The notes under the pieces: model-generated | Told to the model about the DNA's origin: nothing | Database searches by the model: none | Seen by the model: the letters and a program-made list of their open reading frames with translations, nothing else | Shown here: positions 1-64,000 of the stretch, piece after piece | Layout of the letters: the number at the start of each line of letters is the position of its first letter | How positions within the stretch are numbered: position 1 is the first letter of the stretch | Made by a program: the position numbers and the translations under genes | DNA from: Zobellia galactanivorans | GTDB lineage: Bacteria; Bacteroidota; Bacteroidia; Flavobacteriales; Flavobacteriaceae | Length of the DNA: 64,000 nucleotides | Reading direction: 5' to 3' | Assembly (NCBI RefSeq): GCF_000973105.1 | Contig: NC_015844.1 | Span: forward strand, 2,414,501 to 2,478,500

Positions 1-41
1 TCATCTATTTTTTGTATTATAAGTTCTTTGGTCATCACCAT
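1..41 (-). CDS. Acyl carrier protein, N-terminal fragment (runs off the left edge)
   Basis: Only about 13 codons are visible, starting at the ATG at 41-39 and reading MVMTKELIIQKID. The start MTKELI.QKI resembles the first helix of small acyl carrier proteins. The position also fits: it lies 6 bases after the stop of a ketosynthase gene on the same strand, and ketosynthase/ACP pairs are usual in aryl-polyene and flexirubin clusters. The phosphopantetheine serine lies outside the window, so this is an inference from a short N-terminus and context. An internal ATG at 35-33 could be the real start. Confidence 0.5.
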   Translation of the reverse strand, partial: MVMTKELIIQKID

Positions 42-47
42 CTTTCG

Positions 48-1265
48 CTAGCATTTTTTTAATATCAAAGCGGAGTTTGTACCACCAAACCCGAATGAAT
101 TTGACAAAAATACGTCAATTTTTTTATTTAACGTTTCCTTAACTATGTTTAATTTCGCCGCATCTTCATCAATGTTGTCAAGATTGATGTTGGGGGCGAC
201 AAAAGAATTTTGCATCATGATCATTCCGTAAATGACTTCACTTGCACCTGCCATCCAGCACTCATGGCCGGTCATCGATTTTGTTGAGCTTATGGGCGGA
301 TTGTGTTCGCCGAAGACTTCGTATATGGCTTTTGCCTCGTTTGCGTCACCTACCGGTGTTGATGTGGCATGGGCGTTTACGTAATCTATGGCAGAGGCTT
401 CAAGACCTGCATCTTGCAAGGCATTGCGCATGGCCCGCGAGGGGCCGTCAACGTTTGGTGTCGATATATGTCCTCCGTTCGATGAAAAACCATAGCCGAT
501 GATTTCGCCTAAAATGGGTGCGCCCCTTTTAACGGCCGACTCGTAACTTTCCAAGATTAGGGTCGCTCCCCCGCCACTGGGTACCAATCCGTTCCTGGCC
601 TGGTCGAAAGGTCTTGAGGCTTTTGTCGGGTCGCCTTCGCGTGTGGCAAAAACCCCGAGTCCGTCAAAACTGCCCATGGCCAATTTGTTTATTTCTTGGG
701 CCCCGCCCGTAATGATACAGTCTTGTAAACCACTTTTGATAAGGTGGTAGCCCATGCCGATGGCATGAGATCCACTGGCACAGGCGGCACTAATGGTAAA
801 GTTGACGCCCCTTAGCCTGAATATGGTAGACAGGTTCATGGTAATGGTAGAGTTCATGGCTTTGAAAATAGCCCCTGAACCTACCAAGGTAGTGTCTTTC
901 TTTTCGCGTAAAATATCGGTAGATTCTACTACCGATCTTGCGGTGCTATCATTGCCGTAAATAACACCAACTTCATTTTCGTCAAAAAAATGATCTTCTA
1001 TTTGGGCATTTTTTAGGGCTTCAATGGTCGCCATGTAGGCGTATTGGCCTTCTTCCCCGAGACTAAGGCGCTGTCTTCTCGACAGTAGTTTCTTTAGGTT
1101 GGGTTCTTCTACCTTGCCGGTAAGAGGGGAACGGTATCCAAAGCTAAGGCGTTCTTCATCTATAGAGATGCCCGACTTTCCCTCGAACAGGGAGGTCTTT
1201 ACCTCGTCAAGATTCTTGCCAATGCAAGAATAAATACCCATACCCGTGATTACGACTCTTTTCAT
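48..1265 (-). CDS. Beta-ketoacyl-ACP synthase (FabF/KAS II type) of the pigment cluster
   Basis: A 405-residue condensing enzyme that would extend an acyl-ACP chain by decarboxylative Claisen condensation in the cytoplasm. The catalytic triad is complete: Cys162 in AACASGSHAIG, His299 in NAHATSTPVGD and His334 in TGHECWMAGA, with Lys329 in SSTKS. Length and fold landmarks match FabF-type enzymes. It lies 17 bases after a FabG-type reductase and is followed at once by what looks like an ACP. With the ammonia-lyase and halogenase nearby, this suggests polyene-chain synthesis (flexirubin/aryl polyene) rather than housekeeping fatty-acid synthesis. Because the triad is intact, it is not the inactive chain-length-factor partner. 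The exact chain product cannot be told from sequence. Confidence 0.88.
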   Translation of the reverse strand: MKRVVITGMGIYSCIGKNLDEVKTSLFEGKSGISIDEERLSFGYRSPLTGKVEEPNLKKLLSRRQRLSLGEEGQYAYMATIEALKNAQIEDHFFDENEVGVIYGNDSTARSVVESTDILREKKDTTLVGSGAIFKAMNSTITMNLSTIFRLRGVNFTISAACASGSHAIGMGYHLIKSGLQDCIITGGAQEINKLAMGSFDGLGVFATREGDPTKASRPFDQARNGLVPSGGGATLILESYESAVKRGAPILGEIIGYGFSSNGGHISTPNVDGPSRAMRNALQDAGLEASAIDYVNAHATSTPVGDANEAKAIYEVFGEHNPPISSTKSMTGHECWMAGASEVIYGMIMMQNSFVAPNINLDNIDEDAAKLNIVKETLNKKIDVFLSNSFGFGGTNSALILKKC

Positions 1266-1282
1266 TGCCCCTTACTGTAATT

Positions 1283-2038
1283 TTATGAATATATACCGCC
1301 GTTTATATTGATGACCTCACCTGTAATATAACCCGATTTTTTTGAAGCGAGAAAAGAAACTACGTGTGCTACTTCTTCGGCTTCTCCGAACCTGTTCGCG
1401 GGTATCATCCGTTTTAATTCCTTTTCGTCAAGGTCGTTCGTCATGTCGGTTCGTATGAAACCTGGTGCAACGGCATTTACAGTAACGTTTCTTTTTGCGA
1501 TTTCTTGTGCCAATGCCTTGGTGGCCCCTATGACCGCGCCTTTGGCCGCGGAATAGTTGGTCTGTCCGGGGGTGCCCTTGAGGCCGGATACGGAAACCAT
1601 GTTGATGACGCGGCCGTATTTGTTGACCAAAAGCTTTTGAATGAGGTGGTTGGTTACATTGAAAAAACCGTTCAGGCTAGTGTCTATGACCTTGGACCAG
1701 TCTTCGTATTTCATCCACATGAACATACCGTCCTGCGTGATTCCTGCATTGTTCACGATGACCTCAATGATATCGTTTTCGTGGGTTTGGTGCCAATTGT
1801 CCAAAGCCGATTTGACCGCTTCTGCGTCGGTTACGCTAAATGGTAGCAATTCACCCTTTCCCCCCGCTTCCTCTACAAGCTTAAGGGTTTCTTCGGCAGC
1901 TGCCTTATTGCTGTTGTAGTTGATAAGAATTTGGTAATCGAGGTCTTTGGCCAGTTGAATGCAAACTGCCCGTCCTATTCCCCTAGAGCCACCGGTTACC
2001 AGTGCGTATTTTTGTTTTTCCGCTTTCTTTTCTTTCAT
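1283..2038 (-). CDS. 3-oxoacyl-ACP reductase (FabG-like short-chain dehydrogenase)
   Basis: A 251-residue classical short-chain dehydrogenase that would reduce 3-oxoacyl-ACP with NAD(P)H. The nucleotide-binding TGGSRGIG lies at residues 15-22, NNAG at 96-99, and the catalytic set is Ser149, Tyr162 and Lys166 (YSAAK). The C-terminal GEVININGGIY is typical of FabG. It starts 109 bases downstream of the WG-repeat gene and runs into the ketosynthase, so these genes probably share a transcript. A perfect 20-bp palindrome at 2097-2116 sits in its upstream region. In flexirubin-type clusters a dedicated FabG works with the ketosynthase and dehydratase on the polyene chain. That role is inferred from context. 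Confidence 0.88.
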   Translation of the reverse strand: MKEKKAEKQKYALVTGGSRGIGRAVCIQLAKDLDYQILINYNSNKAAAEETLKLVEEAGGKGELLPFSVTDAEAVKSALDNWHQTHENDIIEVIVNNAGITQDGMFMWMKYEDWSKVIDTSLNGFFNVTNHLIQKLLVNKYGRVINMVSVSGLKGTPGQTNYSAAKGAVIGATKALAQEIAKRNVTVNAVAPGFIRTDMTNDLDEKELKRMIPANRFGEAEEVAHVVSFLASKKSGYITGEVININGGIYS

Positions 2039-2096
2039 TTAAGTTATATATGTTTTGAACACTTACTGAACGGTTGGGCATACCTTGGTCGTTCGG

Positions 2097-2116
2097 CTAG
2101 TTTTAATTAAAACTAG
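2097..2116. promoter_or_regulatory. Perfect 20-bp palindrome upstream of fabG
   Basis: The arms CTAGTTTTAA and TTAAAACTAG form a perfect, fully symmetric palindrome in the 109-base gap before the FabG/ketosynthase genes. It could be an operator for a dimeric repressor, or simply AT-rich symmetry. It has no T-tract and no unpaired loop, so it is a poor terminator candidate. Confidence 0.3.
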
Positions 2117-2147
2117 CGAAATTTAGTAGTTAAAAAAAGGAATGTTT

Positions 2148-3275
2148 TTATTTGACGGATACAAAGGGTTCGGCGTTCTGAAACCATTTGTCGCCCAATA
2201 ATTGCCCCTGTTCGTTAAAATATCCCCAGCCTTTTTTTGATTTTACCCGGGCCAGGCCATTGACAAAACCTTTTTCTTCAGATCCTTTTAGAAAGGCAAA
2301 ATTCCCTGAAATACCGTATTCCATAGGAATGATGACCTTGCCAGAGGTGTTGATAAACCCCCAGGCCTTGTCCTTTACGGGAGCAAAACCGTTTGTTGAA
2401 AATACTTCGGCATCGCGGAATTGGGGCTCAATGACCATTTCGCCCTTTTCGTTGATGTATCCCCATTTTTTGCCGATGGCAACAGGGGCCAAACCGAGGG
2501 AGAAGGCCCTGGCCTTATCGTATTTTGGTTCTAATACCCATTCTCCTTTGCTATTTACAAAACCCGTTTTTTTGGTGCGGGAGGCGTAAGTGAGTTTAGA
2601 ATCTCCATGAAAGTTGTAGACCTTGTCGGCGTTGTCGATAGGGTTAAAGCTTCCGTTGTGGATGATGCCAAAGGTGCCATCTTTTTTTCCGTAAACACCG
2701 GCTTCCTTATATGTGTTTCCTATTTCTTCGTATTCTACGGGTATGACCACTTTCCCCGAAGTGTTTATCATGCCCCAAAGTTCGCCCTTGCTCACTTTGG
2801 CGTGGCCATTCCTGAATTTCTTTATGGCGTCGTAAGTAGGCTCTAGAATGAGTTGGCCGTCAGTGCCTAAGAGACCTATTTTTTCTCCTGAACGAAAAAG
2901 GGCGACTCCTTCTTCAAAATCGTAATACTTTTCGCTGGCAGGGGTTTTTAATTCTTTGCCCGAGGTGTCGATGTAACGCCATTGGTCATCTTTCAGTACC
3001 AAGGCAAGTCCTGAATTGAACATTTTTACCCTGTCGTATTCAGGTTGGATCACAAATTTTCCCGAAATGTCTATGTAGCCCCATTTGTCGTCTTGAAGTG
3101 CTGCGGCACGTCCATCGGAAAAGCTATCCGCTTTATCAAATTGAGGTTCGATTACGTATGCTCCCGTTTTGTCGATGAAACCGAATTTTCCATTTTCCCT
3201 GACCAAGGCATACTCTTGTGCAAGAAGAGTCGATGAGTTGATAAGGAGTACCAATAAAAATGCTAATGTTTTCAT
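2148..3275 (-). CDS. WG-repeat protein with signal peptide
   Basis: A 375-residue protein with a signal peptide at residues 1-19 (MKTLAFLLVLLINSSTLLAQ) and about ten WG (KWG) repeats of roughly 30-40 residues. Each has the pattern K.G(F/Y)I(D/N)..G..VI.P.YD...F..G.A, for example KWGYIDISGK and KWGYINEKGE. WG repeats form beta structures in exported proteins of Bacteroidota, and no enzymatic role is established. Its ATG overlaps the stop of the tyrosine ammonia-lyase gene (ATGA at 3275-3272), so its translation is probably coupled to the lyase. That makes a link with the pigment cluster likely although the protein carries no catalytic motif. The repeat family is clear; the function is unknown. 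Confidence 0.85.
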   Translation of the reverse strand: MKTLAFLLVLLINSSTLLAQEYALVRENGKFGFIDKTGAYVIEPQFDKADSFSDGRAAALQDDKWGYIDISGKFVIQPEYDRVKMFNSGLALVLKDDQWRYIDTSGKELKTPASEKYYDFEEGVALFRSGEKIGLLGTDGQLILEPTYDAIKKFRNGHAKVSKGELWGMINTSGKVVIPVEYEEIGNTYKEAGVYGKKDGTFGIIHNGSFNPIDNADKVYNFHGDSKLTYASRTKKTGFVNSKGEWVLEPKYDKARAFSLGLAPVAIGKKWGYINEKGEMVIEPQFRDAEVFSTNGFAPVKDKAWGFINTSGKVIIPMEYGISGNFAFLKGSEEKGFVNGLARVKSKKGWGYFNEQGQLLGDKWFQNAEPFVSVK

Positions 3276-4810
3276 TTTACTTCTTTGTTTTGATGGTTAA
3301 TAATATAGTTCTTCACTTGATTTACATAAGGATACATTACAATGTCTTCCTTAAACGGGGGAACTATTTTACGAACTGCATCGTACATCATTCTTGTCTT
3401 GGACGAAACCTTGTCTTTAAGGTCAAGGTATTCTATGGCCTGTACGACCGTGATCATTTCTATGGCAAGTACCTCAAAAGCATTTTCGATAACCTTTTTG
3501 GTGGTATTGGCCGCATTGGTGCCCATGCTGACAATGTCTTGGTTGTCGTTGTTGTTCGGTATACTATGAACGTACATGGGGTTTGACAGCATTTGGTTTT
3601 CGGCAGTGGTCGAGGTGGCGGTGAACTGTACCCCTTGCATGCCGAAGTTGAGTCCCAAGGTGCCTAAATTTACGAAAGGAGGCAGAATATCGTTGAGTTT
3701 TGAGTTTAAGAGATAGTTAAGTTGTCTTTCGGCCAACATGCTCATTTTGGTGACTACCAGTTTGAGTTTGTCCATTTCCAAGGAGATATAGTCGCCGTGA
3801 AAATTGCCGCCATGGTAGACGTGTTTTTTCTCTACATTGACGATGGGGTTGTCATTGGCTGAATTGACCTCCTCTATAAGTACGCTTTCAACATTGTTGA
3901 GTGTGTCTAGTACGGGCCCTAAAATTTGGGGTACGCAACGTAGGGAGTAATACTCCTGTACTTTTTCCTCAAAAACGGATACCCCATTGTTGTCTACGTA
4001 TAAGTGGTGTTCCCTTTTTCGTGTAAGGGTACTGTCTTTTAGGTGGCTTCGCATAGCACGTGCAATCTCGCGCTGGCCTTTATGTCTTTTGGTGTGGTTC
4101 AGGTCTTCCGATAGGTGGTCGTCATAGGCCTGAACGATTTCGTTGATGGCGGAAGAGCAGCATATGGCCCACTCCAGCAATCTTCGCGTATAAATGGTAT
4201 TGACGATTCCGATGCCTGTCATTACCGAGGTTCCGTTGATTAGGCCAAGACCTTCCCTTAGTTCTACCTTTATCGGGGTGATGTTGAGTTCTTTGAAAAC
4301 TTCTTCGGTCGGTCTTTTGACCCCTTTGTAGAAAACTTCGCCCTCACCGATAAGAACCAGGGCCAAATGGGCCAATTGAACAAGGTCGCCACTGGCGCCC
4401 ACGCCTCCATGTTCGTATATGAGTGGAGTGATGTCTTGATTGATCAAAGTGGTCATAACCTCCAATACCGAAGGGTGTACGCCTGAATTTCCTAGGCTTA
4501 AGGTATTCAATCGGGCCAGCATTGCCGCTTTTACGTATTTTGGGGGTATCGGATTGCCCGTGCCGGAAGCGTGACTTCGGATCAGGTTGTATTGCAGCTG
4601 AATGGTTTCAGAATCCTTTATTTTGTACTGGGCCATGGGCCCGAAACCGGTGTTCACCCCATAGATTACTTTGTTCTTTGAAAACTCTTTTAGGAAATCA
4701 AAACTGTCTTTTACGGTCTTGATGACTTTTTCGTCTATTGATATTGGCTCGTTTTTAAAGATGGTTCTGTAGAATTCTTCAATTCCCAACGTTCCTTTTA
4801 TTTTCGTCAT
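3272..4810 (-). CDS. Tyrosine ammonia-lyase (aromatic amino acid lyase, MIO family)
   Basis: A 512-residue member of the HAL/PAL/TAL family. Ala139-Ser140-Gly141 in GGVGASGDL forms the MIO prosthetic group, Tyr50 lies in VIYGVNTGFG, and NLIRSHASG carries Ser79-His80 at the selectivity position. The Ser-His pair is usual in histidine lyases. However, the sequence closely resembles, as I recall it, the Flavobacterium johnsoniae enzyme characterised as a specific tyrosine ammonia-lyase, which also has this pair. The likely reaction is L-tyrosine to 4-coumarate plus ammonia, giving the aryl starter unit of flexirubin-type pigments. It is first in a minus-strand unit, overlaps the WG-repeat gene by 4 bases and is divergent from the halogenase gene. 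Histidase remains the alternative, but no other hut genes are nearby. Confidence 0.85.
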   Translation of the reverse strand: MTKIKGTLGIEEFYRTIFKNEPISIDEKVIKTVKDSFDFLKEFSKNKVIYGVNTGFGPMAQYKIKDSETIQLQYNLIRSHASGTGNPIPPKYVKAAMLARLNTLSLGNSGVHPSVLEVMTTLINQDITPLIYEHGGVGASGDLVQLAHLALVLIGEGEVFYKGVKRPTEEVFKELNITPIKVELREGLGLINGTSVMTGIGIVNTIYTRRLLEWAICCSSAINEIVQAYDDHLSEDLNHTKRHKGQREIARAMRSHLKDSTLTRKREHHLYVDNNGVSVFEEKVQEYYSLRCVPQILGPVLDTLNNVESVLIEEVNSANDNPIVNVEKKHVYHGGNFHGDYISLEMDKLKLVVTKMSMLAERQLNYLLNSKLNDILPPFVNLGTLGLNFGMQGVQFTATSTTAENQMLSNPMYVHSIPNNNDNQDIVSMGTNAANTTKKVIENAFEVLAIEMITVVQAIEYLDLKDKVSSKTRMMYDAVRKIVPPFKEDIVMYPYVNQVKNYIINHQNKEVK

Positions 4811-5012
4811 CTATGGTTGATTCTATGAGGTATTTGTAATATTTTAGTGACGTCTTCAAATAAGACTCCTTAAGCTAAAATTAGCGATTTTGGATTGCAA
4901 ATTTATAATAATTAGTGAATCAATGTCTTAATTTAGCAGACAATACGCTTCTTCAGGTCATGTATCTTCATTTTATGGAGGTCATAAACCATAGGAGCCT
5001 CATATAAAAGTG

Positions 5013-6275
5013 ATGCATATGCAACAGGAAAAGGTTGATGTTTTGATAATTGGGGCGGGACCGTCGGGTTCGGTGGCTGCCGCATACCTCCATAAACAGG
5101 GGTTAAATGTGAAGGTCGTGGAGAAGGGTAGATTCCCTCGTTTTGTCATAGGGGAGAGTTTGATTCCGCGTTGTATGGATCATTTTGAGGCCGTGGGCCT
5201 GTTGGATTGTCTAAAGGCCATGAATTTTGAGGTAAAGGACGGTGCCCGATTTATAAACAATAAAGGGGTGGTCTGTAATTTTGACTTTAGTAAAAAGCAT
5301 GGGGACGGCTGGGATTGGACATGGCAGGTGCCCCGGGCCGATTTTGATAAGGCCCTGACCGATGAGTTGCAGTCTTGGGGTGTTGATATTGCTTTTGAAC
5401 ACGAGGTGACAACGGTTAGTTTCGCTGAAGACGGATCATCGGTGACCACGGTCAAGGACATCGATGGAAACGAATCTAGCGTTCAGGCCAAGTTTATTGT
5501 TGATTCCAGTGGTTTCGGTAGGGTTTTGCCACGGTTGTTAGATTTGGAGAAGCCTTCCAAAATACCACAACATTCCTCCATATTTACCCACGTAAAAGAT
5601 GTTAACCGCCCTGAAGGTAGGGAGGGAACCATGATTACTTTTGATGTCATCGATACCCATACCTGGTTGTGGGTCATTCCGTTTTCTAACGGATATACGA
5701 GTATCGGTTTTGTCGGGAAATCGGAACATCTGGAGTCGTTGGAAGGAAGCAATACCGAAAAACTTCAACAAATGATGAAGCTGTCGAGCTATTATTTCGA
5801 TCGGTTCGATGGAGTGGACTACACATTTGAGCCTCGAATGATAAGGAACATAGCGAAGTCGGTAAAACAACTTTACGGAAATGGATTTGTGCTTACTGGT
5901 AACAGTGCCGAATTCTTAGATCCCGTATTTTCTTCCGGGGTGACCTTTGCCGTTGAGTCGGCCCATCTGGCGGGACAGTTAATAGCGAGGTCGATTAAGG
6001 GGGAAGAAGTGGATTGGCAAACGGAATATACCGACTATATGCTGGAAGGGGTAGATGTCTTTTCGACCTATGTGGCGGAATGGTATACCGGAAACCTTCA
6101 GACCATATTCTTTCACAATAAAGAGAATGAAACCATAAAAGAACAGATTTGTGCAGTACTGGCCGGATATGTTTGGGATAAGAGCAATCCGTTCGTGAAA
6201 AACCATAACCGATTGGTCAAGACGGTGGCCCATATAGCGAAGATGGAGGAGCAGACCAGTGAAGAGCATAGTTAG
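5013..6275 (+). CDS. Flavin-dependent halogenase-like FAD oxidoreductase
   Basis: A 420-residue FAD protein counted from the ATG at 5013 (a GTG at 5010 and an ATG at 5019 are alternatives; AGGAG lies at 4993-4997). The FAD-binding GAGPSG lies at residues 14-19 and IGESLIPR at 46-53. Lys75 in FEVKDGAR falls where the catalytic lysine of flavin-dependent halogenases lies. WLWVIP at 218-223 matches the WxWxIP halogenase signature, and FLDPVFSSGV fits the family's active-site tunnel motif. It is divergent from the tyrosine ammonia-lyase operon. The likely role is chlorination or bromination of the phenolic end of the aryl polyene, since chlorinated flexirubins are known. A hydroxylase-like role cannot be excluded. 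Confidence 0.78.
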   Translation: MHMQQEKVDVLIIGAGPSGSVAAAYLHKQGLNVKVVEKGRFPRFVIGESLIPRCMDHFEAVGLLDCLKAMNFEVKDGARFINNKGVVCNFDFSKKHGDGWDWTWQVPRADFDKALTDELQSWGVDIAFEHEVTTVSFAEDGSSVTTVKDIDGNESSVQAKFIVDSSGFGRVLPRLLDLEKPSKIPQHSSIFTHVKDVNRPEGREGTMITFDVIDTHTWLWVIPFSNGYTSIGFVGKSEHLESLEGSNTEKLQQMMKLSSYYFDRFDGVDYTFEPRMIRNIAKSVKQLYGNGFVLTGNSAEFLDPVFSSGVTFAVESAHLAGQLIARSIKGEEVDWQTEYTDYMLEGVDVFSTYVAEWYTGNLQTIFFHNKENETIKEQICAVLAGYVWDKSNPFVKNHNRLVKTVAHIAKMEEQTSEEHS

Positions 6276-6610
6276 ATACCATTGTGGCTTGTTACTTTCT
6301 TGTGTAATAATTCAAAAGTTTTGGAATCTAATCAAAAATAACTTAAAATAAGGGGGTGGTAGCTCTGTGGCGGAAGTGGTTTGTTTTGCAGGCGCCCGTT
6401 TGTAAGGAGGCCCCATTGTTCAGGCGGTTGGTATAATACGGGAAAGGTTTGTCATGGCACTTATGTTTTTGGAATTGGATTTTTTTCATAGTAATATCCC
6501 TAGGTCAATATTTTTGTTTTTGTACGTGATAAATTTTGTTTTAGGCGTATATTCGTGTAAAATTTGTATTATTAAACTTACAAATTAGTTTTAATTACTG
6601 AATCATATAA
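6276..6610. other. Intergenic region before the GntR regulator
   Basis: This stretch of 335 bases holds no convincing gene, RNA or terminator. It contains one candidate promoter near its right end (6534-6566, listed separately). A G-rich patch near 6350-6430 has no obvious stem or reading frame. Confidence 0.5.
6534..6566 (+). promoter_or_regulatory. Candidate Bacteroidota promoter of the GntR gene
   Basis: TTTTG at 6534-6538 and TAAAATTTG at 6558-6566, 19 bases apart, resemble the -33 TTTG and -7 TAnnTTTG boxes of Bacteroidota, with one extra base inside the -7 box. The predicted start would leave a leader of about 38 bases before the ATG at 6611. Confidence 0.35.
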
Positions 6611-7624
6611 ATGTCATTACTCCACATAATCCATCGACTAAAAGAAGTGAATACCCTCACCAAGCACGAACAGCTTGTACAAGGCGTTTTGGAGGCTTTA
6701 AATACCGGCGAACTTTCGGTCGGAGATAAACTGCCATCGATCAATAAAATGGTGGGTGATGTGGGCTACGCCAGAAAAACCATCGTAAAAGCTTACGAAG
6801 AGCTAAAGGAAAGGGGGCTCGTAGAGTCAAAAAAGTTAAAGGGGTACTTTATTATCAGTGACGAGACCAAGGTGACGCTGAGAATCGCCCTCTTGTTGTT
6901 TTCGTTTCAACGTTTTCAAGAGGAATTCTATAATGCCTTCAGGAAGGAATTGGGCAAGCGGTACCAGATCGATGTCTTTTTTCATCATAACAACGTATCG
7001 GTTTTTGAAACCATATTCAATAATATAAAAGGAAAGTACGGTATGTACGTAGTGGCCCCTATGCCTGATTTAAGCATACGGCCGTTGCTTGAAAGCATAG
7101 ACCCCCAGAAGTTATTGATCGTTGACCGATATTTTCCAATGCCCGAACAGTATTCGTACATCTCCCAAGAGTTTGAAGAGAATACCCTAAGTAAGTTGGT
7201 AGAGCTGCTTCCTAAGATTAAAAAATATAAGCGCTTCGTTCTCTTTTTTGCCAATGACAGGGATTATCCCGATGGTATTTTCAAGGCGTTTCAAAGGTTT
7301 GTTTCCGAATACGGGATCAATGGAGTGGTTGAGGAAGACTATGAGGCGGGCAGTCTTGAAAAAGGAACTTTGTACTTTTGTGTAAGTGATACTTCCTTAT
7401 GGGAGCTTGTTCGCGATTGCCATAATTCCAATATGGCTATCGGTGAAGATATCGGTATCTTGTCACATAATGACCATGTGGTCAAAGAAATCGCTTTTGG
7501 AGGAATTACCACCATTTCTACGGATTTTAAGGATATGGCTACAATGGCCGCGCAGCATATAAAAAACAATATGGTCTCGCAGGTCATGGTCACATCAAAA
7601 CTCTTTAAGCGTAAATCCTTATAA
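6611..7624 (+). CDS. GntR-family regulator with LacI-type sensor domain
   Basis: A 337-residue transcription factor. Residues about 18-80 form a GntR winged helix (GDKLPSINKMV, RKTIVKAYEELKERGLVE, KGYFI). The remainder resembles a LacI/periplasmic-binding-protein fold of the type used to sense sugars, ending with GDIGILSHND and ITTISTDFKDM. Such regulators usually bind an oligosaccharide or sugar phosphate and control a neighbouring SusCD locus. The gene lies directly upstream of susC on the same strand and has its own terminator. Tandem 10-bp repeats at 7769-7788 and 21431-21450 are its best candidate binding sites. The effector is unknown. Confidence 0.85.
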   Translation: MSLLHIIHRLKEVNTLTKHEQLVQGVLEALNTGELSVGDKLPSINKMVGDVGYARKTIVKAYEELKERGLVESKKLKGYFIISDETKVTLRIALLLFSFQRFQEEFYNAFRKELGKRYQIDVFFHHNNVSVFETIFNNIKGKYGMYVVAPMPDLSIRPLLESIDPQKLLIVDRYFPMPEQYSYISQEFEENTLSKLVELLPKIKKYKRFVLFFANDRDYPDGIFKAFQRFVSEYGINGVVEEDYEAGSLEKGTLYFCVSDTSLWELVRDCHNSNMAIGEDIGILSHNDHVVKEIAFGGITTISTDFKDMATMAAQHIKNNMVSQVMVTSKLFKRKSL

Positions 7625-7693
7625 CTTCATTTGATTAGTGGTTTCGGTTTGATATAGCCAAGGCCGATTTATTTCCGATTTAATAATTTTTCC

Positions 7694-7733
7694 CCGCTAG
7701 ATTGAGTATTTCTCAATTTTAGCGGTTTTTTTT
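7694..7733 (+). terminator. Rho-independent terminator of the GntR gene
   Basis: Nested arms CCGCTA/TAGCGG (7694-7699 and 7720-7725) and ATTGAG/CTCAAT (7701-7706 and 7712-7717) form a stem, with a five-base loop, followed by eight T residues. Confidence 0.8.
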
Positions 7734-7756
7734 GTTTTTGGTATTTAAAAAATACT

Positions 7757-7788
7757 TATTTTTGTGACAGTAGCATAAAGTAGCATAG
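7757..7788 (+). promoter_or_regulatory. Candidate susC promoter -7 box with tandem operator repeats
   Basis: TATTTTTG at 7757-7764 fits the TAnnTTTG -7 box. Four bases later come two adjacent direct repeats, AGTAGCATAA (7769-7778) and AGTAGCATAG (7779-7788), placed over the expected transcription start. The same arrangement occurs at 21420-21450 before the glycosidase gene. Position and repetition suggest a repressor site, most simply for the GntR-family protein at 6611. A clear -33 box at ideal spacing was not found. Confidence 0.5.
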
Positions 7789-8002
7789 ATTATGTTTATT
7801 TTGTTAAACTTTTGAACATCAAATCCTATAAATTTTTGCTTTATTAAAAATAAAGGGGTTAAATTGGTATATATTGTCATTTAAGGGTGATTGTGTGATA
7901 ATATGGTCGAAAGGCTTTTTGGTGTTTATTAACATATTTAAAGTAACAAAGGATAAAGGAAAAATTACTAACTCAATTAATTACTAACTTAAACTACTCA
8001 TT

Positions 8003-11000
8003 ATGAACCAGAACTTTAAGAGATTAAACAGGGTTCGATCACATGGTTTCGTGCTCGTGGCCTTGTTTTTCTTCAGTGTGACATCGTTGTGCGCACAAAC
8101 TACAATTTCAGGTACTACCTCTGACGAGCAGGGTGTATTGCCCGGTGTAAACGTCTTGGTAAAGGGAACCACTGTAGGAAGTGTCTCCGATTTTGATGGA
8201 AATTACAGTATAGAGGTGCCCGATGGTGGCTCTACCCTGGTTTTTTCCTATGTGGGCTATTCCAAGCAAGAAGTGACTATTGCTGGTCAAACCACAATTA
8301 ATGTTGTTATGTCTGAAGATGCACAAACCCTCAGTGAGGTGGTTGTTGTAGGATATGGTACACAACGAAAGGCCGATCTTACCGGTGCTGTAGGGTCACT
8401 TAGCAGTGCGGAAATCGTATCTAAGCCGATTACCAGTCCGGATCAAGTGCTTGCAGGAACACTGTCGGGGGTGAATATTACCAATAGGAGTGGGGATCCT
8501 GGTGCTCCTATCAATGTGCGTATTCGCGGTATAGGTACCCCAGGGGTAAACGATCCCTTATGGGTGATCGATGGTGTGCCCATCGTTCAGACCAGTAACA
8601 TTACCGTTAATACCTCTTCTACTACAGACTCTAATCCGCTTGCAGGTATAAACCCGAGTGATATTGAGTCCATTGACGTTTTGAAAGATGCGGCTTCGGC
8701 GGCCATTTATGGTGCTAGGGCGGCAAATGGGGTTATTATAGTAACGACCAAAAGAGGTAAGGCCGGTGATGCCAAGGTTAATTATGACGGCTATACCTCC
8801 TTTAGTCAGATAAGAGATCGTTACGATGTTTTGGATGTGGAGCAATACATCGATATTCAGGGTCAATTGGGGCGTGATGTATCCGAGTTTAGTGGCGCTG
8901 GATTTGTTGATTGGCAAGATGCCATATTCAAAACAGGTTTTGTTCAAAACCATAACGTTACGGTAAGCGGGGGTAGTGAAAATGCCAACTATTTGATATC
9001 GGGAGGTTATTTGAATCAAGACGGTATCGAGTTGGCTCAAGGATTCGAAAGATATTCGTTTAAAGCGAACTCCGATATTAAAGTGGGGAAAAGATTGCGT
9101 TTCGGACAATCTTTGTTAATAAGTCAAACGGATCGTTTGGTACAAAGTGAGGGGGCCTTCTTTTCAGGGTTCAATTCGGCCTTGAACGCCCCTTATTATA
9201 AAATTTACGGAGATGGTCCTTTTGGTTATAACCTAGAAAATCCGGAAACTAGTGGTGATGGAACCGGAGCTAACTATGTCATGAGAAATGATACTAGGCT
9301 TAACAGTACCACGATCCGAAACCGAAAGGTCCTAGGTAATTTCTATGGGGAACTTTCCATTCTTGAAGGCTTGAAATTGCGCGCTTCATTAGGTTTGGAT
9401 TATAACGTGGGACGTGGTGAATATTACCAGGCCGCCACGGATTATGCAGGGAACAATCCAAGACAATCGCTATTGGTGTCATCGCGTCCTGTTGAATTGA
9501 CGCTTACGCCTTCTACAACCTTGTCTTACGATAAGACCTTTGGCAGCGATCATAATATTTCGGCCCTTTTCGGGTTTGAGCAAACCGAGTTTCGATTTGA
9601 TAAGGTGAGACTTCAGGGGCGTGATCTTTTTAACCAGAATTTTGCTGGTACGGGATCTACGGTTTCTGGTGCCAATGAAGCCGATAATTGGGTTTTGCAA
9701 GGATGGTTAGGTCGTTTGAGCTATAATTTTCAGGGGAAATATTTAGCGACCTTCAACGTTCGTAGGGATGCAACTTCAAGGTTTGCCCAAGGTAATAGAG
9801 ATGATTATTTTCCATCGGTTTCCGCTGGTTGGAGAATCTCTCAAGAAGAATTCTTTCCGCAGGAAGGTTTTGTAGATGATTTAAAGGTTCGTGTAGGTTG
9901 GGGGCAATCCGGTAACCAGTTTACAGGGTTGAACTTTGCATACCTACTGGCGTTGAACAATAATATTAGATACGTGGTAGGGGATAGTCAAGATACGAAG
10001 ATCGCACCTGCACCCACGAATTTTGCGAATAGGGACCTTAAATGGGAAACGAGTACGCAATTGGATGTAGGTATCGATGGGGCGTTTATGGGCGGAAAGC
10101 TGAATATGACCGCTGATTACTACAGTAAGGTAACGAGTGATGTTTTGTTGGGGCTTCCGGTACCGTACGTATCAGGCTTCTTCTTGCCTGTAGATGCGAA
10201 CGTTGGTGAGATCAAGAACTCCGGTGTGGAATTCTCCGTGAATTACGGCGATGAAATAGGGGATTTTAGTTTCAACATCGGGGCCAATATTACCACGGTT
10301 AAGAACGAGGTTACGGATTTAGGGGAAATCGATCAGATCATTACTGGTCTAGGAGGTCCTGATACACACCGTACTATTGTTGGGGAGAGCCTAGGACATT
10401 TTTACGGCTATAAGACCGATGGTCTTTATCAAAATGATGCTGAGGTTGCGGCCGCGTTGCCAGATGCCAACGGCACCCCATCTCCTGGAGACATTCGTTT
10501 TGTAGATGTCAATGGTGATGGCAAGGTAGATTCAAACGACAGAACCTATTTGGGTAGCCCTTTCCCCGGGTTTTTCTATGGGTTTAATTTTCAGGGCGAA
10601 TATCATGGCTTTGATTTTTCTGTTAACTTCAGGGGTGTCGGTGACCAGCAGGTGTATAACCAAGCACGTACAAGCTTGGAAAGCTTGGATGGGGCAAATA
10701 ATTTTAGTACGCAGGTGCTCGATCGATGGACGGGAGAAGGGACTACCAACTCAAGCTCTCATCCAAGGTTGGTAAGAAACGATCCCAATGGTAACAACCG
10801 TTTTTCTGACCGTTGGGTTGAAGACGCCGGTTACCTACGTATTCAGAACATACAGTTTGGGTATAGCCTTCCTGCGGAAAAGTTGAAAGGCTGGACAGGT
10901 GACTTTGTTTCTAGAATGCGATTTTATGTAGGGGTGCAAAATTTGGCCACTTTTACCAAATATTCAGGTTTTGATCCCGAGGTGGGGCGTACCCAAAGTT

Positions 11001-11098
11001 TTCAAAAAGGTGATTTTACATTGGCTAGCGGTCAAGACGGAGGCGCTTCTCCATTGCCGAGAATTGTACAATTGGGTTGGTCCGTTACATTTAATTAG
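8003..11098 (+). CDS. SusC/RagA-family TonB-linked outer membrane transporter
   Basis: A 1031-residue outer membrane barrel that would import an oligosaccharide or similar ligand together with its SusD partner, using TonB energy. After a signal peptide (about residues 1-32, ending SLCAQ) comes a carboxypeptidase-D-like regulatory domain (GVLPGVNVLVKGTTVGSVSD, DFDGNYSI) and the TonB-box-like region SEVVVVGYGTQRK. The plug with the SusC signature (VRIRGIGTPG, PLWVIDGVPI) and a C-terminal barrel follow. Length is normal for the family. The SusD gene follows after 39 bases. The leader to the putative promoter is long. Ligand identity cannot be read from the sequence. Confidence 0.95.
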   Translation: MNQNFKRLNRVRSHGFVLVALFFFSVTSLCAQTTISGTTSDEQGVLPGVNVLVKGTTVGSVSDFDGNYSIEVPDGGSTLVFSYVGYSKQEVTIAGQTTINVVMSEDAQTLSEVVVVGYGTQRKADLTGAVGSLSSAEIVSKPITSPDQVLAGTLSGVNITNRSGDPGAPINVRIRGIGTPGVNDPLWVIDGVPIVQTSNITVNTSSTTDSNPLAGINPSDIESIDVLKDAASAAIYGARAANGVIIVTTKRGKAGDAKVNYDGYTSFSQIRDRYDVLDVEQYIDIQGQLGRDVSEFSGAGFVDWQDAIFKTGFVQNHNVTVSGGSENANYLISGGYLNQDGIELAQGFERYSFKANSDIKVGKRLRFGQSLLISQTDRLVQSEGAFFSGFNSALNAPYYKIYGDGPFGYNLENPETSGDGTGANYVMRNDTRLNSTTIRNRKVLGNFYGELSILEGLKLRASLGLDYNVGRGEYYQAATDYAGNNPRQSLLVSSRPVELTLTPSTTLSYDKTFGSDHNISALFGFEQTEFRFDKVRLQGRDLFNQNFAGTGSTVSGANEADNWVLQGWLGRLSYNFQGKYLATFNVRRDATSRFAQGNRDDYFPSVSAGWRISQEEFFPQEGFVDDLKVRVGWGQSGNQFTGLNFAYLLALNNNIRYVVGDSQDTKIAPAPTNFANRDLKWETSTQLDVGIDGAFMGGKLNMTADYYSKVTSDVLLGLPVPYVSGFFLPVDANVGEIKNSGVEFSVNYGDEIGDFSFNIGANITTVKNEVTDLGEIDQIITGLGGPDTHRTIVGESLGHFYGYKTDGLYQNDAEVAAALPDANGTPSPGDIRFVDVNGDGKVDSNDRTYLGSPFPGFFYGFNFQGEYHGFDFSVNFRGVGDQQVYNQARTSLESLDGANNFSTQVLDRWTGEGTTNSSSHPRLVRNDPNGNNRFSDRWVEDAGYLRIQNIQFGYSLPAEKLKGWTGDFVSRMRFYVGVQNLATFTKYSGFDPEVGRTQSFQKGDFTLASGQDGGASPLPRIVQLGWSVTFN

Positions 11099-11137
11099 AA
11101 TCATACTTTAGTTCACTTAATATAAAATATAGCTATC

Positions 11138-12664
11138 ATGAAAAAATATATAATACTTGCCAGTGTGCTCTTCGCACTTTCGTGTGGAGAGAAAGAACTG
11201 GATCTTTTGCCTTTGGATAGGGTTACCGCGGATACTTTTTATAAAACGCGGGGAGACTTTGATGGGGCTATTTTCGCTTCCTATTCTTCTATTCAGGATT
11301 TATGGGGTATCAGCGCAGAAACCTTGGGGGAGAACGGAGAGTATTGGAAAATTTCCGTAGTCATTAGCGATGATGCGGAGGCCGATACCGAAGTGGGTGA
11401 CGCAGTGTCACAAGACATCGATAAACTTCTGATTCGATCTAGTGATGTTCCTTATGGAGCTGCCTACACCCAAATCTACGAAGGAATCTATAGGGCTAAC
11501 CTAGTTCTGGAAAACTTAGAGGGAGAGAACGAGTTGTCGGAAGAAGATAAAACCATTATTGGGGCCGAGGCCAAATTCTTAAGGGGATGGTTTCACTTTC
11601 AGGCCTTGAAAATGTTCGGTACACCGCCATTGGCCATAGAAGTTAAGACCGATCTTAATGATCTGGCACTTCCTAACGCAACTCAAGAAGAATTGTATGC
11701 TTCGATATTATCGGATTTGGCTGATGCCGCCGCCGGTCTTCCAGAGGAATGGGATGGTTCCAATACGGGAAGGGCTACTTCTTGGGCCGCCAAATCGTAT
11801 ATAGGCAAGGTCAATGTTTGGAAAGAAGATTGGCCTGCGGCCATTACTGCTTTGGAAGATGTGGTTCTTAGGGGGCCTTATATGTTAATGCCGGAGTATA
11901 GCAATAATTTTAGCCACTTGTTTGAAAACAACGCGGAATCTATTTTTGAAATTCAGTTCGGCGGACCATTTTCCGATGATAATATTTGGGTGTTCGATGA
12001 TACCCACTCTGAAAATTTCAAGGCTTCGCAAGGTACGACCCGAAGCTATCATTGGGGGGCTGCAAATGGGGCACCTGGAGGGAAAAGAGGCTGGTTTATA
12101 CCTTCTGAAGACCTTCTGAACGCTTATGAGGCGGGAGACTCTAGGTTGGAAACTACCATCTACCAAGAAGGTGAAGATTATTATGTTTGGTCAGCAAATT
12201 CAGTAGTTACCGAACCATATGATCCTGAATGGTCTTCAAATGGTCTTAGCGCCAAAAAGTATTTAGGAAAGGAAAATGCAGTTGGGGCCAATAGGTCTCC
12301 GAATGGTGCGGCCGACTTTAACAATGAAAGATGGTTCAGGTTTGCAGAGCTAAAATTGCTCTATGCTGAAGCTTTGATACAGGGCGGAGGCGATGTTGGT
12401 CTGGCCTTCGATGAGATCGATGACATCCGAGAGCGGGCAGGTTTAGGTCCTGTTGATCGCGGTTTAGATCCTATGGGTGCGCTAATGCAGGAAAAACGAG
12501 TTGAGTTGGCCTTGGAGCCGCACAGGTATTTCGATATAGCCAGATGGGGTATCGGAGCCGATATTTTTGGTGCCGCATGGGATGATAAGTTCAATGTGCT
12601 TCCTTTTCCGCTAACAGAGATAGACCGTTCAAAAGGATTGCTAAAACAGAATCCAGGATATTAA
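11138..12664 (+). CDS. SusD/RagB-family surface lipoprotein
   Basis: A 508-residue surface glycan-binding lipoprotein, the lid of the SusC transporter. The lipobox FALSC places the acylated cysteine at residue 16. The family landmarks GAEAKFLRGWFHFQALKMFG (TPR-like helices), RFAELKLLYAEALI and EKRVELALEPHRYFDIARWG are present, and the C-terminus ends in LKQNPGY as usual for SusD. It is co-transcribed with susC. A strong RNA hairpin at 12707-12750 follows and may reduce readthrough into the propeller lipoprotein genes. Confidence 0.95.
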   Translation: MKKYIILASVLFALSCGEKELDLLPLDRVTADTFYKTRGDFDGAIFASYSSIQDLWGISAETLGENGEYWKISVVISDDAEADTEVGDAVSQDIDKLLIRSSDVPYGAAYTQIYEGIYRANLVLENLEGENELSEEDKTIIGAEAKFLRGWFHFQALKMFGTPPLAIEVKTDLNDLALPNATQEELYASILSDLADAAAGLPEEWDGSNTGRATSWAAKSYIGKVNVWKEDWPAAITALEDVVLRGPYMLMPEYSNNFSHLFENNAESIFEIQFGGPFSDDNIWVFDDTHSENFKASQGTTRSYHWGAANGAPGGKRGWFIPSEDLLNAYEAGDSRLETTIYQEGEDYYVWSANSVVTEPYDPEWSSNGLSAKKYLGKENAVGANRSPNGAADFNNERWFRFAELKLLYAEALIQGGGDVGLAFDEIDDIRERAGLGPVDRGLDPMGALMQEKRVELALEPHRYFDIARWGIGADIFGAAWDDKFNVLPFPLTEIDRSKGLLKQNPGY

Positions 12665-12706
12665 TCAGTCTTTCTAGGGGAGTCCCTAAAAAAAATTAAT
12701 TTTACT

Positions 12707-12750
12707 GAAAGGAATCCAATTCTGAGTAACTCCTAGATTGGGTTCCTTTC
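12707..12750 (+). terminator. Intergenic hairpin between susD and the propeller lipoprotein genes
   Basis: Arms at 12707-12720 and 12737-12750 pair over 14 bp with one G-U pair (GAAAGGAATCCAAT against ATTGGGTTCCTTTC) and a 16-base loop. The following sequence is only weakly T-rich, so it may act as a partial terminator or an RNA processing/stability element rather than a full stop. Confidence 0.55.
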
Positions 12751-12778
12751 TATTCATAGGCATTTTTTAATTTCTTTC

Positions 12779-15700
12779 ATGTTGGTCGGGTCTAAAATAA
12801 GGTTGTTCTGTCGTGTTCTCTTTACGTTTGCAGCATTGGTTCTTATATCATGTGCTGATGCAAAAAAGGATGCCTTGTTCAGGTCGATAGCGGCATCCGA
12901 ATCAGGGCTGACATTCGAAAATAGGCTGCAATTACGCGATTCCCTTACCATACTCGATTTTGAGTACATGTACAATGGGGCCGGGGTGGCGATAGCCGAT
13001 TTTGATTTAGATGGGCTACAAGATATATATTTTACCGGCAATATGGTCAGTAATCGACTGTACCGTAATCTGGGCGGTTTTAAGTTCGAAGATATTACCG
13101 AGGCCGCTAACGTAGGTTCTGCAAACTGGTCGAACGGTGTGGCCATAGTTGATATCAACCAAGATGGCTATCCTGATATTTATGTATGTAGGGCGGGGCC
13201 GCGGGGCGCGAAAGATGAAGATATGGCCAACTTGTTGTTCGTTAACAATGGTATGGAAAATGGCAAACTGTTTTTTACCGAGGAAGCCCAAAAATGGGGC
13301 TTGGCAGACACGAGTTATTCCGTGCAGTCGGTTTTTTTCGATTATGATGGTGATGGCGACTTGGATATGTATCTATTGAACAACGCACTGGTCGATTTCA
13401 ATAGAAATACGGCAAGACCTAAGGATAAGGCCGATAAAGTTCCTTCGGTAGACAAACTCTATAGAAACGATAGTGGTAAAAAAACTGAAGGGAAACCGGT
13501 GTTTACCGATGTTTCCTTGGAATCGGGTATCTTAATTGGGGGCTACGGTCTTGGTGTTGAGGTCTGCGATATCAATGAAGACGGTTGGCCCGATGTATAC
13601 GTGTCCAACGATTTTCTTACCGACGATTTGCTTTATATCAACCAGAAGGACGGAAGCTTCAAAAATGAGATAGCCTCTTATTTCAAACATCTTACATTTA
13701 ATGGTATGGGCAATGATATTGCCGACATCGATAATGATGGTAATATGGATGTAGTGGTTCTCGATATGCTTCCTCCCGATAATAAGCGTTGGAAATTGAC
13801 CATGATGGGCAATAATTATGATCAGTTTAGGACTAGGCTTGATTATGGGTATCAACCACAATACATCAGAAACACCTTGCAGCTCAACAACGGCAACGGT
13901 TCGTTTAGTGAAGTCGGGCAACTGGCGGGAATCGATGCTACGGAATGGAGCTGGAGCGCCTTGTTCGCCGACTTTGATCAAGACGGACTTAACGACCTTT
14001 GTATTACCAACGGCTACCGGCAAGACATCACCAATCTTGATTTTATGGTCTACGGAGACAGGGTACTTACCATGGGAACCGAAGAGGCCAATAGAAAAAA
14101 GCGCATTGAAGAGCTGAACAAACTGCCCGGGATAAAAGAAACGAACTACTTTTTTAAAAATACGGGAAACTTAAGCTTTGAAGACCAATCGGAAGAGGTC
14201 GGTTTTGATTCGCCTACCTATTCCAACGGTATGGCTTATGCCGATTTAGACAATGACGGTGATTTGGATTTGGTCATAAACAATATTGACGATCCGGCCG
14301 GATTATATGAAAATACGATTTCTTCGGAAATGAATAGGTATATCAGGTTTAAGTTCAAAGGCCCTCAAAAGAACAAACAGGCTTTAGGTAGCCAAGTGGA
14401 GGTTTTTTATGATGATAGTATACAGAAAAAGTATTTCACCCCTTATCGCGGATATTTGTCGACCGTAGAACAAGCATTGCATTTTGGGGTGGGACAATTG
14501 AAAACATTGGACAGTGTAAAGGTGATTTGGCCCGATGGCAAGATGCAAAAACTTGAAAATATTTCAACAAATCAAGAGCTGGTATTGGCCTATGAAGATG
14601 CAGAAGAAACAAAACCAAATTCACGGGTTCCTGCATCGGGTACATGGTTCCGGTCTGTCGATAGCATCGGTCTTGATCGCTTACATGTCGAAAACGATTT
14701 TGTAGACTTTAAGGTTCAGGCGTTATTGCCCCATATGCACTCTAGAAACGGACCCGGATTGGCCGTGGCCGATAGTAATGGCGACGGCTTGGAGGACCTC
14801 TATATGGGCGGGGCTAGGGGGCAGGCCGGAGTATTGATGCTACAGGAAAAGGGCTCCTTTACCTCCTATGAATTTGAGGAAACGGAACATGAAGATATGG
14901 GCGCCCTGTTTTTCGATGTGGATAATGACGGGGACCAAGATTTATACGTAGTGAGCGGAGGGTCTTCCTTCCCGGTGGGCGATAAGGCTTATCAAGATCG
15001 CCTCTACGAGAATGACGGCAGTGGGAACTTTACTAAAAGAGGGGCACTACCGAATATGCCGGTTAGTGGGTCGGTGGCCGCGGCCGCAGATTACGACAAA
15101 GATGGCGATCTAGACCTTTTCATCGGTGGGCGGGTAAGGCCGGGCGAATATCCAATGGCACCTGAAAGCTTTCTTTTACAAAACAATAGTGTTCCCGGTA
15201 AGCTAAAGTTTACGAAAGACACTCAGTCTATTAGCGGTGTTTTTAAGGACTTGGGAATGGTTACCTCCGCCCTCTGGACAGATTTCAACAACGACAATTG
15301 GCCAGATTTGATCGTAACGGGTGAATTTATGGCTATTCGGTTCTTTAGGAACGACAAAGGCCAATTTTCCGAGATTACTGAACAAACCGGCCTTTCGCAC
15401 ACGCATGGTTGGTGGAATAGCATCGTTTCGGGTGATTTCGATAATGATGGGGATACGGATTATATATTGGGCAACCTTGGCCTCAATTCTAAGTTCAAGG
15501 CAAGTGCAAAAGAGCCCTTGTGCATTTACGCAAGTGATTATGACAAGAATGGTCAAATTGATCCCGTTATGTGTCATTATGTAGATGGTAAGAATTACGT
15601 GGCCCACTCGCGCAACGACCTGATCGATCAGATCAATGCCATGCGTTCGCGTTTTAGAACGTTTTCAGATTATGCCGAGGCTACTTTTGAGGAATCGTTT

Positions 15701-16315
15701 TTGAAGGAAGAAATAGAAAATGCCCATGTGGTGAAAAGTGAGACCTTTGCCAATTCGTATCTTGAGAATCTGGGTAGTGGAAAATTTAGACTTTCAGAGT
15801 TGTCAAGACCGGCCCAGATTGCCCCGATGTACGGTATGATGGTCGGAGACTACAATGGTGACCGGAATCTTGATGTGCTCGCCGTGGGTAATTTTTACGG
15901 TGGCGAGGTGTTTTCTGGTAGGTACGATGCTTCTATTGGTTGGTTGTTTTTGGGGGACGGCTCGGGAAGTTTTGGCTTGGCGGATGTTTCACAAAGCGGA
16001 TTTTTCGTAGAAGGCGATGCAAAAAGTCTGGTGGGTTTGAATGCCGCTGGGAAAGAACTGGTTGTCGTAGGGCGGAACAACGAGGGTTTGAAAACTTTTT
16101 ATCGTCCCATGAAAAATAGAATGTATATCCCAAAGCCTAATGACGTATATGCCTTGATGACTTTTGAAAATGGGGATAAGCAAAAAGTGGAAATCCATTA
16201 TGGTGGCGGTTACCTTTCAAGTACGAGTCGCAATATTGCTATTCCGGAAGCGGCCGTCTCGGTTAAAATTATGGATGGAAACGGAAGGGAAACCGAAATT
16301 TTGGATACGCTATGA
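12779..16315 (+). CDS. FG-GAP/VCBS double-propeller lipoprotein with ASPIC/UnbV domain (first copy)
   Basis: A 1178-residue surface or periplasmic lipoprotein. The lipobox VLISC puts the acylated cysteine at residue 25. The N-terminal half has at least seven calcium-binding-like repeats of the type D.D.DG..D.Y (DFDLDGLQDIYFTG, DYDGDGDLDMYLL, DLDNDGDLDLVINN). An ASPIC/UnbV segment follows at about residues 525-610 (YRGYLSTVEQALHFGVG, VIWPDGKMQ). A second set of repeats follows (DSNGDGLEDLYMGG, DYDKDGDLDLFIGG, DFDNDGDTDYILGN), implying two beta-propellers. No catalytic motif is recognisable. It overlaps the next, similar gene by 4 bases. Such proteins are frequent in SusCD loci of marine Bacteroidota, but their job is not established; glycan or protein binding is a guess. 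Confidence 0.88.
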   Translation: MLVGSKIRLFCRVLFTFAALVLISCADAKKDALFRSIAASESGLTFENRLQLRDSLTILDFEYMYNGAGVAIADFDLDGLQDIYFTGNMVSNRLYRNLGGFKFEDITEAANVGSANWSNGVAIVDINQDGYPDIYVCRAGPRGAKDEDMANLLFVNNGMENGKLFFTEEAQKWGLADTSYSVQSVFFDYDGDGDLDMYLLNNALVDFNRNTARPKDKADKVPSVDKLYRNDSGKKTEGKPVFTDVSLESGILIGGYGLGVEVCDINEDGWPDVYVSNDFLTDDLLYINQKDGSFKNEIASYFKHLTFNGMGNDIADIDNDGNMDVVVLDMLPPDNKRWKLTMMGNNYDQFRTRLDYGYQPQYIRNTLQLNNGNGSFSEVGQLAGIDATEWSWSALFADFDQDGLNDLCITNGYRQDITNLDFMVYGDRVLTMGTEEANRKKRIEELNKLPGIKETNYFFKNTGNLSFEDQSEEVGFDSPTYSNGMAYADLDNDGDLDLVINNIDDPAGLYENTISSEMNRYIRFKFKGPQKNKQALGSQVEVFYDDSIQKKYFTPYRGYLSTVEQALHFGVGQLKTLDSVKVIWPDGKMQKLENISTNQELVLAYEDAEETKPNSRVPASGTWFRSVDSIGLDRLHVENDFVDFKVQALLPHMHSRNGPGLAVADSNGDGLEDLYMGGARGQAGVLMLQEKGSFTSYEFEETEHEDMGALFFDVDNDGDQDLYVVSGGSSFPVGDKAYQDRLYENDGSGNFTKRGALPNMPVSGSVAAAADYDKDGDLDLFIGGRVRPGEYPMAPESFLLQNNSVPGKLKFTKDTQSISGVFKDLGMVTSALWTDFNNDNWPDLIVTGEFMAIRFFRNDKGQFSEITEQTGLSHTHGWWNSIVSGDFDNDGDTDYILGNLGLNSKFKASAKEPLCIYASDYDKNGQIDPVMCHYVDGKNYVAHSRNDLIDQINAMRSRFRTFSDYAEATFEESFLKEEIENAHVVKSETFANSYLENLGSGKFRLSELSRPAQIAPMYGMMVGDYNGDRNLDVLAVGNFYGGEVFSGRYDASIGWLFLGDGSGSFGLADVSQSGFFVEGDAKSLVGLNAAGKELVVVGRNNEGLKTFYRPMKNRMYIPKPNDVYALMTFENGDKQKVEIHYGGGYLSSTSRNIAIPEAAVSVKIMDGNGRETEILDTL

Positions 16316-19300
16316 AGAAAATGAATCGGTTTGTGCTGGTGTGGGGCCTTTTCCTTCTTTTAACGGGTTGTGGCGAGAACAAAACCCATCGTTTCCGTTT
16401 GTTGGATGCTTCCAAGACGGGAATCGATTTTCAGAACACCATTACGGAAAACGATAGTATCAATGTGTTCGAATTCATGAATGTATACACCGGTGCCGGC
16501 GTGGCCGTTGGCGATATCGATAACGATGGTCTTACCGACGTGTATTTTAGTGGGAACATGGTTTCTGGAAGATTATATCGCAACAAGGGTAATATGGAAT
16601 TCGAAGATATTACCGAGTCTGCAGGTCTGTTGAACTCCCGCTGGGGCACGGGCGTAAGTATGGTAGATGTGAACCAAGATGGATTTTTGGATATCTATAT
16701 CTGCGTGTCGGGAAGTGCCGAAGTAGCGCAGAGGGCCAATATGTTGTATATCAACAATGGCGATATGACTTTTACCGAAAGGGCAGAAGAATACGGACTG
16801 GCCGATACACGACAAAGTATGCATTCGGCTTTTTTTGATTATGATAAAGATGGTGACCTAGACATGTACCTCTTGGTCAACCCTGCCGCTTACGAATATA
16901 ACGTAAATGTGAGCAAACCAAGGGAGGTCGATGGACAATCCGTGAGTAATGACCGTTTGTACAAAAATATGGGGAACGGTAGGTTTGAGGATGTTTCTCG
17001 GGAAGCCGGTATTTTGTTAGAGGGTTATGGCCTTGGCGTAGGGGTTTCCGATATAAATGGCGACGGCTGGCCCGATATGTATGTCTCCAACGATTTTATC
17101 GGTAATGACATTCTTTATATCAACCAAAAGGACGGTACGTTCAAAGACCGGATTTCCGAACAGATAAAGCATACTTCTTACGCAGGTATGGGCAATGATG
17201 TAGCCGATATCGATAATAACGGGGAACCTGATATTCTGGTGTTGGACATGCGTCCCGAAGATAATGAGAGACAAAAAATGATCATTTCATCAACGGGTTA
17301 TGATCGTTTTCAAATCATGTTGGAAGCGGGTTATAATGCTCAGTATAGTCGCAATACCTTACAGTTGAACCAAGGCCAGGGCAAGTTTAGTGAAATCGGC
17401 TTTCTGGCCGGGATCAGTAGTACTGATTGGAGTTGGAGCCCGCTCTTGGCCGATTATGATAACGATGGTCGTAAAGATCTATACGTTACCAACGGCTTTT
17501 TAAGGGATTTGGGCGACTTGGATTATATTCATTATCAAAAGACCTATGATACCCCGGTAGGGGATGTCGATACCAAGATTCGACAAAAACTGAAATCGAT
17601 TAGTGAACTGCCCATGGCCGATCTTCCGAATTATGCCTATAGGAACAAGGGAGATATGACCTTTGAAAAGGTCTCCGATGTTTGGGGCGTTGATAAAAGT
17701 AGTTGTTCACATGGTGCGGCTTACGCAGATTTGGATAACGATGGAGACCTAGATCTTTTGGTCAACAATATGGACCAACCTGCTTTTGTCTATGAAAATG
17801 TTGGGATACCTGAGGAAAGGAATCATTACCTGCGTATTCAACTTAAAGGGAGTCCGGGAAATCTTCAGGGGATAGGTGCAAAATTGAAGGTTACTACCGA
17901 AGACTCGGAACAGTTCTATCAACATTACTTGAGTCGGGGATACGAATCCAGTGTTGATCCCGTAGTGCATTTCGGTTTGGGCAAGGCACTAGAGGTAAAA
18001 AGTGTCGAAGTATGGTGGCCCGATGGGAGTTATCAGGCCTTAACCGCTCAAGCCGTTGATACGACTCTGAGCTTGCAACAATCGAATGCCTCTAAAAACA
18101 TAGTTCAAGAAGAGATGTCCCAAAAAACATTTTTTATCGATGCAACGGATAGTCTGGGCGTAAGCTTTGAACATCATGAAGATGATGTTGTGGATTTTAA
18201 GTTGCAGCCGATTTTACCACACATGCATTCCCGAAACGGACCCGGGGTTGCGGTCGCTGATATAGATGGTGATGGTTTGGAAGATTTTTTCGTAGGAGGG
18301 GCTTCGGGCCAATCGGGAAAAGTATTTCATCAAAATGAGGATGGTACTTTTAGGTCGGGTATGGGCTTTGAGGCTATGTTTGAAGATATGGGCGCCTTGT
18401 TTTTTGATGCCAATGGCGATGGATATAAGGATCTCTATGTGGTCAGTGGGGGTGTAGTTGTATCTGCTGATTCCGAGATATATCAAGACCGGCTTTATTT
18501 GAATGACGGCAAGGGTAATTTTAAACGGTCCGATGCCTTGCCCGAAATCAGGACGAGTGGTTCTTGCGTGGTTGCGAATGATTATGATAAAGATGGAGAT
18601 CTTGATTTGTTTGTGGGAGGTAGGGTTGACCCGGGCAAATATCCGATGCCCGCCCATAGTTACTTGCTTGAGAATCGTTCAGGCGAAAGTGGGGAAGCTA
18701 AGTTCATTGATGTAAGTGAACAGATTGAGGGGTGGAACGAACTCACCATGGTTACTTCCGGATTGTGGACCGATTATGACAATGATGGATGGGTCGACCT
18801 TATTGCGGTGGGTGAATTTATGCCTATTGTCGTATTCCATAATGAGAATGGAAAGCTGGTCTTACAAAAGGAAACGACGGGTCTAACAAAAACCGAAGGA
18901 TGGTGGAACGGTATCAATGGAGGTGATTTTGATCAAGATGGCGATACCGATTATATTTTAGGGAACCTTGGTCTGAACAGTAAATATACCGCCACTGAGG
19001 AAGAGCCGCTGTGCATCTATGCCAAAGACTACGACAAAGATGGCCGTGTAGACCCTATAATGTGTTATTACATAGAAGGCGAAAACCATTTGGCCCATTC
19101 TCGGGATGAAATCATTGGACAGGTCAATGCGATGCGGAGCAGGTTTAAGACTTATAGGTCTTATGCGGAAACGAATTTTGAAAAATCTTTTTTGCCCGAA
19201 GAACTTGAAGATGCCTATGTGGTCAAGAGCTATAATTTTGCTAGTAGTTATCTTGAAAATATAGGGGGAGGAAAGTTTGCACTGCGGCCATTGCCCTTGA

Positions 19301-19821
19301 CTTTACAGACCGCACCTCTTGAGGGTATCGCAGTTGGGGATTTTGATCGGGACGGAAATGAAGATGTACTGTTTACCGGTAACTCATATGCAACGGAAGC
19401 CGCCACCGGTCGGTATGATGCTTTTTTGGGGGCGTTTTTCAAGGGGGGTGGTGAGTCTTTTGAAAGTATTCCTTTGGAAAAAAGTGGCTTTTTAAGCGAT
19501 TTTGACGCGAGCGGATTAGCGATTATGGATTCTGAACAAGGTAGGTATGTGCTCTCTGCCCAAAGTAACGGTCCCTTGAAAGTATTTGGGTCGAGGCCTT
19601 CGAAGGCAGGTTCAAAACGATTGACCCAAACCGCCGATGTGGCGTTTGCAACGGTCCGATTGAAAAACGGAAAGGAATATCGAAAAGAGTTTTATCTCGG
19701 ATCCGGTTATTTATCCCAAAGTTCAAGAAGTATTTTATTGAATCGGAATATACAAGAAATTGAAATTACCGACTCTGAAGGAAACACAAAAATAGTGTAT
19801 ACAAATGAAGCGATTAAGTAG
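16312..19821 (+). CDS. FG-GAP/VCBS double-propeller lipoprotein with ASPIC/UnbV domain (second copy)
   Basis: A 1169-residue paralogue of the preceding protein, starting in its stop codon (ATGA). The lipobox LLTGC places the acylated cysteine at residue 20. The repeat order is the same: an N-terminal propeller (DIDNDGLTDVYFSG, DVNQDGFLDIYI, DYDKDGDLDMYLL), an ASPIC/UnbV segment (LSRGYESSVDPVVHFGLG, VWWPDGSYQ) and a second propeller (DIDGDGLEDFFVGG, DYDKDGDLDLFVGG, DFDQDGDTDYILGN). Shared blocks such as LPHMHSRNGPG and NAMRSRF show that the pair arose by tandem duplication and then diverged. It overlaps the haloperoxidase-like gene by 17 bases, so the three are probably translated as a unit. 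Function unknown. Confidence 0.88.
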   Translation: MKKMNRFVLVWGLFLLLTGCGENKTHRFRLLDASKTGIDFQNTITENDSINVFEFMNVYTGAGVAVGDIDNDGLTDVYFSGNMVSGRLYRNKGNMEFEDITESAGLLNSRWGTGVSMVDVNQDGFLDIYICVSGSAEVAQRANMLYINNGDMTFTERAEEYGLADTRQSMHSAFFDYDKDGDLDMYLLVNPAAYEYNVNVSKPREVDGQSVSNDRLYKNMGNGRFEDVSREAGILLEGYGLGVGVSDINGDGWPDMYVSNDFIGNDILYINQKDGTFKDRISEQIKHTSYAGMGNDVADIDNNGEPDILVLDMRPEDNERQKMIISSTGYDRFQIMLEAGYNAQYSRNTLQLNQGQGKFSEIGFLAGISSTDWSWSPLLADYDNDGRKDLYVTNGFLRDLGDLDYIHYQKTYDTPVGDVDTKIRQKLKSISELPMADLPNYAYRNKGDMTFEKVSDVWGVDKSSCSHGAAYADLDNDGDLDLLVNNMDQPAFVYENVGIPEERNHYLRIQLKGSPGNLQGIGAKLKVTTEDSEQFYQHYLSRGYESSVDPVVHFGLGKALEVKSVEVWWPDGSYQALTAQAVDTTLSLQQSNASKNIVQEEMSQKTFFIDATDSLGVSFEHHEDDVVDFKLQPILPHMHSRNGPGVAVADIDGDGLEDFFVGGASGQSGKVFHQNEDGTFRSGMGFEAMFEDMGALFFDANGDGYKDLYVVSGGVVVSADSEIYQDRLYLNDGKGNFKRSDALPEIRTSGSCVVANDYDKDGDLDLFVGGRVDPGKYPMPAHSYLLENRSGESGEAKFIDVSEQIEGWNELTMVTSGLWTDYDNDGWVDLIAVGEFMPIVVFHNENGKLVLQKETTGLTKTEGWWNGINGGDFDQDGDTDYILGNLGLNSKYTATEEEPLCIYAKDYDKDGRVDPIMCYYIEGENHLAHSRDEIIGQVNAMRSRFKTYRSYAETNFEKSFLPEELEDAYVVKSYNFASSYLENIGGGKFALRPLPLTLQTAPLEGIAVGDFDRDGNEDVLFTGNSYATEAATGRYDAFLGAFFKGGGESFESIPLEKSGFLSDFDASGLAIMDSEQGRYVLSAQSNGPLKVFGSRPSKAGSKRLTQTADVAFATVRLKNGKEYRKEFYLGSGYLSQSSRSILLNRNIQEIEITDSEGNTKIVYTNEAIK

Positions 19822-21130
19822 GTTTATTATCGTATGTACGGTGCTTATGGTATCCTGTGGAACAAATCACGACAAAGAGCGGTTAGATACGTATTTTGAA
19901 GGCGGTTTGTCGAGATACAACCGGGAACTCACCAATGTAATCGTATCTGATATTTTTACCCCACCGGTGGCCAGTAGGATCTATGCTTATTCCAATATTG
20001 CGGCCTACGAAGGGATACGCTTTATGGACTCGACAAAATTGTCCCTGTCGTCCCGATTGAATGGGTTAAAAGAGTTATCGACACCTGATCCGTCCAAGAA
20101 TTATTACTATCCCTTAGTGTCAATTGTAGCGTTTACCCAGGTGGGAAAATCCTTGGTTTTTGATTTGGACAAGGTCGAGGCCATCAAGAACAAGATGCTC
20201 GGGGAGGTCAAGGAAATAGGTATGGACCAAGAAGTTTATCGGAATTCAATTGATCTAGGGGAGACCCTGGCAAGCGAAATCTTGGCTTGGGCGGCAAAAG
20301 ATGGGTATCTCCGCCGTACGGCATTGCCCCGATATTCGGTCAGTGATGACCCGGGCCGTTGGAGGCCTACGCCACCGGACTATATGGAGGCCATTGAACC
20401 GCATTGGAATACCTTACGGCCCTTTGTGCTTGATTCGGCAGCACAATTTGATCCAGGACTGCCCACGCCTTTTGACAGTGCCGAAGACTCCCCATTTTAT
20501 AAGGAAGCCATGGAGGTCTATGAAACGGTGGAAAATCTAGATGATGATAAATTGGAGGTGGCGAAGTTTTGGGACTGTAACCCGAATATATCGCACACCA
20601 AGGGGCATGTCATGTATTTCCAACAACAAATTTCCCCTGGGGGCCATTGGATGCATATAGCTGCACAGATACTGGAAGAACAAAAGGTCGACGGGGTAAA
20701 GGCTGCCGAAACCATGTCGATGTTAGGGGTGGCCCTGGCCGATGCCTTTATCAGTTGTTGGGACCAGAAGTATAAAAGCAGTTTGACCCGGCCTGAAACC
20801 TATATCAATAACTATATTGACCAAGATTGGGAACCTATATTGCAAACGCCGGCTTTTCCTGAGCATACGTCTGGACATAGTGTGGCGTCAAGTGCAGCAG
20901 CTACGGTACTTACCGGGGTATTCGGCGATGATTATGCATTTGTAGATGCTACGGAAGTACCATACGGCCTTCCTCCAAGAAGCTTTCAGTCGTTTTGGCA
21001 AGCAGCGGAAGAAGCAGCGATCAGCAGGCTTTACGGGGGGATTCACTATAGGCCGGCCATTGAACTGGGCGTTAAACAGGGCAGGGCCGTGGGCCGATTG
21101 GTTCTCGAGCGATTAAGAAAGGAGCATTGA
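19805..21130 (+). CDS. Vanadium-dependent haloperoxidase-like (PAP2 superfamily) lipoprotein
   Basis: A 441-residue lipoprotein with the lipobox VLMVSC (Cys18). The C-terminal part holds the complete vanadate/phosphate site of the vanadium haloperoxidase-PAP2 superfamily. Lys322, Arg329 and Pro330 lie in K-x6-RP, Ser356-Gly357-His358 in PEHTSGH, and Arg408 and His414 in SRLYGGIH. Phe351 aligns with the active-site Phe of fungal vanadium chloroperoxidase. Halide oxidation with hydrogen peroxide, or phosphatase activity, are both possible. Size and the conserved N-terminal helical region favour the haloperoxidase side of the family. It overlaps the second propeller gene by 17 bases and ends the SusCD-propeller unit. 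Being membrane-anchored outside the cytoplasm, it may act on the imported substrate or on halogens in algal material. Confidence 0.78.
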   Translation: MKRLSRFIIVCTVLMVSCGTNHDKERLDTYFEGGLSRYNRELTNVIVSDIFTPPVASRIYAYSNIAAYEGIRFMDSTKLSLSSRLNGLKELSTPDPSKNYYYPLVSIVAFTQVGKSLVFDLDKVEAIKNKMLGEVKEIGMDQEVYRNSIDLGETLASEILAWAAKDGYLRRTALPRYSVSDDPGRWRPTPPDYMEAIEPHWNTLRPFVLDSAAQFDPGLPTPFDSAEDSPFYKEAMEVYETVENLDDDKLEVAKFWDCNPNISHTKGHVMYFQQQISPGGHWMHIAAQILEEQKVDGVKAAETMSMLGVALADAFISCWDQKYKSSLTRPETYINNYIDQDWEPILQTPAFPEHTSGHSVASSAAATVLTGVFGDDYAFVDATEVPYGLPPRSFQSFWQAAEEAAISRLYGGIHYRPAIELGVKQGRAVGRLVLERLRKEH

Positions 21131-21579
21131 TTCTTCCGTAGGCTTCATAGTATTTCCCGTTGTTAGTATCGAAATCTTCCCATTTCTCCTTTGGGTTAAC
21201 AAATGGAGTTGTATTTGTGTCATATGAAGATTATTCCTATATAGAATTAGGAAAATAGCTATATTTCAAAACTTTTATTCCTCTTTATTTGTCGTTTTAA
21301 GGAGTAAAATCTGAAGATTAGGATGAGATTTGCCCCTGAGGTTGAGGCGTTTTTTAGGGTAATAGGCTCATTAGTGCATAATTGACACAATTTTGTTTTG
21401 TGGTCAATAGGATACACTGTATATTTGAAAAGTAGCATAGAATATCATAGTATAGAATACATATGGGATGTCTTTTCTACGAGTTTTACTTAAACATTCC
21501 ATGAAAGGGGAATTTCCTCTTTTTTGGGAGGGATTTTACGATAGCGAACCATTAATTAATCACTGGCCATATAATTGAG
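21131..21579. other. Intergenic region before the glycosidase operon
   Basis: The 449 bases contain no convincing gene. Their main content is the promoter with operator-like repeats at 21396-21450. A leader of about 145 bases follows up to the ATG at 21580. A weak 6-bp inverted repeat near 21234-21253 is too short to call. Confidence 0.55.
21396..21450 (+). promoter_or_regulatory. Promoter of the glycosidase operon with tandem operator repeats
   Basis: A -33 box TTTTG ending at 21400 and the -7 box TATATTTG at 21420-21427 are 19 bases apart, an excellent Bacteroidota promoter. Three bases after the -7 box lie AGTAGCATAG (21431-21440) and the degenerate repeat AATATCATAG (21441-21450). The same element follows the -7 box of susC at 7769-7788. 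Confidence 0.6.
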
Positions 21580-23352
21580 ATGATTGCAAACACTACCATT
21601 ACAAGCTTTCCGGAAATAATCATTATCGGGGAAAAACAAAATTTCCGTACCACCCTGAATAAGGTATATGGGGATGAAGGGGTAACGTTATACGATTTTG
21701 AAGTCAACAATGATGTCGAAGAGGTGCCCAAACCTATAACCTTGCAATGGAAGGTTCCGGCCATCAACGTAAAGGGCGTTTGGAAACCCACCACGGATTT
21801 CAATAAACGTATTCAAGCCGATTGGGAACTTGACAATATGGAGTCGCGGATTTCTATCGATTCGCCCGTAATTTCCCTATTTGGGAATAGCGATGGCAAT
21901 GTCTTGACCTTCGCTTGCTCCAATGCCATCAATAAATTGGAAATGAATGCCCGTTTACGTGAAGAGGACAATTGTTTTTATTGCCACGTTACCTTTTTTA
22001 CGGAACAACATTATCCCCTTAAAAATTTTAAGGTGCAATTGCGATTGGATTATCAAGACTGGCATTTTTCCGATAGCCTTCGGGCGGTGGCTTCGTGGTG
22101 GGAAAGCTTTGAGCAATTGAAGCCGGCCTATGTACCTGATATCGCTAAAACGCCATTGTACTCTACCTGGTACCAGTTTCATCAGAACCTCGATGTACCC
22201 TTGCTTTTGAAAGAATGTCGATTGGCAAAAAATCTGGGCTACAAAGCTATCATCATTGATGACGGTTGGCAAACCTTCGATTCGAACCGAGGCTATGATT
22301 TTACGGGGGATTGGCAGCCAGACCGTATTCCTGAAATGGCGGAATTCGTAAAAAGTGTACATGAAACCGGTATGAAAATCGCTCTTTGGTACTCCGTTCC
22401 CTTCTGTGGTGAAAAATCAAAGGCCTACAAACGTTTTAAAGGGAAATTCCTGACCGAAGACCATAGATGGGCTCCTGTTTTTGATCCACGTTATCCCGAT
22501 GTTAGGCAATACCTTATCGATATTTATACCAATGCCGCGCGAGATTGGAGCCTCGACGGCTTCAAGCTTGATTTTATCGACGACTTTAGGTTTTATAAAG
22601 ATACCCCGACTAAATTGGGGCCAGATGCGGATTATGCGTCGATAAATGGGGCTGTTGATCGCTTGTTGACAGATGTGAAAGACGCCTTGACAAAAATTAA
22701 CCCCGAAATCTTTATTGAGTTCAGACAGAAGTATACGGGACCTGCGATGCGTAAATACGGTAATATGTTCAGGGCCTTCGACTGTCCGGGAGATGCTACC
22801 ATGAACCGATTGCGAATTGCGGATATTCGTATGCTTGCCGGAAATACTGCGGTACACTCCGATATGGTTACCTGGCATGCGGACGAACCCTTGGAAATTG
22901 CGGCTCTTCAAGTCATCAATACGCTTTTTGGGGTGCCCCAACTTTCCGTTATGTTGAGTGAGACACCCGAAGCATACGTAAACATGATCGGCTTTTATAC
23001 GAAGTACTGGAACGAAAATGCCGATGTGCTTATGAACGGATATTTCCTTCCTTCTAAACCGTTGGCCAATTACCCCACCCAACGGGTATCTAAGAACGGA
23101 CACCTCATTATTGGGGTTTATGATGCTTGGGTAGTAGAGCTCGATGGGGCTTATACGCACATAGATATCTTGAATGCTCAAATAGCCACCCAAGTAGTCG
23201 TTCGAATTTTAAATGATTTGGGGGCTTATGCCTGTAAAGTCTATGATTGTCAAGGAAATTTGATAAGGGAGGAGAATGTAGTATTTTCGAAAGGGGTAAT
23301 AGAGGTGGAGGTTCCCGAATGCGGAATCATAAGGGCCGAGAAAATAGAGTAG
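21580..23352 (+). CDS. GH36-like alpha-galactosidase family glycoside hydrolase
   Basis: A 590-residue cytoplasmic enzyme (no signal peptide) resembling family GH36/melibiase. The barrel region shows TWYQFHQNLDVPLLLKEC, IIIDDGWQTFD (about residues 224-234), TGMKIALWYSVPF, and DGFKLDF with Asp331 as likely nucleophile. FRAFDCPGDATMNRLRIAD holds the likely acid/base aspartate near residues 401-405. It would hydrolyse alpha-linked galactose or a related residue from an imported oligosaccharide. It begins a second unit with a sugar acetyltransferase and a symporter, under the same operator-like repeats as susC. Substrate is uncertain, since GH36 includes alpha-galactosidases, alpha-N-acetylgalactosaminidases and transglycosylases. 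Confidence 0.8.
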   Translation: MIANTTITSFPEIIIIGEKQNFRTTLNKVYGDEGVTLYDFEVNNDVEEVPKPITLQWKVPAINVKGVWKPTTDFNKRIQADWELDNMESRISIDSPVISLFGNSDGNVLTFACSNAINKLEMNARLREEDNCFYCHVTFFTEQHYPLKNFKVQLRLDYQDWHFSDSLRAVASWWESFEQLKPAYVPDIAKTPLYSTWYQFHQNLDVPLLLKECRLAKNLGYKAIIIDDGWQTFDSNRGYDFTGDWQPDRIPEMAEFVKSVHETGMKIALWYSVPFCGEKSKAYKRFKGKFLTEDHRWAPVFDPRYPDVRQYLIDIYTNAARDWSLDGFKLDFIDDFRFYKDTPTKLGPDADYASINGAVDRLLTDVKDALTKINPEIFIEFRQKYTGPAMRKYGNMFRAFDCPGDATMNRLRIADIRMLAGNTAVHSDMVTWHADEPLEIAALQVINTLFGVPQLSVMLSETPEAYVNMIGFYTKYWNENADVLMNGYFLPSKPLANYPTQRVSKNGHLIIGVYDAWVVELDGAYTHIDILNAQIATQVVVRILNDLGAYACKVYDCQGNLIREENVVFSKGVIEVEVPECGIIRAEKIE

Positions 23353-23359
23353 AGTTCAC

Positions 23360-23920
23360 ATGACCGAAAAAGAGAAAATGATCAGCGGGCAAGCCTATGA
23401 TCCAAGTGATAAAGAGTTGGTAAGGGCCAGGTTGCGGGCCCGAAAGTTGATGCAGGAAATAGCGGCCATCCCCATGGACAAAGAACGGCAGCGCAAGCAC
23501 TTTTTTAAAGAGCTATTTGCCGAGACCGGAAAGAATTTCTATATCGAAAACCGCTTTACCTGCGATTATGGTTTCAATATTTATTGGGGCGAGAACGCAT
23601 ATGCCAATTTTGATTGTATTATTTTGGACGCTGCACCGGTGTACATCGGTAAGAACGTAATGATGGCCCCGGGGGTAAAGTTGCTTACGGCTACACACCC
23701 ATTGGAGTTTGAAGCCCGTAACTCTGGAATTGAATTCGCAAAACCGATACGGATAGGGGATAACGTTTGGATCGGTGGAGGGGTAATTGTCAATCCTGGG
23801 GTTACCATAGGAAACAACAGTGTCATCGGTTCCGGAAGTGTGGTGGTAAAAGATATCCCCGAGAATGTGGTGGCCGTTGGCAACCCGTGTCGCGTATTAA
23901 AGAATATAGACAACCCATAG
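23360..23920 (+). CDS. Maltose/galactoside O-acetyltransferase family (left-handed beta-helix)
   Basis: A 186-residue acyltransferase of the Maa/LacA type that would move acetyl from acetyl-CoA to a sugar hydroxyl. The N-terminal region MISGQAYDPSDKELVRAR matches the maltose-acetyltransferase domain. Hexapeptide repeats follow (IYIGKNVMMAPGV, IRIGDNVWIGGGVIVNPGV, TIGNNSVIGSGSVV), and the catalytic His lies in ATHPLE. It starts 7 bases after the glycosidase gene and precedes the symporter. Family members are thought to detoxify surplus or non-metabolised sugars. Here the acceptor is probably the sugar released by the neighbouring glycosidase, which is inference from context. Confidence 0.85.
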   Translation: MTEKEKMISGQAYDPSDKELVRARLRARKLMQEIAAIPMDKERQRKHFFKELFAETGKNFYIENRFTCDYGFNIYWGENAYANFDCIILDAAPVYIGKNVMMAPGVKLLTATHPLEFEARNSGIEFAKPIRIGDNVWIGGGVIVNPGVTIGNNSVIGSGSVVVKDIPENVVAVGNPCRVLKNIDNP

Positions 23921-23963
23921 TTCCCGCCTACATAGGCCCAATACCAACTAAAAGACCAAAGAT

Positions 23964-25613
23964 ATGCTTTCAATTATTTCTTTTGTGGGGTTTACGCTCT
24001 TAGTGGCGGTAATCGCTTGGTACGCTACCAGAAGTACCAATGAAAAATCCGCCGACGGTTATTTTTTGGCGGGAAGAAGCTTAGGGGCGATAACCATTGC
24101 GGGTTCCTTGCTTTTGACCAACCTTTCCGCCGAGCAGATCGTGGGGCTGAACGGACAGGCCTTTACCGAGGGGGTATTGGTTATGGCTTGGGAGACACTG
24201 GCCGCTATTGCCATGATCATTACTGCGGTTTTCCTGCTTCCCAGGTACATGCGAGGCGGTATAACGACCATTCCCCAATTTGTGGAAGATCGGTTCGACC
24301 ACGGTACAAAAGCTATTCTCACGGCCTTATTTTTATCGGGTTACGTTATTGTGGTCATTCCTTCCGTACTGTATTCCGGATCTTTGGCCTTTAGCACCAT
24401 GTTCGATTTGCCGACCCTTTTAGGACTTTCGGATACGGCTACTTTGTGGCTCTGTGTTTGGAGTATTGGAATTATCGGTATCATATATGCCATTTTTGGC
24501 GGATTGAAGGCTGTGGCGGTCTCCGATCTTATCAACTCGATCGGACTTTTGATCGGGGGACTCCTTATTCCGGTTTTTGGATTGTTGGCCATTGGGGATG
24601 GAAGTATTTCCGATGGAATAAGCCTGCTTTGGGAAAGCCATCCGGAAAAGTTCAATGTAAAGGGTGATGTTGATGCATCCATACCGTTCGGCACCATTTT
24701 TACGGGAATGATGCTGGTACAGATGTTCTATTGGGGTACCAACCAAGTGATTTTACAACGTGTATTTGGGGCAAAAAACCTTAAGGAAGGCCAAAAAGGG
24801 GTGATACTTGCCGCCTTGGTCAAGTTTTTGATTCCCATTATCGTGGTATTGCCCGGTATCATCGCCTGGCATATTTTCGAGGGCAATCTTGATAACCCCG
24901 ACCAAGCTTACCCGAAATTGGTGGCTACCGTACTTCCCGCAACATTTACCGGCCTTTTTGCCGCTGTACTTTTTGGGGCCATACTGAGTTCCTTCAACAG
25001 TCTGTTGAACAGTAGTGCCACCTTATTCGGATTCGACCTTTATCGGCAGTATTTCAAGAAGGGTGCGACCGAGCTTGAAACCGTAAAAGCGGGGAAGATG
25101 TTCGGACTTGTTCTTGGTATTTTGGGAATGTTTGTCGCTCCTCTGATCGCCAATGCGCCACAGGGGCTTTTCGCGTGGTTGCAAGAGGCCAATGGTTGTT
25201 ATAGTATTCCTATTTTAACGGTTATCGTAATAGGCTTTTTTACTAAACGGGTGCCGGCCATTGCTGCCAAGGTCGGGGTAATTTCGGGAGTGGTCCTCTA
25301 TTCGATCAGTCAGTTTTTGGTCAAGCCCTATTTTGTGGATAAGGCGCTGGCCGAAGCGGCACAAAACGGCATAAGCGACGCCAAGGCGTTGAGTGTGATC
25401 CAGGCCGAAGCCTACCCGCATTTTTTACACGTCATGGCTATTTTGTTCGTGCTCAATATCGCGATTATGTTGTTTATTGGGAAACTCTATCCCAGAGATA
25501 CGGATTATCAACCGATGACAACCGATGCGGTTAGTGTAGAGCCTTGGAAATATGCCTTTATAGCAGGGGCCGTTATTACGGCTTTAGTGTTGAGTACCTA
25601 TCTGATATTTTAA
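23964..25613 (+). CDS. Sodium:solute symporter (SSS/SLC5 family)
   Basis: A 549-residue inner-membrane transporter with about 13-14 hydrophobic segments. SSS landmarks include the early FLAGRSLGAITIAGSLLLTNLS and GLNGQAF, IYAIFGGLKAVAVSDLIN, and TGLFAAVLFGAILSSFNSLLNSSATLF in the sodium-binding region. It would bring a sugar or sugar-like solute into the cytoplasm with sodium. It is the third gene of the glycosidase unit, so the probable cargo is what SusC delivers to the periplasm. The gene ends 11 bases before the convergent PAP2 gene with no clear terminator. Confidence 0.9.
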   Translation: MLSIISFVGFTLLVAVIAWYATRSTNEKSADGYFLAGRSLGAITIAGSLLLTNLSAEQIVGLNGQAFTEGVLVMAWETLAAIAMIITAVFLLPRYMRGGITTIPQFVEDRFDHGTKAILTALFLSGYVIVVIPSVLYSGSLAFSTMFDLPTLLGLSDTATLWLCVWSIGIIGIIYAIFGGLKAVAVSDLINSIGLLIGGLLIPVFGLLAIGDGSISDGISLLWESHPEKFNVKGDVDASIPFGTIFTGMMLVQMFYWGTNQVILQRVFGAKNLKEGQKGVILAALVKFLIPIIVVLPGIIAWHIFEGNLDNPDQAYPKLVATVLPATFTGLFAAVLFGAILSSFNSLLNSSATLFGFDLYRQYFKKGATELETVKAGKMFGLVLGILGMFVAPLIANAPQGLFAWLQEANGCYSIPILTVIVIGFFTKRVPAIAAKVGVISGVVLYSISQFLVKPYFVDKALAEAAQNGISDAKALSVIQAEAYPHFLHVMAILFVLNIAIMLFIGKLYPRDTDYQPMTTDAVSVEPWKYAFIAGAVITALVLSTYLIF

Positions 25614-25624
25614 CGGGCTACCGT

Positions 25625-26458
25625 CTAAAACTGAAGGACCACACCCAAGGTTCCGGGACCGAAGTTGAGGTTCCAGCTCATTTTTTTGGATCGGTCATTG
25701 TATTTCTCATCGTATTTTCGGTCGAGATAGCGATCAATGGATTCTACCGTGGCCACACTGATGGCTACGGCAAATACAAAATCGCTCAACCAGTGTTGAC
25801 CGTCCCAAATACGTGAAATGCCGGGGATGGCGCCTAAGGTATATACCCCTGCCTTGACCCAGGGACTTTTGAACTGTTTACCGATGGCATAGGCGTTAGT
25901 AAAGGCCAATAAGGCATGTCCCGATGGAAAAGAATTGTAGTTCCTATGCGGATTGAAGGGGTCAAAAGTATCCTTCCCCCTTTCTGCCACCGGCCGTGCC
26001 CGACCTACGGCAGATTTTAAAACTTGCTGCAAAAATCCTGCAGAGGTAGCCGACGATATCAATAGAACTCCCGTACGACGAAGTTTTTCGTTCTTGGTAA
26101 TCAAGCCTACCAAATACACACCTGAAGTTGCCAGGTAATTGTTTTCGGGGCTTCCATAGAGTTCGCCGTATTCGCGGAAAACGTTAGGTACCCCTTCCCT
26201 TTGTCTTTTAAAAAACTCCGACGTTTCTTCGTCGGCAAGATATACCGCTCCGGTACCTGCGAGTACCCCCCCAAATTGTGCCCATTGTTGGCCCTTCCAC
26301 TGAAATGGTCTAGAATAGGAGTAAGCTACACCTTTGAACATATTTCCGATATCGTACTTGAACATGTCCCAACGTTTTTCGGGAACCGATACGATCGAGT
26401 CTTGGGCATATACACCAAGCGTAAAGATGGTGAACAGTAGGGCTATGGTTTTTTTCAT
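25625..26458 (-). CDS. PAP2-family membrane-associated phosphatase
   Basis: A 277-residue protein with an N-terminal signal sequence (MKKTIALLFTIFTLGVYAQ) and the three PAP2 phosphatase motifs: KSAVGRARP, FPSGHALLAF and SRIWDGQHWLSD. Family members remove phosphate from lipid phosphates such as phosphatidate or undecaprenyl pyrophosphate at the periplasmic face. It is convergent with the symporter gene and shares no obvious operon. Unlike the haloperoxidase-like protein at 19805, it has the short spacing and PSGH motif of ordinary PAP2 phosphatases. Substrate is unknown. Confidence 0.85.
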   Translation of the reverse strand: MKKTIALLFTIFTLGVYAQDSIVSVPEKRWDMFKYDIGNMFKGVAYSYSRPFQWKGQQWAQFGGVLAGTGAVYLADEETSEFFKRQREGVPNVFREYGELYGSPENNYLATSGVYLVGLITKNEKLRRTGVLLISSATSAGFLQQVLKSAVGRARPVAERGKDTFDPFNPHRNYNSFPSGHALLAFTNAYAIGKQFKSPWVKAGVYTLGAIPGISRIWDGQHWLSDFVFAVAISVATVESIDRYLDRKYDEKYNDRSKKMSWNLNFGPGTLGVVLQF

Positions 26459-26636
26459 AATACAGGCAAAACTAAATCTATTCTGTAAAGTGTCTATGTT
26501 TTACTTAAAAAAAATGGACACGGCCAGCTAGGTGGGGTGTATTTATATGGGGTTTAAGGGGGGGATTCCCATTAAATTACAAAATAAATGAATAGTAAGC
26601 TCGAGATGGCCCGGTGAATTGGCGAAAGGAGGGAGG

Positions 26637-27539
26637 TTAAAAGTAGATTTGTTGGGCCAGCCTATAAGTGTTGGCATGTGCCTCTACAATGGTTTTTATG
26701 GCTGGGGAGTAGCCGCCTCCCATACTGCATTGAACGGGTATTTGCAATCGATGGCAGGTTTCTAGTACAAAGGCATCGCGCTCTTTACAGCCGTCTATAC
26801 TAAGGGCTAGGGTGCCGAGTTTGTCCGAACCGATAATATCTACCCCGGCGAGATAAAAAATAAAATCGGGTTTTTCCTCACTGATCAATCGGGGCAAGGT
26901 TTGCTTGAGTAGGGATAGGTAGGTAGTGTCGTCCGTGTATTTAGCTAGGGGGATGTCTAGGTCGGAACGCTCTTTTTTAAAAGGATAGTTGCTGGCCCCA
27001 TGCATTGAAAACGTAAATACCGAGGTGTCGTTCCCGAAAATTTCTGCCGTACCGTTGCCTTGATGGACGTCTAGGTCTACGATCAAGATTTTCTTTGCCA
27101 ATTGATGCGCCTGTAGGTATCGGGCCCCGATAGCTTGGTCGTTCAGCATACAGAAGGCTTCACCATGGTCGGTATAGGCATGGTGGGTGCCGCCGGCAAT
27201 ATTCATGGCGATGCCGTTTTCAATGGCGAAGCGGCAGGCTTGGATGGTGCCATCGGCTATGATGCGCTCCCGTTCAATAAGGTCTTCGGTTAGGGGGAAG
27301 CCAATTTTTCTTGCATCACGAGAGGAAATCTTTAAGTTCAAGAGATCGTAGAAATACTCGGGCTCGTGAACGGCAACAATGTATTTGTCGTTCGGTATTT
27401 CGGGTTCAAAGAAGTTTTCGGCGGTACAGGTGCCCTCGTGCAAGAGTTGTTTGGGCAATAATTCATACTTAAGCATCGGAAATCGGTGCCCTTCGGGTAA
27501 GGAGTGCTTGTAAATGGGGTGATAGGCAATCTTGAGCAT
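26637..27539 (-). CDS. Histone deacetylase family hydrolase (AcuC/amidohydrolase type)
   Basis: A 300-residue zinc hydrolase of the histone-deacetylase superfamily. The charge-relay histidines lie in GGTHHAYTDHGEAFCMLND, the zinc ligands in VDLDVHQGNGT and AGVDIIGSDKLG, and the transition-state tyrosine in MGGGYSPA. Bacterial members remove acetyl groups from acetylpolyamines, acetoin-pathway enzymes or other small amides. The gene is single, without related neighbours, so the natural substrate is open. A small Lys/Cys-rich protein gene lies downstream, beginning beyond 27595 in the same orientation. Confidence 0.88.
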   Translation of the reverse strand: MLKIAYHPIYKHSLPEGHRFPMLKYELLPKQLLHEGTCTAENFFEPEIPNDKYIVAVHEPEYFYDLLNLKISSRDARKIGFPLTEDLIERERIIADGTIQACRFAIENGIAMNIAGGTHHAYTDHGEAFCMLNDQAIGARYLQAHQLAKKILIVDLDVHQGNGTAEIFGNDTSVFTFSMHGASNYPFKKERSDLDIPLAKYTDDTTYLSLLKQTLPRLISEEKPDFIFYLAGVDIIGSDKLGTLALSIDGCKERDAFVLETCHRLQIPVQCSMGGGYSPAIKTIVEAHANTYRLAQQIYF

Positions 27540-27594
27540 GCTGCAAATATAGGGCTATATGCAATCAATAAAGGGCAAACGGATGGGAAGGAGG

Positions 27595-27789
27595 TTAGGC
27601 CACTTTTTTCATAAGGTCGAAACAAGGGCAGCGTCCGCACCTTTTGTTTTCGCCCTTTTTATATTTTTTACAGCACTTGCTCTTGAGCTTGGCGTCACTG
27701 GCCAACGCCTTTTCAACCTTCTGCTGTAGCAGGACGGCTTTCTTTATTTTTTTATCCTTCTTTTTGGAGGATTTTTTCTTTTTTGACAC
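27595..27789 (-). CDS. Small Lys/Cys-rich protein
   Basis: A 64-residue basic protein starting at a GTG (27789-27787). The first third is nearly all Lys and Ser (SKKKKSSKKKDKKIKK). The C-terminal part holds a CC pair and a CGRCPC cluster, which could bind a metal. Coding appears real because the composition is consistent and the gene sits tightly upstream of the deacetylase-like gene in the same direction. I do not recognise a characterised family. A metal-binding or nucleic-acid-binding role is a guess. Confidence 0.55.
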   Translation of the reverse strand: MSKKKKSSKKKDKKIKKAVLLQQKVEKALASDAKLKSKCCKKYKKGENKRCGRCPCFDLMKKVA

Positions 27790-27875
27790 AATACTGATTC
27801 TAAATAGAAGTCCAAAAGTACTTATTTTAAATAAATCTAAATAAGGTTAAGGTGTTAATTTTTTGAAGCGCTTGT

Positions 27876-28028
27876 ATGGTAACGGTATTTTATAAACGAA
27901 AAGGCAAGGTATATGGCTTTGTTTCTTTCCTTGAAATACGGGGTATTCTTCGCTTTTTTGGCAATGGAAACCTAGAAGAAGCCTCCATCATCAAAAAGAT
28001 AAAAAGTAACAGGGGCTATGATGCGTGA
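27876..28028 (+). CDS. Possible 50-residue small protein
   Basis: An ATG at 27876 opens a frame of 50 codons ending in TGA at 28026-28028, reading MVTVFYKRKGKVYGFVSFLE and on to a basic C-terminus. It lies in the 264-base gap between two minus-strand genes. Amino-acid composition is protein-like (basic, aromatic), but there is no recognisable family, ribosome site or promoter. It may be a chance frame. Confidence 0.25.
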   Translation: MVTVFYKRKGKVYGFVSFLEIRGILRFFGNGNLEEASIIKKIKSNRGYDA

Positions 28029-28053
28029 TATGTCAAGATAGCATGGTGCTTAC

Positions 28054-30177
28054 TTATTTGTGCAGCTTTAGCTGAATGCGTTTTCGGGGCACATCCACTT
28101 GCAGTACTTTTACTATAATCTGCTCGTGCAGGCTCACATGTGCATTTACGTCTTTAACAAAAGTATCCGATAGGTTCGATACGTGGATAAGACCACTTTC
28201 CTTGATTCCTATGTCGACAAAACACCCGAAATTGGTAATGTTGTTGACAATGCCGGGCAACAACTGGCCTTCCCTCAAATCGGATATCGTTTTTATATTT
28301 TGGTCAAAAGTAAAAACCTTCGCTTTTTCACGACGGTCAAGGCCGGGTTTTTCAAGTTCTTCTACAATATCCTTTAACGTAGGTAAGCCGATAGTTTCGG
28401 TACAATACGCTTGTAGGTCCACACTCTTTAGGGCCTTGCTGTTTCCTATCAATTCGGTGACGGGTATGCCTTGGTCCTTTGCGATTTTTTGGACAATGGT
28501 ATAGCTCTCGGGGTGAACGGCAGAGTCATCTAAGGGGTTTTTGGCATCTTTTATCCGCAGGAAGGCAGCTCCTTGTTCAAAAGCCTTTCCGCCGAGCCGG
28601 GCTACTTTTTTAATGTCGGTCCTACTTTTGAACGCTCCGTTTTCATTGCGATAGGCGACAATGTTTTCCGCGAGTTTCGGCCCGATACCGGATACGTAGC
28701 TCAATAAGGGTACACTGGCCGTATTGATGTTTACCCCAACCGAATTTACGCAGCTTTCCACTACGCTATCCAATGAGGTCTGAAGTTTTCCTTGGTCTAC
28801 ATCGTGCTGGTACTGTCCGACACCGATAGATTTGGGGTCTATTTTCACCAGTTCTGCCAAGGGGTCGGCGAGTCGCCTTCCTATGGAAATGGCACCCCTA
28901 ACGGTAACATCGTAATTAGGGAATTCGTCACGGGCGATTTTTGAGGCGGAATAAATTGAAGCTCCGGCTTCGCTCACTATAAAAACCTCCATAGGGTTTT
29001 TGAAATGGATGCGCTTAACCAAGTGTTCGGTCTCCCTTGAAGCCGTTCCGTTGCCAATGGCAATGGCCTCTATTTTGTAGGCATCGCAAAGCGAACTGAT
29101 TTTTTTTATGGCCTCTGAACTCTTGTTCTGAGGCGGATGCGGATAGATGGTCTCATTGTGTTCGAGCTCTCCCTGGGCGCTCAAACATACGATCTTACAG
29201 CCGGTTCGGAAGCCGGGGTCTATTGCCAGGATGCGTTTTTCCCCTAGGGGAGCCCCGAGCAATAATTGTTTTAGGTTCTTGCTGAATACCTTGATGGCGT
29301 CGTCGTCTGCCTTTTCCTTGGCGTTTTTGAGGATTTCATTCGACAAGGAGGGAAAAAGTAGGCGTTTGTACGCATCGGCAATGGCCAGTTGTATTTGGGG
29401 CGTACACGAATTATTGGATTTTATGATGCGATCTTCGATACGCCGAAGCATTTCGTCGGAGTCGATTTCTATCTTAACGCGGATAAAACCCTCGTTTTCG
29501 GCACGTAAAATGGCCAATAACCGGTGTGAGGGACAACGTTTTAAAGCTTCGCTCCAATCAAAGTAATCGCGGAACTTTTGTGCTTTTTCTTCGTCTTTTT
29601 TGGTAGAGATAACCTTTGTGACGATCAGGGCACTGCGTTCCAATTGATTACGCACTTGGTTTCTTACCGAGATACGTTCGTTGATCCACTCGGAAATGAT
29701 ATGCCGGGCCCCTTCAAGGGCTTCGTCCGCATCGGCGACTTCATTGTTGGTATATTGTAGGGCTGCCGATTCAATATCGTTATGGTTTTGGGCCATAATG
29801 ATTTTAGCAAGGGGTTCTAGTCCGTTTTTCCGGGCGGTTTCCGCCTTGGTCTTTCGTTTCTTCTTGAACGGGAGGTATAGGTCTTCAAGCGTAACGAGTT
29901 CGTCGGTCTGTTCTATCTTGAGGCGAAGTTCGTCGGTCAGGGCATTTTGCTCTTCAATAGCCTTTATGACTGCCGTTTTTCGCTTTTCAAGAGCCTCGAA
30001 CTGTGCCTTGAACTGTACTATGGCCCCAATCTGTACCTCGTCTAGATTGCCCGTTCGTTCTTTTCGATAGCGAGAGATAAAGGGTACGGTACAATCTTCG
30101 TTCAGAAGTTCCACGGTATTCTCAATACTCTTTTGAGGGAGTTGGGTGTGTTTGGAGAGAAAGGGAATGAGTTGCAT
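28054..30177 (-). CDS. tex: Tex-family RNA-binding transcription accessory protein
   Basis: A 707-residue protein matching Tex along its length. It has an N-terminal helical region with FISRYRKERTGNLDE, and a YqgF/RNase H-like domain around residues 320-440 (ILAIDPGFRTGCKIVCL, AIAIGNGTASRETE). Helix-hairpin-helix segments follow (LSYVSGIGPKLAENIVAYR), with a C-terminal S1 RNA-binding domain (LREGQLLPGIVNNITNFGCFVDIG). The conserved QYQHDV signature is present. Tex proteins bind nucleic acid and influence transcription and stress tolerance. The gene stands alone between short intergenic spaces. Confidence 0.93.
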   Translation of the reverse strand: MQLIPFLSKHTQLPQKSIENTVELLNEDCTVPFISRYRKERTGNLDEVQIGAIVQFKAQFEALEKRKTAVIKAIEEQNALTDELRLKIEQTDELVTLEDLYLPFKKKRKTKAETARKNGLEPLAKIIMAQNHNDIESAALQYTNNEVADADEALEGARHIISEWINERISVRNQVRNQLERSALIVTKVISTKKDEEKAQKFRDYFDWSEALKRCPSHRLLAILRAENEGFIRVKIEIDSDEMLRRIEDRIIKSNNSCTPQIQLAIADAYKRLLFPSLSNEILKNAKEKADDDAIKVFSKNLKQLLLGAPLGEKRILAIDPGFRTGCKIVCLSAQGELEHNETIYPHPPQNKSSEAIKKISSLCDAYKIEAIAIGNGTASRETEHLVKRIHFKNPMEVFIVSEAGASIYSASKIARDEFPNYDVTVRGAISIGRRLADPLAELVKIDPKSIGVGQYQHDVDQGKLQTSLDSVVESCVNSVGVNINTASVPLLSYVSGIGPKLAENIVAYRNENGAFKSRTDIKKVARLGGKAFEQGAAFLRIKDAKNPLDDSAVHPESYTIVQKIAKDQGIPVTELIGNSKALKSVDLQAYCTETIGLPTLKDIVEELEKPGLDRREKAKVFTFDQNIKTISDLREGQLLPGIVNNITNFGCFVDIGIKESGLIHVSNLSDTFVKDVNAHVSLHEQIIVKVLQVDVPRKRIQLKLHK

Positions 30178-30241
30178 AGGACTTTTTTAACGACCGTTGA
30201 AAATAGCTGATACCAATATAAAACCTTTAGGTGTCGACGGG

Positions 30242-32320
30242 CTAGCTTATGCCTTCGCCGTTACCTACACCATCTTCGTCAGGATTTACGAACACCAGCT
30301 TTCCGTCTGCATTTTCCGTCATCAAAATCATTCCTTCGCTTTCAACGCCACGCAATGCGCGTGGGGCCAAGTTGATCAGAACCGTTACTTTTTTGCCTAC
30401 GATTTCCTCAGGGGTAAAACTCTCTGCAATACCCGATACAATGGTTCGGGTGTCAAGTCCGGTATCAACCTTCAGAACCAACAATTTTTTGGCCTTGGGC
30501 ATTTTTTCGGCTTCGACAATGGTCCCTACACGCATATCCAATTTGGTAAAATCGTCAAAGGTAATCGTGTCTTTTTGTGGCATAAGTTCTTTGTTCTCGT
30601 TTTCGTTAGCCTTTTTGGTGGCTTCCAGTTTGTCTAGCTGAGCTTGTATTTCGCTGTCTTCTATTTTTCTAAAAAGTAGCTCGGCCTTGTTGATTTTATG
30701 ATCGGCAGGAAGTAATGTTTCTTTGGTTGAAACTTCTGCCCAAGAGGAAACGGCTTCCTCCGAATTAATGGCCAATATATTTTTAAGTTTTTCCGAGGTA
30801 AAAGGTAAAAACGGTTCACTTAATACGGATAGACCCGTGGCAATCTGAAGCGCGACGAACATAATGGTCTTTACACGCTCTTCATCTTGTTTAATGACCT
30901 TCCATGGTTCTTCGTCGGCCAAGTATTTGTTCCCTAAACGGGCTAAATTCATCAATTCTTGGCCGGCTTCCCTAAAACGGTAGCGCTCTATGGAACTTGA
31001 AATGATTTCCGGAAACTTCCGAAGTTGTTCTAGGGTTTCCTTGTCAACTTGTGAGAACTCCGAAGGAGTAGGGACAATGCCCTCGTAATACTTATTGGTC
31101 AATACCACTACGCGGTTTATAAAGTTACCGAGTATGGCCACCAATTCGTTATTGTTTCTCGCTTGAAAATCCTTCCAAGTAAAATCATTGTCCTTGGTTT
31201 CGGGTGCGTTGGCCGTTAAGGTGTACCGAAGCACATCTTGCATATCTGGAAATTCCTCTAAATATTCATGCAGCCATACCGCCCAATTCTTTGAAGTGGA
31301 GAGTTTGTTTCCTTCCAAGTTCAAGAATTCGTTGGCCGGTACGTTTTCCGGTAAAATATAATCGCCGTGTGCCTTTAAAATGGCAGGGAAGATGATACAG
31401 TGAAAGACTATGTTGTCTTTTCCTATAAAGTGGACCAATTTGGTGTTTTCGTCTTTCCAGTAGGGTTCCCAGTCCTTGCCTTCACGTTCTGCCCATTCTT
31501 TGGTAGACGAAATATAGCCGATAGGCGCATCGAACCATACGTAGAGTACCTTGCCTTCGCCTCCTTCTACAGGTACGGGAATGCCCCAATCTAAATCACG
31601 GGTTACCGCACGGGGTTTTAGTCCGTCATCGATCCAGCTTTTGCATTGGCCGTAGACGTTGGGTTTCCAATCGGATTTGTGCCCGACCAGAATCCATTCC
31701 TTTAAGAAATCTTCGTATCGGTCCAAGGGCAAGAACCAATGCTTGGTTTCTTTGGTCGTCGGCACCGTACCGGTAATTGTAGATTTCGGATTGATAAGGT
31801 CGGTCGCGTTCAGGGTAGAACCGCAATTTTCACATTGATCGCCATAGGCTTCTTCATGTCCACATTTGGGACAAGTGCCCACTACAAAGCGGTCGGCCAA
31901 AAATTGTTTGGCCTCTTCGTCGTATAACTGTGCGGTGGTTTCTTCTATAAAATCACCCTGTTCGTAAAGCTTTACAAAAAAATCGGAAGCCGTTTTGTGG
32001 TGGATTTCCCTTGAAGTACGTGAGTAGTTGTCAAAGGTAATACCGAACTCTTGGAATGATTTGCGAATGATACCGTCGTATTTATCAATGACCTCCTTAG
32101 GTGTAATCCCTTCTTTTTTTGCTTTCATCGAGATGGCCACACCATGTTCGTCACTTCCGCATACGAAGGCAACGTCGTTACCGTTGAGGCGTAAATAGCG
32201 TGCATAAATATCTGCGGGTACATAAACGCCTGCCAAATGGCCAATATGTATGGGGCCGTTGGTGTAAGGCAATGCGGCGGTAATGGTATATCTCTCTGGA
32301 TGTGTTAGCTTTTCGGCCAT
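30242..32320 (-). CDS. metG: Methionyl-tRNA synthetase with C-terminal tRNA-binding domain
   Basis: About 692 residues; it charges tRNA-Met with methionine using ATP. The HIGH motif lies in [14 protein letters not shown], the zinc knuckle in [18 protein letters not shown], and the KMSKS loop is KLSTS. A C-terminal EMAP/Trbp111-like tRNA-binding domain ([37 protein letters not shown]) is fused. I prefer the ATG at 32320 ([11 protein letters not shown]) over an in-frame TTG at 32341, because family proteins start just before the [11 protein letters not shown] segment. It is a single-copy housekeeping gene. Confidence 0.95.
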
Positions 32321-32528
32321 TGATTTCGAATTAGGGTGCAAAAGTACTGATTTTGCCTAGCATTACACAAGTTGATGTATCGAGGTTTTTGTGGAAAGTT
32401 GAAATGAAGGGATTTTTGGTGAAAGGGAGCGGGTCTTGAGGTTGGGGGAAGGGATATGGATTTAGAGCGGAAAGTAATCGTTGTGAAATGGGCTGTGGCC
32501 CGGGCGTTGTTATTCGCCTATAAAAAAC

Positions 32529-32563
32529 AAACCTTCGTTATGGAAGGCCCATAACGAAGGTTT
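32529..32563 (-). terminator. Terminator of the DUF1800-DUF1501 unit
   Basis: A perfect 14-bp stem (AAACCTTCGTTATG at 32529-32542 with CATAACGAAGGTTT at 32550-32563) and a 7-base loop lie 27 bases after the DUF1501 stop. It is followed on the minus strand by a T-rich run. Confidence 0.85.
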
Positions 32564-32589
32564 TATATATAGAGTGATTTGGGGGCGAT

Positions 32590-34299
32590 TTATGCTACCA
32601 TGACCGATTTGCTCATCTTGTGCTGTTGCACCTGAATGCGATAAATATACTTACCGGCGGCCAAATTCCCGGGAATTCTTTCCTTAATATTGATTTCGTT
32701 CACACCTTCGGACATGATGGCATTGCTGATTGTGCCCACTTTTTGTCCTATAATGTTGAACAGCTGAATATCTACATGGGCCGTAACGGGCATTTCCAAA
32801 TAAATATGTGGTGAATTCGCCGTAGGATAAAACGGTTTGTGGACAATGGCATTCAATTGTTCGGCATTCGGTATCACCGGCTTATCGGCTACACCATCGG
32901 GTGTGGTCGGTATGGTCGGTTCGCCGTCGCTATAGACAATGTCGGGAAAGTCCGTTCCACTACAATTGAAGCCAAGGTTTACAGGGGCATAGGTATGGCC
33001 CAATAAATGTTGTTCTACCAAGGGTATGGGTACACAGAGCCATTCGGCCAAGACCGTAGCGTATAAGTCCCTAAAGTCCATGGTATACTCAAGGTTCCCC
33101 CTGCCGTCAGGATTGTCGAGGGTCGGGTGTTCGCCTACAAAGGCGCTACCTTGCAAACCTGGTCCGAAGAACAGGCTAGGTGCTGCCTTACCGTGGTCGG
33201 TGCCCTTAGATCCATTCTCGAAGATACGCCTTCCGAACTCGGAGAAGGTCATACTAAGAACATTGTTGTCTTGTTCGGTATAGCCTAAATCTTCATAGAA
33301 GTTGTCAACGGCTATAGAGAGATTGCTCATTAGGCGCTCGTGGGTCAGCGGTTGGTTTCCGTGGGTGTCGAAACCGCTCATGGAAATCATATAGACCTTT
33401 GTTCCCAAATTCCCTTTTATCAATCGGGCCAAGAGGGCCAATTGTTTGGCAAAGCTGTTTTCTTGGTATTCAACATCGTTCTTACCCCTTGACCAGGCCT
33501 CGTGGATGACTCCCGAATATTCATATGTGGTATTGGCCACCCCTCTTAAGAATTTAAGTTGGTCGCCATACATACAATCGTTGTAGAGGCTATCGTCAAG
33601 CCCATATCGTACGCCCGATTCGGCGATTTCTTCAAGCTGATTTACGTTTGAGGTTACAAAGGCATAATTGGTTTCTTCCCCTTGAAAGACCAAACTCCCG
33701 AACTGTCCGATTTGAATCGCGGCCGGTGCTGGTGGTGGGGAAATTAAATAATCGGGATAGGTGTTTTCAAAATGTCGTCCCATCCAACCCGTGTTGAGTC
33801 CGCTAAAACCTGTAGTGGTCAAGTCGGTATTGGCAAAAATATCGGAGCCCGTAAAATGCGAGAGGCTTTGGTTTTCATAGCCTACGCCGTGAACCGCCTT
33901 AAATTTACCGTCGCCCCACATGGGTTCCAATGATTTCATATAAGAGGGTACACCATATTCATCGGTAAGTTTTAAAACCTTACTCTCGGGGATGTATATA
34001 TTGGGGCGGGCTTTGGCATACGACTCGTACTGCTCCATGGGGATTACCGTACTAAGTCCGTCATTCCCTCCGGCCAGCCTTATGAGAATGAGAATTTTGT
34101 CTGTTTCTGCCGCGGCAATAGCCGCTGTCAGGGGAGAGGGAGCCGAAGCCGAAAGCATACTGCTTCCTAGCATCATTGAGCCCGAACCTGCAATGCCCAA
34201 GGCCTGTAAAAACGAGCGTCTGCTCCAAGCTTTATGTTCTTGATCGTGGCCATCGTGTTCTAGGCCTTTATAGGGATCGTTGTGATGAGTATCGCACAT
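32590..34299 (-). CDS. DUF1501 exported protein with twin-arginine-like leader and type IX sorting domain
   Basis: A 569-residue exported protein. Near the N-terminus is SRRSFLQALGIAGSGSMMLG, a Tat-like twin-arginine leader preceded by a His/Asp-rich stretch. The central DUF1501 domain shows LIRLAGGNDGLSTVIP, SMSGFDTHGNQ, MTFSEFGRRIFENGSKGTDHG and TMDFRDLYATVL, an arrangement related to alkaline-phosphatase/sulfatase-fold proteins. The last ~85 residues form a type IX secretion C-terminal domain (VDIQLFNIIGQKVG, LAAGKYIYRIQ). It follows the DUF1800 gene by 11 bases, the usual pairing of these two families, whose joint role is unknown. A hydrolase on the cell surface is plausible. Confidence 0.85.
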   Translation of the reverse strand: MCDTHHNDPYKGLEHDGHDQEHKAWSRRSFLQALGIAGSGSMMLGSSMLSASAPSPLTAAIAAAETDKILILIRLAGGNDGLSTVIPMEQYESYAKARPNIYIPESKVLKLTDEYGVPSYMKSLEPMWGDGKFKAVHGVGYENQSLSHFTGSDIFANTDLTTTGFSGLNTGWMGRHFENTYPDYLISPPPAPAAIQIGQFGSLVFQGEETNYAFVTSNVNQLEEIAESGVRYGLDDSLYNDCMYGDQLKFLRGVANTTYEYSGVIHEAWSRGKNDVEYQENSFAKQLALLARLIKGNLGTKVYMISMSGFDTHGNQPLTHERLMSNLSIAVDNFYEDLGYTEQDNNVLSMTFSEFGRRIFENGSKGTDHGKAAPSLFFGPGLQGSAFVGEHPTLDNPDGRGNLEYTMDFRDLYATVLAEWLCVPIPLVEQHLLGHTYAPVNLGFNCSGTDFPDIVYSDGEPTIPTTPDGVADKPVIPNAEQLNAIVHKPFYPTANSPHIYLEMPVTAHVDIQLFNIIGQKVGTISNAIMSEGVNEINIKERIPGNLAAGKYIYRIQVQQHKMSKSVMVA

Positions 34300-34310
34300 A
34301 ATCAGTAGGT

Positions 34311-35804
34311 TTACTTTAGTTGAAATTCGGGTTGTCTGGCTAGATATTGCAAGAGTAGATATACTTGTTTCGGTCCTTCCAAAGAAGTTTGTAGCGTCCA
34401 GGTCTCAAAGGTTCCTCCTTCGTAATATTCGGGTTGGATGTCACTTCTGAAAATGTCATAAGCTTTTTGGTATTCCGATTCGTTGAGTAGGCCTTTAGGA
34501 AGAAAGAAATCTATAATAGGCTTGGCAACGACGTCTGGGTTACTGCTTGTTTGTCCGTCAGTACCGGATAAGGCCAGTCCAAGGGCTCTAAACTGTTCGC
34601 TGTTGGCTTGGAAAAACTCTTCGATGAGGGCTTCGGAGGTCAACCATCTACCGATCATAAAATTGGTGTTGATCCATGTGCGGTTACGTTGCCAACCATT
34701 TACGTCAAACGGATTGAACATAACCTGGCTTAATAGTCCCGTATAATTGATCACACTGGAAATGAGGGTATCGTCATAACTAAAACTACTTTCCTTTAAT
34801 AGGTTGAAATAAAGGTCGTAAGGGCTTTTGATGATTACACCGATGGCCTCGTCATCAAAAAAGTGTTCGCTTTTGAACAATTGGGACAGTACGGGTGCAA
34901 TTTCAAAATCATTGGCTATAAAGGTGTCGGCCATACCCAAAATTATGGTTTGTGCGTTACCCGCATCGTCATTTGAATCGGGGTGGACAAAGAACTCGTA
35001 CAACTTCTTACAGATAAACCAAGCTAGTTCGTTGGGGCGTTGCTCGAATAGGATGTCGATAACGTCATCATAGCCCCAGTTCCCTGTTTGACCGAATATG
35101 GTCTTGCTGCCGGAATCGTGTTTCTCAGGGTCGAAGGTGACATGTTCGCAGCCAAGTTCCCCACGTTCAACATAGCCTGAAATGGCACGGGCGGTTTCAA
35201 TAATATCCTGTTCGGTATAATTGTTTCCTTCACCAAGGGTGAAAAGCTCATAGAGCTCCCTGGCGTAGTTTTCATTGGGGTTGTTACCGTTGTTATAGGC
35301 GCCATCCAAATAATACAACATGGCGTCGGTAAGCCCGATCTCGCTAACGAAGGTTTTGAAATTGCCCAAGGCGTTTCGCTGCAGGCACTCTACGTAGTGA
35401 TAAAGAAACGGGTTACATCGGTACACTTCGATTTGCGTAACGAAATGATTGCTCCAAAAGAAGCTCAAACGGTCGCGCAGGTTATTGTTCAGCATGTTTT
35501 TGGCATAGGCCACGCTAAACTCGTTTTTCTGCGTTCGCTTCATTTCATTGCTGAGGTCGTCGTCTTCAGGGTAGTTGCTGTTGTTCCAGTTGGCCCATTC
35601 CGGCTCGGGTATAGTCGGTGCGCCCAAAGCTTGGGATATGAGCGTATCGACAAGGGTGCTGGCATTTGCGCCAACGGCTTGGTCGATGGTTTCGACCGAA
35701 GCACTGAACCCTAGTCTTCTGTACAGATGAGCCGCCCTGTTTCTGTCTAAGGGAGTGGTATACGGAGCTAGGGACGCCGTATTACAGTTAATAAAATATT
35801 CCAT
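34311..35804 (-). CDS. DUF1800 family protein
   Basis: A 497-residue protein of the DUF1800 family. Landmarks are RAAHLYRRLGFSAS near the N-terminus, LRDRLSFFWSNHFVTQ, NPNENYARELYELFTLGEGNNYTEQDIIE, ARAISGY and MVNPFDVNGW-like FNPFDVNGWQ. No clear signal peptide is seen at the chosen ATG. The gene is immediately followed by the DUF1501 gene, and the two families almost always travel together in Bacteroidota, Planctomycetes and Proteobacteria. Function has not been established. Confidence 0.85.
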   Translation of the reverse strand: MEYFINCNTASLAPYTTPLDRNRAAHLYRRLGFSASVETIDQAVGANASTLVDTLISQALGAPTIPEPEWANWNNSNYPEDDDLSNEMKRTQKNEFSVAYAKNMLNNNLRDRLSFFWSNHFVTQIEVYRCNPFLYHYVECLQRNALGNFKTFVSEIGLTDAMLYYLDGAYNNGNNPNENYARELYELFTLGEGNNYTEQDIIETARAISGYVERGELGCEHVTFDPEKHDSGSKTIFGQTGNWGYDDVIDILFEQRPNELAWFICKKLYEFFVHPDSNDDAGNAQTIILGMADTFIANDFEIAPVLSQLFKSEHFFDDEAIGVIIKSPYDLYFNLLKESSFSYDDTLISSVINYTGLLSQVMFNPFDVNGWQRNRTWINTNFMIGRWLTSEALIEEFFQANSEQFRALGLALSGTDGQTSSNPDVVAKPIIDFFLPKGLLNESEYQKAYDIFRSDIQPEYYEGGTFETWTLQTSLEGPKQVYLLLQYLARQPEFQLK

Positions 35805-35999
35805 AATAAATGTAGGCTTTAAAGAACCGTTTCATGTGTTTGGGGCAAGTTCTTAACGTACAAAGATTTTGGATAGTATGCCTTTTATGGTATTTTCGAC
35901 ATACGGTGCGTTTATTTACGGCCGAGTTCCAATTTTTGATGTTACACTACTGTTGTTTTCGATGAACTGCACTTTTTATTAAGATTTAAGGAGGATTTT

Positions 36000-36359
36000 A
36001 TGGGGAAACACAACGAATTTGGCAAAGAAGGCGAACAGCTCGCCGTCGATTTTTTGGTCGATAAGGGGTATCGTATCCTTCATAGGAATTACCGCTACCT
36101 GAAGGCGGAGGTCGATATTATTGCACAAAAGGATGAAATTTTGGCCATTGTTGAAGTACGGGCGAGAAGCAATGATCAAATTATACCTATTGCCGAAACC
36201 ATCACGCCAGGAAAAATTAAGTTATTGGTCAGTGCCGCAGATCACTACGCTACTGAAAATGACTTAGATGTAGAGGTGCGTTTCGATGTTATTACCATTC
36301 TAAAGAACCGGAAAATCTTTAAAATTGAGCATTTGGAAAGCGCATTTTATCACTTTTAA
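36000..36359 (+). CDS. YraN/UPF0102 family endonuclease-like protein
   Basis: A 119-residue protein of the UPF0102 (YraN) family, with a restriction-endonuclease-like fold. The pattern GKEGEQLAVDFLVDKGYRIL, then EVDIIAQKDEILAIVEVRAR (E-x-D-(x)n-E-V-K/R active site), matches. It might act on Holliday junctions or other branched DNA, as suggested for relatives. The gene has an unusually strong Shine-Dalgarno sequence for this phylum (AAGGAGGATTTTATG, ATG at 36000), and the start is therefore secure. Confidence 0.88.
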   Translation: MGKHNEFGKEGEQLAVDFLVDKGYRILHRNYRYLKAEVDIIAQKDEILAIVEVRARSNDQIIPIAETITPGKIKLLVSAADHYATENDLDVEVRFDVITILKNRKIFKIEHLESAFYHF

Positions 36360-36456
36360 AGCTTTTTTTTCGGAAGGGGTATAGCTCAAAAGTCCCGTAT
36401 TAAGGGTAAAAGGGACAATTCTAAAATTTTTTGGGAAAGAAGCTTACGACACAATT

Positions 36457-36477
36457 TGTTTTATTTGTAACAATATG
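36457..36477 (+). promoter_or_regulatory. 21-base element shared with the GNAT/aspartate kinase operon
   Basis: The bases TGTTTTATTTGTAACAATAT plus a final G occur identically at 60726-60746. Both copies end in an ATG. The core TTTATTTG resembles a Bacteroidota -7 box. Its role as promoter or as translation-start element cannot be settled by eye. Confidence 0.4.
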
Positions 36478-37170
36478 TTATTTTTGCTCATCAATCAATC
36501 TTATGAACCCATGAAAACGATTTCTTCCGTAGTCGAACAGTACATTAAAAAGAAACCATTTTTACAAAGTGCCTTAGCCCAAGGGATTATTAACCTGACT
36601 TCGCTTTCAAGAATTGTAAAACCCGAAATCGAGAACGAATTAGGTAAGGATATCCGTAATGGAGCCATAGTCATGGCCCTTAAGCGCTTGTCCGATGACC
36701 TTGAGTTCAGGGCGACCCATAAAATTATCAAGGTCTTAAAAAATATTGGGGAAATAACGGTACGTTCCTCACTCACCGATTTCACTTTTTTGGTTTCGGA
36801 GTCTATTCTAGAGAACCAGACCTTATTGCTCGAGCACGTAAACAAAAACAAAGATGTCTTCTATACCTCTTCAAGGGGCGTTAATGAGCTTAACATTGTG
36901 GTAAGCAATGCCTTGGATCAAACGGTAGAAGATCTTTTTAAGCATGAAAAATGCACACAAAAAGCAGAGAACCTATCATCGATTACCGTTAAGCTTCCTG
37001 CTGAGAATGTATCGGTACCAGGTATCTATTACTTTATTTTTCAACGATTGGCGTGGGAAGGTATCGTACTCTACGAAGTCATCTCGACTACCAACGAATT
37101 TACTATTTTGGTCGACGATACCCAAGTAGATGTAGCCTTTAAGACCATTAAAGACCTAAAAACCCTTTAG
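36475..37170 (+). CDS. ACT-domain protein related to the regulatory part of aspartokinases
   Basis: A 231-residue protein, or 219 if the ATG at 36511 (MKTISSVVEQYI) is the start, which I consider likely. The N-terminal half is helical (KPFLQSALAQGIINLTSLSR, NGAIVMALKRLSDDL). The C-terminal half carries two ACT-like segments (GEITVRSSLTDFTFLVSESI and VSVPGIYYFIFQRLAWEGI, FTILVDDTQVDVAFKTIKDL). No kinase motif (KFGG) is present, so an aspartate kinase label would be wrong. It may bind a small ligand such as an amino acid. Its gene shares a 21-base start element with the operon containing the real aspartate kinase. Confidence 0.7.
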   Translation: MLFLLINQSYEPMKTISSVVEQYIKKKPFLQSALAQGIINLTSLSRIVKPEIENELGKDIRNGAIVMALKRLSDDLEFRATHKIIKVLKNIGEITVRSSLTDFTFLVSESILENQTLLLEHVNKNKDVFYTSSRGVNELNIVVSNALDQTVEDLFKHEKCTQKAENLSSITVKLPAENVSVPGIYYFIFQRLAWEGIVLYEVISTTNEFTILVDDTQVDVAFKTIKDLKTL

Positions 37171-37175
37171 TGGTA

Positions 37176-38495
37176 TTACTTTTTCAGTAATTCTACCACT
37201 TCTTTATCGCTCTCGGGTTTGCCCACTATACGCTTTTCCGAATCTAGTAAATAGTAGGTAGGGGTCTGGTGAATATCGTATAATTGTGCGTAATCGCTTT
37301 CCCACCTTCCCAATGCAATGGCGTGCTCGAAATCGGGCAGTTTGGCCGATTCTGGAGTCCATGTGGTCTTGTCATCTTCTAGACCTATGGCGATTACTTG
37401 GGTCGATTTATAATTTTTCAGTTCCTTGTGAAGGGCGGGAAGTTCCTTTAAACAATGCGAACAAGTGCTGCTCCAAAATACCAAAAGGTAATTTTCGGGC
37501 CCATTTATGGTACTGAGTTTTTTGGTGGTCTGGCCTACCTTCCATTCGATTTCAGGGGCAATGGCCCCTATACGTAAACGGTGTTGTACCGTTATTTCAC
37601 GCGCTTTGTTCGGGTCGTTCGAAGCTGAGGCAAGCGACTTTAAATAGGTGTTGTATATGAAGTCGGTGGTTTCGTTCAATCCACTGCTCGAACTCATTTT
37701 CCATAAACGATAAAAGACGTCGAATTTGTAGGCATCCGATATTGGGGCAAGTTTGGCACCGACCTTCTTAATGTTGTCTTGAATGATACTTTCGGTTTCG
37801 GCAGATGACCTAGGTTCCATTGGTAACGCCGTGAAAACGTAATTTCTTAACTTATCGGATAAAAAATCGGAAGCTTGTAAAATTGTATTGTCGAGCTTGA
37901 GGTGGTCAAAATAATGTTCTTTCTTATGCGTGACGTATTCTTCAACCGATTCAAATTCGGTCGGGATATAAGGTCGGTTCGCTAAAACAAAATTTTCTAC
38001 CATTAGGTTTTTAGACTGTGCTTCATAGGCTTCTTGGGTCGTCTTTAATTGGTAGGTGCATTCCTGAAATTCCTTTTTGTCAAATTTCTTTTTCATGTAA
38101 ACATCGACCAATTGGCCCATTAAGGAAGCCATGGTCTGAAAATAGGAAGTCATGATCTTGTTTTCCTTTGAGGAAATGAAGGAGACTCCTTTGTCGGCGT
38201 CAAAGGCCAGTTCAATATCTTCTTTACCGTTGTAAATGACATCAAAATAGAACTCGTCTTGTGGAACGGCATAGACCAAACGATACATTCCCGGTTCGGC
38301 ATTTTCCGGTATTTGCAATGAAAATTTACCGTCTTTGATCGAGGTATTCGTTATAAAGGACTGCGAGCCCGTTTTTAATCGGTACGCCAATATATATTTG
38401 TATTCGTTGGCGGGTGTGAAGGTTCCTGAAATAGTATGCTGGGCCTCTACCCAAAAGGCAGTAAGCAAGGCAAATACGACAAGGTATCTTTTCAT
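37176..38495 (-). CDS. Thioredoxin-like (TlpA/AhpC-TSA type) exported protein
   Basis: A 439-residue exported protein with a signal peptide (about residues 1-18, ending FWVEAQ). An N-terminal DUF4369-like beta domain (HTISGTFTPANEYKYILAYR) is followed by a helical middle part and a C-terminal thioredoxin fold around residues 310-439 (FWSSTCSHCLKELPALHKEL, IHQTPTYYLLDSEKRIVGKP). The redox pair is CSHC. It probably acts as a periplasmic thiol:disulfide oxidoreductase, a large and common family in Flavobacteria. It converges with the ACT-domain gene at a distance of 5 bases. Confidence 0.87.
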   Translation of the reverse strand: MKRYLVVFALLTAFWVEAQHTISGTFTPANEYKYILAYRLKTGSQSFITNTSIKDGKFSLQIPENAEPGMYRLVYAVPQDEFYFDVIYNGKEDIELAFDADKGVSFISSKENKIMTSYFQTMASLMGQLVDVYMKKKFDKKEFQECTYQLKTTQEAYEAQSKNLMVENFVLANRPYIPTEFESVEEYVTHKKEHYFDHLKLDNTILQASDFLSDKLRNYVFTALPMEPRSSAETESIIQDNIKKVGAKLAPISDAYKFDVFYRLWKMSSSSGLNETTDFIYNTYLKSLASASNDPNKAREITVQHRLRIGAIAPEIEWKVGQTTKKLSTINGPENYLLVFWSSTCSHCLKELPALHKELKNYKSTQVIAIGLEDDKTTWTPESAKLPDFEHAIALGRWESDYAQLYDIHQTPTYYLLDSEKRIVGKPESDKEVVELLKK

Positions 38496-38547
38496 GGTTC
38501 TATGCTCTTAAATGATGGTACAAAAGTACCGGTTTTAGAGCGATCCC

Positions 38548-40473
38548 CTAGTCTTTTATTGCATTTTCATTCCTGGAACGGAAAGGTTCCGGTGGGCAAC
38601 AGTCTTGCGTGCCCCCAACTTCTACCGAAGAAGAGCCGAATACTTTTATGGTCGATTTAATAAAGTCGTCTTCATTCGCCTTGTAAATATTATCTACGTA
38701 TTTCTGCGGATTTCGGTCAATATAAGGAAACCAGGTGCTGTGTATCTGAATCATGATACGGTGTCCTTTTTTGAACGTATGCAGTATGTCCTGTAAGCGA
38801 AAATGAACATCGCTAGGCTCGCCCGGGACAAAGGGTTCGGGTTTTTCAAAGCTATTTCTGAACCTTCCCCTAAATACTTCGGCACGTACGAGCTGCTGGT
38901 ATCCGCCCATTACAATGTTTTCGGGGTTATGCTCGTAGTTTTCGTGGTCGTTGGGGTAAACGTCTATAAGTTTTACGATAAAATCGGCATCGGTTCCGGT
39001 CATGGCCACTTTTAGCTTCGCCATGATTTCTCCGGCCAAAACCTTATTGTCTTGAAGCACATCGGTCTGAAATGTCAGTACATCGGGGCGCCTTGAAGCC
39101 TGCCTTTGATCATCTGACATATACTTTCTAGGTGTAAAGGTCAGTCCTTCCGTTTGGGAAGTATAGGGCACAGGTTTTTGTGGGTCGCTGGTATATTCAA
39201 ATACTGCTTTTTCGTCTATGGGCTTATTGATGCCCAACTTACCATTTTCACCAAAATAAAGACTTACGGGTTCTATTTCTTTGGGAGGCCAAGTATCAAA
39301 GGTTTCCCATTTTTTGGTTCCCGTGTCGAACATGTAAGCTTCGGGTAGTGTATCGGGGCCTTCATCCTTTAAGTGATGGGCAAAGAACTTTCGTTCAATA
39401 TTCTTAAGAAAGAAGGAAGATATGCTATCTCCAAAATAAATATGGTTGTGAATGGCCTTTCCTTTTTCGCGCGCCCAAGCGCCATGGTCCCAAGGGCCCA
39501 TTACAATGCTGTTCTTAGCCTTTGGGCTGGTGGCTTCTACGGTCTTGTAGATGTTCAGGGGGCCATAGAGGTCTTCGGCATCGAACCAACCGCCAACGGT
39601 CATTACCGCATGGTCAATATCCTTTAAATGGGGAAGGATGTTCCTTTTTTGCCAAAATTCATCGTAGTTGGGGTGTTCCACGACTTGGTTCCAGAAGAAA
39701 TTGTCATGATGGTAGTTTTTGGTGATGTTCTTCAGGGGCCCCAATTTCAAGTAGAAATCATAGGCATCGGCTGCCGGGTCTTCGTAGAGGCGCATCAACT
39801 TGTCCATATACCACGGGTCTCTCGTTAGGCTATCCTTTTGGTAGCCAAAGACGGCAAAAGCGGCGGTATAACTTTCTAGGTAGGCTCCTTGATGGTGAAA
39901 ATCGTCAAAGAAAAAATCGGCAATAGGCGCCTGGGGCGATGATGCTTTGAGGGCGGGGTGGGCATCTATCATGCCGGCAGCGGTGTAATGCCCCGGATAT
40001 GAAATACCGTACATGCCCACACGGCCATTATTCCCTTTGATGTGTTTTATCATCCAGTCGATGGTATCGTAAGTGTCTGAGCTTTCGTCGATATCCTTTT
40101 TGTTCCTGCGGTTGTTTCCGGGAATGTTCGGGCGCATATTATCGAACTCGCCATCCGACATATACCTTCCGCGCACATCCTGAAAAGCTAGGATATAGCC
40201 GTCTTCGATCAAGTATTTTGAAGGATAGTTGCTATAGTTGTAGTTGGAATATTTACTCGCATTGTAACAGGTGCGGTTCAGTAAAATGGGATAGTCCTTT
40301 GACTTGTCCTTCGGGGTGTACACGGCCGTAAAGAGCTCTGCGCCATCACGCATGGGTATACGGTATTCCTTTAGGTCATAATGCTGTCTAAAGTATAGCG
40401 AATCGGCGTTTTGGGCTTGCAAGGGCAAGCAACCCAAGGCAACAAGGAGGACGAGTACAAACCTGAATTTCAT
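38548..40473 (-). CDS. CocE/NonD-family hydrolase (X-Pro dipeptidyl-peptidase S15 type)
   Basis: A 641-residue exported alpha/beta hydrolase with a signal peptide (residues 1-20, ending LPLQAQ). The S15 domain shows REYRIPMRDGAELFTAVYTPK-type start (YRIPMRDGAELFTAVY), the nucleophile Ser in GMYGISYPGHYTA, and VGGWFDAEDLYGPL with MGPWDHGAW holding the acid and His. A C-terminal jelly-roll domain (PSDVHFRLQDILHTFKKGHRI, IQIHSTWFPYIDRNP) is typical of this family. It would act on an ester or peptide outside the cytoplasm. An acetyl-xylan-esterase-like gene lies just upstream on the same strand. Confidence 0.87.
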   Translation of the reverse strand: MKFRFVLVLLVALGCLPLQAQNADSLYFRQHYDLKEYRIPMRDGAELFTAVYTPKDKSKDYPILLNRTCYNASKYSNYNYSNYPSKYLIEDGYILAFQDVRGRYMSDGEFDNMRPNIPGNNRRNKKDIDESSDTYDTIDWMIKHIKGNNGRVGMYGISYPGHYTAAGMIDAHPALKASSPQAPIADFFFDDFHHQGAYLESYTAAFAVFGYQKDSLTRDPWYMDKLMRLYEDPAADAYDFYLKLGPLKNITKNYHHDNFFWNQVVEHPNYDEFWQKRNILPHLKDIDHAVMTVGGWFDAEDLYGPLNIYKTVEATSPKAKNSIVMGPWDHGAWAREKGKAIHNHIYFGDSISSFFLKNIERKFFAHHLKDEGPDTLPEAYMFDTGTKKWETFDTWPPKEIEPVSLYFGENGKLGINKPIDEKAVFEYTSDPQKPVPYTSQTEGLTFTPRKYMSDDQRQASRRPDVLTFQTDVLQDNKVLAGEIMAKLKVAMTGTDADFIVKLIDVYPNDHENYEHNPENIVMGGYQQLVRAEVFRGRFRNSFEKPEPFVPGEPSDVHFRLQDILHTFKKGHRIMIQIHSTWFPYIDRNPQKYVDNIYKANEDDFIKSTIKVFGSSSVEVGGTQDCCPPEPFRSRNENAIKD

Positions 40474-40525
40474 AGTAGTGTTTTTTTTCGATAGGATTAA
40501 AGATAACTATTTATGGCGATTGTTA

Positions 40526-41818
40526 CTATTCTCCCAATTTTGAAAAAAGCCATTTATTTTTAAGTTCATGCTGCTCGGGAAACGTCCAATGTTGGGTTTC
40601 CTGAAACACATGGAGCTCTTTTTTGGCAGGAATAAGATTGTATGCCGCATAGGTGGAAGCGGGGGGACAGACATTGTCGTTATAGCCCCAGCTATACCAA
40701 CCTTCCGCTTTTACGAAGCGTGAAAAGTTGGCCACGTCATAGTATTTTGAAACCTCGATCTTTTCAGGTGTATTGGTGAAATCGTCAAGAAATATCTGTG
40801 GCCATCCGCCGGCACGGCCCTGCAGAAATCCGGTGAGGTCGCTCAAGGCAGGATAGAAGGCCGCCAAATAATCGATACGGTCATCAAGGGCAGCGGTCAC
40901 TATAGACAGGGCGCCACCTTGACTTCCTCCGGTAACCGCAATATCCTCGCCGTTAAAGTTCGAAACGCTCTCCAGAAAATCTACCGCCCGAATACACCCG
41001 AGGTATACCCTTCGGTAGTACATGTTTTCCTTGTCGTCTAAATTCATGGTGTTATAACCGGCCAAGGCTCCCGATCTTAGGTCGTCATAGATTTGTTGGT
41101 CGAGGTTTACGGGTATGCCGTGAATGCCTATGGTAAAGGAGACAAAGCCTTGTGCCGCTTCATCAACATCACCGTAATACGGGCGGATGCCAGCTCCGGG
41201 CACGTGTAAAATGGCGGGGTATTTCCCTTCTTTTTTAGGGGTGCAAAGAATGCCGTAGATCTTCCCTTTTATATTGTTCAGTTGCACGTGGTAAACATTG
41301 ACCTTATCGGTACATCGCTCGGGCATTAGGGTCATAACCGCGTCCATGGGTATGGCGGCAAGTTCTTCTTTCCCCTTGTTCCAAAAGGCTTCAAAGTCTG
41401 AAGGCAAGGAGGTCGTAGCTTTTATTTTCTCGGGGGAAAAGCCGGCCGTGGCATATGAACTGTATTCTTTTCCGTCTACCGTTACCCTAGCCGTGCAACG
41501 AAGAAAACCCGGAGTATTGAATTTAGGCGACTTCACTTTTACCGTTCCATTTTTCAAGGTCAGGTTTCCTTGGTCCCATATTTTTACGGAGCGGTAACCC
41601 GGGTCGGTTTCGACGGTGTAATTGATGGAGATGTTCTCTAGGGGCACGTTGTTTCTTAAAACTGTAATCGAGAATTCGGCGCGTTCGCCAAGGTCGTAAG
41701 TCCAATCGGTACGGTCGGGCGTTACAATTACATTGACAAGTTCTTTTCGGGGTTGGGCACTTAAATTAAAGCACAGAAGTAGCGTAGCCGCTATGCTAAG
41801 GTAGATTTTAAGTTTCAT
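40526..41818 (-). CDS. Acetylxylan esterase (AXE1/CE7-like) exported hydrolase
   Basis: A 430-residue exported protein from the ATG at 41818 (MKLKIYLSIAATLLL, signal peptide ending LSAQ); a TTG seven codons upstream is less likely. An N-terminal beta domain precedes the AXE1 hydrolase domain with HVPGAGIRPYYG, the nucleophile in VTGGSQGGALSIV, GWYSWGYNDNVCPP for the acid and ETQHWTFPEQH for the His. CE7-type enzymes remove acetyl groups from sugars or antibiotics. The next gene on the same strand is another exported hydrolase (53 bases apart), so the two may be co-expressed on a carbohydrate or peptide ester. Confidence 0.85.
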   Translation of the reverse strand: MKLKIYLSIAATLLLCFNLSAQPRKELVNVIVTPDRTDWTYDLGERAEFSITVLRNNVPLENISINYTVETDPGYRSVKIWDQGNLTLKNGTVKVKSPKFNTPGFLRCTARVTVDGKEYSSYATAGFSPEKIKATTSLPSDFEAFWNKGKEELAAIPMDAVMTLMPERCTDKVNVYHVQLNNIKGKIYGILCTPKKEGKYPAILHVPGAGIRPYYGDVDEAAQGFVSFTIGIHGIPVNLDQQIYDDLRSGALAGYNTMNLDDKENMYYRRVYLGCIRAVDFLESVSNFNGEDIAVTGGSQGGALSIVTAALDDRIDYLAAFYPALSDLTGFLQGRAGGWPQIFLDDFTNTPEKIEVSKYYDVANFSRFVKAEGWYSWGYNDNVCPPASTYAAYNLIPAKKELHVFQETQHWTFPEQHELKNKWLFSKLGE

Positions 41819-41904
41819 AAAAGTGGGTTGTTTGGTCAATTATATGATTAGGGTCTTAAGGTTTTCCACCTTAGCCGAAACTAATATAGCTGAATTAAAA
41901 CATT

Positions 41905-44900
41905 TTATGAAACCGATTGTACTGTTTCCGTAAATGGCGCCATGGCCTTTAGTGCTTTGTCGACCGAGGTAATCCGCTCGAACACCAATAACAGGCGAAG
42001 GCCGTTTCGGGTCTGTTTTTCCTTGATCTTACAATGCTGTGGATGGCTTTGTACAAATCGTAGGACCTTGGTGAAAATGGAACTTTGATAAAAGTCCGAC
42101 TCTTGGTCCGAGATAAAGTAACCGATGAGTTTTCCTTTTTTCATGACCACTTTTTCAATACCGATACTGTTCGCTATCCATTTGATACGTACCGAATTGA
42201 GTAAATCTTCGGCTTCGGTCGGAAGCTCCCCGAAACGGTCGACCAGTTGGGCTTCGAACTTTTGAAGGTTTTCCTCGTCCTTAATATCGTTCAGGTCGGT
42301 GTACAATGTAAGTCGCTCCGTAATGTTGTTGATGTAGTCATCGGGAAAGAGCAGTTGAAAGTCCGAATCGAGCTGTGTTTCCTTTACAAATACTTTTTGC
42401 TGGTGGCCTTCCACTTCTTCATAAAGGTCCTTGAACTCGTTCTCTTTTAGTTCGTCAATGGCTTCGGCCAATATTTTTTGATAGGTTTCAAAACCGATTT
42501 CATTGATAAATCCACTTTGTTCACCACCAAGCAAATCTCCTGCCCCTCTAATTTCAAGGTCTTTCATGGCGATATTAAAACCGCTGCCCAATTCGGTAAA
42601 CTGGGCCAAGGCCTCAATCCGTTTTCTGGCTTCGGGGGTCATTGATTCATAGGGAGGGGTTATAAAATAGCAAAAGGCCTTTTTGTTACTACGCCCGACC
42701 CGGCCGCGCATTTGGTGCAGGTCGCTCAATCCGAAATTATTGGCGTTGTTGATAAAAATAGTGTTCGCATTGGTGACGTCAAGACCACTTTCGATAATCG
42801 TGGTTGAAACGAGTACGTCAAATTCACCGTTCATAAAAGAAAGCATGAGGTTTTCCAATTTCTTGCCGTCCATTTGGCCATGGCCGATACCTACTTTGGC
42901 ATCGGGGACAAGCCGTTGGATCATACCAGCGACTTCTTTTATGTTTTCGATACGGTTATGGATGAAGAAAATCTGCCCGCCGCGTTCTATTTCGTATCTG
43001 ATGGCATCGCGTATGACTTCCTCGCCAAAACGAATGACCCTACTTTCAATAGGGTAGCGGTTGGGCGGGGCCGTTTTTATGACCGAAAGGTCGCGTGCCG
43101 CCATTAAGCTGAACTGCAGGGTTCTGGGTATAGGCGTCGCCGTCAAGGTAAGGACGTCAACATTTTCCTTGATGGATTTCAGTTTGTCTTTTACTGCAAC
43201 CCCGAATTTTTGTTCTTCATCGACAATGAGCAGTCCCAAGTCTTTGAATTTTACGTTTTTGTTTACCAATTGGTGGGTGCCGATGATAATATCTACCTGC
43301 CCCGATTCAAGTTTGGCCAAAGTCTCCTTACGTTCCTTTGCGGTTCTAAAACGGTTTAGGTAATCTACGGATACCGGCATTTCTTTTAGGCGCTCGCTAA
43401 ATGTGCGGTGATGCTGAAAGGCAAGGATGGTGGTAGGTACGAGCACGGCAACCTGTTTTCCGTTGTCTACGGCCTTGAAAGCGGCGCGTATGGCCACTTC
43501 GGTTTTTCCGAAACCTACGTCGCCACAGATAAGGCGGTCCATGGGGCGTTCGCTTTCCATGTCTTTTTTGAGGTCTTCGGTAGCCTTGCTCTGGTCTGGG
43601 GTGTCCTCATAAATAAAGGAAGCTTCAAGTTCGGTTTGCAAGTAGCTGTCGGGGGCGTACTGAAATCCTTTTTCCAAACGTCGTTTGGCATAGATCTTAA
43701 TAAGGTCGAAAGCAATTTTCTTGACCCTGCTCTTGGTTTTTTGTTTGAGTTTTTTCCAAGCGGCAGATCCCAATTTGTATATTTTGGGAACCGTTCCATC
43801 CTTCCCGTTGAATTTTGATATTTTGTGGAGGGAATGAATGCTGACATAGAGAATGTCGCGTTCACCGTACATTAACTTGATGGCTTCTTGTTTTTTGCCT
43901 TCTACATCTATTTTTTGAAGTCCTCCAAATTTGCCGATACCATGGTCGATATGGGTTACATAATCGCCGATTTCAAGCTTGTTGAGCTCTTTTAGGGTAA
44001 TGGCCTGCTTTTTGGCGTATCCGTTCTTGAGATTGAACTTATGGTAGCGCTCAAAAATTTGATGGTCGGTATAACAGACCAGTTTTTGGTCGTCATCAAT
44101 GAAACCTTGGTAAATGGGGGTTACTATGGTCTGGTAGTGTACATGTTCGTTGACCTCTTCAAAAATAGCCTGAAAGCGCTTGGCCTGTTGATCGCTGGCA
44201 CAGAAAATATAATTCGTGTAGCCTTGGTCTTTATAGGTGTTGAGGTTTTCGATCAGTAGGTCGAACTTTTTATTGAACGAAGGCTGGGGTTTGGTGTTGA
44301 ACTGCACCGTAACGGCCCCATGGATCAGCTCGGAAGTCGTAGAGGCCTCCGAGGTCATGAGGGCGAAGGCACCCAGTTGTTTCCTAAAACTATCCGAATT
44401 CATAAAAAGCGCCTCGGGTTCTAAATGCTTGATGTCTTGCGATAACTTTGAAAAGGCTTCGATGGCCTTTCCGAAGAAATCATCCAAACGGTCAAAAATA
44501 TAATCGGTGTTTTTGGCGAAAACAATGGTGTCGGAAGCGACGTATTCTAAAAAGTTCTGTCGTTTCTCCTCCAAAAATTTATTGGCAACGTTGGGAATGA
44601 CGTTTATCTTGTTCACTTTGTTCGTAGACAGCTGGGTGTCGACATCGAAGGTACGGATGCTGTCTACTTCGTCGCCAAAGAACTCTATTCGATAGGGTTC
44701 GTCGTTAGAAAACGAGAAGACATCGACGATACCACCGCGAACCGAGAATTCACCGGGTTCGGTAACGAAGTCCACTCTTTTGAACTTGTATTCGAAAAGC
44801 ACCTCGTTGAGAAAATCGAGCGAAATAGTGTCGTTTAACTTGATCTTAAGCGTATTCTTTTCCAGTTCACGTCGGGTGACCACTTTTTCAAAAAGCGCAT

Positions 44901-45309
44901 CGGGGTAGGTGACGATTATAGCCGGTTTTTTACGGGAATTGATACGGTTCAGTACCTCGGCACGCAGCAAAACATTGGCGTTGTCGGTCTCCTCAATTTG
45001 GTAGGGCCTGCGATAACTGCCAGGGTAGAACAGTACATCTTTTTCGCCTATGATCTGTTCGAGGTCGTTCAGGTAATAGGCGGCTTCTTCCTTATCGTTA
45101 AAAACTAGAAGGAAGGGCCTTTTTGAATCTTGAAATACGCTGGCAAAGGCAAATGATAAGGCAGAGCCCGAAAGCCCTTTTAATACAATGGCCTGTACGG
45201 TATTTTGGTTTTTTTCTGTGTTTGCCGGAAAATTTTGGGCAATAGTGTCCCGCAGTTTTCGCGTTTGCGGAGACTGGGAAAACAGTTGTTGAATTGAAGA
45301 CTGCGTCAA
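41905..45309 (-). CDS. mfd: Transcription-repair coupling factor Mfd
   Basis: A 1134-residue translocase that removes stalled RNA polymerase and recruits UvrA. The order is a UvrB-homology module (residues ~1-330), the RNA-polymerase-interacting domain (GDYVTHIDHGIGKFGGLQ), then the RecG-like motor with Walker A GDVGFGKTEVA and VDEEQKFG. QMRGRVGRS follows, and a TRCF C-terminal domain ends the protein. The frame opens at a TTG (45309-45307) two codons after an in-frame stop, and family N-termini support this start. So a rare start codon is used. It is divergent from a flavoprotein gene. Confidence 0.95.
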   Translation of the reverse strand: MTQSSIQQLFSQSPQTRKLRDTIAQNFPANTEKNQNTVQAIVLKGLSGSALSFAFASVFQDSKRPFLLVFNDKEEAAYYLNDLEQIIGEKDVLFYPGSYRRPYQIEETDNANVLLRAEVLNRINSRKKPAIIVTYPDALFEKVVTRRELEKNTLKIKLNDTISLDFLNEVLFEYKFKRVDFVTEPGEFSVRGGIVDVFSFSNDEPYRIEFFGDEVDSIRTFDVDTQLSTNKVNKINVIPNVANKFLEEKRQNFLEYVASDTIVFAKNTDYIFDRLDDFFGKAIEAFSKLSQDIKHLEPEALFMNSDSFRKQLGAFALMTSEASTTSELIHGAVTVQFNTKPQPSFNKKFDLLIENLNTYKDQGYTNYIFCASDQQAKRFQAIFEEVNEHVHYQTIVTPIYQGFIDDDQKLVCYTDHQIFERYHKFNLKNGYAKKQAITLKELNKLEIGDYVTHIDHGIGKFGGLQKIDVEGKKQEAIKLMYGERDILYVSIHSLHKISKFNGKDGTVPKIYKLGSAAWKKLKQKTKSRVKKIAFDLIKIYAKRRLEKGFQYAPDSYLQTELEASFIYEDTPDQSKATEDLKKDMESERPMDRLICGDVGFGKTEVAIRAAFKAVDNGKQVAVLVPTTILAFQHHRTFSERLKEMPVSVDYLNRFRTAKERKETLAKLESGQVDIIIGTHQLVNKNVKFKDLGLLIVDEEQKFGVAVKDKLKSIKENVDVLTLTATPIPRTLQFSLMAARDLSVIKTAPPNRYPIESRVIRFGEEVIRDAIRYEIERGGQIFFIHNRIENIKEVAGMIQRLVPDAKVGIGHGQMDGKKLENLMLSFMNGEFDVLVSTTIIESGLDVTNANTIFINNANNFGLSDLHQMRGRVGRSNKKAFCYFITPPYESMTPEARKRIEALAQFTELGSGFNIAMKDLEIRGAGDLLGGEQSGFINEIGFETYQKILAEAIDELKENEFKDLYEEVEGHQQKVFVKETQLDSDFQLLFPDDYINNITERLTLYTDLNDIKDEENLQKFEAQLVDRFGELPTEAEDLLNSVRIKWIANSIGIEKVVMKKGKLIGYFISDQESDFYQSSIFTKVLRFVQSHPQHCKIKEKQTRNGLRLLLVFERITSVDKALKAMAPFTETVQSVS

Positions 45310-45604
45310 CCGTTAATTTTTTAATGAACCCGAGCTCTTGTCCTTTGATGCAATTGCCCGAGATGATACTGCCAAAAAGCCCAAATTAAATTGGGGCTTT
45401 GATATATGAGAATGCAAAGGTAGCGAACTCATCTTATGTTTTTGTGTCCGATGAATCGGTTTTTTGGACATTATCACATTAAAAAATGCAGAAATCAGGT
45501 ATACGGTTCATAATCGTGTGGGTTGGGTTAATTGATTTTACGTAAAAGCGGCAACTTGTAGATGCTAAATGTGCGTTTAGGACATTTTTTTAAAGGATGG
45601 GAAT
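45310..45604. other. Divergent intergenic region between mfd and the disulfide reductase-like gene
   Basis: The 295 bases contain a 7-bp inverted repeat with A/T flanks at 45376-45400 (AAAGCCC and GGGCTTT) and a short symmetric CCGATGAATCGG at 45448-45459. Neither is strong enough to call a terminator or operator. No gene was seen. Confidence 0.35.
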
Positions 45605-46954
45605 ATGAAGGTAAAAAAGTATGATGTTTTTGTAATCGGAAGTGGGGCGGCGGGACGAACCGTTGCCAAAGCTTGTGTGAAAGGTGGACTCACGGTGGGA
45701 ATGGCCGATAAACGCGAGTATGGGGGTACCTGTGCCAATAGGGGGTGCGATCCGAAAAAAGTGCTTCTTGGAGCGACCGAAGTAATAGAGTTGAGTGCCA
45801 ATCTTATGGGGAAGGGGATCAAAGCGGTTCCAGGGATCAGTTGGAAAAAATTGATGCAATACAAGGGTCAATTTACCCTTGCTGTTCCAAGAACCACCGA
45901 AGAAGATTTAAAAACGCTCGGTATTAGCTTATACCATCAATCCCCTAAATTTTTAGATGAGCAGACCCTCTCTGTGGAAGGAAAGACCGTAAGGGCCGAT
46001 AAAATTATAATCGCTACGGGATACGAACCCCGAAACCTGCATTTCAAGGGGAGCAAACATTTGAAAAGCAGTGACGATTTTTTAAGCCAAAAGAAGCTCC
46101 CGAAAAAAATCACGTTTATTGGTGCTGGTTATGTCGGAATGGAATTTGCCCATATCGCGGCAAGGGCAGGGGCCAAAGTGACGGTAATAGATTCGGGGAA
46201 AAGGCCGCTTAAAGCTTTCGATGCCGATTTGGTAGAAGGGTTAAGGTCGTATTCAAAGGAACTCGGCATCGATTTTGTATTTAATGCCAAAATCACCAAG
46301 GTCGAAAAGGCTAGAAAGAAGGTAAAGGTTTTTTATAGGAAAAAGGGAAAGCTGGAGTCGCTAGCAAGCAATGTAGTATTCAATACTGCGGGGCGTGTGC
46401 CCGCAATCTCGACATTGCAACTTGAAAAAGGAAAAGTGGCCTTCAATGAAAACGGAATTGAGACAAATGACTATCTGCAAAGCATTAGTAATACGGGTGT
46501 CTATGCCTGTGGCGATGTTTCCGATAAGGGATTGCCGCTCACCCCGCTTTCAGGGATAGAGGGCAAGGTGGTAGCTATAAATGTTTTAGAAGGAAACAAG
46601 GAAAAAATGCAAGTGCCGGTTACCCCATCAGTGGTATACACCTTGCCGAACCTAGCTTCGGTAGGGTACTCGGAGGAGGAAGCTACAAGTCGGTACAAGA
46701 ATGTGGAAGTCAAATTTGAATCGGTACCTTCTTGGTTCAATGCCCGAAGGGTGAATGCCCCGGTGTATGCCTATAAGATCATCTTGAACCAGCGTACCCG
46801 GAAAATTGTGGGAGCCCACCTATTAGGGCCCAATGCCGGTGAGACCATAAATTTATTTGCCATGGCTATAGGCCAAGGTATGACTGCCGAGCAAATTAAA
46901 CAGACGGTTTTTACCTACCCATCGTGGTCGAACGATATTAAATCCATGGTGTAG
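45605..46954 (+). CDS. Pyridine nucleotide-disulfide oxidoreductase family flavoprotein
   Basis: A 449-residue FAD/NAD(P) protein of the glutathione reductase/lipoamide dehydrogenase family. FAD site GSGAAGRT is near residues 12-19, the redox pair is Cys43 and Cys48 in GTCANRGCDPKK, the NAD(P) site is GAGYVGMEFA, and the second FAD motif is GVYACGDVSD. The C-terminal catalytic His-Glu pair of the family is replaced: Tyr438 and Asn443 stand in YPSWSND. The protein also ends only six residues later. It is therefore unlikely to be a conventional lipoamide dehydrogenase or glutathione reductase; the electron acceptor is unknown. The gene stands alone. Confidence 0.87.
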   Translation: MKVKKYDVFVIGSGAAGRTVAKACVKGGLTVGMADKREYGGTCANRGCDPKKVLLGATEVIELSANLMGKGIKAVPGISWKKLMQYKGQFTLAVPRTTEEDLKTLGISLYHQSPKFLDEQTLSVEGKTVRADKIIIATGYEPRNLHFKGSKHLKSSDDFLSQKKLPKKITFIGAGYVGMEFAHIAARAGAKVTVIDSGKRPLKAFDADLVEGLRSYSKELGIDFVFNAKITKVEKARKKVKVFYRKKGKLESLASNVVFNTAGRVPAISTLQLEKGKVAFNENGIETNDYLQSISNTGVYACGDVSDKGLPLTPLSGIEGKVVAINVLEGNKEKMQVPVTPSVVYTLPNLASVGYSEEEATSRYKNVEVKFESVPSWFNARRVNAPVYAYKIILNQRTRKIVGAHLLGPNAGETINLFAMAIGQGMTAEQIKQTVFTYPSWSNDIKSMV

Positions 46955-46970
46955 TAGCAATCTCGTTTGC

Positions 46971-47771
46971 TCAAGGGTTCCGTAACCGCTCCTTTAATTT
47001 TTGGGCGGGACTTGTTTTTCGATTTTGAATAGCATGTACCATTGAAGAAGCGAATAGGAGAATGGCGGCAACCAGGGCGGAATAGGCAATTAGTTCATAA
47101 CTGTCTTTGTGCCGAACGAAAATGGCGATAAAGGCCCACACGGCAACCAGGGCGAATTCGCGCATGTTCCGTTTCCAGGTTATGGCGAGATTTATGGCCG
47201 TGGCAATTCCAATAAGAATGATGGTCCATGTTACCTCGGAAAGCGGAGCGCCTTCCCATCCTAATTTGGTGAGGTAGGCCGAAATGTTGGCAATGGTCGC
47301 CACGGCAATCCATCCGCTGTACAGGCAAATGGGCCACCAGACAAAGGCAATGACTTCAACGGGAGCATCCCATCGTTCCATGTTCGTATTTAAAATGATT
47401 TTGATGAGCGAAAAAAGAATACCGAGCATAATTAAAACGGAAAGTCCGGTATAATCGAATACAAAGGCCAATACCCATGCGGCATTAAGCATGTTGGTGA
47501 TATAGAACCAATATTCGGTCTGTGTGATAAAGAGACTTTCTTTTTTGCTGAAAAAGGCCCTTCGCACCTGAAAAATAGCGTAGCCCAAAAGACTTAAGAA
47601 GATAACGCCCCAAATGGCAAAAGCGTAGGGGGCAGGAGTGAAGAGGTTGTCGTATCTGCTACTAATTTCGCCAATGGTAGTGTTGTTTAGCCTGTACATT
47701 TGTGAAATGTAGTTGACGCCGATTACGAACAGTACCGAAAACAGGTTGAGTATGGCCAGTTTCTTTTTCAT
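46971..47771 (-). CDS. TspO/MBR-related tryptophan-rich membrane protein
   Basis: A 266-residue membrane protein with about seven hydrophobic segments. The TspO-like features are FTPAPYAFAIWGVIF, the Trp-rich NMLNAAWVLAF, and WWPICLYSGWIAVATIANISA. It is longer than the usual ~160-residue TspO and belongs to the extended TspO/MBR group seen in Bacteroidota. TspO proteins bind porphyrins and are linked to stress responses. The role here is unknown. The gene converges with the flavoprotein gene. Confidence 0.78.
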   Translation of the reverse strand: MKKKLAILNLFSVLFVIGVNYISQMYRLNNTTIGEISSRYDNLFTPAPYAFAIWGVIFLSLLGYAIFQVRRAFFSKKESLFITQTEYWFYITNMLNAAWVLAFVFDYTGLSVLIMLGILFSLIKIILNTNMERWDAPVEVIAFVWWPICLYSGWIAVATIANISAYLTKLGWEGAPLSEVTWTIILIGIATAINLAITWKRNMREFALVAVWAFIAIFVRHKDSYELIAYSALVAAILLFASSMVHAIQNRKTSPAQKLKERLRNP

Positions 47772-47842
47772 GGAGAGGGTTTTTGCTAAGGTAGGGGAAG
47801 TAAAAAAGGGCTGTTGACCCGAACTGAAAAAAAATGGACTGA

Positions 47843-48508
47843 TTAAGGGCGTTTTCGTTGTCGTGATGCTTTAAACTGTACTTGAAAGATCTCTTCTTCG
47901 GTCAGGGCGTAAATTTCGTGGTCTGCCTGAGGTTCGAGTACGTGGGTGCCGGTAAAGGTCCCGAAAGCGGGTAAGATCATCTGGTGGGCAGATTTAAAAA
48001 AACAGGCTAAGCGTATCGATTGTCGCCCCATGCCTTGTAGGCGAACCGCAGGATGTATGTGTCCGCAAAAATTGAAGCAAGCCTCCCGCTCTTCAGGGTG
48101 GTGGGTCAGTAAAAAACCGTCTAAGCATATTTCTGAAACGACCTGTATTCCCAGTGCTTCATATTTCAGGGGGGAAATGATATCGTGGTTGCCGGCTACT
48201 AAAATGACTTCGGATGAGATAGTGGCAATCCAGTTTTCGAACAACTTCCATTCCTTGTTCAAGGCAGAATGAAAGAGGTCGCCCATAAAGACAATCACCT
48301 GGGGTTGAAACAAGTCGATGGCCTTGTCCATTTTTTTAAAATTGGTTTGTACTGCCGCTTGGGGTACGGCCGCCCCAAATTTCCTGAAATGCGAAATCTT
48401 CCCGAGATGCACGTCGCTAATGAGCAGCATTGATTTTTCCTTCCAGAAAAGAACTCCGGACGGATGCATGGTGAAATGGTGATCTTGTATAACGAGGGGA
48501 TGGGCCAT
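47843..48508 (-). CDS. pdeM: Ligase-associated metallophosphoesterase PdeM
   Basis: A 221-residue calcineurin-like phosphoesterase: LLISDVHLGKISHFRK, FMGDLFHS, VAGNHD, LTHHPE and FCGHIHPAVRL give the full set of metal ligands. This form is the ligase-associated endonuclease PdeM that accompanies the Lhr-like helicase, LigC-type ligase and MBL exonuclease in many bacteria. Those three partners lie at 53823-59000 on the same strand, separated from it by a secreted nuclease gene and a lipocalin-like gene. The usual set is therefore present but interrupted. Confidence 0.87.
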   Translation of the reverse strand: MAHPLVIQDHHFTMHPSGVLFWKEKSMLLISDVHLGKISHFRKFGAAVPQAAVQTNFKKMDKAIDLFQPQVIVFMGDLFHSALNKEWKLFENWIATISSEVILVAGNHDIISPLKYEALGIQVVSEICLDGFLLTHHPEEREACFNFCGHIHPAVRLQGMGRQSIRLACFFKSAHQMILPAFGTFTGTHVLEPQADHEIYALTEEEIFQVQFKASRQRKRP

Positions 48509-48560
48509 TGGGACAAAAGTACAAAATCATGAAACGAGTCCTAAGAAGACAAGGAAAACA

Positions 48561-48587
48561 AAAAGGCCGGCAATTCGCCGGCCTTTT
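48561..48587 (-). terminator. Terminator of the secreted nuclease gene
   Basis: A perfect 11-bp GC-rich stem (AAAAGGCCGGC at 48561-48571 and GCCGGCCTTTT at 48577-48587) with a five-base loop lies 21 bases after the stop at 48608. It is symmetric in both directions. Confidence 0.88.
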
Positions 48588-48607
48588 CTTCCTGTAAAAC
48601 GGGACTT

Positions 48608-51600
48608 TTATTCCTTGATCAGTTTAAAGCTTTCGACGAGGTCCCTGCCGTCGTAAATGCTTAATACATAAACCCCTTTTCTCAGGTAAAACGGGTATAG
48701 CTTCTTTTCGCTGGTGTTTTTTGGGATCAAGGTGCTGTAGACCCATCTTCCGTAGGTGTTGTAGAGTACGGCCAGGTAATGGTCGGGCGTCGGCTCGGAA
48801 AAGGCGATGGTGGTACTGTGCCTGAATGGGTTGGGACTTACCTTTATTTCCAAGTCTACCGGGGGCAGGTCTTCACAGCTTCCCAAACTGGCCCCTTTTC
48901 TTAAAAAGGACGATACGGCATATTTTGAAATGCACAAGGTCCGCCCCTTGTAACAGACCTGAACCTTGGGGTTTCTCGGGTTGTTGCCACAGCTTACGTC
49001 GTCGACGGCCACTTCGATGGCCTTGCTTGCCGAACAGCCATTTTCGTCGGTTACCGTAACGGTATACGTGGTCGTTTCCTCGGGGCATACCGCTATTTGC
49101 TCCGTGGTTTCACCGGTACTCCATTCATAGGTGTAGCTGCCTTCGCCGCCCATAACCTCCAAAACGCCAAGGGTAGTACAGTTTTCGTTGCCGTAACCGA
49201 TGGTGACCGTTGTATCCTCGGAAACGATCAACTCCAAGGCACTTGGTTCATAAACGGTAATGGCGGCCTCAAAACTGTTTTGCAGGGCATCGCTAACCTG
49301 GACGGAATATTCGCCGGGTTCGAGTCCTTCGACGGTCGGGGTGCTTGCCCCGTTGCTCCACACATAGGTGTAGGGGGCAAGGCCCCCGGATACATAGACC
49401 GTGGCCCTACCATTGTTTTCCCCGTAGCAGCTTACGTCGGTTTTGGCAATGCTGTCCAAAACAAAGGGTTTTACCAGCATTCGTACCGATACGGGAAAGT
49501 GATCCGAAGCCGTCTGGGTGTAATCGCTGTCGTAGAACTCGTAGTGCACCTGGGCCGATTGGTCGATATAGTTTCCGGCCAATTCGTCGGTGACCAAAAT
49601 ATGGTCGATCATGTTTTCCCGAAAGGCATACGACCGGAAGCCTTGTTCGCTAAGGACGTCGGTGAGTATGTCGAAATTTGCCGTATCGGAAACATAGGCC
49701 TCATAGGTAGAGGCGGTAGAGGCCACATCGTCGGCCACCGTTTCGTCCACATCATCGTTGTAATCGCCGAGCACTACCAAATTGCTGTCGGCGTAGTATT
49801 GGTTGAGGCTGTCCCTGAGGACCTCTACATCGTATTTGCGCATATCGTAGCGCTCCTGTGCACCACTACTGCCGTTGGCCCGGGCATGCAGGGCCACAAA
49901 ATCGTAGGCCACTTCGGTACTGTCAATGGTGACCGTGGTCGATATTAAAAAGGGCAGCCTTCCGCTGGCGTAGAAACGGTCGGCATCGCTGGGGTAATCC
50001 GTCAAGAAGGAAGTATCGCCGCCGTTGTAATAGGGATGGATGCTTTCCAAAAGGACCTGGGTATCGGTAACGCTCACCACGTCGGTTTTGTAAATGAACC
50101 CGACTTTTTGGCTTACCCCCGGATCATTGGGATAGGAGGTTGCGGGCGATAGGATGTAGTCGTAGCCCTCCAGTTCGCTCACCATCGTGGCAAACAATGC
50201 GTCGTCGGATATTTCCTGAACGGCCATGATATCGGGGGCGATGCTTTGGATGACCGCCTTTACACTGTCTTTTTGTATCGCATCGGAATCGGGGCTTCCG
50301 GCAGCGGGCGAGTTGCCCTCGTCTCCGAACCACTCGATATTCCACGTAGCGATTTCCAAAGTCTGGTCCGCATCGACTTCAATCGGCAAGGTGGGTGCCT
50401 CATAGGGTTGTGCGCAGGCAAGGTCCGACCTGTTTCTGGGCAATAATTGATAGAATTCGTAAAAGCGGCCGACTACCCCGATGACTTCGTCGCACGATTC
50501 GGGTTGGGCCAAACCGACAAGCGCCTCTACGTCGTTATCTATACGCAGTTCCCCGGAACCACTGGCATCCGAAACGAGGTAATTCGAATCTCCGAAGAGC
50601 AGATTGCCGGGACTGGGAAAGGATAGGTTCGCAACCTTCACCAACTGACCGGGGTATTGCGAAAGCTGATCGAGGGTAATTTCCAAAGGTTCGATAGGGT
50701 TGTTGGGAGTTCCGTTGTTGATGACTTCGGTAATGGGACTGATCTGCAGCTGTTCGTTATAGGAACTTCGCACCCCTACAAGGGTAATGGAATCGCCAAC
50801 TTGAAAAACGCCCTTGCCATGAACCTTTTCGTCGAAAACGGCAATGGCCCCAGTTTCGTCCTGTATGTAGGCCGAACCGGAAAACTCGTCGGCTACGGTC
50901 AATATCCCCGAGATGGAGACCAGGGTGCCGTCGGCGGCAGCGCGGGCATCGCTGATGGAAATGGGATCCGGATTTTCGGTGCCTCCGTCCCCGCCGCCAA
51001 AAGTACCGATGGGAAAGGGCAAGGATGCCGTGCCGTTGGTGGCGCTTCCGTCCAAAACATCGGTGCCGCTATAGGTCCAGTCGTCGAGAACAAAGGCTCC
51101 GTTGTTCAATGTACCGTCCTTTCTATAGGCCCACCCGTCGAGATAGTCCCAGGTTTGCCCCGAGCCATTTACGTTGATGTTGCCAAAGGTATCGATCACC
51201 CCGCCTTTGTAAAAGAGTTCCACGGCGTCGTCGCCGTTTACGGAAACGGAGTTTGACGTGTATTCGGGGGCAAAGCCAAAATACGCGGTAAAACCATCGA
51301 TGTCGGTCGCTAGGTAGATGTAGGTGTTCGCCGGAACGGCGACCGCGGGAAAGGTAAATTCCTCCCCGTCGCTACCCCCGCCGTTGTTGGCCGAACCAAA
51401 GCCGTACAGGCTAAGGTCGGCAATGGCATTGCGGGCATATAGTTCGACCGCCTTGGGTACGCCGCCGGATAGGGGGCCGTCGACAATACCGGTGATCATC
51501 AAATCGGGACCGTAGGATTGTAAGGGAAAGGGGGTAGCCGCCGTGGCATTGGTCAGTTCACCGTCCAGGGCATTGATCCCGCTAAAAATCCAATTGTCGC

Positions 51601-52948
51601 TATCGAAGCTTCCGTTGTTGGCGGGAACTTCGTCCTTTCTATAGGCCCATCCGTCCAAATGGTCCCAGGCTTCGCCTGATCCATCCGTGTCAATGGCCCC
51701 GAATACATCGATTACGGATCCGTTCAAGAACAATTCTACGGCATCGTCGCCATTTATGCCCATGGCGCCGGTGGTATAATCGGGGGCAAAGCCGAAAAAG
51801 TCGGTAAAGCCCTCGGTTTCCGACGTTACATAAATAAACTGACCTGCCTGTAGGGCATCGGCGGGAAAGGTAAATTCCTGTCCGTCGCTGCCCCCGCCGT
51901 TATTGGCCGAACCTATACCGTATACGCTCAGGTCGGGAATGTCGGTGGCGGCATAGAGCTCGACGGCCTTTGGTGTGCCGCCGGAGAGCGGCCCGTCTAT
52001 GGCCCCGGTGATCACCAACCCCGCTTCGACCGGTGTGTCCGATTCGGTACGGGCACTTATTGCCACTCCCAGGGAGTATTCGGTGGCCGGGGTCACCGAC
52101 CAAAGTTTGTAGAAATATTCGGTGTTGGGACTTAGGCCACTGTGTTGAAAAAGGGTTGGGTTTCCCGTGGTCAATACGGTACTGCCGTCCGATAGGGTCT
52201 CACCCGTAGTGTACGTTTGTCCGTCTACCAAGGAGGCGGTAATGGGAGCGGTAGAGACCGCCAAGACAACGGCGTCGTTATCGGCGTTCAAGGCCCATGT
52301 CAAATCGATGGCCGTGGTGCCTTGAACCGTGGTGGCAAAGCTGGTAGGGTTGGCGATAAGCGTTGTTCCGCCGCCGCCAAAAGTGCCGATAGGGAAGGGC
52401 GAGGCCGCCGTCGCGTTCGAGGTGGCAGTATCGAGGGCGTCCGGGCCACTGAATACCCAGTTGTCCAATATAAAGGTGGCGCCATCCGGTCCGGTACCGT
52501 TCTTTCGGTAGGCCCATCCATCGAGGTATTCCCAGGGTTGTCCGTTTCCATCGACATCGATATCGCCGAAAGTGTCGATTACGGTGCCCTGGTAGAAGAG
52601 TTCGATGGCATCGTCCCCGTTTACATTGGCCGCGGAATCTTCGTAGTCGGGTGCAAATCCGAAGAAATTATTGAATTCGACCGCTTCGGAGGCAAGGTAG
52701 ATGTACGAGCCCGAAGTGGCCGTGGTGGCCGGAAAGGTAAACTCTTCTCTGTCGCTACCTCCACCATTGTTTGCCGAACCGATGCCATAGGCACTTAAAT
52801 CGGCAATGTCGTTCGCTACGTAAAACTCAATGGCCTTGGGAAGGCCACCGGGCAATGGTCCGTCTATGACCCCGGTGATTTTTAGGTCCTGTGCAAAGAC
52901 ACCCAGGGTCAAGGTTAAAAAAAGCACTAGCAAGTAATTTTTTTTCAT
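48608..52948 (-). CDS. Secreted multidomain nuclease with lamin-tail-like repeats, DNase I-like domain and type IX sorting domain
   Basis: A 1446-residue exported protein with a signal peptide ending LGVFAQ. Three homologous ~170-residue modules lie at residues 21-191, 311-480 and 482-652. Each carries ITG.IDGPL.GG.PKA, GSANNGGGSD and NGDDA.ELF, resembling lamin-tail-type domains; a fibronectin-III-like module separates the first two. An OB-fold/DUF5689-like region follows (about 660-850), then an endonuclease/exonuclease/phosphatase domain at about 865-1160 with Asn870, Glu872, Glu912, His1021, Asp1062, Asn1064, Asp1115, Asp1149 and His1150. A SprB-type repeat and a type IX C-terminal domain end the protein. 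It should be an extracellular DNase. The gene is markedly GC-rich compared with its neighbours. Confidence 0.87.
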   Translation of the reverse strand: MKKNYLLVLFLTLTLGVFAQDLKITGVIDGPLPGGLPKAIEFYVANDIADLSAYGIGSANNGGGSDREEFTFPATTATSGSYIYLASEAVEFNNFFGFAPDYEDSAANVNGDDAIELFYQGTVIDTFGDIDVDGNGQPWEYLDGWAYRKNGTGPDGATFILDNWVFSGPDALDTATSNATAASPFPIGTFGGGGTTLIANPTSFATTVQGTTAIDLTWALNADNDAVVLAVSTAPITASLVDGQTYTTGETLSDGSTVLTTGNPTLFQHSGLSPNTEYFYKLWSVTPATEYSLGVAISARTESDTPVEAGLVITGAIDGPLSGGTPKAVELYAATDIPDLSVYGIGSANNGGGSDGQEFTFPADALQAGQFIYVTSETEGFTDFFGFAPDYTTGAMGINGDDAVELFLNGSVIDVFGAIDTDGSGEAWDHLDGWAYRKDEVPANNGSFDSDNWIFSGINALDGELTNATAATPFPLQSYGPDLMITGIVDGPLSGGVPKAVELYARNAIADLSLYGFGSANNGGGSDGEEFTFPAVAVPANTYIYLATDIDGFTAYFGFAPEYTSNSVSVNGDDAVELFYKGGVIDTFGNINVNGSGQTWDYLDGWAYRKDGTLNNGAFVLDDWTYSGTDVLDGSATNGTASLPFPIGTFGGGDGGTENPDPISISDARAAADGTLVSISGILTVADEFSGSAYIQDETGAIAVFDEKVHGKGVFQVGDSITLVGVRSSYNEQLQISPITEVINNGTPNNPIEPLEITLDQLSQYPGQLVKVANLSFPSPGNLLFGDSNYLVSDASGSGELRIDNDVEALVGLAQPESCDEVIGVVGRFYEFYQLLPRNRSDLACAQPYEAPTLPIEVDADQTLEIATWNIEWFGDEGNSPAAGSPDSDAIQKDSVKAVIQSIAPDIMAVQEISDDALFATMVSELEGYDYILSPATSYPNDPGVSQKVGFIYKTDVVSVTDTQVLLESIHPYYNGGDTSFLTDYPSDADRFYASGRLPFLISTTVTIDSTEVAYDFVALHARANGSSGAQERYDMRKYDVEVLRDSLNQYYADSNLVVLGDYNDDVDETVADDVASTASTYEAYVSDTANFDILTDVLSEQGFRSYAFRENMIDHILVTDELAGNYIDQSAQVHYEFYDSDYTQTASDHFPVSVRMLVKPFVLDSIAKTDVSCYGENNGRATVYVSGGLAPYTYVWSNGASTPTVEGLEPGEYSVQVSDALQNSFEAAITVYEPSALELIVSEDTTVTIGYGNENCTTLGVLEVMGGEGSYTYEWSTGETTEQIAVCPEETTTYTVTVTDENGCSASKAIEVAVDDVSCGNNPRNPKVQVCYKGRTLCISKYAVSSFLRKGASLGSCEDLPPVDLEIKVSPNPFRHSTTIAFSEPTPDHYLAVLYNTYGRWVYSTLIPKNTSEKKLYPFYLRKGVYVLSIYDGRDLVESFKLIKE
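50993..52888 (-). repeat. Three internal repeats coding lamin-tail-like modules
   Basis: Within the nuclease gene, 52376-52888, 51509-52018 and 50993-51505 encode homologous modules of about 170 residues with the same motif order. This is a protein repeat, not a mobile or CRISPR repeat. The second and third copies are adjacent. Confidence 0.8.
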
Positions 52949-53293
52949 AGCGTTGTTTTTTAAAAAGGGTTTAACCTTACAAAGGTTGTAAAATACCGTT
53001 TGTTAAGAGTGTGCTCAAATTTAAGATTAGGTTAACAAGTTAAAAAATATCCAATCCTTTACTTGGTCAACATTTGGGTCATCCGTTTGATTCGGTCGGC
53101 CAATTTTTCACTGGATAATTTCTCCCGGTTTAAACGGTCGGTTATTAAGGGAAAGGACGTAAATTTTTTGGGTTTGTAATGAAATTTTGATTCCGTATTA
53201 CTACAGATTTACTGGTGAAAATCAAAAAAAATAATAAATCAAAAAATGCTCCGTTTTTTTAAATCAATGAAAAAAACCTAAAACTATTACCTT
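52949..53293. other. Intergenic region with a helicase relic
   Basis: The 345 bases hold the upstream region of the secreted nuclease gene, a degenerate copy of an Lhr helicase 3' end (53059-53208, listed separately), and an A/T-rich upstream region for the lipocalin-like gene. Confidence 0.65.
53059..53208 (-). pseudogene. Relic of an Lhr-type helicase 3' end
   Basis: On the minus strand this stretch reads 49 codons from just after a stop (53211-53209) to a stop at 53061-53059. The last ~35 codons are plainly homologous to the end of the intact Lhr-type helicase at 53823. FPLITDRLNREKLSSEKLA aligns with FPLITDRMSREKLSSEKLA, and DRIKRM is shared, giving 21 identities in a block of 23 residues. 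There is no start or upstream helicase sequence. It is a leftover of a duplicated or replaced helicase gene, now separated from the intact copy by the lipocalin-like gene. Confidence 0.85.
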
Positions 53294-53734
53294 ATGAAAA
53301 AAAGTTTTATCCTATTCGGTGCCATTGCTTTTGGTTTATTTTCGTCATGTAGCGACGATGACAGTTCAGATAGACCTGAAGATGCATTGATAGGTTCTTG
53401 GCAGCTTGTTTCGCAATCTGAAAATGGGAGGTCGTACGAGCTGGATGCATGTGAATTGGAAGAAACGGTTATTTTTAAATCCGGCGGAACTTTTGAGCTG
53501 ATTGATTATGATCAAGTGGAGGGGAACGAAAATCAGTGTGTCATAAACGCCGATGCTACCATGTCGGGCGAATGGTCTATACCAGAGCCGGGCAAAGTGT
53601 TGGTTGTCGATGAAGACAATGAGGCCGTTATGGTGGATTACTCCGTTTCTGGGGCTAAACTGATTTTTATAAGTGAAGGGATTGATGATTATGTCGGGGC
53701 TTACACCCGTACGTCCGTTTACAAGAAAAAATAG
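53294..53734 (+). CDS. Lipocalin-like lipoprotein
   Basis: A 146-residue lipoprotein. The lipobox LFSSC gives an acylated cysteine around residue 19, followed by an acidic SDDDSSD linker. The rest is a small beta-rich domain with IGSWQLVS and TVIFKSGGTFELIDYD, the pattern of lipocalin-like/DUF4923-type lipoproteins common in Flavobacteria. It is the only plus-strand gene between the helicase relic and the intact helicase gene, and it has its own terminator. Ligand and role are unknown. Confidence 0.78.
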   Translation: MKKSFILFGAIAFGLFSSCSDDDSSDRPEDALIGSWQLVSQSENGRSYELDACELEETVIFKSGGTFELIDYDQVEGNENQCVINADATMSGEWSIPEPGKVLVVDEDNEAVMVDYSVSGAKLIFISEGIDDYVGAYTRTSVYKKK

Positions 53735-53779
53735 TGTTTGTTAAATGGAGCCAGGTTGTTCCGTTTTTGAAAATATATG

Positions 53780-53815
53780 GCCTGCTAAAAACTTAGGCTT
53801 TAGCAGGCTTTTTTT
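53780..53815 (+). terminator. Terminator of the lipocalin-like gene
   Basis: GCCTGCTAAA (53780-53789) pairs with TTTAGCAGGC (53799-53808) around a nine-base loop, followed by a run of seven T residues. Confidence 0.88.
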
Positions 53816-53822
53816 GTCCATT

Positions 53823-56291
53823 TTAGTTCTTCATCAATAAAGCGGACATCCGCTTGATACGGTCAGCTAATTTTTCACTAGATAGCTTTTCACGACTCAT
53901 ACGGTCCGTAATTAATGGAAAGGCAAACGGAGTTGCTTTTATACAGGGTTTCCAAACAATCTCCTGTTCCGCAATACGCTCTAAGGAAAGTCGCAAACGG
54001 CCTTCTTCCAGCTGGTGCTGAAAGGTTTCCGTAAAGGCTTGTTGAAAGAGTAGGTTTTCTGGTTCGTAATCTCGGAAAACTTCAAAAAGCAATTGGGAGT
54101 TACTTTGCAAATGTTTCATTTTAACGCCCTTGTTCGGGTAACCGGTAAACACCATTCCACTGATAATGGCAATATCACGAAATTTACGACGTGCCATTTC
54201 CGTGGCATTCAGGCTGTTTTGTAAATCGTCCAGTAAATATTCAGAGGTAAACAAATCATTGTCAATGACCTGTTGAATATCTATCTCTTGGTCGGAAAGC
54301 AACTCAAAACCATAGTCGTTAAATGCCAATGAAAAAGTGATAGGAGATAGTAAACTGATGCGATAGCCTAAAAGACTGCCCATGGCCTCGTGAACAAAAC
54401 GTCCTTCAAAAGGATAGAATAGATGATGGTAGCCTTCACGTGTTTTAAAGGTTTCAATCAGGAATTCATTTGGGTTGGGAACAATACTTTCACGCCTTTG
54501 ACGCTCGAATATATGGGCTAGGGCACGTATTTCTATCGATTGGTATTTTTTATCTTCACTGGAAGTATACAGTTCTTCTCGTAGTAATTTGGACATCTGG
54601 GCCGATAGGGTCATACGACTTCCGGACCAGCTAGAAATTTTATTGGTCTTTTTGGTCGAGTTTCGAACGTGTACCTGCATGTCCTTTATTCTAATGAATT
54701 CAAGGTTTCTACCCGCAAACGTAAAAACATCCCCTCTATTTAATTTCGAAATAAAGAACTCTTCTATGGAGCCAATATATCCTCCCTTTTGATAACGGAC
54801 GGTTAGGTTTACATCACCCACAATGGTGCCAATCTGAAAACGGTGCCGCATGGCAACGCCACGGTTATTTACTTTAAATTTTCCGTCTTCTTCAACTTCT
54901 ACTTTTTTGTATTCATCGTATGATTGTAGACTCTGACTGCCCATAACCAAAAAGTTGAGTAACCATTGCCATTGGTCTAAGGTCAAAGTTTGATAACAGA
55001 ACGTTTGACGGACTTCCTTATAAATATCATCAGGATAAAACCCGTCAGAAATAGCCAACGTAGTTAAATATTGCAGTAATACATCGTAGCAGTTAAGGTA
55101 GGGCATGCGGTCTTCTACGGCATTGTGTTTTACCGCTTGCTGTAATGCGGAGGCCTCAATCAGCTCAATGGCGTGGGTGGGTAAAAAATAAATTACGCTT
55201 TCTTCGCCTGGCCTATGTCCACTACGGCCCGCACGCTGTAAAAAGCGAGCTACGCCTTTGGGGCCGCCAATCTGGACTACGGTTTCAACTGGGGCGAAAT
55301 CTACTCCTAAATCCAAACTAGAGGTGCAAACTACTGCTTTTAATTCTTCGTTTCTAATGGCATTTTCAACCCAATTGCGGGTATCTTTATTAATACTGCC
55401 ATGATGCATGGCAATATCTCCTGCATATTCAGGATGTTTTTCCAGAATTTTCTGGAACCATATTTCACATTGGCTACGCGTATTTGTAAATAGTAGGGTA
55501 GTTCTGCTGTTATTGATTATAGGAACAACATCTTCCAGCAAATGCAAACCCAAATGGCCACGCCAAGGAAAGGTTTCCATCTTTTTTGGAATGATACTTT
55601 TGACCGTAATTTTCTTTTTAATATTAGCCCGTATCATTACAGAATTTTCCAAGGCTTCCGTTTCTGGCCCCAGAAGCACGTCCCGAGCTTGCTCTAAATT
55701 GCCGATTGTAGCGGAAATTCCCCAAATACGAAGGTCTTTTGAAATGGTTTTCAATCGGGATAAGGCCAGTTCCATCTGAACGCCACGTTTGGTGCCCAGC
55801 AGCTCGTGCCACTCGTCAACTACAATAGCAGAACAGTCTTTAAAAATTTTATCGTAGCCTTTTGTGGCCAATAAGAGTTGCAGGCTTTCTGGCGTGGTAA
55901 TCAGCAAATCGGGCATTTGCTTTTTTTGACTTGCCCGTTCTTTTGTGGTCGTATCACCGGTACGGATACCAACGGTCATTTGCGTTTCCAAATCGGCAGT
56001 AACTCTTTCTGCGGATTGTCTAATTTCTTGGGAAAGGGCCCGTAACGGGGTAATCCATATCGCTTTTAATCCTTTTTTGTGCTTGGTCTTGTACTGCGGA
56101 TTTTTTTTGATGTAGTTTAAAACAATAGGAAACCAAAGAGCATAGGTCTTACCACTGCCTGTTGGAGCGTTCAATAGTCCGTTTTTACCTTGTAGAAATG
56201 CTTTCCAAGTGTCTTTTTGAAACTTGAAGGGTTTCCAGTTCTGTTGGTCGAACCAATTTTGAGCAATATGGTAAAGTTCTTCTCTATTCAT
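53823..56291 (-). CDS. Ligase-associated DEXH-box helicase (Lhr-C type)
   Basis: An 822-residue superfamily 2 helicase. Walker A is GLLNAPTGSGKT (about residues 35-46), motif II VVDEWHELLG, motif III ISATIGN, motif VI FLQRAGRSGHRPG. The C-terminal region with the winged helix and the ending LSSEKLADRIKRM is that of ligase-associated helicases. It probably moves on single-stranded DNA 3' to 5' in a repair pathway with the ligase, exonuclease and PdeM. The ligase gene lies 7 bases upstream, so exonuclease, ligase and helicase form one operon. A relic of a second copy's 3' end lies at 53059. Confidence 0.92.
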   Translation of the reverse strand: MNREELYHIAQNWFDQQNWKPFKFQKDTWKAFLQGKNGLLNAPTGSGKTYALWFPIVLNYIKKNPQYKTKHKKGLKAIWITPLRALSQEIRQSAERVTADLETQMTVGIRTGDTTTKERASQKKQMPDLLITTPESLQLLLATKGYDKIFKDCSAIVVDEWHELLGTKRGVQMELALSRLKTISKDLRIWGISATIGNLEQARDVLLGPETEALENSVMIRANIKKKITVKSIIPKKMETFPWRGHLGLHLLEDVVPIINNSRTTLLFTNTRSQCEIWFQKILEKHPEYAGDIAMHHGSINKDTRNWVENAIRNEELKAVVCTSSLDLGVDFAPVETVVQIGGPKGVARFLQRAGRSGHRPGEESVIYFLPTHAIELIEASALQQAVKHNAVEDRMPYLNCYDVLLQYLTTLAISDGFYPDDIYKEVRQTFCYQTLTLDQWQWLLNFLVMGSQSLQSYDEYKKVEVEEDGKFKVNNRGVAMRHRFQIGTIVGDVNLTVRYQKGGYIGSIEEFFISKLNRGDVFTFAGRNLEFIRIKDMQVHVRNSTKKTNKISSWSGSRMTLSAQMSKLLREELYTSSEDKKYQSIEIRALAHIFERQRRESIVPNPNEFLIETFKTREGYHHLFYPFEGRFVHEAMGSLLGYRISLLSPITFSLAFNDYGFELLSDQEIDIQQVIDNDLFTSEYLLDDLQNSLNATEMARRKFRDIAIISGMVFTGYPNKGVKMKHLQSNSQLLFEVFRDYEPENLLFQQAFTETFQHQLEEGRLRLSLERIAEQEIVWKPCIKATPFAFPLITDRMSREKLSSEKLADRIKRMSALLMKN

Positions 56292-56298
56292 GTATGGG

Positions 56299-57963
56299 TT
56301 AAGGAATCATCAACTTTAAATCCCCTAAGGAATTGGCTTCGTGAATAGTTTTATCTTTTCTCCACCTCAATATTCTCGGAAACCTGGTGGCAACCCCACT
56401 TTTATGGCGCTTTGATAAGGCTATGCCTTCAAAGGCAATTTCAAATACATGATGTGGAGTAACCGAGCGCACTGGTCCAAAACGTTCCAAGGTGTTTTTC
56501 TTAATCCAAGCATCTACCTTTCTAAACTCGGCATCGGTAAGACCGGAATAGGCTTTGGCAAAAGTAACCAGTTCTTTTTCGCCTTCATCGTTGGTGTTCC
56601 AAAGTGCAAAGGTATAATCTGTAAACAAATTACTGCGTCTACCATGACCTCGCATAGCGTAAGTGAGTACGGCATCAATAGTTAATGGGTCTACTTTCCA
56701 TTTCCACCAATCGCCTTTTTTCCGACCTACTAAATAAGGAGAATCTTTGTGTTTTAACATGAGTCCTTCACTGAACATTTCACGGGAACGCTCCCTTTCT
56801 ATGGCTGCCTCTTCCCAAGAATTAAAGTGCATGGTTTCTGAAAGGTGAAAAGGTAAGTCAGTATGGTTTACCTCCTTGAATAATTTTTCTAAGATAGCCC
56901 TGCGTTCGGTAAAAGGTTGGTTCCGAATATCCTTTCCTTTCCATTCTAAAATATCATACGCCTTTAAAATAACAGGTACTTTCTTGAGTAAAGCCTTGGA
57001 AATCATTTTGCGACCTATGCGTGTCTGTAAATCATTAAATGTGCCTATTTGCCCATCTATATAGGGTAATATTTCTCCATCAATTACAGTACCGTTTGGT
57101 ATTTTTTGAATAAATAGGTTGAATTCCGGGTACTTATCGGTGACTAATTCTTCACCACGGCTCCAGACGAATAGCTCATCATTTCTAAGGATTACCTGTG
57201 AACGGATACCATCCCACTTATGCTCGGCGGACCAATGGGTAACATCGCCTAAATCCTCTGGTTCATTTTCAATGGCGTAGGCCAGATAAAACGGATAGGG
57301 TTTGGATAGATAGTCGCTTTCATTTTCTTCTAAAATAAGTTCTTGAAAGGTGATTTTGTTTGGGTCCCAGTTTCCCATAAGTTTATAGGCCAAAATATCC
57401 TCATCTATTTCCGTTGCTTTGGCCAAGGCTCGGGTCATTAATTTTTGACTGACACCAATACGGAACCCTCCGGTAATCAACTTGGTAAAAACAAAACGTT
57501 CGTAGTAATCGAGTACTTTCCAGTTCTCAAAGAGGTAGGTTTTTTTGTCGACGTCGGATTTCTTCTTCAACGCAATCATCTCCTCTAGAAATTGGGTCAG
57601 TGTTTTTTCTGTGGATGTTTTGCTAGATGGTACAATGAGAGCAATGGTTTCCGCCAAATCGCCCACAATGTGATAGCTCTCTTCAAAAAGCCAAAGGGGG
57701 ATATTCGCCAATTCAGAAGCCCATTCGCGCAGCAGTGTGGTGTTAACGGGTCTAGGTGGTCTACGATGAGATAGAATAGCAATGGTCCATACCTTATCCG
57801 TATCATTAGCAACCCGAAAATAGTCGGCTAAAGCCTGAACCTTTATATTAGTTTTATTGGTGCTGTCCAGTGTTTTTATTAGTGCAGCGAATCCTCTCAT
57901 GCCCAATTCATTTGATGCAATGGAGGTTGGGACATCCATTTCTGATATTGTTTGTGGTTTCAT
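56299..57963 (-). CDS. ATP-dependent DNA ligase of the ligase-associated repair operon
   Basis: A 554-residue ATP-dependent ligase. The adenylated lysine is Lys249 in EHKWDGIR, with later nucleotidyltransferase motifs GTVIDGEILPY, SEGLMLKHKDSPY and GDWWKWKVD, and an OB domain. The start at 57963 overlaps the exonuclease stop by 4 bases (ATGA), but the usual N-terminus of the family (MRGFAALIKTLD) begins 21 codons later at 57900, so the first 21 residues may be extra. The enzyme joins nicks in a repair process shared with the helicase and exonuclease, distinct from the replicative NAD-dependent ligase. Confidence 0.92.
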   Translation of the reverse strand: MKPQTISEMDVPTSIASNELGMRGFAALIKTLDSTNKTNIKVQALADYFRVANDTDKVWTIAILSHRRPPRPVNTTLLREWASELANIPLWLFEESYHIVGDLAETIALIVPSSKTSTEKTLTQFLEEMIALKKKSDVDKKTYLFENWKVLDYYERFVFTKLITGGFRIGVSQKLMTRALAKATEIDEDILAYKLMGNWDPNKITFQELILEENESDYLSKPYPFYLAYAIENEPEDLGDVTHWSAEHKWDGIRSQVILRNDELFVWSRGEELVTDKYPEFNLFIQKIPNGTVIDGEILPYIDGQIGTFNDLQTRIGRKMISKALLKKVPVILKAYDILEWKGKDIRNQPFTERRAILEKLFKEVNHTDLPFHLSETMHFNSWEEAAIERERSREMFSEGLMLKHKDSPYLVGRKKGDWWKWKVDPLTIDAVLTYAMRGHGRRSNLFTDYTFALWNTNDEGEKELVTFAKAYSGLTDAEFRKVDAWIKKNTLERFGPVRSVTPHHVFEIAFEGIALSKRHKSGVATRFPRILRWRKDKTIHEANSLGDLKLMIP

Positions 57964-59000
57964 GATGTTTGCTTTTCTAGGGTTGCTGTTTCATCAGGAA
58001 CCGTATTGTCCTCTTCGTCTCCATATTGGGTTTCTTCGGTACGTGCATCATAACCCTGTTCGCGCAGGAATCTAGAAAATATTTCCGTATACCCGTGGGT
58101 ACAAATGATTTTTTCCGCTCCGGTGGCTTCAATGCTGGATAAAAGTCCTTGCCAGTCGCAGTGATCGCTCAAAACGAAACCTTTATCAATGGCCCGACGC
58201 CGACGCGCTCCGCGAAAGGTCATCCAACCACTGGCTGAAGCTGTTACGTAGGGCACCATTTTACGAATCCATGTACTGCCGTGAGCACTGGGTGGAGCCA
58301 GAACAATGTTTCCCAATAGTTCTTCTTTTTTGGTTTCCTTGGTAATCAAGGTCGTTTCTGGAAAATCAACCAGTGGGCGCAATACTTGGGTCATGTTTTC
58401 AATGGCGCCATGGGTATATATTTTTCCAATATCGGTGTCAAGATATTTTAGGAGACGCTGTGCCTTGCCTAGACTGTATCCGAATAAAATTGAAGTTTTG
58501 CCTTCAGATTTGTTCTCTTCCCACCATTGGTTGATATTCTCGAAAACCTCTTGTTGAGGTGTCCATTTAAAAGCGGGAAGTCCAAAAGTACATTCCGTTA
58601 TGAAAGTATGGCATTTAATAGGTTCATAGGGAGTTGATATACCGTCGTTTTCGGTTTTGTAATCGCCCGTAAACACCCATACTTCACCCTTGTGTTCTAC
58701 GCGAACTTGGGAAGAACCGATGATATGGCCAGCTGGATGTAAGCTGAATTTTACATTGTTTATGCTAAAAGTTTCGCCCCATTCTTTTCCGGTCACATTA
58801 ATTTCGCCCAAACGATGACTAATTATAGGTACATTTCTATGATGCGTAATGTATTGTTTATGTCCCCATCTACTATGATCTGCATGACCGTGGGATATTA
58901 TGGCCTTATCTACAGCTCTCCATGGGTCTAGATAAACCTTGGCGACACTGCAATAAATACCTTTATCGGTGAATTCGAGAAGTGGATTTTTCATGTTCAT
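57960..59000 (-). CDS. Ligase-associated MBL-fold exonuclease
   Basis: A 346-residue metallo-beta-lactamase-fold nuclease of the SNM1/CPSF-like type. The metal motif HGHADH lies at residues 37-42, with further ligands in HPAGHIIGSSQ, FTGDYKTEND and LSDHCDW. It is the first gene of the exonuclease-ligase-helicase operon and shares 4 bases with the ligase gene. The family is expected to process DNA ends before ligation. Met3 at 58994 is an alternative start. Confidence 0.92.
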   Translation of the reverse strand: MNMKNPLLEFTDKGIYCSVAKVYLDPWRAVDKAIISHGHADHSRWGHKQYITHHRNVPIISHRLGEINVTGKEWGETFSINNVKFSLHPAGHIIGSSQVRVEHKGEVWVFTGDYKTENDGISTPYEPIKCHTFITECTFGLPAFKWTPQQEVFENINQWWEENKSEGKTSILFGYSLGKAQRLLKYLDTDIGKIYTHGAIENMTQVLRPLVDFPETTLITKETKKEELLGNIVLAPPSAHGSTWIRKMVPYVTASASGWMTFRGARRRRAIDKGFVLSDHCDWQGLLSSIEATGAEKIICTHGYTEIFSRFLREQGYDARTEETQYGDEEDNTVPDETATLEKQTS

Positions 59001-59112
59001 TGAAAGTTACGTAATATTCCAAAACGGTATGGGTATGTGGTGATATGGAATGGTGGCAAATAACCAGCTCAAAATAATCATTCTGTAAGAGGGGAATGAC
59101 CTCTAAAAAAAT

Positions 59113-59120
59113 TATATTTG
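59113..59120 (+). promoter_or_regulatory. Candidate -7 box of the TerB-like gene
   Basis: TATATTTG matches the TAnnTTTG consensus exactly. Transcription from it would start about 15 bases before the ATG at 59142, which rules against a longer protein starting at the TTG at 59118. No clear -33 box was found. Confidence 0.4.
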
Positions 59121-59141
59121 CTGCCAATAAAATTGATATAT

Positions 59142-59564
59142 ATGGCGATCGCAGATTTATATACAAGCAGTGAACATAGAAGGAACCTCGCACATTTTGC
59201 AGCATTGGCCACTTTGGCCAGTATAGATGGTGAGATTAGTTCCGAGGAAAAAAGTATGTTAGACCGTTTTGCGTCTAAGCTCGACATTACCGAAGCCGAA
59301 TACAAGGAGGTAATGAAGCGCGAGAATAAATATCCTATAGACCCTCCTCATAATTCAGAAAGAAGATTGGAGCGTTTATACGACTTGTTCCGTATTATTT
59401 TTTCAGACCATCATATAGATGAAGAAGAAATGTTATTACTGAAGAAGTATGCTATTGGTTTAGGCTTTTCAGGGGAACAAGCCGATAAGGTCATCGAAAA
59501 ATCGGTGGCGATTTTCAGCGGTAAAATCGAATTTGACGATTATATCTACCTACTGAAACACTAA
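59142..59564 (+). CDS. TerB/DjlA-N-like protein
   Basis: A 140-residue all-helical cytoplasmic protein of the TerB-like superfamily: LAHFAALATLASIDGEISSEE and MLDRFASKLDITEAEYKEV, then LYDLFRIIFSDHHIDEEEMLLLKK, the acidic helix pairs typical of TerB domains. TerB-type proteins are associated with tellurite resistance and membrane or stress functions. No other ter genes are nearby, so the name should not be taken as a phenotype. The ATG at 59142 is preferred because a -7 box lies between it and the upstream TTG. Confidence 0.8.
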   Translation: MAIADLYTSSEHRRNLAHFAALATLASIDGEISSEEKSMLDRFASKLDITEAEYKEVMKRENKYPIDPPHNSERRLERLYDLFRIIFSDHHIDEEEMLLLKKYAIGLGFSGEQADKVIEKSVAIFSGKIEFDDYIYLLKH

Positions 59565-59575
59565 GACAAAATCAG

Positions 59576-59618
59576 AAAAAAGGCCGGGAGAACAAAAGTG
59601 TTTTTCCGGCCTTTTTTT
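59576..59618. terminator. Bidirectional terminator between the TerB-like gene and fbp
   Basis: AAAAAAGGCCGG (59576-59587) and CCGGCCTTTTTT (59606-59617) form a 12-bp stem that, with flanking A and T runs, can end transcription from both converging genes. Confidence 0.88.
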
Positions 59619-60627
59619 ATTCGTTATGGGCGGCCATGAACTCTTCCGCCTTTTCTACCATTTTACGGCTTCCACAAAAGAAGGGTACCCGTTCGTGGAG
59701 CTCGGTCGGTTTAAGGTCAAGTATTCTATCCTTTCCGTTACTGGCTTTTCCATTGGCCTGTTCGGCCAAAAAGGCCATGGGGTTGCACTCGTACAATAAG
59801 CGTAATTTACCATTAGTAGATACACTGCTTTTAGGGTACATATAAATGCCGCCCTTGATCATGTTCCTATGGAAATCAGATACCAAAGAACCAATGTATC
59901 GCGAAGTGTATGGTCGGTCGTCCTCTTCTTTTTGGCAGTATTTGATATAGTCTTTTACACCTTGAGGAAAATGCACATAGTTTCCTTCGTTTACCGAATA
60001 AATGTTTCCGGTTTCCGGAAATTCCATATTGGGGTGTGATAGGTAAAAGGTGCCCAGGGCCGGGTTAAGGGTGAATCCTTGAACGCCGTCGCCCGTAGTG
60101 TATACCAACATGGTCGAGGTACCGTAAATGATATATCCCGCTGCGACCTGGTCTCTGCCCGGTTGCAAAAAATCTTCCAAGGTTACAGGGGTACCAACGG
60201 GGGTTACCCTTCTGTAAATAGAGAAAATGGTTCCGACGGATACGTTGACATCGATATTCGATGAGCCATCTAGGGGGTCGATAAGTACAATATACTTGTT
60301 CTGGTGTTTTTCATCGTAACTGTTGATACTGATAAAATCTTCCTCTTCCTCCGAAGCGATTCCACAGACGATTTCCCTTTTCGAGAGGGTCTGTATGAAT
60401 TTTTCGTTGGCCAAGACATCCAGTTTCTTTTGGTCCTCGCCCTGTACGTTAACGTCACCGGCTTCACCGATGATATCTACCAGGCCGGCCTTGTTGACTT
60501 CATGGTTGACCACTTTTGCGGCCAGCCTTAGTCCGTTTAAAAGTCGAGATAGCTCGCCGGATGAATATTGGAATGATGCTTGGTTTTTTATTATGAATTC
60601 GCCAAGAGTAATGTTCTTTTTGACCAT
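59617..60627 (-). CDS. fbp: Fructose-1,6-bisphosphatase, class I
   Basis: A 336-residue enzyme converting fructose 1,6-bisphosphate to fructose 6-phosphate in gluconeogenesis. The metal site is [20 protein letters not shown], the early acidic motif is ASEEEEDF, and the sugar-phosphate region [25 protein letters not shown] is conserved. Length is that of class I enzymes. It is transcribed alone, convergent with the TerB-like gene and divergent from the GNAT/aspartate kinase operon. Confidence 0.95.
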
Positions 60628-60669
60628 ATTTCAATAGGAGGTTGTTGTTACAGGAACAAATATCGGCTA

Positions 60670-60703
60670 TTTTGTGAAACTATGAGCGTTTCATTTATAT
60701 TTG
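60670..60703 (+). promoter_or_regulatory. Candidate promoter of the GNAT-aspartate kinase operon
   Basis: TTTTG at 60670-60674 and TATATTTG at 60696-60703, 21 bases apart, fit the -33/-7 boxes of Bacteroidota. The start would lie about 34 bases before the ATG at 60744, so the 21-base element at 60726-60746 would be within the leader. Confidence 0.5.
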
Positions 60704-60725
60704 ACTATTTAAATTTATAACTTCG

Positions 60726-60746
60726 TGTTTTATTTGTAACAATATG
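60726..60746 (+). promoter_or_regulatory. Second copy of the 21-base shared element
   Basis: It is identical to 36457-36477 and includes the ATG of the GNAT gene. In both places the element ends exactly in an ATG, and both genes relate to aspartokinase or ACT-domain proteins. Confidence 0.4.
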
Positions 60747-61223
60747 GAATTTTCGATTCGTGAGGCGCAACCGGGTGATATGCAACAGGTATTGGCATTG
60801 ATCAATGAACTTGCTGTATTTGAAAAGGAACCGGATGCCGTAGAGGTAACCGAAAACGATTTGATCGAAGACGGTTTTGGGGAGAAAAAGCAATTTCACT
60901 GCTTCGTAGGTGAGGCCGAAGGCAAGGTTGTCGGTATGGCCTTGGTGTACCAGAGGTATTCTACTTGGAAAGGCAGGGTCATTCATTTGGAAGACCTTAT
61001 CGTAACCGAGCGTATGCGGGGTAGCGGACTAGGGAAGGCCTTGTTGACCGAAGTGGTCAAGTACGGTCATGCCCAAGGTGTTCGCAGGATCTGTTGGGAA
61101 GTGCTTGATTGGAACGAACCGGCCATTGCGTTTTACGAAAAAAACCATGCCAAGGTCATGCGGGATTGGGATGTGGTTCAGATGGACGAAAACGGAATCA
61201 AGGAATTTTTGGCAAACGTTTAA
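60744..61223 (+). CDS. GNAT-family N-acetyltransferase
   Basis: A 159-residue GNAT enzyme. The N-terminal FSIREAQPGDMQQVLALI is the usual beginning, and ERMRGSGLGKALLTEVVKYG gives the acetyl-CoA-binding R-x-x-G-x-G/A loop. EVLDWNEPAIAFYEKNHAKV is the C-terminal signature seen in diamine-acetyltransferase-like members. The acceptor could be a polyamine or amino acid. It leads a plus-strand unit with a small protein and aspartate kinase, so an amino-acid substrate is a possibility raised by context only. Confidence 0.88.
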   Translation: MEFSIREAQPGDMQQVLALINELAVFEKEPDAVEVTENDLIEDGFGEKKQFHCFVGEAEGKVVGMALVYQRYSTWKGRVIHLEDLIVTERMRGSGLGKALLTEVVKYGHAQGVRRICWEVLDWNEPAIAFYEKNHAKVMRDWDVVQMDENGIKEFLANV

Positions 61224-61232
61224 TCCGCTGAA

Positions 61233-61568
61233 ATGAATTATAACGAAAAAAGATTCAGGCCCATTTCGGGATCTGACAATTCGGAAACTACACAGGAAAC
61301 CATTTTCGAGTATCATCAGACCGGTCAAATTTTGTCCGCCGATTACAGCGGTGGAAATATCGTAAAAGGACAGTTGATCGGATTGGTGGCCGATAACGGT
61401 ACCATAGAAATGCGTTATCAGCAAATCAATGTCAATAATGAATTGATGACAGGTGAATGTACTTCAGTTCCAGAAACTATGGGGAACGGAAAATTGAGAT
61501 TACACGAGACTTGGGTGTGGACCTCAGGCGACCGTTCAAAAGGACAATCAATTTTAGAGGAAATATAG
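61233..61568 (+). CDS. Small conserved protein between GNAT and aspartate kinase
   Basis: A 111-residue soluble beta-rich protein: ETIFEYHQTGQILSADYSGG, IVKGQLIGLVADNGTIEMRY and LRLHETWVWTSGDRSKGQS suggest a single beta-sheet fold. Proteins like this are sometimes labelled n-acetylglutamate synthase in Flavobacteria, but I see no GNAT or kinase motif to support that. It starts 9 bases after the GNAT stop and ends 44 bases before aspartate kinase, so it is part of the operon. Function unknown. Confidence 0.75.
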   Translation: MNYNEKRFRPISGSDNSETTQETIFEYHQTGQILSADYSGGNIVKGQLIGLVADNGTIEMRYQQINVNNELMTGECTSVPETMGNGKLRLHETWVWTSGDRSKGQSILEEI

Positions 61569-61612
61569 GGCCATCATAGGCTTTTGTACAATATAGAATA
61601 ATCGAGAAATTT

Positions 61613-62863
61613 ATGCGCGTATTCAAATTTGGAGGAGCATCGGTTAAAGATGCCAACGGAGTGAAAAATGTGGTCAATGTTTTAAAACAAACGGGGCATA
61701 GCAATACCATTGTGGTGGTCTCGGCCATGGGGAAGACCACGAATGCCATGGAGGCTACGGTCAATGCCTATTTTAGCGATAAGTCTGCCTTGACGGCGGC
61801 ATTTCAAGAAACCATAGCCTATCACGATGCTATTCTTAAGGATCTTTTTGACAATGATAAGCATGTGATTTTTTCCCAAGTAAAAGGCCTTTTTGATGAG
61901 GTGCAGGGATTTCTGGCATGGAATAAATCACCTAACTATAACTTTGTATATGACCAAGTGGTAGGTTATGGCGAGTTGATATCTACGACCATACTGAATG
62001 CTTACCTCAATGAGGTAGGTATCAAGAGCAATTGGGTCGATATTCGCGACTTTATCAAAACCAATGACAGTTATCGCGATGTGTCGGTCAATTGGGAAAA
62101 GACCCAAGAACGGGTTGCTAGAAACATTGATAAGTCCAAACTCAATATAACCCAGGGCTTTTTGGGTAGTGACGACAATAACTTTACAACGACCTTGGGT
62201 AGGGAGGGGTCAGATTATACGGCCGCCATATTGGCCTATTGCCTAAATGCCGATTCGGTTACCATATGGAAAGATGTACCCGGCGTACTCAATGCCGATC
62301 CACGGTATTTTTCGGAAACCCAATTATTGAACAACATATCATATCGTGAGGCGATCGAATTGGCGTTTTACGGGGCTTCGGTAATCCACCCGAAGACGCT
62401 TCAGCCTCTGCAGAAAAAAGAAATTCCGCTTCACGTGAAATCTTTCTTGAATCCTTCCGATCCGGGTACTACGGTGGGTAAGGGTGTAGGGATAGAGCCC
62501 AAGGTGCCTTGTTTTATCGTTAAGAAAAACCAGGTATTGATGAAATTGTCTTCCTTGGATTTTTCTTTTATCGTAGAAGATAGCATCAGTGAGCTTTTTA
62601 AATTGTTCCATGACCATAAAATGAAAGTAGACCTGATCCAGAATTCTGCCATTAGTTTTTCGGTCTGTGTCGATAATCGTTTCGGTCGGTTGGAAGATCT
62701 TTTAAACCTTTTGAAAAGCAGGTTCAAGGTCGTACACCATGAAGGCGTATCCCTTTATACCATTAGACATTTTGACGAAAAAGCGATCGAGTCTTTGCAG
62801 AACGGACATGAAGTGCTCTTAGAACAGAGAGGTAAGGAGACTTTACAATTAGTAGTGAAGTAA
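61613..62863 (+). CDS. Aspartate kinase (monofunctional)
   Basis: A 416-residue kinase that phosphorylates L-aspartate, the first step towards lysine, threonine and methionine. The N-terminal RVFKFGGASVKDANG holds the ATP-site KFGGAS; GREGSDYTAAILAYCLNAD and WKDVPGVLNADPR follow, then two ACT-like regulatory segments at about residues 300-410 (LSSLDFSFIVEDSI, KVDLIQNSAISFSVCVD). The ACT part probably mediates feedback by lysine or threonine. It is the third gene of its operon. Confidence 0.92.
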   Translation: MRVFKFGGASVKDANGVKNVVNVLKQTGHSNTIVVVSAMGKTTNAMEATVNAYFSDKSALTAAFQETIAYHDAILKDLFDNDKHVIFSQVKGLFDEVQGFLAWNKSPNYNFVYDQVVGYGELISTTILNAYLNEVGIKSNWVDIRDFIKTNDSYRDVSVNWEKTQERVARNIDKSKLNITQGFLGSDDNNFTTTLGREGSDYTAAILAYCLNADSVTIWKDVPGVLNADPRYFSETQLLNNISYREAIELAFYGASVIHPKTLQPLQKKEIPLHVKSFLNPSDPGTTVGKGVGIEPKVPCFIVKKNQVLMKLSSLDFSFIVEDSISELFKLFHDHKMKVDLIQNSAISFSVCVDNRFGRLEDLLNLLKSRFKVVHHEGVSLYTIRHFDEKAIESLQNGHEVLLEQRGKETLQLVVK

Positions 62864-62952
62864 TCTTCATGCTGTAGGTCTAAATTTGTTAAAAAGCGGT
62901 TGGCCTCTCGTGTTTTTCCTATCTTAGCGGTTACCTAATTGATGATATAACT

Positions 62953-64000
62953 ATGGGTTTAGTGACCGCGAAGGAAGTGGCCAATGCTACCAATCTTGAT
63001 AAATACGGGTTTTTTGGTACGTTCGTGGCTTGGATATTGCTAAGGGTCACGAAAATTTCAAACATGAACCGACGGTACGATAAGATGAGCCATCTTAATG
63101 GTACCGATTTCTTGGATGCCGTTCTGGAAGAGTACGAAATCGATTATGAAATTCCCGTAAACGATTTGAAGCGGCTTCCTAAAGAAGGGGCGTTTATCAC
63201 GGTGAGCAACCACCCGCTTGGGGGAATGGACGGTATTATACTACTGAAGCTGATGCTTCAACATCGGCCGCAGTATAAAGTAATAGCAAATTTTCTCTTG
63301 CAAAGGTTCAAGCCTTTGGCTTCCTATATTTTTCCGGTGAATCCGTTTGAAGACCATAAAGAGGCCAAAAGCAGTATGGCCGGTTTTAAAAGCGCCATGT
63401 TGCATTTGAAGGAAGGCCATCCCGTCGGAATTTTTCCTGCAGGGGAGGTGTCTACTTTTAAGGAAGGAAAACTGGTGGTCGATAGGCCATGGGAACCTAC
63501 TGCCATGAAATTGATACGCAAGGCCCAAGTGCCCGTGGTACCTATTTATTTTCACGCGAGAAATAGCAAGCTTTTTTATCGCTTGGCGAAGATCAGCGGT
63601 GTCTTTCGAACGGCAAAACTACCCTCAGAGGTATATTCGCAAAGGAACCGGCCCATTAAGGTACGCATTGGCCAGCCTATTTCGGTAGCTACCCAGAATG
63701 AACAAGAATCATTGGAGGAGTTTACTGAACTTATACGGAGAAAAACCTACATCCTCTCTAATATTTATGAGAAGGAACGATTGATCGACCAGATTCCTAC
63801 CACATTAAAATTACCGAAACAGCCCCGGCAGATCGTTCAACCCGTTCGGGCCGATCTTATAGAGGCTGAAATCGCAAAGCTTATCGAAAACGATAGGCGT
63901 ATGGTGCAGAGCAAAAATTACGAGGTGTTTTTGGCCCCGGCCGATGAAATGCCCTATGCCCTTCAGGAAATTGGACGTCAACGGGAGATTACCTTTCGCG
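62953..64000 (+). CDS. Acyltransferase fusion protein, OlsF-like, partial (runs off the right edge)
   Basis: About 349 residues are visible from the ATG at 62953. The N-terminal part is a PlsC-type acyltransferase: VSNHPLGGMDGIIL supplies NHxxxxD, and IFPAGEVSTF follows. Near the edge a second domain begins (KNYEVFLAPADEMPYALQEI), resembling the start of OlsB/hemolysin-type GNAT acyltransferases. An O-acyltransferase plus N-acyltransferase fusion of this order is known as OlsF and makes ornithine lipids; related enzymes make glycine lipids in Bacteroidota. Which amino acid is acylated cannot be told, and the second domain is incomplete. Confidence 0.7.
   Translation, partial: MGLVTAKEVANATNLDKYGFFGTFVAWILLRVTKISNMNRRYDKMSHLNGTDFLDAVLEEYEIDYEIPVNDLKRLPKEGAFITVSNHPLGGMDGIILLKLMLQHRPQYKVIANFLLQRFKPLASYIFPVNPFEDHKEAKSSMAGFKSAMLHLKEGHPVGIFPAGEVSTFKEGKLVVDRPWEPTAMKLIRKAQVPVVPIYFHARNSKLFYRLAKISGVFRTAKLPSEVYSQRNRPIKVRIGQPISVATQNEQESLEEFTELIRRKTYILSNIYEKERLIDQIPTTLKLPKQPRQIVQPVRADLIEAEIAKLIENDRRMVQSKNYEVFLAPADEMPYALQEIGRQREITFR

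Follow-up and report, generated by a model that had tools for sequence, protein, structure and literature searches.

A Hybrid Helicase-Tail Relic as the Probable Remnant of Gene Replacement in a DNA-Repair Operon of Zobellia galactanivorans

The Locus

The window analyzed here, 64,000 nucleotides of Zobellia galactanivorans (contig NC_015844.1, positions 2,414,501 to 2,478,500), contains all four members of the ligase-associated DNA damage response cluster, each scoring above its NCBIfam cut-off (pdeM with 229.7 bits against 150, and the rest as given in Table 1). We take PdeM to be the MPE of the Lhr-Core/MPE cluster. In the usual, although not universal, order of this cluster the helicase is directly followed by pdeM, which is not the case here: a gap of 5318 bp separates the two genes and holds a lipocalin-like gene, a helicase relic and a nuclease gene. 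The nuclease-like protein (1446 residues, encoded by a 4.3-kb gene) matches Exo_endo_phos (1.1e-13) and SprB (5.5e-15) in Pfam and has a type IX sorting-like tail, with Por_Secre_tail (1.6e-4) staying below its cut-off. It also carries repeated N-terminal units and DUF5689, and the GC3 of its gene is 0.64, compared to 0.38–0.54 in ten measured neighbors.

The genome holding the window (G000) is closed, and its 5,521,712 bases were the scope of the whole-genome search. Comparison was made with eight sister genomes of the same genus (G001–G008), of which G007 is the nearest sister; L handles denote individual loci, L073 being that of Pseudozobellia thermophila and L041 that of G006. The helicase is present at this locus in all nine genus genomes searched. 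The helicase–pdeM interval contains a lipocalin gene in five of the eight sisters (G001, G002, G003, G004 and G006), and in the other three (G005, G007 and G008) the two genes nearly touch. The nuclease gene was detected at E 1e-20 in one of the nine genus genomes and in none of the sisters.

Table 1. Features of the locus, with positions in the window.
Feature	Position	Strand	Basis
pdeM, ligase-associated endonuclease (TIGR04123)	47843–48508	−	First ~8–12 codons Pseudozobellia-type, then sister-type
Secreted endonuclease/exonuclease/phosphatase-family protein, probably imported cargo	48608–52948	−	Pfam; 88% to P. thermophila
Spacer from relic stop to nuclease start, Pseudozobellia-type	52949–53058	−	93 of 109 nt to the lhr–nuclease spacer of P. 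thermophila
lhr relic, 3′ half with stop, Pseudozobellia-type tip (...LADRIKRMTQMLTK, stop)	53059–53104	−	39 of 43 nt to P. thermophila
lhr relic, 5′ half, sister-type (FPLITDRLNREKLSSEK)	53105–53154	−	47 of 50 nt to G007; extra codon of G000/G007-type alleles
Possible further decayed lhr sequence (weak)	53155–53169	−	Local alignment to G007, p 0.02; not significant to 6 other alleles
Second relic, putative pdeM start like those behind the lipocalin gene in some sisters	53170–53209, may reach 53232	−	Shuffle p
Lipocalin-like lipoprotein gene, antisense to the operon	53294–53734	+	Pfam Lipocalin_4, 5.5e-10; same place in 5 of 8 sisters
Intact Lhr-type helicase (TIGR04121)	53823–56291	−	1130.7 bits, cut-off 850; allele unlike the sister's
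ATP-dependent DNA ligase (TIGR04120), same allele block	56299–57963	−	633.8 bits, cut-off 400
Ligase-associated exonuclease (TIGR04122), same block	57960–59000	−	468.8 bits, cut-off 325

The Helicase Relic

The minus-strand frame closed by the TAA at 53059 reads ...FPLITDRLNREKLSSEKLADRIKRMTQMLTK up to its stop, and the intact helicase ends in FPLITDRMSREKLSSEKLADRIKRMSALLMKN followed by its own stop; over the block LITDR..KRM, 21 of 23 residues are identical. When the intact protein was used as query against the whole genome, the relic was matched at 78% identity over residues 790–821 (E 2.6e-8), and the six other partial matches of the same search, with 22–29% identity, look like ordinary helicases. 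The helicase-tail relic is real, in frame and far beyond chance, and the first-pass annotation had described it correctly as a copy of the C-terminus with a stop at almost the same codon. The interval 53059–53208 assigned to it was too generous, since firm helicase homology covers 53059–53154 and weak traces reach 53169, while the remainder is better read as a decayed start of pdeM. The relic was also considered as a small gene and rejected, as no gene is evident there and the first usual start in the frame (ATG, GTG or TTG) comes only at codon 36 of 50, stop included. It has no function that we can see.

With the DNA of 53059–53293 as query against the nine genus genomes, the best non-self match is the helicase tail of G007 (89% over 80 bases, E 6e-23), and the genome's own intact helicase ranks behind those of G005, G003 and G008 (79% over 80 bases, E 2.4e-12). 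The relic and the intact copy are, then, not each other's closest relatives, as a simple partial duplication would have made them.

Base by base, the relic turns out to be a recombinant of two helicase tips. Across its 93 coding bases compared, the 5′ half (50 nt) shares 47 with G007, 42 with the next best allele, 38 with the intact copy and 29 with P. thermophila, and the 3′ half (43 nt) shares 39 with P. thermophila, 34 with the next best, 31 with the intact copy and 29 with G007. Sites informative between G007 and P. thermophila number 28; the leading 16 are all G007-type, and all but one of the remaining 12 are Pseudozobellia-type. A single switch point, placed between core positions 44 and 50 (53110–53104), fits 27 of the 28, a result equalled by none of 20,000 shuffles. 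The proposal that an old 3′ end was left behind stands for the sister-type half and has to be amended for the other, which is of Pseudozobellia type.

The hybrid ends in MTQMLTK, which is similar to the tip MTRMLTK found in P. thermophila, L082 and L083, all of them nuclease-bearing; other tips occur in the four Flagellimonas/Allomuricauda loci with a nuclease that were part of the tip comparison. By tip type, the relic belongs to DRL.REK with the extra codon, which is the type of the three lipocalin-less sisters, and the intact helicase has the type DRMSREK of the lipocalin-bearing G002–G004. A third type occurs in the lipocalin-bearing G001 and G006, which means that the link between tip type and lipocalin is not strict. 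The helicase-tail comparison used 42 of 45 sequences (L197, L202 and L206 were left out) and holds repeated genomes (L203, L199, L216, L219 and probably L217). Of the 50 bases in the sister-type half of the relic, 3 differ from G007, not fewer than two separate species would be expected to show. Therefore, the age of the scar can be close to that of the split between G000 and G007, and the "fairly recent" date given to the exchange by the first-pass annotation holds only loosely.

The Nuclease Gene and Its Borders

Donor-type DNA flanks the nuclease gene on both sides. Upstream, the spacer between helicase and nuclease is 110 bases long here and 109 in P. thermophila; spacers that do not adjoin the nuclease gave, between G000 and P. 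thermophila, alignments barely above shuffled sequence, from which no control rate was obtained. Downstream, pdeM begins with 13 informative sites (columns 1–24) of P. thermophila type, columns 26 and 35 point one each way, and from column 36 (48472) onwards at least 14 consecutive sites are G007-type. The switches thus fall at 53104–53110 in the helicase tip and at ~48472–48484 in pdeM. As Pseudozobellia-like DNA extends from the helicase tip into the pdeM start, the nuclease gene appears to have entered the lhr–pdeM junction by crossovers in both neighbors. The helicase of P. thermophila is G006-like up to its tip, and P. thermophila should consequently be regarded only as a proxy for the donor. 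In a later stretch of pdeM many sites are P. thermophila-like and not G007-like, perhaps owing to another exchange, in G007 or here.

On a saturation-scaled measure, the 4-fold divergence between G000 and P. thermophila is 0.51 (0.45–0.56) for the nuclease gene, 0.70 (0.64–0.77) for mfd and 0.74–0.84 for eight other genes; terB is nearly as low as the nuclease gene (0.55, 0.34–0.79), with only 31 sites. Among 110 loci with nuclease relatives, the own one included, the order helicase–nuclease–pdeM is found in eight distinct loci outside the genus: L073 (P. thermophila), L082 (Croceivirga), L083, and L074, L076, L085, L087 and L105 of Flagellimonas/Allomuricauda. In L075 the helicase and nuclease genes are followed by the contig end, and two further loci seem to be repeats, L044 of L073 and L045 of either L082 or L083. 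For the loci L043–L072 no more than 1.5 kb was available to either side of the match, so that missing neighbors there say little.

A Second Relic and the Lipocalin Gene

A short segment resembling the start of pdeM separates the lipocalin promoter from the helicase relic. In a shuffle test the p values, uncorrected for nine comparisons, were <0.001 for G001, 0.002 for G004, 0.004 for G003 and 0.034 for G002, and there was no significance against the pdeM of G006, G007, G005, P. thermophila or the genome itself. Ungapped identity is 26–27 of 42 to G001, G003 and G004 and 20–23 of 42 to the other seven rows, and the alignment of about 40 bases is in register with the flanking lipocalin promoter. 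We give moderate weight to the view, resting on a short, decayed run of some 40 bases, that 53170–53208 is better explained as a decayed pdeM start than as helicase. This pdeM start abuts helicase sequence 95–110 bases upstream of the helicase stop, and on visual inspection the two share at most a few bases. The second relic suggests that incoming helicase–lipocalin–pdeM DNA was attached by its end to the tail of the old helicase.

The lipocalin gene itself is nearly saturated against all five genus homologues (0.65–0.77), and its GC3 is 0.42, compared to 0.18–0.27 in those homologues. Its presence in the same place in five of eight sisters led us to reject it as the newly inserted element that the first-pass annotation had offered as an option. 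The gene unique to G000 in the helicase–pdeM slot among the genus genomes is not the lipocalin gene; it is the 4.3-kb secreted nuclease.

Descent of the Operon

The intact operon is of a descent different from that of its surroundings. Between G000 and G007, the 4-fold difference is 0.37 for the helicase, 0.37 for the ligase and 0.36 for the exonuclease, against 0.12–0.19 in eight flanking genes and 0.14 in rpoB, which lies far away on the chromosome (0.43–0.46 to the other seven). Between G000 and G004 the relation is reversed, with 0.25, 0.26 and 0.30 for the three operon genes and 0.56–0.77 in the flanks, where unlike GC3 between G000/G007 and other Zobellia partly inflates the differences. 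The flank tree, built from seven flanking genes, and the rpoB distances pair G000 with G007; a warning of uneven base composition applies to 7 of the 12 rows of that tree, G000 and G007 included. Both trees have 12 rows, with fbp, gnat and g61 missing from G002 because its contig breaks off. The operon tree pairs G000 with G004 (96/99), G007 with G002 (100/99) and G006 with P. thermophila (100/100), and the single-gene operon trees leave several forks open.

Approximately unbiased (AU) tests agree with this conflict. For the operon, they reject G000 with G007 (p 5e-46) as well as the genus as one clade (p 4e-58); for the flanks, they reject G000 with G004 (p 2e-71) and, less strongly, G006 with P. 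thermophila (p 0.015). These results point to exchange of the operon as one block, inside the genus and in one case between genera. In G006 and P. thermophila the operon differs by 0.19–0.21 and the flanks by 0.61–0.75, the likeness ending inside the helicase tip. The operon allele of G007 is mixed with a G002-like lineage (0.22–0.33, vs 0.54 in the flanks), so G007 is no clean picture of the native state. Too much should not be made of these exchanges, since some pairs, such as G002 and G003, are no closer in the operon (helicase 0.24, ligase 0.26, exonuclease 0.44) than in rpoB (0.21).

The first two 120-base windows of the exonuclease gene of G000 are 97 and 94% identical to G007, which places the left border of the block in or near this gene, blurred by other exchanges, and the last ~450 bases of the helicase are no longer G004-like. 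The GC3 of the block, 0.38–0.40 against ~0.5 in most flanks, was considered as a sign of foreign origin and dropped, since the same genes have 0.34–0.51 in nine other Zobellia/Pseudozobellia genomes. Within the helicase, around codons 550–630, the G000-type allele and the G006/G001/P. thermophila allele group share only 51–62% DNA identity in windows from alignment bases 1653–1773, with ~62–82% in neighboring windows, a dip as if a domain had been exchanged or were under different selection.

Proposed History and Alternatives

We consider it fairly probable that the relic is the 3′ tip of a former resident helicase, left over from the exchange of the helicase that precedes it, and that the nuclease gene came first, followed by lipocalin-bearing DNA and the exchange of the operon. 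An ancestor with the helicase directly followed by pdeM, as in G007, would have recombined with Pseudozobellia-like donor DNA consisting of helicase tip, spacer, secreted nuclease, spacer and pdeM start. One crossover ~16 codons short of the helicase stop and another inside the first ~12 pdeM codons would have added the nuclease gene and produced the hybrid tip. Zobellia-type DNA with the order helicase–lipocalin–pdeM would have come in next. Its distal end, with a break in the pdeM start, would have been joined without evident homology to the old helicase 95–110 bases before the stop, and the remainder of the old helicase gene would have been lost, as the two adjoining relics imply. In the same event or a separate one, exonuclease–ligase–helicase alleles would have been swapped by ordinary homologous recombination. 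The data show the mosaic edges and the tree conflicts; from them we infer who the donors were, in which direction DNA moved, how many late events there were and in what order, and whether the last two steps were one. The lipocalin gene and the intact helicase need not share one donor, as the former is nearly saturated against its homologues whereas the latter is 0.25 from G004.

Replacement, one of the simplest explanations named by the first-pass annotation, is favored over duplication, the other, by the greater closeness of the relic to the G007 helicase than to the intact copy and by the separate history of the exonuclease–ligase–helicase block from flanks and rpoB. The reading as a whole draws on the mosaic of the relic, the helicase–nuclease–pdeM synteny elsewhere, the near-equal spacers, the low divergence of the nuclease gene, the tree conflict, the tip types and the pdeM-start relic. 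A copy made from the 3′ end of the intact helicase during insertion of a neighboring gene would account for the distance of only 0.7 kb between the two and for their ending at almost the same codon. We find it very improbable nonetheless, because the intact copy falls below G007 in one half of the relic and below P. thermophila in the other, because its tail is also the less similar over the 80 bases aligned, and because the DNA downstream of the relic is Pseudozobellia-type into the next gene. Duplication as the sole explanation was rejected, and it survives only with a later exchange of the intact gene, which is the replacement model again.

Two other histories were weighed. The chief alternative turns the last steps around: the order helicase–lipocalin–pdeM would have been native, with one late fragment (hybrid tip, nuclease and pdeM start) anchored by pdeM homology and joined illegitimately at its left end to the resident pdeM start; the relic would then be foreign and the intact helicase resident, and the donor would already have carried the hybrid tip. 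That order occurs in five of eight sisters and in G234 and G082, the lipocalin GC3 is nearer to that of its own flanking genes than to that of its genus homologues, and the two pdeM breakpoints lie close together (~codons 9–16), on which point a single insertion is the simpler account. We nevertheless regard it as unlikely, since the 5′ half of the relic looks like the orthologue of the nearest sister and the pdeM-start relic is unlike the start in G007 or G002 (21 of 42 in both cases), which speaks against a native origin; moreover, the intact operon is far more distant from G007 than its flanks are. Retention of an old helicase–nuclease–pdeM order, inherited vertically here and lost in eight sisters with only the front helicase replaced, would suit the occurrence of that order in Pseudozobellia, Croceivirga and Flagellimonas/Allomuricauda. 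Such a history seems to us decidedly improbable: the nuclease is closer to P. thermophila than nine other genes (terB, on its 31 sites, comes near), the nearest sister is without it, and both edges switch to sister-type inside coding sequence, so that G007 would need to have lost it by replacement with the same edges.

Relation to Known Processes

Remnants of this sort are known from type VI secretion (T6SS) effector/immunity loci, for which Kirchberger et al. (2017, PMC5361080), who also mention Rhs genes, describe replacement that leaves old 3′ material downstream of the new copy and propose a homologous anchor at one end and an illegitimate junction at the opposite one. Our reading of the relic shares with them the replacement of a gene by incoming DNA and the persistence of its old 3′ part downstream. 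In contrast, those loci keep whole immunity genes or toxin 3′ regions, whereas here a helicase tip of ~100 bases with no evident function remains in a DNA-repair operon. The scar would thus represent a known process in an unusually legible example, and no new gene type. The end-on joining that we propose, with one homologous and one illegitimate junction, would likewise match homology-facilitated illegitimate recombination as outlined in PMC3240628, although here it is reconstructed from the product and its homologous end is inseparable from later operon exchanges.

The entry of the nuclease gene is comparable to additive gene transfer, in which, according to Kloub et al. (2024, PMC11375855), genes are added by recombination in flanking regions: a new gene sits between two conserved ones and a neighbor may be partly replaced, as with the nuclease and both of its neighbors. 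The present case differs in having edges pinned down to within about a dozen bases, one of which later became stranded in the relic. With respect to the bacterial cluster of Lhr-Core and MPE (Ejaz and Shuman 2018, as cited in PMC8301817), the helicase, ligase, exonuclease and PdeM are all here, with the difference that 5.3 kb separate the helicase from pdeM, so that the two are not adjacent.

We think that the value of the scar lies in the readable preservation of breakpoints from past swaps, which helps to order events that are usually deduced from trees alone. Besides documenting the exchange of a DNA-repair operon as a block, the locus illustrates how a large secreted nuclease gene can slip between two conserved operon genes by way of their ends. 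More tentatively, and with considerable doubt of our own, the exonuclease–ligase–helicase genes of Zobellia and Pseudozobellia might be an exchangeable allele block, the conserved edges of which (helicase tip and pdeM start) dock cargo genes, with selection for diverse alleles. If that were true, at least three cross-species exchanges, including one between genera (G006 with P. thermophila), would reflect selection for diverse alleles of the repair operon and not chance, and the cargo at the docking edges would be the nuclease and lipocalin here and receptor or transporter genes in other genera.

The Interval in the Family

A survey of 397 family genomes (helicase E 1e-150, pdeM E 1e-25) found both helicase and pdeM in 144. 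The gap between them is <150 bp in 94, 150–800 bp in 20 and 0.8–20 kb in 18, and in 12 they are not neighbors in this order; gaps were measured between matched stretches, and a truncated match (G044) overstates its own. Genomes with >400 bp between the two genes on one strand number 30. In 28 of these (G000 and G001 having been covered by the genus search), a search with the tip peptide found no second helicase tip: 27 gave one match each, always in an open frame of 820–884 codons, that is, a full gene, and G344 gave none. The tip peptide is a weak probe for divergent helicases, and G359 was matched only at 5.9e-4. The scar itself seems to be unusual among the family genomes, and the literature on the process, the operon and the genus, as far as titles tell, gave no account of it, which is no proof of absence.

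The intervals elsewhere hold other genes. In G388 a lipocalin gene lies before pdeM and is separated from the helicase by ~4 kb of other genes; judging from the look of the sequence, this part (L194, 5581–9332) presumably carries TonB-receptor-like and PepSY-like genes. What we take, on a similar look, to be a sugar-transporter-like protein is encoded in the interval of G383, G224, G229 and G025.
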